This document shows, piece after piece, positions 1 through 33,390 of a stretch of 33,390 nucleotides of DNA (its first letter is position 1; every line of letters starts with the position of its first letter). Source of the DNA: Saprospiraceae bacterium. GTDB lineage: Bacteria > Bacteroidota > Bacteroidia > Chitinophagales > Saprospiraceae. The notes under the pieces are model-generated. The model saw only the letters and a program-made list of their open reading frames with translations, was not told the DNA's origin and did no database searches. Location: contig JAHDCJ010000029.1 in the NCBI GenBank assembly GCA_020629935.1, forward strand, positions 12,891-46,280, in the 5' to 3' direction. A program made the translations under genes and the position numbers.

Positions 1-2162
1 GCTAAGCCAATTCCACTACCCTCGTATTCTCGAGAATCATGAAGTTTTATTAAAAATTGAAAAATTTCTGTTTGGTGATCTTTAGGAATTCCAATGCCAT
101 TATCTTTTATAGAAATCGTAATAAAATCAACTTCTTCTTTATGAAAAACTTCAATAAAATTGTGCTCCTCTTTTTTGCTATACTTAATACTATTGTTTAA
201 AATATTTAACAATAGCTGGTCAATTAGTGTAGGGTGCGATTGAATAGTTGGTAATTCACTCGCAATATTAATAGAAGCATTATTTTGTTTAGAATTAAAT
301 TCCAGTTGTTTTTTTATCAAATGAACGGTATCATTAAGATTAATTTCCTGTTCTTCGGGTAAACCCTGAGTTAAGGAAGAAAATTGTAATAAGCCCGTGA
401 TGAGTTCACTTAACTTAGCAGCACCATTGATAACAAAATCAAATAGTTCTTTATCTTTATCTAAAATAGTAGCATAATATTTCTTCTTAATTATTTGAGT
501 AAAGCTACGAATTGTACGTAATGGTGCTTTGATATCATGTGCAGCAATTTGTGCAAATTTTTCAAGATTTGTATTTGCTTCTTCCAAATTAGTTAAAGAC
601 GTATTTAATGCATCATTGGTATTTTTCAATTGCCTAAGCAATTTACTAAGTCTTTCATTTTGTACATTAATAATTCCATTTTTCTCTTTAAGACTATTAT
701 TGTTCACCAATAAGCTTTCATTGGTAGTACTTATTATCTCCTTTTGCTGTTTCAGCAATTTTGCGAAAGAATTTACCTTATAGATGAGATAGATTAAACC
801 AATAGAAAAAATCATAAAGATTAATAAAACAATTCTAATATTTTTTGTCTTTTCTTTTTCTAGGCTCACCTCTTTTTGAGCATATGCCAAATCCTTTTGT
901 GACCAAAGTTCAGACTGAGTTTTGAAAGCCTCATTTTTTTCTTCAACTAAATCAATCCATCTTTCTTGAATAACATCCTTCTCTTTATGCCACTTCAATA
1001 AGCTTTTGATATCCTTTTCTTTTTCTGCTAATTCAATTAATTGGACTAATATTTCTTTCATCGAAGAAGCTCGGTGTACTCCATCTGACTGTAAGCCTTT
1101 CACATTTTTCAAATTCAATAATAAGTACTTTTTTACGTTTTCGGTAGATCCACTTATTTTCTCCAAATGCACTTTAGAATTATAAATAAACTTCAAGGTC
1201 TGAGGATTCTCAGTATCTTTAAAATGTTCCTCTAAAGATTCAAACTTACGATTTAGAAGACCATATTCTTGTAAAGAGGAATATGCATCTATTGCGTAAA
1301 CTAAAAAGTTATAATACTCTTCCTTAGACACTTTTTCTGATTCGAACAATCCATCTACAATGGCGAGGACTCGATCCATAGAATCCATATCTTTAGTTTC
1401 ACTATACAATGAAATGAGTCCCGTATAATGTAAATTAAGGGCATTTCCATAATCATTCGTTTCCATTGCATAATTTAAACCTTGTTTAAAACAGGCTTCT
1501 GCCTTTTCATAATCAGGCTCACGTAAGGAACAAATTCCAGTATTATAAATGGCCCGAGATGCATAAGGGAAATCTTCATATTGTACATAAAGATCAGCAG
1601 CTCTTTTATTCGACTCATAGCTTTTTTCATACTCTTTTGTAAACCCACTAGCGATATAAGCAATCCTCATATAAGTACTACTTATCTCATGGTAAAATAA
1701 ATCTTGGTTCTTTTCGATAAACACCAAAGAATTTTTTAGTTCCTCTATCGCTAATTTATATTTCTGTAGATTTTGTAATTCTAAAGCAATTGCCTTACTA
1801 TTTTTATGAAGTAAATAAGCGGAAGAGTTTATTGGTGAGTTTGTATTGGGTAACGCTCGTAATAAAGTTAATTTAGCTTCTGGCTTATTGGTTGGACTAT
1901 AACTTATCAATAAAATTTTAAAGTACTCTTGAACGATAAGCCTATTTTCAAAATAATTAGTTTGGACAAGCGAATCAAGGTAATGGCTCGTAGTTTCCTT
2001 GTCATATTTTTTGATTTTTTCCTTTACAAGAGAATCAATTGGCCTTAATTTTTTTAAATCTAATTTAGATAATTCATTATTAGATTCGGTACCCTTCGTA
2101 CAAGAAAGTGTAAAAATAAATAGGCTTATAAAAGAAAGAATAAAAATCTTATCAAACTGCAT
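1..2162 (-). CDS. TPR-containing sensor histidine kinase, lipoprotein-type N-terminus, C-terminus truncated by window edge
   Basis: My own minus-strand translation from ATG at 2162 stays open to position 1. N-terminus MQFDKIFILSFISLFIFTLSCTKG (lipobox-like), TPR-like repeats, a TM segment (IRIVLLIFMIFSIGLIYLIYKV), an H-box AAHDIKAPLRTIRSF and HATPase motifs (IKDNGIGIPKDHQ, GSGIGLA). Not in the ORF track because it has no stop inside the window. Confidence 0.9.
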   Translation of the reverse strand, partial: MQFDKIFILSFISLFIFTLSCTKGTESNNELSKLDLKKLRPIDSLVKEKIKKYDKETTSHYLDSLVQTNYFENRLIVQEYFKILLISYSPTNKPEAKLTLLRALPNTNSPINSSAYLLHKNSKAIALELQNLQKYKLAIEELKNSLVFIEKNQDLFYHEISSTYMRIAYIASGFTKEYEKSYESNKRAADLYVQYEDFPYASRAIYNTGICSLREPDYEKAEACFKQGLNYAMETNDYGNALNLHYTGLISLYSETKDMDSMDRVLAIVDGLFESEKVSKEEYYNFLVYAIDAYSSLQEYGLLNRKFESLEEHFKDTENPQTLKFIYNSKVHLEKISGSTENVKKYLLLNLKNVKGLQSDGVHRASSMKEILVQLIELAEKEKDIKSLLKWHKEKDVIQERWIDLVEEKNEAFKTQSELWSQKDLAYAQKEVSLEKEKTKNIRIVLLIFMIFSIGLIYLIYKVNSFAKLLKQQKEIISTTNESLLVNNNSLKEKNGIINVQNERLSKLLRQLKNTNDALNTSLTNLEEANTNLEKFAQIAAHDIKAPLRTIRSFTQIIKKKYYATILDKDKELFDFVINGAAKLSELITGLLQFSSLTQGLPEEQEINLNDTVHLIKKQLEFNSKQNNASINIASELPTIQSHPTLIDQLLLNILNNSIKYSKKEEHNFIEVFHKEEVDFITISIKDNGIGIPKDHQTEIFQFLIKLHDSREYEGSGIGL

Positions 2163-2418
2163 TATTAGGCTATTTTTTTGGGGTTCAAAATTACGCATGG
2201 AATACACAGCAAAAGCCATTTTGTCAGAGCACTTTCCAAGTACTCTTTACACAATATAAACTAAGATTAGCAATATTTTAAATGATAGGACATAAATAAA
2301 TTGAATAAAAAAAACGCAATATTAAAATAGATAAAAACAAAAAAAGAAAACGACGAATCGTCAAAACCTAAGTAATTACCTATTAAAAACTTAGACATTA
2401 CACGTTGTCTTAATAAGT

Positions 2419-3783
2419 CTAGGAGACGACAATTGTCTTTTCATTCACAAACTCCAATATTCCGTTTTTAGATAATTCTCTTCCAAAGCCTGAGCGTTTA
2501 ATTCCACCAAAAGGAAGCCGTGGATCGGATCGTACCATCGAATTAACAGCTACAAATCCTGCATTGATTTGATCCGCCATTTCAAGCGCTAGTTTTTCAT
2601 TGGTTGTCCAAACAGAAGCCCCTAAGCCATAGATATTTTCGTTTGCTAAACGCAACGCTTGTTTTGCATTTTTAGCGGTTACAATTACTGCTAAAGGCCC
2701 AAAGACCTCTTCTTTCATTATAGGCATATCTATGTGGACATGATGCATTATAGAAGGCAAAACCCAATTTGAATTCGGCTCTTTTCTTCCTCCTTCCAAA
2801 ATAAACTGCGCCCCCATTTCTATAGATTCTTTAATTTGCCTTTCCAAATTTTCAACTAAATCTGGTCTTGCCATACAAGAAATATTCGTACTTTCTTCTA
2901 AAGGATCACCAACTTTCATTTGTGATATTTCTTCCAAAAAAATGGCAGTAAATTGATCTACAACTTCGGCTTCTACAATGATCCGTTTTGCAGCAATACA
3001 AGTCTGTCCTGAATTGTTCATCCTTGAACGCGCAGCAAAATAAGCAGCCTGTTTGATGTCCGCATCTTTCAATACAATAAAAGGATCGGAACCGCCTAAT
3101 TCTAACACGCACTTCTTTATATGTTTGCCAGCTAAGGAAGCTACAGCACTTCCCGCTCGATCACTACCGGTAAGCGAAATGCCTTGAATGGTATCATGAA
3201 TCACAATGGATGGGATTTGTTCAATCTCAGCAAAAACATTTTGAACCAAACCAATGGGAGCTCCTGCTTCCTCAAATATATCGACAATTGCTAAACTACA
3301 TTGGGGTACATTGGGGGCATGTTTTATAATCACATTATTTCCAGCCATTAAGGCTGGCGCAGTAAATCGAAACACTTGCCAAAATGGAAAATTCCAAGGC
3401 ATGATACCTAAAATGGTACCCAAAGGTAAATACCGAACTTTACTCGAACTCGCTTCAGTTTGAATCGTATGATCAGCTAAAAATGTGCTTGCTTCTTGGG
3501 CATAGAAACGACAGACTAAAGCACACTTTCTAATTTCTGCAATGGATTGCACAATAGGTTTACCCATTTCCAAAGTAATCAATTTAGAAAGATCGTCGAT
3601 TTTTTCCTCTAATAAATCCGCTACTTTTTTTAATAAATTTTCTCGAAAACTTAGCGGACTAATTTTCCAATTTAGAAAAGAAATTTCTGCTTTTTCTAAA
3701 ATATGATGTACCTCTTCTTCACTATGTGTAGTATACTCCTTAAGGCATTCCCCATTGGTTGGATTGATAGATTTAAATCCCAT
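2419..3783 (-). CDS. NAD(P)-dependent aldehyde dehydrogenase (succinate-semialdehyde dehydrogenase-like)
   Basis: ALDH motifs PWNFPFWQ, ELGGSDPFIVL, NNSGQTCIAAKR (catalytic Cys) and EEVFGPLAVI. The track starts at TTG 3801; the ATG at 3783, preceded by AGGAGGGG, is the more likely start. Confidence 0.93.
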   Translation of the reverse strand: MGFKSINPTNGECLKEYTTHSEEEVHHILEKAEISFLNWKISPLSFRENLLKKVADLLEEKIDDLSKLITLEMGKPIVQSIAEIRKCALVCRFYAQEASTFLADHTIQTEASSSKVRYLPLGTILGIMPWNFPFWQVFRFTAPALMAGNNVIIKHAPNVPQCSLAIVDIFEEAGAPIGLVQNVFAEIEQIPSIVIHDTIQGISLTGSDRAGSAVASLAGKHIKKCVLELGGSDPFIVLKDADIKQAAYFAARSRMNNSGQTCIAAKRIIVEAEVVDQFTAIFLEEISQMKVGDPLEESTNISCMARPDLVENLERQIKESIEMGAQFILEGGRKEPNSNWVLPSIMHHVHIDMPIMKEEVFGPLAVIVTAKNAKQALRLANENIYGLGASVWTTNEKLALEMADQINAGFVAVNSMVRSDPRLPFGGIKRSGFGRELSKNGILEFVNEKTIVVS

Positions 3784-3807
3784 ACGTCCCCTCCTTTTCA
3801 ATTTAAA

Positions 3808-5322
3808 TTATCGAATACGATTGATTCGACGGAAAAAATAATCTCTAAACTCAATAAAATTGATGTATTGATTTTCATACTGTTTGATCTTCCCTTGTCC
3901 TTCTTCTATTTCTCCTTCGTTTGCAAAAACAGGTTCTAAATCAAAAGAAGTTGTTAAGAAATTTTGGTTAGCCAGCCTTTCTTGATTTTGAAAATATACT
4001 CCATTCTCTTTAAGCATTCTTCCTACAAATAATGTAATGTCATATCCCTTGTAAGCTAATTTACCAGGGACCATTCCATAACTATTATAATAATTCCGCT
4101 TAAAGTCCTTTACTAAATCATCTTGTCGATCTACAAATATATCAGTGGTCAAATGGATATTTAAATTTTCGAAATAGGAAAAATCTACCTTTTCAAAAAA
4201 TTCCCATTCGGGCATCCCATATACTACTACAGGATTTTTTTCTCTATACAATCCTACTTCACGTAATACAAAACTTACAAACCCTTGATCTCTTGAAGGA
4301 ATAATTACTACAGTAGTATCTCTAATGGCCAATTCAGAGGAAAGATCAAGTGTAGCGCCTTCTCCTAAAGAAAAATCAACACTACGTAAAGGACTAATAT
4401 TTGGATTTTGATTCGCTAATTTATGGGCTTCTTGAATATAGGTTTTACGTGTTTCACCAGAACGTCCCGTTGGGCTGATAATTAAAGCATTGCTCGCATT
4501 ACGATGCCGCTTATTTATAAAAGCCAACATTTTATTAAAATGCGTTTCTAAAGATGGATTTAACTGCACAAAATATGGATTTTGTCTAGCAAAATCTTGT
4601 CGTGGATTAAGTGGTGAAACCACGGTTACCCTTTCCTCTCTTGCAAAACGTTCTAACACCATATTATTAGGCTTTGTTACTGGCCCAATAATCACATCCG
4701 CATTTTGTACTTCTGATCTTAACAACAGACTTTTGACTACATTAGAATCTGCCTTCGTGTCTAATACAGAAACATTCATTGGTACACCTTCCATTTCCAG
4801 TTTTCTCAAAGCCATTCGTGCACCTTCATAAAATTGAATAGCTAAGCGTGCTTCTTTAGGAACTGGCCCAAAAGAACCCGCAAATTTATTGGTAAAAAAA
4901 GGTAACATGATCACCACGTTATAAGAACCTTTAATTACTTTATCATTGTTAATATTAGCAATTTTTCCTCGGTTGGTTAAGGCTCCACCAGATTCTTGAA
5001 ATTTTTCAGGTGGGGTCAATGGCTCTACCAAATCCCATTTCACCGTATCCATTTCCATTGGGTTTTGGTCATTAATATCTTTTGGATCTCTCCCCACAGG
5101 ATCAGGAATATCTGTAACTGGAGGATCTGATCTTGTAATTACTTCTGATCCATCTGTGGTTGTACTAGAAGATTCTTCTCCTTGATTATTTTTAGAAGAA
5201 AGATCAGTTTTTCCTACTCCACAACCCATATTGCAAAGTAATAATGAAAAGAATATCCCGATAAGGAGATTATTCCCATTCAATTGTCGAAGGGGGTTTT
5301 GTACTAATATCATATACCACAC
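3808..5322 (-). CDS. Lipoprotein with type-1 periplasmic-binding-protein fold (Peripla_BP_6 / LppC-LpoA-like)
   Basis: Signal with lipobox-like LLLCNMGC, then '[14 protein letters not shown]...[19 protein letters not shown]...[31 protein letters not shown]', typical of ABC substrate-binding/LppC-type proteins. Start uncertain; an in-frame TTG downstream still overlaps guaA. Confidence 0.8.
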
Positions 5323-6808
5323 GGTTTATTCCTTTAACATTATTGATTATTTCACTAGACACCGCAGCTAAAAAGTCGTGGGGTAAGCGACTCCATTCCG
5401 CAGTCATACCATCTTTTGAGTTGACACAACGCAAAGCTAATGCCCACTCATAAGTTCGCTCATCTCCCATTACGCCTACAGATTGTACAGGCAATAAAAT
5501 CGCCCCCGCTTGCCAGACTTTATCATAAAGATCAAATTTCTTGAGATTCTCTACATAGATGGCATCTGCTTCTTGCAGTAATTGGATTTTATCTTCACTT
5601 ATTGCGCCCAAAATACGTATCGCTAAGCCTGGGCCTGGAAACGGATGACGGCCAATAATTTCTTTAGGTAAACCCAAAGATAAACCTACTTTACGAACCT
5701 CATCTTTAAACAGCATCCGAAGCGGTTCTACGATTTTCAAGTTCAATTTTTCTGGTAATCCACCTACATTATGATGTGATTTAATGGTTACTGAAGGCCC
5801 ATGGACAGAGATGGACTCAATCACATCAGGATAAATAGTGCCTTGCCCAAGCCAAGACATATCTCCTAGTTTATTTGCTTCTCGTTCAAAGACTTCGATA
5901 AAGACTCTGCCTATTGTTTTTCTTTTAAGTTCTGGATCTGAAACGCCATTTAGTTCAGATAAGAATTCATGTTTAGCATCAATTCCAGTCACATTCAATC
6001 CTAAACCTTCATAGGATTTAAGTACTTCTTCGAATTCATTTTTTCGTAAAAGACCATTGTCAATAAAGAAACAATGCAGCCGATTTCCTATTGCTCGGTG
6101 TAAAAGCATAGCAGCAACGGAAGAATCCACTCCTCCAGAAAGGCCAAGCAATACTTTTTCATCACCAATTTTATCTTGTAATTCTTTTACGGTGCTTTCT
6201 ACAAAAGAGTCAGGCGTCCAAGTTCCTTTACAGTCCGAAATCTCATTTACAAAATTGCCCAAAATTTGCTTTCCTTCTAATGAATGGGTAACCTCTGGAT
6301 GGAATTGAATACCATAAACGGGTTTAGCATAGGTATCCGCTTTTGATCGGAATACTGCTACATCAATACTATTGGTACCTGCTAAAACCTCAAATCCTTG
6401 AGGCACTTCTTTAATGGTATCTCCGTGCGACATCCAAACCTGTGATCCTGCCGAGATTCCATTTAGAAAATGGTCTTTTAAAGGAACGCTTAGTTGTGCC
6501 TTACCATATTCCCGTTTAGAAGATCGAGCGACTTCTCCACCAAAATAATCGGCAATATATTGTGCGCCATAACAAATTCCCAAAATAGGGCGTTGGCCTA
6601 CAATTTCATTAAGATTAATATGTAAGGCTTGAGGTTCTTTTACCGAAAAAGGGCTTCCTGAAAGAATAATCCCTTTAATGGAATCATCTAAAGGAGGCAT
6701 TTTATGATAAGGTAATATTTCACAATATACATTTAACTCCCTGATTCTTCGGGCAATAAGTTGGGTATATTGGGATCCAAAATCTAAGATAATGATTCTT
6801 TCTTGCAT
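5270..6808 (-). CDS. guaA: GMP synthase (glutamine-hydrolyzing)
   Basis: Class I glutamine amidotransferase ([36 protein letters not shown]), PP-loop ATPase ([22 protein letters not shown]), C-terminal KPPSTIEWE. Confidence 0.98.
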
Positions 6809-6918
6809 GATGTCACAAAGATACCAAACCTCAAATTAAATATCGAATAGACCACCATTTTTAACGCAGTAAATATTAAAAAAAACATATTACCTTTGTC
6901 TCAAGATTAGAAATAGAT

Positions 6919-8076
6919 ATGTTAAAAGAATTATTGTGGCAAAATCGGAATAAATGGCTTTTGAGAGGAGCAGCCCTAGGAACCCTTATTGGTATGTTTC
7001 TTTTATTATTTTCACTTCAAATCTTTCTAGATATACGAAGCGTATTGTATGGTGATGAAACGAGCAATTATATTATTGTCAATAAAAAGGTAAATCTCTT
7101 AAATTCGGTTGGTATTAAAAATGAGTTTAAACCAGAAGAAATTGAAAATCTTAAGTCTCAATCGTTCATTAAAGAAGTAGGTAGTTTTCAATCCAATCTT
7201 TTTCAGGTTGGGGCATCAAGTCCTGCTTTGGGTTTTTATACCGAACTATTTTTTGAGGCCGTACCTGATGAATTTCTAGATGTAGAGCCTTCCAATTGGT
7301 CATGGGATGAAAGCAAGACAGAAATTCCCATCATTTTATCTAGAGATTATTTAGCCCTTTATAATTTTGGGTTTGCGCCAAGCCAAGGGTTACCTCAATT
7401 TACCCAAGGTACAATACAACGCGTTCGGTTTGATATTGTGATTAAAGGTATGAGCATGCAAAAAGTATTTCAAGGTCGGATTGTAGGCTTTAGTGATCGG
7501 ATTAATTCCATTTTAGTCCCTATGGATTTTTTGACTTGGGCGAATAAAAAGTTTGGATTTTATAATGAAAAACCGCCTTCTCGCCTAATTATTAATGCGG
7601 AAAGTCCATACAGCGCTACGTTTACTGATTTTATGAAAAAGAACGCCTACGAAGTCAGTCGAGGAAAAGTGATTGGAGGAAAAGTAGCTAGCTTAATCAA
7701 TGGGACCACTACTTTAATTGCAGTCATTGGAATGCTGATTGTTTTTCTGGCTTTTTTAGTTTTTGCATTAAACTTTAGGCTTTTAATTGCACAATCCGCT
7801 TCTAAAATAGTATTGTTAAAACAGTTGGGATATAAAGTAGATCAAATTAGTAAAGTTTTGATTTCTGCCATTAACAAACAATTTATTCCAATTATTATAG
7901 CAAGTATTGTGTTGGTTTTTGTTGTGCATTATTTCGTAGCCCTATTGTTTAAAAATCAAGGTTTTGAGATCAGTTCGATGCTTCACATTCTTGTTTTATT
8001 ATTAGCTCTTTTATTGGGTTTAGGTTTTATTTTTATCAATAAAAAAATTATTAAAACACAAATCGAAACTTTATGA
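6919..8076 (+). CDS. FtsX/MacB-like ABC transporter permease
   Basis: N-terminal TM helix, about 200 aa extracytoplasmic domain, then three C-terminal TM helices: type VII ABC/FtsX-like topology. Confidence 0.65.
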   Translation: MLKELLWQNRNKWLLRGAALGTLIGMFLLLFSLQIFLDIRSVLYGDETSNYIIVNKKVNLLNSVGIKNEFKPEEIENLKSQSFIKEVGSFQSNLFQVGASSPALGFYTELFFEAVPDEFLDVEPSNWSWDESKTEIPIILSRDYLALYNFGFAPSQGLPQFTQGTIQRVRFDIVIKGMSMQKVFQGRIVGFSDRINSILVPMDFLTWANKKFGFYNEKPPSRLIINAESPYSATFTDFMKKNAYEVSRGKVIGGKVASLINGTTTLIAVIGMLIVFLAFLVFALNFRLLIAQSASKIVLLKQLGYKVDQISKVLISAINKQFIPIIIASIVLVFVVHYFVALLFKNQGFEISSMLHILVLLLALLLGLGFIFINKKIIKTQIETL

Positions 8077-9005
8077 AGTTTGGAAAAGTAAATCAAGTGG
8101 ATTCGGTTGATTTTTCCATGCCTGCTGTTCCTCCACAAACTCATCAATTTTTAAAGCAGTTATCTCCTACTCCCCAACCAAAAGTAATGTTGGGTTGTAC
8201 AGGATGGAGTATGAAAGAATGGGTAGGGAAAGTTTATCCAAAAGGAACAAAAACGAAGGATTATCTTTCTGTATATTCTAGGCAATTTCAAACAATTGAA
8301 TTAAACACCACACACTATCGAATTCCATCTGAAGCATTGATTCAAAAATGGTTGGAGCAAAGTCCGCCAGATTTTGAATTTTGTCCAAAGATTCCTCAAA
8401 TTTTTAGTCATCGAAATGACTTGGGTATTCACCATGACTTATTTAATGAATTTTGGGTTCGCATGGCCCAATTAGGAGATAAACTTGGTGCTTGTTTTAT
8501 GCAACTCCCTCCCTATTTCAACCTAGATAGATTACCTATACTTCAAGCCTTTCTAGAAAAAAGACCAAAAGAAATTCCGCTTTGTATAGAAGTAAGACAT
8601 GCCGATTTTTTCCAGCCTAATGCAACAAGTGATACTTATTTTGAATGTTTAGAAAAACATCAAGTGGGTACAGTAATTACAGATGTAGCGGGACGTAGAG
8701 ATGTGCTTCATTTGCGATTAACTTCACCGACTGCTATGATTCGATTTGTGGGAAATGCCCTTCATCCAACCGATTATACACGGATAAATGATTGGGCTAA
8801 ATTGTTAAAAGATTGGGTAAGTCAGGGGGTGGAGAAAGTATTTTTCTTTCCCCACGAACCCGACAATATTTTGGCACCAGAACTTGCACAATACGCAGCT
8901 GGCATATTCTCTAAACATTTAAATTTAGAAGTGACCTATCCAATTTTAGATGGAACATTTGGTCAACAAAAGGAAGAACCCCCTCAACTATCTTTATTCT
9001 CCTGA
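8073..9005 (+). CDS. DUF72 (YecE-like) family protein
   Basis: MLGCTGWSMKEWVGKVYPKGTKTKDYLSVYSRQFQTIELNTTHYRIPS and ...CIEVRHADFF... are DUF72 hallmarks. ATGA overlap with the upstream permease. Confidence 0.9.
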   Translation: MKFGKVNQVDSVDFSMPAVPPQTHQFLKQLSPTPQPKVMLGCTGWSMKEWVGKVYPKGTKTKDYLSVYSRQFQTIELNTTHYRIPSEALIQKWLEQSPPDFEFCPKIPQIFSHRNDLGIHHDLFNEFWVRMAQLGDKLGACFMQLPPYFNLDRLPILQAFLEKRPKEIPLCIEVRHADFFQPNATSDTYFECLEKHQVGTVITDVAGRRDVLHLRLTSPTAMIRFVGNALHPTDYTRINDWAKLLKDWVSQGVEKVFFFPHEPDNILAPELAQYAAGIFSKHLNLEVTYPILDGTFGQQKEEPPQLSLFS

Positions 9006-10859
9006 TAAATCAGCTTCTGTTTTATAATCACCAATCCAAGTTTTTCGAACTTTCATTTGTTCGGAAGTCGGCTTTTCTACTAGATTAAAAAAGTGTTTCA
9101 TTTCTACTTCCATTGTTCCAACTTCTCCGGCTAACTCGACTTCTTTATTTGCTCTTGTAACAATAATACTTAATGGATCACCTGCTTTGGCCGTAGTGAC
9201 AAAAGTACCTAAAACGGGATTAATCGTTTCTAAGTTTAACATTTTTCCATTCCATTTTTCAATAATATCTCCTTCTTTAAAACCTAATGTTTTTCCAAAA
9301 GCATCAAGGCCATCTATGTTTTGAAGATAAAATTTACTCGTTCCAGGATCAAGGCCAATTGATTTTTCTAATCCCCCAAGAGTAACTTGTTTTACCATTT
9401 TAGATTCGGCATACTCTACTCCTGCGGTAGCCAATAATTTTTGAAGTGGTAATGAAGTGGGTCCTGCAACATAAGTCTCTAAAAACGGAACAATATCAGG
9501 ATGGCTTAAACGACCAATCTCATCAAATAAGGCATCATCTTTAAACGGTTTTTCTTGACCATATTCTCTAGCAAGATCACGCATCAATCGTTGAAGATTG
9601 TATTTACCATTGGTCAAATTGATTAATTTAAGATCAAGACACATACCAATTAAGGCGCCTTTATTATATACATTCATGTATTGATTTTCATGCTTTTTTA
9701 AACAGCCTAAACTCAATTCAGTAAATGGCAAATCGTCTTTGTATTGTTCGGCACCTCGCACTTTTTCACCTAATACATCCATATAACTTTCTACACTCAT
9801 CAACCCGTGTTTTACTTGTACATGCCCTGCGGAGTATTCGGTAATTCCTTCGTACATCCAAAGGTGTTGAGACATTTTAGGTTCGATAAAATCAAAATAA
9901 TGTATTTCTTCAGAGTGAATATTTAATGGCGTTACGATATGAAAAAATTCATGTGCAGCTACGTCTCGTACTGTTTGCATAATCCAATCACCTTCTGCTT
10001 CAGGCAATACATAAAAAGAGGAAAAGTTATGTTCTAATGCTCCATAACCTCCTGAAGCCGAAAAGCCATCCGTCAAATAGATGATAAATGCATAACGATC
10101 TACAGGCAATTTGCCACCTAAATATTCTTTTTGCGCTTGTAAGATTGGCGCAATTTCTTTTTTCAATGCCTTAGCTGAGATCTTATTCGTTGGAGAATAA
10201 TTAGCAATTAATACTTCTGCATTTCCTACCTGAACCATTGCGGTATCAGGCTTACAAAACATCATTGGATGATCTACAAATTCATTATATGTTTTAGACA
10301 AGAAAATATCTGTATCCTCATCTCCACCTACTCTTTTCATTGCGGTCGCCCCATAAAATGAAGAAGGTCGATCAACAGTTAGATAAAAGTTCTCTCTTTC
10401 CATGCCTTCAAAAAAGCCGAAAAAGCCATGATTATTTAATACAAAATTTCGTTCAACTTCAATGTTTGTTCCTGCAGGTTCAAAAATCTTATTGTCTTTT
10501 TTAGTGTCCCAAGTATCTTCTACAGTGTAAACGATTTTGGCCAATTTATGTGCCTTTTTTATGGTCCATGTATTGTCTCCAATATGGCTTACTTTGAGTT
10601 TTTTTCCTCGTTTATCTATCGCTTGGAAGTTGGTAACAAATCGTCCAAAATCATAGATCGCATAAGTCCCAGGAATAATTTTAGGCAACTGAAATTTGAT
10701 CGTTTTACTAGAAATCTTTGGTGGATTCAAGGTCACTGTGAATTTATCATCTACCACTTTATTTAAGTCTACATGATATTGGTAATCGGTATTGTCATTT
10801 TGGGTAAAGGCCAATGTAACACTACATAAAACCATAATAATACTAAGTATCCATTTCAT
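8994..10859 (-). CDS. M61 glycyl aminopeptidase-family metalloprotease with PDZ domain, secreted
   Basis: Signal peptide MKWILSIIMVLCSVTLAFTQ, zinc motif AAHEFFHIVTPLNIHS, GGYGALEHNFSS, C-terminal PDZ-like segment (GFKEGDIIEKWNGK). Confidence 0.92.
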   Translation of the reverse strand: MKWILSIIMVLCSVTLAFTQNDNTDYQYHVDLNKVVDDKFTVTLNPPKISSKTIKFQLPKIIPGTYAIYDFGRFVTNFQAIDKRGKKLKVSHIGDNTWTIKKAHKLAKIVYTVEDTWDTKKDNKIFEPAGTNIEVERNFVLNNHGFFGFFEGMERENFYLTVDRPSSFYGATAMKRVGGDEDTDIFLSKTYNEFVDHPMMFCKPDTAMVQVGNAEVLIANYSPTNKISAKALKKEIAPILQAQKEYLGGKLPVDRYAFIIYLTDGFSASGGYGALEHNFSSFYVLPEAEGDWIMQTVRDVAAHEFFHIVTPLNIHSEEIHYFDFIEPKMSQHLWMYEGITEYSAGHVQVKHGLMSVESYMDVLGEKVRGAEQYKDDLPFTELSLGCLKKHENQYMNVYNKGALIGMCLDLKLINLTNGKYNLQRLMRDLAREYGQEKPFKDDALFDEIGRLSHPDIVPFLETYVAGPTSLPLQKLLATAGVEYAESKMVKQVTLGGLEKSIGLDPGTSKFYLQNIDGLDAFGKTLGFKEGDIIEKWNGKMLNLETINPVLGTFVTTAKAGDPLSIIVTRANKEVELAGEVGTMEVEMKHFFNLVEKPTSEQMKVRKTWIGDYKTEADLSGE

Positions 10860-11033
10860 TGAAAGTCAATTTTTGTGTTTCAAACTAATAACTGACAAAA
10901 TTCATCATTTTTTATTTAAAAAGTGTTAATTATTATTTAAAACTTTTAAATTCGATTCTATTACATCCATATAACATTTTACTCCCATTAAAAGATTTTG
11001 TACTTTAGAGAATAAATAAACCTAAAACGACTT

Positions 11034-11465
11034 ATGGACGATCGGGAATATAGAGACAAATCTTATCTGAAATCATCCGCTCATTATGATCAGGCGGCTA
11101 AACGAGTAAAAGAAATCAAATCGTATTATAAAGAATTAGGTTCGTTCGTTTCTGTTTCTATTTTTCTATTAATCATCAACTATTTTACCACAAGCTATTT
11201 TTGGGCAGTCTTCCCGATTGCTGCCATGCTAATTTCTGTCGTGAGCAAACACATTAAAGTATTCGGTTTTCCTTTTTTCGGCACCTTAAGCAAAGAGTGG
11301 GAAGAAAAAAAATTAGAAGAAGAAATCCAACGCTTAGAAGATAAAGATGAAGTAGCCAATTGGTTAAAAAATCGAAAACGTTCTTATTTAGATTTAGACG
11401 AACAAGTAGAAATTCCTGAAAAAGAATTTGATGTGCAGAAAGAACGGTACAAAGATTTACTATAA
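11034..11465 (+). CDS. 2TM-domain-like small membrane protein
   Basis: N-terminal helix AAKRVKEIKSYYKELGSFVSVSIFLLIINYFTTSYFWAVFPIAAMLISVVSKHIKVF, typical two-TM pattern, followed by a charged tail. Confidence 0.7.
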   Translation: MDDREYRDKSYLKSSAHYDQAAKRVKEIKSYYKELGSFVSVSIFLLIINYFTTSYFWAVFPIAAMLISVVSKHIKVFGFPFFGTLSKEWEEKKLEEEIQRLEDKDEVANWLKNRKRSYLDLDEQVEIPEKEFDVQKERYKDLL

Positions 11466-11472
11466 TCTTGTT

Positions 11473-14400
11473 TTACACCACCTCAATCGAACTAAATCCT
11501 CCTCCCCTTTTGATTACTCGGATTTGACTAGGAATGCGTTCTTTCAATTGTTCGACATGTGAAATTACGCCAATCATTTTCCCATCAGATTGTAATGATT
11601 CTAAAGTATGAATGGCTAAATCTAATGCGTTATTATCTAAAGTACCAAAGCCTTCATCGATGAATAAAGATCGAATTTGTGCGTTCTTTCCTGCCAAATC
11701 TGATAGCCCTAATGCTAATGCTAAACTGACTAAAAAACTTTCTCCTCCCGACAAGGTATTCATAGATCGAGCATGATTGGCTTGATAGGTGTCAATAATC
11801 TCTAATGCCAAATCGGTTTCCTTTTTCTTGCTGATATAATATCGTCCATTATCTAATTTCCCAAGATGTTTATTGGCCAAAGCGACTAATTTCCTTAGGG
11901 TTAATCCTTGGGCAAAAATTCTAAATTTTTGTCCTTTTGCAGAACCAATAACTTCATTAAGTTTTGCCCAACGGCTCAATTCTTTTTCTTGTTTTTCTAT
12001 TTCTTTAAACAAGACCTCTCCTTCTTTTTTTCGTTTAGCATTATCCTCCAATTGTTGACGGAGAGCGCCTAAATCTTTTAAATATTGATCTTGCAATTTT
12101 ACAAAATTTGTTCTTTCCAATTGTAGTTCTGCTAATGGCTTTTTAGTTTTCGAAGTAGAGTGATGCGATGCTAATTCTTTTTTCAATAATCGAATACGAT
12201 CATTAATTTCAATAAATTGTTCTTCTAATTTTTTATTTTGTTTTTGAATTTCTTCCAACTCTGTAACTTCAATTATTGATTTTTTGACAAGAATTAATTG
12301 ACTAAATCCAGCCGCCACAACTTGAGATTGAAGTGCTTGTTCTAACTCCTTTATTTCTTTTTCATAGGATAAAATCATTTGATTCCTTTCCGTAACTGCA
12401 GAAATTATTTTGGCAATATCTACTTCCAATTCTTGTACTTGCTTTTCCAAAATCTCTGCCTTCTCTTCCCGCTGTTGTATAAAAAGAAACAAAGCTTCTC
12501 TTTCCGAAGTTGGATCTTTTTGTCCAAATAAATCGACACGTTGTTTCTTGATCTTTTGATAATCTTTTTTAGCTAAATCAAAGTCTTCCGCAGCAATAGT
12601 TAAACGGTTTTCCAAATCTTCAAACTGTTTAAAAATATAAGCCTTTTCTTGTCCCCGAAGTTCATAAGTTTGTTCTTTTTCTAGCAATAAATTTTCTTTC
12701 TTCGAAAAGGCTTCCGCTTTATTTAACAAAGCTTCTTGAATACTTCTACTTTTGCTTTCTTCATAAGTCAAATCGTACTTAGATAAGATGGCATTTAATT
12801 CTTTTATCTCTGATTGATAGGTGGTATCAATACGGACAAACTCTACAGAGGCTTCTTCCAATTCTTTAATAGCTTGTCCAATGCTTTCCTTTAAATATTC
12901 ACATTGAAACGTCATTTCGTTTTGTTGACTAAGCGCCTTTTCTTTCGCATCAAAAACTTCATCAATTTTCCAAATTCTCGCTTGGTCTGCTTGAATCCAA
13001 TTTTCTAAATTGGCCATCCTTTGAAATAACAAATCGGGTCTATTAATTAAATCTGCGGCATCAGTAGACGGCAATAGTCGCAAAAAATCTCGATCAAAAC
13101 CGATCAATATTTCTTCCACATTATCTTTTTTAATTTTCACTTCTTCAAACCGCAATTCTACGCCTCGTTGCGCTTCTCTTTTTTGTTGAATCTTCTCTTT
13201 TAATCGATCAATCTGTTTTGTTGTTTTATCTCTATCTTTTTCTGCCAATTTCAAAGCGGTATCATCGTGGGTTTGGCTTAAGTCATGATGTACAGAGCCG
13301 CATAGAGGACAAGCTTGTCCTTCTTTTAAATTGGCACGTTGTTTATCAAAATTGGCCGATCGTAAACAAGCTTCTACCAATGCTTGTCGAGCTCGGAGTT
13401 CAAGATCAAGCGGATCACGTTGTTCATTTAAAGTTAGGATTTCCATATCTAATCCCACCAAGCGATTTTCAAGGCCTTCGAGTTCTTCATCCAACTGATC
13501 AAAATGCTCCATTTGTTTTTTGTAATTACCAGTAACTTCCAGTAAATTACTCAAATCGGCCAACTGCTGTTTAAAGGCTTCTTGTCGTTGATTTAAAAAC
13601 AATTTGATCTCTTGCGCATCAGAAGATTTTATTTGACTTGGGACTAAAATCTTGAGTTCATTTTCCTTTTGTGCCAAATAGGTTTTCAACTTTTTTAAAT
13701 GCGATTCTTTATCTTTGATTTCATTTTCAATATGTACTTTACGCGCTCTTTTTTCCTTTTCCACTTGTGCACGTTTACGAGAAAGATCGCCTTGTTCTAA
13801 AATCTTATTAAATCGAGATTTTAGCTCTGGCAATTCACCAGCAAGGCTTTTATAATGTTTAGAAGAACTAAGCCATTCCTTCAAATTTACAATTGCTTTT
13901 TCTATCGTATTTAAATCTGAAGAAATTCGGCTGTAAACTAATTTCTCTTCTTTAACCTTTAGTTTTAGATCATCTAATACCTTTTTCTTTTGTCTCAATG
14001 GATTTTCTAAACCTTGCAAATCCTGATCTAGCCGAACCACGTTTTCAATCACCTCCAATTGCTTCGCTAAATCATCCTTTAAATTAGATACTTCCAGTTG
14101 AATTTCATCAAATTCTTTTTGCTTAGTTGCTTGATTTTCTTTCTTCGATTTTTCTGTAATATTTAAAGCATCAAGTCCTTCCTGATGCTGTTTTAAGGAA
14201 ATTTGAATTTTATCAATTTCATTCAATTGAGGTAAAAACTGAACGGCTTGCTGATGTTTTTCTAGGCGTAAAAGCATCGGTTTCATCGCTGCTTTTTTAT
14301 CTTCTGCTACACCTAAATTTCCTTCTTCTTTTTTTAGTCGAACAGATAAATCATTTCCTTTTTCTAGCCATTGGATAAGCAGCACCGTTTCATCCAATTG

Positions 14401-15105
14401 TTTTTTTAGGTTTGTATTTTTTTCAGATAACGCTGCTCGATTTTGGACAAGCAAAGCCTCTTGCTCTGGATTTAAAATTTGGAGATGCACCAATTCTTTT
14501 TCCAGTTCTTTTAATCGCTCCGATTCCAATTTATGACGATCAAAAGCAGCTTTGGAAATTTTGGTATACTCTTCCCTCCCAGTAATACTTTCTAATAATT
14601 CACTTCGATCTTTTTCTTTCGCTTTTAGAAAAGCAGCAAAGTCTCCTTGAGAGAGCAATACTGATCGACAAAAACGTTCATAATTTAACCCTGTGAGTTC
14701 GGCGATTTTATGATCAATATCCGCAATCTTTTTCGCTATGATCGGATTCGTATCTCCATCTAATTGAGCTAATTCTCTTTCGGGTGCTTTAATATTTCCA
14801 TCTACTTTTTTATACGCTCTAGAAATACTCCACTTCGCTCGGTAATGAATCGATTTCACTTCAAATTCTACCTCGGCATAACTTTCTATTGCTCCATAGG
14901 ACATTACTTCTTTGACTTCTTTATTTCGATGTACTTTGCCATAAAGTGCCAAGGTTAGTGCATCTAATATGGTCGTCTTTCCAGCTCCTGTATCACCAGT
15001 AATTGCAAAGAGTCCTGTTTCTTTCAACGGACTTTCATCAAAAGCAATCACTTGTTCAAGACGTAATGAATTTAAATTTTTAATACGAACCTTTAAAATT
15101 TTCAT
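11473..15105 (-). CDS. sbcC: Exonuclease SbcC (SMC-like ATPase, Rad50 family)
   Basis: Walker A (ITGDTGAGKTTILDALTLALYGK), long coiled coil with zinc hook CPLCG, signature LSGGESFLVSLALALGLSDLAG, Walker B LFIDEGFGTLD. Confidence 0.96.
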   Translation of the reverse strand: MKILKVRIKNLNSLRLEQVIAFDESPLKETGLFAITGDTGAGKTTILDALTLALYGKVHRNKEVKEVMSYGAIESYAEVEFEVKSIHYRAKWSISRAYKKVDGNIKAPERELAQLDGDTNPIIAKKIADIDHKIAELTGLNYERFCRSVLLSQGDFAAFLKAKEKDRSELLESITGREEYTKISKAAFDRHKLESERLKELEKELVHLQILNPEQEALLVQNRAALSEKNTNLKKQLDETVLLIQWLEKGNDLSVRLKKEEGNLGVAEDKKAAMKPMLLRLEKHQQAVQFLPQLNEIDKIQISLKQHQEGLDALNITEKSKKENQATKQKEFDEIQLEVSNLKDDLAKQLEVIENVVRLDQDLQGLENPLRQKKKVLDDLKLKVKEEKLVYSRISSDLNTIEKAIVNLKEWLSSSKHYKSLAGELPELKSRFNKILEQGDLSRKRAQVEKEKRARKVHIENEIKDKESHLKKLKTYLAQKENELKILVPSQIKSSDAQEIKLFLNQRQEAFKQQLADLSNLLEVTGNYKKQMEHFDQLDEELEGLENRLVGLDMEILTLNEQRDPLDLELRARQALVEACLRSANFDKQRANLKEGQACPLCGSVHHDLSQTHDDTALKLAEKDRDKTTKQIDRLKEKIQQKREAQRGVELRFEEVKIKKDNVEEILIGFDRDFLRLLPSTDAADLINRPDLLFQRMANLENWIQADQARIWKIDEVFDAKEKALSQQNEMTFQCEYLKESIGQAIKELEEASVEFVRIDTTYQSEIKELNAILSKYDLTYEESKSRSIQEALLNKAEAFSKKENLLLEKEQTYELRGQEKAYIFKQFEDLENRLTIAAEDFDLAKKDYQKIKKQRVDLFGQKDPTSEREALFLFIQQREEKAEILEKQVQELEVDIAKIISAVTERNQMILSYEKEIKELEQALQSQVVAAGFSQLILVKKSIIEVTELEEIQKQNKKLEEQFIEINDRIRLLKKELASHHSTSKTKKPLAELQLERTNFVKLQDQYLKDLGALRQQLEDNAKRKKEGEVLFKEIEKQEKELSRWAKLNEVIGSAKGQKFRIFAQGLTLRKLVALANKHLGKLDNGRYYISKKKETDLALEIIDTYQANHARSMNTLSGGESFLVSLALALGLSDLAGKNAQIRSLFIDEGFGTLDNNALDLAIHTLESLQSDGKMIGVISHVEQLKERIPSQIRVIKRGGGFSSIEVV

Positions 15106-16352
15106 TGTCCCTCCTCCTCTTTTTCATCAATCCAACTCAATAATTCCTTAAAGGTCTTTTGTAAGTCTTTCATTTCCTTGGGCGCTTCACCTAATGATTC
15201 ACATTTCCGCTTAAATACTTCTTCTACTGATAAATCATCAAGGTCTACCTCTAAGATTTGTTCATCCAATGCCTTATAATTTCCTTGGGTTCTAATCTTC
15301 AATAATTCTAATGGGAGTTCTTTAGAAAAGCTACGCAACTGCCGATCAAGATCTGGAATAATTTGTTCGGTTTTGACCAATACATCAACCCAAGCATAAT
15401 CTTCTTTTTCTTCGGCGGGAATAGCTTCTAATTTTTTTTGTACACTTTCTAAATCCCCTTCTAAGCGAATCAACTTTCTAAATACAGGAATGGGTAATAA
15501 TTCAATTTCCCCTTTTATTTTTCCATTTTCAAAATGAACCAAGTTCACTACCTTTTGATCTTTTATTTCACTAAAGTCAAGCGGTATAATTGAACCTGAA
15601 TATCGAATATGAGGAAGCTGAGAATCTAACATTTGAGGTCGGTGCAAATGCCCCAACGCCACATAATCAAAAATAGCTGGAAATTGCTCAGCCTCAATAG
15701 TATCAAATAAACCAATATGAATCCGATTTAATCGACCCGCTGCGCGTGTTCCTCCAGTAGCAAATAAATGCCCCGTAGCAATCAATGGAACTTTATCCTT
15801 TTGAAACGGCGCTACTAATTCCGCCATTTTTAAATAATGATTTGTAATGCCATCTCGTATCGATTGCTGTCGATCTTCAAACGATTGTCCTGCTACACTT
15901 CCTCGGATATCTTGATCTCTTAAAAAAGGAACCGCAGCAATTACAGCCTCCAATTTTTTCTCTTTATTATACAATGGAATCAACTCATCTTCATAATTTC
16001 CAGTGAAAGCACCACGCACATGAATGGTGATGTCCATTTCACTTTCGCTCATTATTGCAAGTAAGTCTTCTGTAGCTTCAAGCATAGAAGGCGAATCATG
16101 GTTTCCCCCAACAATGACTACATGACGACAAGAGGTATGAATAAGTCGGCCTAAAAACCGATAATATTGTTTACGGGCAAAATTGGGCGGGTTAGCGACA
16201 TCAAACACATCACCTGCAATAATAAGTACATCAACTTCCTCCTTTTCAATTTGGTTTAATATCCAATTTAAGGCTTGTTCATGTTCTCTTGCCCGATCAT
16301 TGTATAGAAATTTTTGGCCTAAATGCCAGTCGGCGGTATGCAGTAACTTCAA
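15102..16352 (-). CDS. sbcD: Exonuclease SbcD (Mre11-type nuclease)
   Basis: MKLLHTADWHLGQKF, IIAGDVFDVANPP, VGGNHDSP, ATGHLF, ALGHLHRPQ: metallophosphoesterase motifs. ATGA overlap with sbcC. Confidence 0.96.
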   Translation of the reverse strand: MKLLHTADWHLGQKFLYNDRAREHEQALNWILNQIEKEEVDVLIIAGDVFDVANPPNFARKQYYRFLGRLIHTSCRHVVIVGGNHDSPSMLEATEDLLAIMSESEMDITIHVRGAFTGNYEDELIPLYNKEKKLEAVIAAVPFLRDQDIRGSVAGQSFEDRQQSIRDGITNHYLKMAELVAPFQKDKVPLIATGHLFATGGTRAAGRLNRIHIGLFDTIEAEQFPAIFDYVALGHLHRPQMLDSQLPHIRYSGSIIPLDFSEIKDQKVVNLVHFENGKIKGEIELLPIPVFRKLIRLEGDLESVQKKLEAIPAEEKEDYAWVDVLVKTEQIIPDLDRQLRSFSKELPLELLKIRTQGNYKALDEQILEVDLDDLSVEEVFKRKCESLGEAPKEMKDLQKTFKELLSWIDEKEEEGQ

Positions 16353-16504
16353 AACGAAATATCATCAAATAAATGTCAAAATCGACTTCAAGTCAATAAT
16401 ATCAATTTTTTGATTAAAAAAAAAATTTTGATGTTTTTTTTGATCGAATCCTATCTATAAACATCAAGAATTAATAAATTTACACGGAAAAGCAAGTAAA
16501 GGAC

Positions 16505-18097
16505 ATGTCCAAAAAAGAAGAATCGCAGGCTGGGTTGTTTTCAAAAATAAAGAAGATATTCTTTAAAACGGAATTGGTGCATTATAGTAGTGATGATCTT
16601 GTCACCCAAATTTCGATCAATAATGCGATGGAAGTGAAAGAGATTTTGCAATGGGGAGTTGATCCTAATGCATGTGATAATCTAGAACGATTACCTCTGT
16701 TTCAAGCTGCTTTGCGGAATCGCTGGGATATCATTCCAATTCTTTTGGAATATGGAGCGAAAATAGATGTACAAGATCAAGATGGGAACACCGCGTTAAT
16801 GCTTGCTTCGAAAAAGGGATGTGCAGATGCTGTTGAAGTTTTGATTACTTTAGGTTGTGATTATTTGATGGCAAATTATTCAGGAGAAACTGCGTATGAT
16901 CTAGCCCATAAAAATGGACATGATGCAGTAGTTAAAATCATCATCGAACGTAAAGATACTTTGCAAAAGATGATCGCCGTAAAGCGAGAAGATCAAGCTA
17001 AACAATACGCACAATCAGTAAACAAACAGCAAAATCAGGCGAAGTTAATTGATGAAAAATTAAAAGAGCAAGCTGCATTGGCGATGAAAGCGAATCAAAG
17101 TTTGCCTCAATTAGAACTTGAACAAAAGCGAATTGCTAAATTTTTAAAAGAAAAGGGAGTTAAAGAGAAGCAAAAAGATAATGCATTAGATCCACATCAA
17201 CTTTGGCTTTTAAAAAAAGAACTATTAGTGCCGCATGCGAGTGATGAGGAAGCCTTTTTTCAAGCGATTCTTTTAAAACATCAAAAAGCTTTTCATGCTT
17301 TTTTAGATCAAAATATAAAACTAAACTTTTCTTCTACTACGCATAAAATTACTCCATTGGTCCAAGCGATTCGCAATAATGATCTTGCGTTTACTAATAA
17401 ATTATTAGAATCGGGTGCGGCAGTCGATTTTGTAGAATTCGGAATGTCTCCATTAATGGAAGCCGTTCAAATTCAATCGCTCCCATTGGTTCGTCGAATG
17501 ATTAATGCAAAAGCAAACATTAATCTAATAGCACAAGAAAAAACGCCTTTGATGATTGCTATTGAGCAAGGGAATATTGAGATCCTAGATTTACTCTTGA
17601 AAAATGGTGCGGATGTACATCTAGCTAGTACAAGTTTTTCTCCGATTACCTTGTTAATCATGGAAGATCAATTGCCCATGTTAGAGCGATTGAAAACACA
17701 TGAAATAGATTTGGAAAAAGAGTTTAAAGATCAAAGTCCGCTCGCTTGGGCGGTGATGCTGCATAAAACTTTAGCGATTCAAACCTTGATTAAAGCAGGG
17801 GTAAATATTAATCAAAAAAACAAGCAAGGAATTAGCCCTTTGATACAAGCCATACTCAGTGGAAAAAATGAAATTGTAAAATTATTATTGGAATTAGGTG
17901 CTGATCCCAATGCGGCCAATCCGCTTGGTCGAACCCCTTTAATGTTGGCTGCTATGGAGAACAAAGCTTACCTAGTCAAAATATTATTACAGCATAAAGC
18001 TGACCCAATGATTAAAGATAATGAAGGAAGAACAGCAATGGATATTGCAAGAATTTATGCCCTTCAAGAAGATATAAAAAATCTTTTATTTGAATAA
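16505..18097 (+). CDS. Cytosolic ankyrin-repeat protein with two ankyrin blocks split by a charged helical linker
   Basis: Repeated ankyrin consensus segments (DGNTALMLASKKGCADAVEVLITLGCD; GRTPLMLAAMENKAYLVKILLQHKADP). No signal peptide. Confidence 0.92.
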   Translation: MSKKEESQAGLFSKIKKIFFKTELVHYSSDDLVTQISINNAMEVKEILQWGVDPNACDNLERLPLFQAALRNRWDIIPILLEYGAKIDVQDQDGNTALMLASKKGCADAVEVLITLGCDYLMANYSGETAYDLAHKNGHDAVVKIIIERKDTLQKMIAVKREDQAKQYAQSVNKQQNQAKLIDEKLKEQAALAMKANQSLPQLELEQKRIAKFLKEKGVKEKQKDNALDPHQLWLLKKELLVPHASDEEAFFQAILLKHQKAFHAFLDQNIKLNFSSTTHKITPLVQAIRNNDLAFTNKLLESGAAVDFVEFGMSPLMEAVQIQSLPLVRRMINAKANINLIAQEKTPLMIAIEQGNIEILDLLLKNGADVHLASTSFSPITLLIMEDQLPMLERLKTHEIDLEKEFKDQSPLAWAVMLHKTLAIQTLIKAGVNINQKNKQGISPLIQAILSGKNEIVKLLLELGADPNAANPLGRTPLMLAAMENKAYLVKILLQHKADPMIKDNEGRTAMDIARIYALQEDIKNLLFE

Positions 18098-18136
18098 AAA
18101 AAGCCTATTTACGTGACATCATTTTCACATAAATAG
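18094..18136 (-). terminator. Rho-independent terminator for the minus-strand outer-membrane protein gene
   Basis: Arms CTATTTACGTGA (18105-18116) and TCACATAAATAG (18125-18136) pair 11/12. On the minus strand the hairpin is followed by GGCTTTTTTTATTC. Confidence 0.75.
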
Positions 18137-18162
18137 ACATTAAATTATAATCTTTTTTTTTA

Positions 18163-18768
18163 TTAGAATCGATAACCTACACTAGCAATTAATTGAGAAG
18201 GTCCAGAATCAAATCCACGTTGACCACCGAACAAATTAATGCCGTCTCCAAGCTTAGAAAGATTCCCTTCATATCGAACATCTATAGATATTTTTCCTAT
18301 ATCAACTCCAGCTCCAGCTTGAAAACCAAAATTGGTAGAATCAAAAAATGAAAGGTATTCTTCTTGGTTATCGACTTCGGTAAGATCTACATTTCGATCA
18401 AATTGCATACGTGCCATTGGCCCAACTAAAAACCGAAATTTAGAGACTTCAAAGCCTATTAACAAAGGAATATCCAGATCTTTCAAGGTACTAACAGTCA
18501 TCTCTGGTTGAATTAGAATTGGTCCTAAAGTAAAGCGCGTAAATATCCCGCCGTGAACGCCAAATCCCGCAGACTGCAATTGTTCATTTATGTTACCCTG
18601 ACCATCAGGAGTAGTATTTCGACCTGCAATAGGTCCATCAGATATCTTGGCACTTAATCCAGCTTTAACTCCTATTTTAAACACTTGAGCTTGCACAGAA
18701 GAAGCAAAGAATAATACACTAAATAAGACCAAAGATATTGTCACAAATTTCAAACTTGAATTTTTCAT
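18163..18768 (-). CDS. Outer-membrane beta-barrel protein (PorT-like)
   Basis: Signal peptide MKNSSLKFVTISLVLFSVLFFASSVQAQ, KIGVKAGLSAK, GFGVHGGIFTRF, terminal ASVGYRF. The track start 18792 is probably 8 codons too long. Confidence 0.82.
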   Translation of the reverse strand: MKNSSLKFVTISLVLFSVLFFASSVQAQVFKIGVKAGLSAKISDGPIAGRNTTPDGQGNINEQLQSAGFGVHGGIFTRFTLGPILIQPEMTVSTLKDLDIPLLIGFEVSKFRFLVGPMARMQFDRNVDLTEVDNQEEYLSFFDSTNFGFQAGAGVDIGKISIDVRYEGNLSKLGDGINLFGGQRGFDSGPSQLIASVGYRF

Positions 18769-18879
18769 ACTGCATAATTTTTGGATTAACAAATAAAGAT
18801 AGTTGTGTTAATTCTATAATCATGCCATTCTAAGTTTTAAGGGTGGATTTTACAAAAGTTGGACAAATAAAAAATGGGA

Positions 18880-19203
18880 TTAGGCACGCATGCCAACAGG
18901 CTCTTTCAAAGAGCTGAAATGAAAATTATGGATTTGCCATACATCCGTAGGACGTGTGTATACAAAGTTAAATTGAATCGAAACCAATTCAAATTCTAAC
19001 ACATATATACATTTGATAAACAACTCCTCAATCTTTTTTATCTCAAGTAGTTTTTGTTTAACAAATAGACCAGTAGCCCCTTCAAATGTTTTGAGAAGGT
19101 ACTTCATTTTTTCTACCAAATTTTCGGGTGATAATAAACCGTCGCGCGAATGGGAATTTACTAATTCCGCAGCTAGCGCATACTCAATTTTCTGCAAACT
19201 CAT
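18880..19203 (-). CDS. Hypothetical protein, possibly NTF2-like fold
   Basis: 107 aa ORF from ATG, C-terminal pattern FNFVYTRPTDVWQIHNFHF resembles NTF2-like strand ends. Family unassigned. Confidence 0.5.
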   Translation of the reverse strand: MSLQKIEYALAAELVNSHSRDGLLSPENLVEKMKYLLKTFEGATGLFVKQKLLEIKKIEELFIKCIYVLEFELVSIQFNFVYTRPTDVWQIHNFHFSSLKEPVGMRA

Positions 19204-19428
19204 CGTATTTTTATTGAAGTTATAATGTCCTTCAATTTATCTGGAAATTGTACGAGTTAATTCATGCAGTTAGTTTATGGATTTTGAATAGTTTTTAATT
19301 AGCTTTGAAACAAATATTTGCTCAAATAGCTTCTTATATCTTCATTTAACGTGTACTTTCTTCATTTGTTATAATTTTCTTATTTTTTTTTGCATTTTTA
19401 TTTATTCCATACAAGAAAACTTTATACT

Positions 19429-20325
19429 ATGCGATTTCATTCCTTTTCTTTTCTAGTCATTATACTTTTGCTGTTTTTTACTGGATGTAAATCAGACGTA
19501 TCAAAGACCAATACGGCTACAAATGATTCCAATACTACTTCACCAAAGGTAAAGACAAACCAAGAAACTCCACAATATAGTAGTCTAGCGAATGCGCTAA
19601 AAAATCCGAAAGAAGCTTTTATTCTTAAGCTAAATAATCAAAAACTAAATGAATTACCCACGGATTTAACTCAATTATCTAATCTTCAATTTCTATCATT
19701 GAAAGGGAATAATTTAAGTGAGCTTCCTGATTTCATTAAACAATTCAAACAATTAAAATACTTAAGTCTCGATGGGAATCAATTTACTGAAATTCCATCC
19801 ATCGTATATCAATTGCCTTCTCTTCGTACCTTAAGTTTAGATAACAATAAAATTTCTGAGATTCCTTCAGCCATACAATCACTTAGTAATTTACAAACCC
19901 TATACTTGGGCAGAAATCAATTGACTACCTTCCCTAATGAAGTATTAAGCTTGAAAAATTTGAATTACCTAAGTGTGAACGCCAACCAAATTCCTGATAT
20001 ACCAGAAACAATTAGCCAATTAGAAAACTTAAACACCCTTTTCGTTTGGCAAAATCAATTGGACCGAATACCTGAAAGTATTGGTGCATTAAAAGGACTT
20101 CAAAATTTTGATTGTTCAAATAACCAAATCACTTCTATTCCTGCTAGCCTTTTACAATGTAATAAACTTAGTCAATTAAATTTGAGTAATAATAAATTAA
20201 GCACCATTTCAGAAGATTTTTTTAAAGCCAATAATTTACAAAAGATCACTTTATCAAACAATCCAATTTCAAAAACTAAAATCAAAACCCTCCAAGAAAA
20301 ATATGGGAATAAACTTCAATGGTAA
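19429..20325 (+). CDS. Leucine-rich-repeat lipoprotein
   Basis: Signal MRFHSFSFLVIILLLFFTGC (lipobox FTGC), then consecutive 23-residue LRRs (LSNLQFLSLKGNNLSELPDFIKQ...). The track start at 19390 is a TTG 13 codons upstream. Confidence 0.9.
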   Translation: MRFHSFSFLVIILLLFFTGCKSDVSKTNTATNDSNTTSPKVKTNQETPQYSSLANALKNPKEAFILKLNNQKLNELPTDLTQLSNLQFLSLKGNNLSELPDFIKQFKQLKYLSLDGNQFTEIPSIVYQLPSLRTLSLDNNKISEIPSAIQSLSNLQTLYLGRNQLTTFPNEVLSLKNLNYLSVNANQIPDIPETISQLENLNTLFVWQNQLDRIPESIGALKGLQNFDCSNNQITSIPASLLQCNKLSQLNLSNNKLSTISEDFFKANNLQKITLSNNPISKTKIKTLQEKYGNKLQW

Positions 20326-20392
20326 TTTTTTACCCACCAATTTAGAAATAAATTGCATCTTTTAAATAATTGTATCACGAAACGCCAGAAAT

Positions 20393-23300
20393 ATGAATTG
20401 GAATAACCCCAAAAACCAGATCCTATATTTTATCCTGTTTATCTTATTAGCTACTTTACTTTCCAACTGTAGTTCGATGTCGAAAGAACGAATTTCTGTG
20501 GAAGATCCATCGAAAACTTTTAATTGGGAAGCGGATGAAGGCATGACTGATTCCGATGAAGATGGAGTTATGGATATGATGGAATCTGAATCATTGGAAA
20601 ATGTTCAGTCTGCGCCGCCGCCACCTCCTCCACCAGCTCCAATGATTGAAGAAGTAGAAGAAGAAATTTATTTCTTTGACGCTGAAACGGCACAACCTTC
20701 TACCGTAGTGGAAAATCAAAAATTAGAAGTCATTGAAACCAAAAAAGAAACCACATCTAAAACTTGGAAAAGAAAAGGACGCCATGTAAATAGCGCCAAA
20801 GTTTTTGTAGGAGATCAAGATACCCTTGTTAATAAAGGATGTCAAGTAGCCATTAAAATTGATGGATTTAGAGTACGGGTTTTTATGGATTGTTATTTTT
20901 ATAATGATAAAGATCGACAGTTAGAAGGTACCTTTAAATTGGTTTTGCCCACAGGAGCTAGCCCTTATTATTTTGCTTTTGGAGAAGAAGCCATTTTAGA
21001 TAAAGACAAAGATTTTGTGCTTCCAATAACCGACAAATATAATACGGCTTTAGACTTGAGTGTAGCTGCTATTCGAAATCGCCCCTTAAACGATAAGGCT
21101 ACATTAAAAGAAGCACGGCTAGTCCCTAAAGAAAAAGCAGCTTTTGCTTATGCGGAAACCACAAGAAGAAAAATTGATCCATTATTGGCCGAATGGACAG
21201 GTTCTGACATATTCAATTGTAGAGTCTTTCCTCTTCTTCCAAACAAAGTACATCGCATTGCATTTGGATACGACCTTAACCTGAATCAGGTAAATGAAAC
21301 GACTAAAAGTTTATATTTCCCCTTACCAGAAACGCGCCCTTTAGAAGTAGATATTAATATGTCTGACCTAGGACAAATATCCGCAAATATGAAAGGGCAA
21401 AAGATTGAAAATAAAAAAGAAAATGGACGATGGCTAGCTCATTTAGACAATCCTAAATTAGATGCTATTCAAATTTTCCAAACAGATGCGCCTACTACAA
21501 TTATTCATGGCAAACAAAGTAACGACTCCTATTTTGCTACAAATATTAATCCACAACTTCCAGGATTAGATGCCAATCAAATTGCTAATCAAGCCGTCTT
21601 TTTAGTGGATGTTTCTTTAAGTTCTAATCCAGACAAATATAATGTATGGCTTAAAGCATTAGAAGCCATTTTGAAAGAAAACGAGAACGATATTAAGCAA
21701 TTTGCTATCCAATATTTTAATGTCGAAAGTTTTTGGTGGAAGACCGAATGGGTCAATAATACCGCTGCAAATCGAACAGCTGCGCTTGCCTACGCCAATA
21801 GTCTTTCATTAGAAGGAGCATCGGATTTAGGTTCGGCTATTTTACAATTAAAAGAAGTGGATTTTATTTCTAAAAATAGCAAAGCGAAAAATGTTTTTCT
21901 TCTTAGTGATGGAAGTATCACTTGGGGAGAGGATCGTCCGTATGCCCTTTCCGAATATGTACAACCCTTAGATAAATGGTTTGCTTTTCAAACGGGAATG
22001 GCAGAAACTAATCGAGCTATTTTAGCCCATCTTACTCGAAATTCGGGAGGAGCTATATTTTCTATAGCCAACGAAAATCAAATAAAAAAAGCAAGTACCG
22101 CATTTAAAAAACAGGCTTGGAAAATTGAATCTTTATCTTTAGAAAACACAAAAGATTTGTTAATTGAAGGACGTCCTTTATATCTTTATCAAGGCCAAAA
22201 CATTACGGTAGTAGGAAGAGGAACGCCTAGTAAAGGAAGCCAATTAAAATTGACGGTTTCTAATAATGGAACCAATAAAACGATAAGCATTCCTTTAAAG
22301 GAATCTCTCCAATCGAATTTGGCGGCAAGGACTTATGGACAATATGCTACGGAGCATTTAGAAGAGTTTGAAGATGCGACTTTGGATTTTTCTACTGCTT
22401 ATAGTACGCATTTTCGAGTACCGGGAAAAACCTGTTCTTTTTTAATGTTGGAAAGTGAAGAAGACTATGCTCGATATAATATCAAACCCGAAACCAATGC
22501 CTATGTCGTTCGATCTTCCTCGGTCAATTCATTGGTTGACGAAGTCTTAAAAAATGTAAAAAAGACCTTGGGCAATGCCAAACTAAACTTTATCCATTGG
22601 GTAGAAAAGTTGGAAAAATTTGAAGGTCTAAATTTTGAAATTCCTACGGCCTTTCAACTCATTTTAGATCAAACACCAGAGGCTAATTTTAAAGTAGCAC
22701 CTGCCTTTTTAAATTCTGCTTTAAAACTAAAGAAACATCAATCTTCGGAGTTGACTAAAGCACTTAATGAAAAAGAATTAGATTACGATGTGATTACCAA
22801 AGCAGCTAAAAATATACAAGAAGATTTTGATAAATCCGCTTCTTTAAAAATATTGAGTTCATTGATAGAAAAGAATCCGGGCAATGGTGTTTTGGCAAGA
22901 GATGTCGCCTTTTCGGCCATGGAATATAATTTATCTTCCCAAGCTTATCATTTGTTGACTAAGGTCATTCGCAACCGTCCTTATGAACCCCAAAGCTATA
23001 CGGCAATCGCCCAAGCTTTGACTGATATTGGAAAAATTGATCTCGCCATTTTTTATTATGAAGTCGCTTTATCTGGACAATGGGATCAACGATTTGGAGC
23101 CTTTCGTCAAATTGCAGCTTTAGATTATTCTAGACTGTTAAGATTAATTGAAGAGGGAAAATATGAAGTAAGTTTCCCTGATTATATTTCTTCAAGAAAA
23201 CAATCTATAGACGATGAATTTAATTTTAAATCTGCTGATTTAGTGATTACCATTACTTGGAACACGGACAATACTGATATAGATTTACACGTCAAAGAGC

Positions 23301-23617
23301 CTACTGGAGAAGTTTGTTATTATTCATTCCCCAAAACAAAAATTGGAGGTTTAATGTCGGATGATGTAACCCAAGGCTATGGTCCAGAAATGTATATTTT
23401 ACAAGATGCCAAAGCAGGAGAATATTTAGTGGGAGCCAACTATTATGGCTCGGATCGATCACGAACCTCTGTTCGCTCTAAAGTATTCACTAAGGTGTAT
23501 AAAAACTTTGGATCAAAGAATGAAGAATTGATAGAAAAGGTAATCAGCCTTGGAGAAGAAAAACAAATGGTCGATATTTTTGAGATTAAGATTAAAGAAG
23601 ATAAGAAGGATAATTAG
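20393..23617 (+). CDS. VIT domain / von Willebrand A domain lipoprotein with C-terminal DUF2135-like domain
   Basis: Lipobox LLSNC; VIT-like region (GCQVAIKIDGFRVRVFMDCYFYNDKDRQLEGTFKLVLP...KEKAAFAYAE); vWA segment with MIDAS-like DVSLS; TPR-like stretch; C-terminal ITWNTDNTDIDLHVKEPTGEVCYYSFP...YFVGANYYGS-like DUF2135 block. Confidence 0.87.
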   Translation: MNWNNPKNQILYFILFILLATLLSNCSSMSKERISVEDPSKTFNWEADEGMTDSDEDGVMDMMESESLENVQSAPPPPPPPAPMIEEVEEEIYFFDAETAQPSTVVENQKLEVIETKKETTSKTWKRKGRHVNSAKVFVGDQDTLVNKGCQVAIKIDGFRVRVFMDCYFYNDKDRQLEGTFKLVLPTGASPYYFAFGEEAILDKDKDFVLPITDKYNTALDLSVAAIRNRPLNDKATLKEARLVPKEKAAFAYAETTRRKIDPLLAEWTGSDIFNCRVFPLLPNKVHRIAFGYDLNLNQVNETTKSLYFPLPETRPLEVDINMSDLGQISANMKGQKIENKKENGRWLAHLDNPKLDAIQIFQTDAPTTIIHGKQSNDSYFATNINPQLPGLDANQIANQAVFLVDVSLSSNPDKYNVWLKALEAILKENENDIKQFAIQYFNVESFWWKTEWVNNTAANRTAALAYANSLSLEGASDLGSAILQLKEVDFISKNSKAKNVFLLSDGSITWGEDRPYALSEYVQPLDKWFAFQTGMAETNRAILAHLTRNSGGAIFSIANENQIKKASTAFKKQAWKIESLSLENTKDLLIEGRPLYLYQGQNITVVGRGTPSKGSQLKLTVSNNGTNKTISIPLKESLQSNLAARTYGQYATEHLEEFEDATLDFSTAYSTHFRVPGKTCSFLMLESEEDYARYNIKPETNAYVVRSSSVNSLVDEVLKNVKKTLGNAKLNFIHWVEKLEKFEGLNFEIPTAFQLILDQTPEANFKVAPAFLNSALKLKKHQSSELTKALNEKELDYDVITKAAKNIQEDFDKSASLKILSSLIEKNPGNGVLARDVAFSAMEYNLSSQAYHLLTKVIRNRPYEPQSYTAIAQALTDIGKIDLAIFYYEVALSGQWDQRFGAFRQIAALDYSRLLRLIEEGKYEVSFPDYISSRKQSIDDEFNFKSADLVITITWNTDNTDIDLHVKEPTGEVCYYSFPKTKIGGLMSDDVTQGYGPEMYILQDAKAGEYLVGANYYGSDRSRTSVRSKVFTKVYKNFGSKNEELIEKVISLGEEKQMVDIFEIKIKEDKKDN

Positions 23618-23655
23618 CATCCATTTTTTCTTTTTCTCCTAAAAAAAAGAATTTT

Positions 23656-23694
23656 GCGCAAAGGCTACACTTAAACAGCCTTTGTGCATTTTTT
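23656..23694 (+). terminator. Rho-independent terminator after the VIT/vWA gene
   Basis: Stem GCGCAAAGGCT / AGCCTTTGTGC (one G-U), followed by an ATTTTTTT run. Confidence 0.85.
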
Positions 23695-23828
23695 TAGCAC
23701 AAAATTATTTCTTCTTCTTGAAGATTCTTGTTGTGAAATAGTCATAAATTCATGTTAAAACATTTAAATAATTATGATATTAATATAGAAAGTAAGAAAT
23801 TGTATTTCCTACTAATCTAAACCATACT

Positions 23829-24359
23829 ATGCATAAATTTAAATTAAGCCTTGGGCTCATATTTCTATTTTGGAATTTAATTTCTTATGCACAACCTTAT
23901 CTTGATCTTATGGCACCAGTATTAGAAAAAAAAGTAAATGTAAAAGCAAGTATTTCAGAAGTTTGGGAAGCTTGGACCACAGTAGATGGCTTACAAAATT
24001 TCTTAGCAAGTGAATGTAAAATGGAACTTCGTCCAGGAGGTCCTTTTGAAGTTTATTTTATGCCTTATGCGGAAGAAGGACAAAAAGGGACAGAGCACTG
24101 CACGGTATTGAGTTATGTCCCTGAAGAAATGTTTTCTTTTACTTGGAATGCTCCTCCTAAGTTTCCAGAACTTCGAGCCTTAGGCCCTACCACTTGGGTT
24201 GTAATTAACTTTACCACATTAGGCAAGGGACAAGTAGAAGTACGATTACGTCATTTTGGATGGCAGGAAGGGAAAGAATGGATCCAATTACATGATTATT
24301 TTGATCTTGCTTGGGATTCCGTCCTTCTATGGCTTAAAGAAGCATTAGAGAGCGAATAA
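23829..24359 (+). CDS. SRPBCC (AHSA1-like) domain protein with signal peptide
   Basis: EKKVNVKASISEVWEAWTTVDGLQNFLASECKMELRPGGPFEVYF and HFGWQEGKEWIQLHDYFDLAWDSVLLWLKEAL are AHSA1 features; N-terminus MHKFKLSLGLIFLFWNLISYAQ is a signal peptide. Confidence 0.85.
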   Translation: MHKFKLSLGLIFLFWNLISYAQPYLDLMAPVLEKKVNVKASISEVWEAWTTVDGLQNFLASECKMELRPGGPFEVYFMPYAEEGQKGTEHCTVLSYVPEEMFSFTWNAPPKFPELRALGPTTWVVINFTTLGKGQVEVRLRHFGWQEGKEWIQLHDYFDLAWDSVLLWLKEALESE

Positions 24360-24385
24360 TCCCCAAGAATGATTATCTTGGAAAC

Positions 24386-24967
24386 ATGGATCAACTTCTA
24401 GAAAATATTGCAAATTGCACCCATTGCGCTAAAGCTTTAAACCATCAACCGCGACCTGTAGTTGCCGCCCATCCCGAAAGTAAAATTATTATTATTGGTC
24501 AGGCACCTGGTTCTGTCGTACACCGTACAGGGATTCCTTGGGATGATCAAAGTGGAAAGAATTTAAGATCTTGGTTAGACATTTCCAATGCGGATTTTTA
24601 CGATGCCTCTAAAGTTGCCATTATTCCAATGGGATTTTGTTACCCTGGGAAAGGGAAAAGTGGTGATCTACCTCCACGAAAAGAATGTGCTCCGCTTTGG
24701 CACGATCAGTTGATCAGTCAACTTCCAGAAGTCAAATTGACTTTATTGATTGGTAAATATGCACAAGACTATTATTTACAGAAAGAGGCAAAGAAAAACT
24801 TGACAGAAACGGTAAAAAATTTTGAAGAATACTTACCCAAATATTTTGTTCTTCCCCACCCTTCTCCAAGGAATAATATTTGGATGGCGAAAAATGCTTG
24901 GTTTAAAAGTGAGGTTTTACCTTCATTAAAATCAATCGTTTCCTTTATTTTAAACCCTGATAAATAA
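24386..24967 (+). CDS. Uracil-DNA glycosylase family protein
   Basis: IIIIGQAPGSVVHRTGIPWDDQSGKNLRSWLDIS, AIIPMGFCYPGKGKSGDLPPRKEC, FVLPHPSPRN: UDG superfamily motifs. Confidence 0.88.
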   Translation: MDQLLENIANCTHCAKALNHQPRPVVAAHPESKIIIIGQAPGSVVHRTGIPWDDQSGKNLRSWLDISNADFYDASKVAIIPMGFCYPGKGKSGDLPPRKECAPLWHDQLISQLPEVKLTLLIGKYAQDYYLQKEAKKNLTETVKNFEEYLPKYFVLPHPSPRNNIWMAKNAWFKSEVLPSLKSIVSFILNPDK

Positions 24968-25233
24968 TGAATAAAACGCTCCAAAAGCAAATCAATCAAC
25001 TTTGGCAATTTATTGAGCAATGGTTAGATACAGAAACCAAGGAGGGCGTCAGTCAAGATCTACTAGCCATTGGTATTGAGCCACAAAAGTTTAAAGCATT
25101 TCAAAAAAAATGGAACGTGGAAATTCCAAAAGACTTTCAATTTTCTTATTATCGACATAATGGTTTCACAATACCTTTCGGTTTGATTCATGGCTATGCT
25201 TTAAAAAACGAGATATACCAAATCAAACAATAA
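24967..25233 (+). CDS. Small hypothetical protein, SUKH (SMI1/KNR4)-like and truncated
   Basis: TAATG overlap with the UDG stop. IEPQKFKAFQKKWNVEIPKDFQFSYYRHNGF resembles the SUKH N-terminal signature. Family call is by eye only. Confidence 0.5.
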   Translation: MNKTLQKQINQLWQFIEQWLDTETKEGVSQDLLAIGIEPQKFKAFQKKWNVEIPKDFQFSYYRHNGFTIPFGLIHGYALKNEIYQIKQ

Positions 25234-25342
25234 TATTATTTCTTCGAATAACCTTTCTTCTTATCAAAATTGATCTTATCAAAGATTCGTAAAATAAGCG
25301 TCATTTTATATTTTCTCCTTACCTATATAGTTTACAAAAATA

Positions 25343-25350
25343 TATATTTG
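25343..25350 (+). promoter_or_regulatory. Candidate Bacteroidota -7 promoter element (TAnnTTTG)
   Basis: TATATTTG 46 nt upstream of the protease ATG at 25396. No clear -33 TTTG/TTG partner seen. Confidence 0.4.
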
Positions 25351-25395
25351 TGACATTCATAACATACTTATTTAACCCAAACAAATTTATTTAAT

Positions 25396-27849
25396 ATGAA
25401 TGAAAAAACTTACTTTTTAGTATTACCCATCCTCTTATTTCAGCTTGTTTTTTCCTTTGCACAGGATTCCTCTATCTTGTGGCAGGATATTCAATCGCAT
25501 AAGCAAGAAGGAGTTGAATTTGAGAAAAAGGACTTATTCTCGTTTAATGAAGTTTTAAATGAAACCAATACTGAAGGCTTTGTAAAAGACGGTGCGAAAT
25601 TAGATATCAATTGGGCCGTCTTGCAACACATAACTCAAAATCGTCCAGTGGCCATTCGAATGAAAATCTCTTTAAATGCCACAGAAAGTGTTTGGCTAAG
25701 TGCCAGACAATATCAACCTGTAACCACAGATTTCGGAGCATTTTCTAGTGAGAATGAGCGGACTGAAATCCCCTATGCACATGGCGTCCATTATCGCGGA
25801 ATCATTGAGGGATCTAGTCGTTCATTAGTAGCAATTTCCTTCTTTGAAGATAATGTCATGGCAGTAATGGCTTCCAAAGAATTTGGAAACATGGTCTTAG
25901 GTAAAATGACTGCACAAAAAGGCCTTCATTTTGCTGTTTATAAAGCAAAAGATTTACTGGTTCAATCTACCAGTCAAGAATGTAAAGTTCTAAGCCATTC
26001 ACAAGCTTTAATGAATCAGGTAAACGATCTGTACCGAACTCCTACTACCGAATTATTAGATGCGAATAATTGTGTTAGGATTTACTATGAAATTGATTAT
26101 GACTTTTTTGTAGCGAAAGGAAGTAGCACAGAAAATGTAATTGATTTTATGGTAGGTGCCCATAATGCAGTAGCTACCATCTACACCAACGAAGCTGTAA
26201 AAACTGAAATTTCTGAAATTTTTATTCATACTTCTCCAGATAGTTATAATACCACAGATCAAGGAGATTTACTTGTCGATTTTCGAACCACTCGAACCGT
26301 GTATAATGGTGATCTTGCTCATTTTGTATATACAGGAGATCCCGCAGGAGGTGGAATTGCCTATTTAGATGTGATTTGTTCAAATTTTGATTATGGCGTT
26401 TCAAAAGTAGATTTAACATTTAATGATTACCCAACCTATAACTGGACGGTCAATGTTTTAACCCATGAACTTGGACATAATATGGGATCTAATCATACCC
26501 ATGCCTGTGTATGGAATGGAAATAATACTGCCATTGATGGTTGTGGTCCGACCTATGATGCAGGTTTAGCTGAAGGAGCTTGTGCCACTGGCCCATTACC
26601 TGCTTCAGGAACGGTAATGAGTTATTGTCATTTGCTTGGTGCAGTAGGTGTAGATTTAAGTTTAGGGTTTGGGCCACAGCCTGGTGCAGTTATAAGAGAT
26701 CGAGTGTATAATGCCAATTGTTTAAGCGCATGTAATCAATGTCCCACTTTCAGTATTTTAGGTACTCCAGAAGATTGTGTAGGTAACTTAGGGAGTGTAC
26801 GTGTTGGGTATGCTAGTGCGGGAGATTCTGGAAATATTACCTATGCATGGTCAAATGGATCTAATACAAGTGAAATCACGGGCCTAAGTGCAGGCACATA
26901 CACCGTTACTGTTTCAGGTGATGGAGGATGTGCTACAAGCAAAACATTTGTAGTGAATGATTATTCTTCTAATACAGCCGAAATTAATATTGCGATTACC
27001 TTTGACAATTATCCTTCGGAAACTTCTTGGGTCATCCAAAATGGTGCAGGTTCTACAGTTGCCTCTAGTCCATCTTATGCCACAATGATTGCTGGATCTT
27101 CAATCAACGAAACCGTTTGTTTACCTGACGATTGTTATACATTCACCATTTTCGATTCATACGCAGATGGTATTTGTTGTGGTTTTGGTAATGGAAGCTA
27201 TACTGTGACAGATGTCACTGCAGGAGGAACCATAATCGCCACTGGAGGTTCATTTACAGATTCTGAATCTACTAGTAATATTTGTTTAGATAATTTACTT
27301 CCTGTAGAGCTTATTTATTTCAAAGGAGAATCAAATCTTAGAGGTAATCTTTTATCGTGGGTTACAGCCACTGAAATTGAAAATGACTTTTTCCATTTGG
27401 AGCGTTCTTATGATGGAATAGACTTTGAGGTGATTACCAAAATTCAAGGAAATGGCAATTCAACTGAAAGCCATTTTTATCAATTCTTAGATCAACAACC
27501 AAGAATAGGAATTAATTATTATCGTTTATCACAATTTGATTTTGATGGGGATCAATCTTATGTCGGTGATATCATCGCATTGGAATACACAAATGGAGAA
27601 TTTGTTCAGGTTTACCCTAAGCCTACAACTAACTTTTTAAATATTTCTTATTTTGGGAAAGCACGTGGTCCTCTTGATATTCGATTATTTGATGCCGCAG
27701 GAAAGAGGTTAAAGTCTTATCATTTTGAAGTAGAAGCGGGAATAAATGAAATGCAATTAAGCATTGTAGATTTTCCTTCGGGTATTTATTTCCTTCAAAT
27801 TAATGATCAGAAAGAAAGTAGTTATGAACGAATTATGAAATTAGAATAA
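25396..27849 (+). CDS. Reprolysin-like (M12B-type) zinc metalloprotease with SprB-like repeat and T9SS C-terminal sorting domain
   Basis: Signal peptide, zinc motif HELGHNMGSNHTH, SprB-like GNITYAWSNGSNTSEITGLSAGTYTVTVSGDGGC, terminal VYPKPTTNFLNISYFG...PSGIYFLQINDQKESSYERIMKLE. Confidence 0.93.
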   Translation: MNEKTYFLVLPILLFQLVFSFAQDSSILWQDIQSHKQEGVEFEKKDLFSFNEVLNETNTEGFVKDGAKLDINWAVLQHITQNRPVAIRMKISLNATESVWLSARQYQPVTTDFGAFSSENERTEIPYAHGVHYRGIIEGSSRSLVAISFFEDNVMAVMASKEFGNMVLGKMTAQKGLHFAVYKAKDLLVQSTSQECKVLSHSQALMNQVNDLYRTPTTELLDANNCVRIYYEIDYDFFVAKGSSTENVIDFMVGAHNAVATIYTNEAVKTEISEIFIHTSPDSYNTTDQGDLLVDFRTTRTVYNGDLAHFVYTGDPAGGGIAYLDVICSNFDYGVSKVDLTFNDYPTYNWTVNVLTHELGHNMGSNHTHACVWNGNNTAIDGCGPTYDAGLAEGACATGPLPASGTVMSYCHLLGAVGVDLSLGFGPQPGAVIRDRVYNANCLSACNQCPTFSILGTPEDCVGNLGSVRVGYASAGDSGNITYAWSNGSNTSEITGLSAGTYTVTVSGDGGCATSKTFVVNDYSSNTAEINIAITFDNYPSETSWVIQNGAGSTVASSPSYATMIAGSSINETVCLPDDCYTFTIFDSYADGICCGFGNGSYTVTDVTAGGTIIATGGSFTDSESTSNICLDNLLPVELIYFKGESNLRGNLLSWVTATEIENDFFHLERSYDGIDFEVITKIQGNGNSTESHFYQFLDQQPRIGINYYRLSQFDFDGDQSYVGDIIALEYTNGEFVQVYPKPTTNFLNISYFGKARGPLDIRLFDAAGKRLKSYHFEVEAGINEMQLSIVDFPSGIYFLQINDQKESSYERIMKLE

Positions 27850-27863
27850 ATGTTTCGTTAGAT

Positions 27864-27902
27864 AAAAAAAGGCTTGATCAATTTTTGATCAAGCCTTTTT
27901 TT
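27864..27902 (+). terminator. Strong Rho-independent terminator, potentially bidirectional
   Basis: Perfect inverted repeat AAAAAAAGGCTTGATCAA-TTT-TTGATCAAGCCTTTTTTT directly after the protease gene. Confidence 0.93.
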
Positions 27903-27970
27903 ATGACTTAATATTTTGGATGGATTTCCAACTAATGCTTTTTTTATCTAACTTTAAAAAAATAATATTA

Positions 27971-28558
27971 ATGAAATTAGGTAATTTAAACTGCTTTGAA
28001 CAAACTAAAATTGGAATTTTATTTTGCCTTTTTTGCCTTACCACTAATTGCGCTACAGACAATCACAAACCAAACTCTGGTGAGCAAACCAATACGATCA
28101 AGCCTAGTTTAGAAAACGATAAAGGATTTGATTTAAGTTTTCATGTAAATCCTAAAGCGGACTCAAATTATGATTTTTTAATAGATCTAAAATTAGATAG
28201 TGGCAATTATATCATTTCCCCGTTTTCAAAAGATAACTTTTATATGCCTTTTAGTTTAGTACTAGATAAAAATACACATTTGCATATTGATCAAGCTATT
28301 TTAGAAATTCCAAAATCTAAAATTGAGCTCGATACCATCATCAATTTGCCTGTTCGGTTTATAAGAACAAATACCCAATTTATACAAAAAGTAAATGTAA
28401 GGACTAGTGATGATTTTGAGGTTTTGGGCAAAGTTGAATTCCTAATAGAACCAAGTTGTATTCCTTATTCTATAGATTTTATGATATCTCAACAAGATGG
28501 AAAAATGGCGATTAAAAAAACAAAGACGGGTTTTCATCCTTCCTATCGTGGAAAATAA
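27971..28558 (+). CDS. Hypothetical lipoprotein
   Basis: From ATG 27971: MKLGNLNCFEQTKIGILFCLFCLTTNCATDN has a lipobox (LTTNC). No recognised domain. Confidence 0.65.
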   Translation: MKLGNLNCFEQTKIGILFCLFCLTTNCATDNHKPNSGEQTNTIKPSLENDKGFDLSFHVNPKADSNYDFLIDLKLDSGNYIISPFSKDNFYMPFSLVLDKNTHLHIDQAILEIPKSKIELDTIINLPVRFIRTNTQFIQKVNVRTSDDFEVLGKVEFLIEPSCIPYSIDFMISQQDGKMAIKKTKTGFHPSYRGK

Positions 28559-28586
28559 ATATGGAAGTTATTTAATAAACTGAAAA

Positions 28587-28690
28587 CCGCATGAGGTGGA
28601 CGGAAGGGGCTGCCTTTGGCAGCAGTGCGCAGCACCAAACGAACAGTGCGCCTGGAGAAGACCGACCCCTTTAGGGGCATGCCCAAATTA
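28587..28690. repeat. GC-rich structured intergenic element
   Basis: Base composition shifts sharply from the surrounding AT-rich DNA. Contains hairpin GCTGCC-TTT-GGCAGC (28609-28623), GCGCA...TGCGC arms, CCCCT-TT-AGGGG (28666-28677) and palindrome GGGCATGCCC. Confidence 0.6.
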
Positions 28691-28710
28691 ATGTTATTTT
28701 AAAGATTCGC

Positions 28711-30366
28711 TTAACTTTCCCAAACTACCGCATCCTTCATCTCATACCATTTCACATAACGGCTATTATATAATTTTTCGATTGGGTTTCTTTTGATTTT
28801 CATAGTAGGCGTTAAAAGAGAATTTTCGATTGTCCATTCTTCTTTTACAACAACTACTTTCTTTAATTTCTCATGTTTCTCAAGGCTCGGATTAATTTCG
28901 GTTAAGGTTTCCGATAAGCTCATCGAAAGTTCCTCTTTACTTAATTTTTTGGCCTCTTCAGAAAGCACGACTAAGGCGATAGGTTGTGGCAGATTATTCC
29001 CCACGACACAAATTTGTTCGAGCAAACTATTCTTAGCAAATTTCATTTCTATAGGAGAAGGAGAAACATATTTTCCTTTCTCTGTTTTAAAAATATCTTT
29101 CACTCTACCTGTAATGTAAAGGTAACCGTTTTCATCAACATAACCCTCATCCCCTGTACGAAGAAATCCGTCTCTGAAAGCATTATCCGTTAATTCTGGT
29201 TCTTTATAATATTCAACCATCAAGCAATCGCTTTTCACTAGGATCTCCCCATTTTCTTCGATACGCACATCGACGTTTGGCATAGCTTGACCTGCAGAGC
29301 CAAAACGCTCTTTTCCCTTTCGATTAAAATGAGAATATGCAGTATTTTCGGTCATTCCATAAACCTCTTGTAAATTGATGCCTAATTTTTTATACCATTT
29401 CATCAAGGCAGGAGGAGTAGGTGCGGCTCCAGTAAAATAATGATTACAATCATTCAAGCCCAAGCCCGTTTTAATCTTCTTTTTGATGATACCAGAAATA
29501 ATAGGCAGGCTAAGTAACATGCTTAATTTAGGCTGTGATAATTTAGATAAAATACCCATTTGAAACTTAGTCCAAATACGTGGCACACCCAAGAATACGG
29601 TCGGTTTAGTATCTGCAAGATTTTTAGCGAAAGTATCTAAAGATTCGGCAAAGAAGATGGTTCCTCCTTCATAGATTGCCCCAATTTCGATAAGCATACG
29701 TTCGGCGATATGGGCAAGAGGTAAATAAGAAAACATTCTTGCTTCTTTTCCTCCTGCATGAATGACGGTTTGAGCCGCAGTAATGGCATAAGCCAACGCA
29801 TGGAAACGATGGACTACACCTTTGGGTTTTCCTGTGGTACCCGAAGTATAAATTATCGTCATAATTTGATCTAGATCACGATCTGGATTGCTACTTAGCG
29901 CAGGTGTAATTTTACAGATTTCTTCCCATTGGGTATATTCTTTTGGTGCATATTTTGGAAACGAAATACAAGTCACCTCCGCAGGAACGCCATCCGCCAT
30001 AGAGGCCCAATCATCTAATTTTCCTACAAAAAGAAATTTGGCTTGACTGTGAGTTAATACATAATTCAGCGTTGTTGCATTTACGTTTGGGTAAATAGGT
30101 ACGGAGACATGACCAGCCATCATAATTGCTAAATCACACATTACCCACCAAGCACAATTTTTGGAAACTAATCCAATTTTTGACCCCGCGGGTAAATTTT
30201 GATTTATTAAATATTGCGCCATTTTTCGAATTTCTTGCCCCGTCTCTTTCCAAGTAAAATCAATATTTTTACCTTCGTAAGGTTGGCGCATAAACAGGTT
30301 ATTGGCTTGTTCTTTTTCCCATTGATAAAATATGGCCAATGGGGATTTTAGGTTTGCTGTGTCCAT
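28711..30366 (-). CDS. Long-chain fatty acid--CoA ligase / AMP-binding synthetase
   Basis: TIIYTSGTTGKPKGVVHRF, YGMTENTA, TGDEGYVDENGYLYITGRVKDIFKTEKGKYVSP. Start ATG 30366 preferred over the track start 30414. Confidence 0.93.
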   Translation of the reverse strand: MDTANLKSPLAIFYQWEKEQANNLFMRQPYEGKNIDFTWKETGQEIRKMAQYLINQNLPAGSKIGLVSKNCAWWVMCDLAIMMAGHVSVPIYPNVNATTLNYVLTHSQAKFLFVGKLDDWASMADGVPAEVTCISFPKYAPKEYTQWEEICKITPALSSNPDRDLDQIMTIIYTSGTTGKPKGVVHRFHALAYAITAAQTVIHAGGKEARMFSYLPLAHIAERMLIEIGAIYEGGTIFFAESLDTFAKNLADTKPTVFLGVPRIWTKFQMGILSKLSQPKLSMLLSLPIISGIIKKKIKTGLGLNDCNHYFTGAAPTPPALMKWYKKLGINLQEVYGMTENTAYSHFNRKGKERFGSAGQAMPNVDVRIEENGEILVKSDCLMVEYYKEPELTDNAFRDGFLRTGDEGYVDENGYLYITGRVKDIFKTEKGKYVSPSPIEMKFAKNSLLEQICVVGNNLPQPIALVVLSEEAKKLSKEELSMSLSETLTEINPSLEKHEKLKKVVVVKEEWTIENSLLTPTMKIKRNPIEKLYNSRYVKWYEMKDAVVWES

Positions 30367-30474
30367 GTTAAAAGTAGTTAAAATGACAATTTGGATTAAA
30401 CTTAATGAAATCATTGGAAAGTTTAGACAAAATAAGCAGATTTGTTTATTCGATTATTCAAAAATAAAATCTAG

Positions 30475-31185
30475 ATGAAAACACTGCCTTCTATATATCT
30501 TATCTTACTTTTCTTTTTCTCTTGTAATCAAAGTAATGAAAAACAAACTAAACCCTCCGAAATGAAAAAAGAGCATACAAGCACTACGAACTCAACGAAT
30601 GAAGAAAATACCTTACCCAAAGAATTATTGATCAAACTTGGAATGGATGTAGACGAAGGCCACCCCCTAGGATTAAAAATTGGAGATCAAGCCCCTACTT
30701 TTTCTACTCAAGATCACATGGGGAATGCATTGGAATTAAATCAATTATTGAAACAAGGACCAGTGGTACTTCAGTTTTATAGAGGCGATTGGTGTCCAGT
30801 TTGTAATCGATATTTAAGTGCATTTCAGGATTCTGTCCAATTAATAAAAGATCGAGGTGCCCAAGTCATTGCCATCACACCTCAAACCAATGAATATATT
30901 AAAAAGACCATAGCCATAACAAATATTGAATATCCTGTTATAGCGGATAAAGGCTATTCGATCATGAAAAACTATAAGGTTTTATTTAAAGTGACCGAAT
31001 CATATGATGCGATGATTAAAGATAAATTACAAGCAGATATTGCTTCTTCTAATAATGATAAAACACCATATTTACCTGTACCCGCCACTTATGTTATTGG
31101 GAAAGATGGCAAAATCAAATATGTACATTTCAATCCGAAGTATCAAGATCGAGCCACTGTAAGCGATATATTAGCACATCTTTAA
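30475..31185 (+). CDS. AhpC/TSA-family (redoxin/peroxiredoxin-like) lipoprotein
   Basis: Signal MKTLPSIYLILLFFFSC, LKIGDQAPTFSTQDHMGNALELNQLLKQGPVVLQFYRGDWCPVCNRYLSAFQ. Confidence 0.9.
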   Translation: MKTLPSIYLILLFFFSCNQSNEKQTKPSEMKKEHTSTTNSTNEENTLPKELLIKLGMDVDEGHPLGLKIGDQAPTFSTQDHMGNALELNQLLKQGPVVLQFYRGDWCPVCNRYLSAFQDSVQLIKDRGAQVIAITPQTNEYIKKTIAITNIEYPVIADKGYSIMKNYKVLFKVTESYDAMIKDKLQADIASSNNDKTPYLPVPATYVIGKDGKIKYVHFNPKYQDRATVSDILAHL

Positions 31186-31393
31186 TGTTAGGATGAGATG
31201 TCACAAGCCTTTCCTGTAACCTATTAGTTTTGTTTGTTCTTCTTCCACTAATCAAACATATTAAACGTCAGTAATTTATCAATCAAATATTGCCTTTTGG
31301 TAAAGGATAAAGTACATTGGATCAAACAAAAACGCGCTCGTTGGTTTTTCAAAGCTCAGAAAAATCGAACCTAAACCAAACAAAATATTTGTT

Positions 31394-32308
31394 ATGCAGG
31401 AAAAAGCGAGTGAGCAAAACAATAATAAAGGTCAAACTAAACCTTCATTATCTGGTTTGCAGGAAGAAAACAGGATATTGAGAGATCGGAATGCATTGTT
31501 GATAGAACAACAAACTAAGCAAGCCCATGTAATAGCTCAGGCTTTAAAGGATCGTCAAAATATTGAACGAAGATTATTTGAAAATTTTAAATCTCTGATT
31601 GAAGAACGCAACACCAATCAGGAAATTCGAAATAGAACGGAAGAATTATATCATATTTTGGCATGTGATTTAAAAGCGCCTTTACGTCAATCGGCAGCTC
31701 TTTTGGATTTATTTCAGATTCGATCTGGAGTCGATTTAGATCAGCGTTCTTTAAATTATTTAAATCAAATAAAATCGCACGTACATGAAGTAAGCAATAA
31801 ACTAAATGATTTATTGTTTGTGTCTTCTATTACCAAAGTAAAAGAACGCGATGAAATTATAGATTTAAATCTTATCGTTCGTGATATTATAGCCCAAAAG
31901 AAAGAAGAACTTTCAGCCTTAGATGGTCAAATTATTTATAGTGAATTGCCTTTAATAAAGGCTTGCAAATCGCAAATCAATTTTATTTTCAAGCAATTAA
32001 TTGAAAATGCGATTAAGTTTCGAAGAAGTTTTCCTCCAGTAATTACGATTAGTTGTACTGGAAAAAATTCAAAATATATCTTTGCTATTCAAGATAATGG
32101 GATCGGTATCAACCCATCTGAAAGGGCAGGTATTTTTAGTCTATTCAAAAAGATATCTACAGGAAAAGAATATGCAGGTACTGGTGTAGGATTATTTGCT
32201 TGTCAAAAAATCATAGAATTACATAATGGGAAAATTTGGTATTCGTCTAATGAAAACGGAACGACATTCTTCTTTTCAATACCTGATTGTTTAATTCAAT
32301 TATCATAG
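31394..32308 (+). CDS. Soluble sensor histidine kinase-like protein (HisKA-like and HATPase_c) with degenerate H-box
   Basis: N-terminal coiled coil without TM; H-box region ELYHILACDLKAPLRQ; N box QLIENAIKFRR; G1 IQDNGIGI; G2 GTGVGLFACQKIIELHNGKIWY. Confidence 0.9.
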   Translation: MQEKASEQNNNKGQTKPSLSGLQEENRILRDRNALLIEQQTKQAHVIAQALKDRQNIERRLFENFKSLIEERNTNQEIRNRTEELYHILACDLKAPLRQSAALLDLFQIRSGVDLDQRSLNYLNQIKSHVHEVSNKLNDLLFVSSITKVKERDEIIDLNLIVRDIIAQKKEELSALDGQIIYSELPLIKACKSQINFIFKQLIENAIKFRRSFPPVITISCTGKNSKYIFAIQDNGIGINPSERAGIFSLFKKISTGKEYAGTGVGLFACQKIIELHNGKIWYSSNENGTTFFFSIPDCLIQLS

Positions 32309-32325
32309 GTATAAAATATTCATTC

Positions 32326-32428
32326 ACAGAGGCAAAAGCTTAATTGGATTTGTAACCCCTATAATTTAGTTTTAAAGCGCATGTAAAAGTTTCAATTTGC
32401 TAAGAAGCCCGATTAAGCATGCCTCTGT
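32326..32428. repeat. Inverted-repeat-bounded intergenic element, possible structured RNA or terminator
   Basis: Outer arms ACAGAGGCA[AAA]GCTTAAT (32326-32344) and ATTAAGC[A]TGCCTCTGT (32412-32428) pair over 9 and 7 bp, followed by TTTTTT on the plus strand. Confidence 0.6.
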
Positions 32429-32431
32429 TTT

Positions 32432-33007
32432 TTACTCTTGCATATACTTTTCGACAAGTTCACAAATGATATGACCGATCAACATATGGCACTCTTGAAT
32501 ACGAGGTGTATCTGATGAAGGAATCTTAATTATATCCTCACAAATTAGATTCATTGCTCCCCCACTCGCTCCAGTCATTCCGACTACATACAAACCTAGT
32601 GCCTTGGCTTTTTCTATTGCAGCAATAATATTTTCAGAATTTCCTGAAGTAGATAAAGCGACAAGTACATCCCCTTTTTTGCCTTTGGCTTCTACTGCAC
32701 GGGCAAAAACTTCTTTAAAACTATAATCATTGGCTACGCCAGTTAGGTAACTGGTATTTACGTGTAGGGCTTCTGCAAAAAGCGGTGGGCGGTCGAGATA
32801 GAATCGTCCAGAGAGTTCGCCAGCGAGGTGTTCGGAATCGGCGGTAGAGCCTCCGTTTCCGCAGAAGAGTATTTTGTTTCCAGCTTTTAAAGCAAGTACC
32901 ATTTTTTGGGAAATCTTTTCTATAAGAGGAATAAGTGATTCCTCTTTGAGGAGTTGGGTTTTAAGATTTATGCTTTGTGTTATGGCTTGTTTGATTCGAT
33001 CTTTCAT
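32432..33007 (-). CDS. gmhA: Phosphoheptose isomerase (D-sedoheptulose 7-phosphate isomerase), SIS domain
   Basis: FCGNGGSTADSEHLAGELSGRF, NDYSFKEVFARAVEAKGKKGDVLVALSTSGNSENIIAAIEKAK, IQECHMLIGHIICELVE. Confidence 0.95.
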   Translation of the reverse strand: MKDRIKQAITQSINLKTQLLKEESLIPLIEKISQKMVLALKAGNKILFCGNGGSTADSEHLAGELSGRFYLDRPPLFAEALHVNTSYLTGVANDYSFKEVFARAVEAKGKKGDVLVALSTSGNSENIIAAIEKAKALGLYVVGMTGASGGAMNLICEDIIKIPSSDTPRIQECHMLIGHIICELVEKYMQE

Positions 33008-33111
33008 GTTGATATGGTATGAGGGGATGAAATTACGTTAAAGTATTATTTTATTGTTCTTTTTCTTGAAAAAAAGAACCAAAATTCAAGACTTATTTTA
33101 TTTTTTAACGC

Positions 33112-33198
33112 ATTTTGATGGTTTAAAAACCTAAACAAAATAAACTCGCTTCGCTCAGACAGTATTTTGTTTTTGACGGTTTTTTAACCATCAAAATA
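33112..33198. repeat. Long imperfect palindrome, candidate dispersed intergenic repeat
   Basis: Arms ATTTTGATGGTTTAAAAACC (33112-33131) and GGTTTTTTAACCATCAAAAT (33179-33198) pair 19/20. Nested inner arms AAACAAAATA (33133-33142) and TATTTTGTTT (33163-33172) are perfect. Confidence 0.75.
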
Positions 33199-33271
33199 CT
33201 AAAATAAAAGAGGTCGGTTTTTAGCTTTCCGTTTTAGAAGGGGCTTATTTGTTGTTGGAATATTGGAGTTT

Positions 33272-33390
33272 TTGGTGCGATTGCGGGGCAATCGGGAAGT
33301 TGGGGAGGAAGAGGGAATTGGTGCGATTGCGGGGCAATCGGGAAGGTTGTGAGGAAAGAGGGAATTGGTGCGATTGTGGGGCAATCGGGA
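33272..33390. repeat. 46-47 bp tandem repeat, at least 2.5 copies, continuing past the window edge
   Basis: Units begin TTGGTGCGATTGCGGGGCAATCGGGAAG at 33272, 33318 and 33365. Each carries the stem CGATTG / CAATCG. Confidence 0.88.

Follow-up and report, generated by a model that had tools for sequence, protein, structure and literature searches.

The gene at positions 31,394-32,308 (forward strand) of the window, the whole 33,390-nucleotide stretch of Saprospiraceae DNA analyzed here, encodes a protein of 304 amino acids in which the phospho-acceptor histidine of histidine kinases is replaced by a cysteine (Cys91), while the motifs of the ATP site are kept. The best explanation, to which a probability of about 0.6 is assigned, is that the product is a soluble pseudo-histidine kinase of the DivL type, non-catalytic and acting by binding. 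It combines a DHp-CA fold with a non-His acceptor, the combination by which a pseudo-histidine kinase is recognized, and this protein, found in one genome only, most likely belongs to that already known kind of signaling protein. A pseudokinase or scaffold was also the first option put forward in an earlier sequence-only reading of this DNA, and it is the option best supported by the analyses below.

Judged from its sequence and predicted fold, the protein is small and soluble, has a DHp-CA core and is related to the histidine kinases of bacteria. Pfam identifies a HATPase_c domain (73 bits, 2.7e-20), and the AlphaFold model (mean pLDDT 88) consists of a long N-terminal helix or coiled coil (residues 19-72 by DSSP; 31,448-31,609), the two DHp helices (residues 76-111 at 31,619-31,726 and residues 117-148 at 31,742-31,837) and then the CA fold, which extends from the N box to the end (residues 192-297; 31,967-32,284) with every box intact. 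Foldseek matches of the model in the PDB include HK853, ZraS, RpBphP2, RetS and DivL, and phmmer aligned the cores of RpBphP2 (8f71) and HK853 (2c2a/3dge) to residues 73-297. No sensor domain is recognized by Pfam N-terminal of the DHp, where the coiled coil stands alone without a Pfam domain, and the highest 19-residue Kyte-Doolittle mean of 0.83 reveals no transmembrane stretch, both as the sequence-only reading had it. The Pfam HisKA domain (PF00512) matches 42 of the 43 kinases aligned in this study, the Cys91 protein being the sole exception (E <= 0.01). An active HisKA histidine kinase was therefore rejected as an identification, the phospho-acceptor His and the HisKA match both being missing in spite of the HATPase_c boxes present.

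The H-box of the protein reads ...EELYHILACDLKAPLRQ..., with the codon TGT at 31,664-31,666 specifying Cys91. In the phmmer alignment to the PDB, which covers DHp and CA, this cysteine occupies the phospho-His position of HK853 and RpBphP2. The same column was read in an alignment of 43 sequences, comprising the protein, its own-genome paralogues and its best relatives in the order, and contains His in 42 and Cys in this one alone. The replacement noticed in the sequence-only reading, by comparison with the AAHDIKAPLR of the kinase at the left edge of the window (a motif confirmed in the sequence), is thus borne out, as is the intactness of the N, G1 and G2 boxes. Conserved residues are D92, P96 and R98 near the acceptor, N205 (N box), D234/G236/G238 (G1), F248/F251 (F box) and G262/G264/G266 (G2). 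An apparent Cys in one paralogue (L008) and an apparent Ser in another (L009) were discarded as alignment slips, since both read ...HDLKAP.... The use of another residue as acceptor had also been proposed, and a candidate, His87 (31,652-31,654), does lie four residues, or one helical turn, ahead of Cys91 in the same helix, with the ATP site and the acidic D92 intact. A kinase kept active by His87 is nevertheless improbable: column 87 is usually Tyr in the family, no alignment gap shifts His87 into the acceptor column, where it is Cys91 that aligns, and the acidic residue that comes after an acceptor adjoins Cys91 and not His87.

Restricting the substitution to a single codon, as had been done initially, proved too narrow. 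In DHp helix 1, eight of 13 near-invariant columns are altered (L76Q, N79R, L82T, F85L, A86Y, Y87H, S90A and H91C), as against a maximum of four in any other of the 43 aligned kinases, while in the CA domain five of 35 are altered, which is inside the range of the other kinases (Fisher p = 0.002 for helix 1 versus CA). Helix 1 has a mean identity of 0.25 to the other members of the set, compared to 0.41-0.59 for every other kinase, while that of the CA domain (0.37) falls within the normal range of 0.28-0.44. Because all altered columns are at or N-terminal of residue 91, the DLKAPLR beyond it is canonical and the CA domain is normal, the alignment indicates that divergence is confined to the first half of the acceptor helix, sparing the post-acceptor segment and the nucleotide-binding domain. 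This divergence might reflect a new coupling of input through the coiled coil rather than catalytic loss. It also bears on the quality of the sequence. The source genome is a draft (5.0 Mb, 160 contigs, 94.7% complete), which leaves room for an assembly or base-calling error at 31,664-31,666; such an error is hardly credible, however, as a change from CAT or CAC to TGT requires at least two substitutions and seven neighboring near-invariant residues of helix 1 are altered too.

Searches for relatives returned ordinary kinases. Protein searches of 398 genomes of the same family (298, then 398) and 399 of the same order, with one genome covered at the genus level, gave no orthologue; the best matches are 33-40% identical, have larger architectures and carry the acceptor His. 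A scan of GTDB contigs gave distant kinases only, viral contigs no match, and plasmids no orthologue, with identities of 28-33% among the matches listed. The next best paralogue in the genome itself is 35% identical, and all own-genome paralogues with a readable acceptor column have His, bar a Phe-bearing hybrid kinase on contig 117. Neither the genomes of the family and the order nor the scanned GTDB contigs yielded a conserved clade sharing the Cys substitution. The pattern CD-x-KAP matches in nine of 298 family genomes, and only the match in the window's own genome sits inside a kinase. CD-x-K-[EAD]-P-x-R occurs twice in the 399 order genomes, once in a 63-aa non-kinase frame and once in the Cys91 protein. 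As the latter is the sole occurrence in a kinase frame, the Cys H-box is, on these pattern counts, not a chance motif.

Gene decay is the serious rival. An orphan kinase deprived of sensor, acceptor and function, its CA motifs not yet eroded, would fit the failure to find an orthologue in the 398 family or 399 order genomes, the lack of a sensor domain and of a partner gene nearby, and the long end branch of the protein in the tree (2.55 versus a median of 0.95; the placement of the protein in this tree is not resolved). Decay is nonetheless regarded as unlikely. The reading frame is open over all 304 codons with a codon use resembling that of the neighboring genes, and neutral decay should hit the CA domain as well as helix 1, whereas the CA boxes are all intact and helix 1 alone has diverged. 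A non-catalytic protein acting by binding is preferred over a decaying one.

The genomic neighborhood contains a gene for an AhpC/TSA-type redoxin with a WCPVC motif (30,475-31,185, forward strand), which had invited a redox interpretation of Cys91. Its product carries a signal sequence that includes the lipobox-like LLFFFSC and should for that reason be located outside the cytosol. Probably this is a thiol protein that is exported and has no tie to the kinase gene; an operon of the two was rejected in view of the 208-bp gap and the predicted lipoprotein product; the redoxin gene is probably a separate unit. A scan for sigma-70-type promoters, which does not cover Bacteroidota promoters, gave a background level. 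Among 18 window proteins scanned for context none has a response-regulator domain, and a partner of this type would therefore be encoded elsewhere. Elsewhere in the window, a leucine-rich-repeat protein adjoins a VIT/VWA-domain protein on the same strand (19,390-23,617), and between a SIS-domain gene and a glycosyltransferase a short tandem repeat of approximately 'GGTGCGATTGCGGGGCAATCGGGA' occupies 33,250-33,390 and continues beyond (L061), running into an N stretch just past the window end.

A function for Cys91 itself, either in redox switching or as an acceptor forming phosphocysteine, could be argued from its location precisely where the acceptor belongs, with the adjoining D92 and the ATP site both intact, and from the redoxin gene upstream. 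The redoxin, however, is a predicted lipoprotein of another compartment encoded 208 bp away, so that the redox idea of the sequence-only reading is left without support. Furthermore, Cys91 is the single Cys of the DHp, with no second Cys in helix 1 or 2, no relatives were found in which its conservation would show, and the literature search gave no paper on a kinase with a Cys H-box; the papers on cysteine phosphorylation that it did give appeared to concern other things than the H box. A functional Cys91 is improbable, and its specific form, in which the Cys at the acceptor site is phosphorylated by the intact CA domain or serves as the gate of that domain, is likewise improbable. If true, a Cys91 serving as acceptor or redox gate would represent new signaling chemistry for the histidine-kinase fold.

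The Phe-bearing exception among the paralogues (contig 117, positions 18,438-20,399; L057, 939-2900) is a REC-PAS-HisKA-HATPase-REC hybrid with Phe at the phospho-His position. Matches to it (E <= 1e-80) occur in 83 out of 189 genomes of the family, a count which includes some members of a His-bearing sister group. Among the 56 sequences read at the acceptor site, the relatives being L086-L140, 50 have Phe, two Tyr, one Ser, one Glu and two His, and the two with His (L054 and L139) look like the canonical sister group. The motif is S-F-H/N/Q-I-R-T-P-L, position +1 varying between His, Asn and Gln. The N, G1 and G2 boxes are eroded in many sequences, and the Asp of the receiver survives in 49 of 56 sequences for REC1 and in 56 of 56 for REC2. 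On these grounds the hybrid looks like a conserved family of pseudo-histidine kinases with live receivers. Different genera share and conserve its substitution, which sets it apart from the Cys of the window protein, and since the window protein is private to one genome, the Phe-type hybrid is the better model for how kinases become allosteric partners and merits a study of its own.

If the Cys91 protein is a pseudo-histidine kinase, it would retain a DHp bundle that dimerizes and a CA domain that binds ATP but lack a usable phospho-acceptor, and because of this lack the usual autophosphorylation and phosphotransfer would not be possible. We infer that it binds ATP and that any output would pass through a partner. 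One option is DHp pairing with a second histidine kinase present in the cell, in which the nucleotide-loaded CA domain would possibly phosphorylate the His of the partner or hold the partner in one state; another is a response regulator docked via the retained DLKAPLR surface, as in DivL. In DivL of Caulobacter, Tyr550 takes the place of the acceptor His while the other boxes (N, G1, F and G2) remain, and the protein, devoid of kinase activity, works by binding or sensing DivK~P (PMC4211667). The Cys91 protein shares with it the DHp-CA fold, a replaced acceptor His and intact N, G1, F and G2 boxes, and a DivL structure (4q20) is among its PDB matches. In contrast to DivL, it has no PAS or membrane part, is not conserved in relatives, is without a known DivK or CckA partner and is nearer in sequence to the canonical HK853 and RpBphP2 kinases. 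It was rejected as a DivL orthologue, its acceptor being Cys and not Tyr and its N-terminus a coiled coil only instead of PAS-rich. The HK853 and RpBphP2 cores have the fold and the ATP-site motifs in common with it, but their helix 1 is canonical and bears the phospho-His. Its closest homologues, which are HisKA kinases of the HDLKEP type from the same order (L021 and L067 among them; 38-40% identity over DHp-CA), likewise differ: all have His, their helix 1 is canonical and their N-terminal parts are longer. Acceptor-less histidine kinases show signaling enzymes turning into allosteric partners. Being private to one genome, the Cys91 protein is a modest case, in which the two parts are sharply separated, helix 1 being diverged and the ATPase intact, with Cys and not the Tyr of DivL at the acceptor position. 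The pairing with another kinase proposed here has a precedent in an evolved ChrS pseudokinase of C. glutamicum, which arose via a frameshift in the CA domain and heterodimerizes with the paralogous kinase HrrS (PMC9491836), showing that a catalytically dead kinase can act by heterodimerization. The Cys91 protein is the reverse of ChrS, which lost its CA domain, in that here the CA domain is intact.
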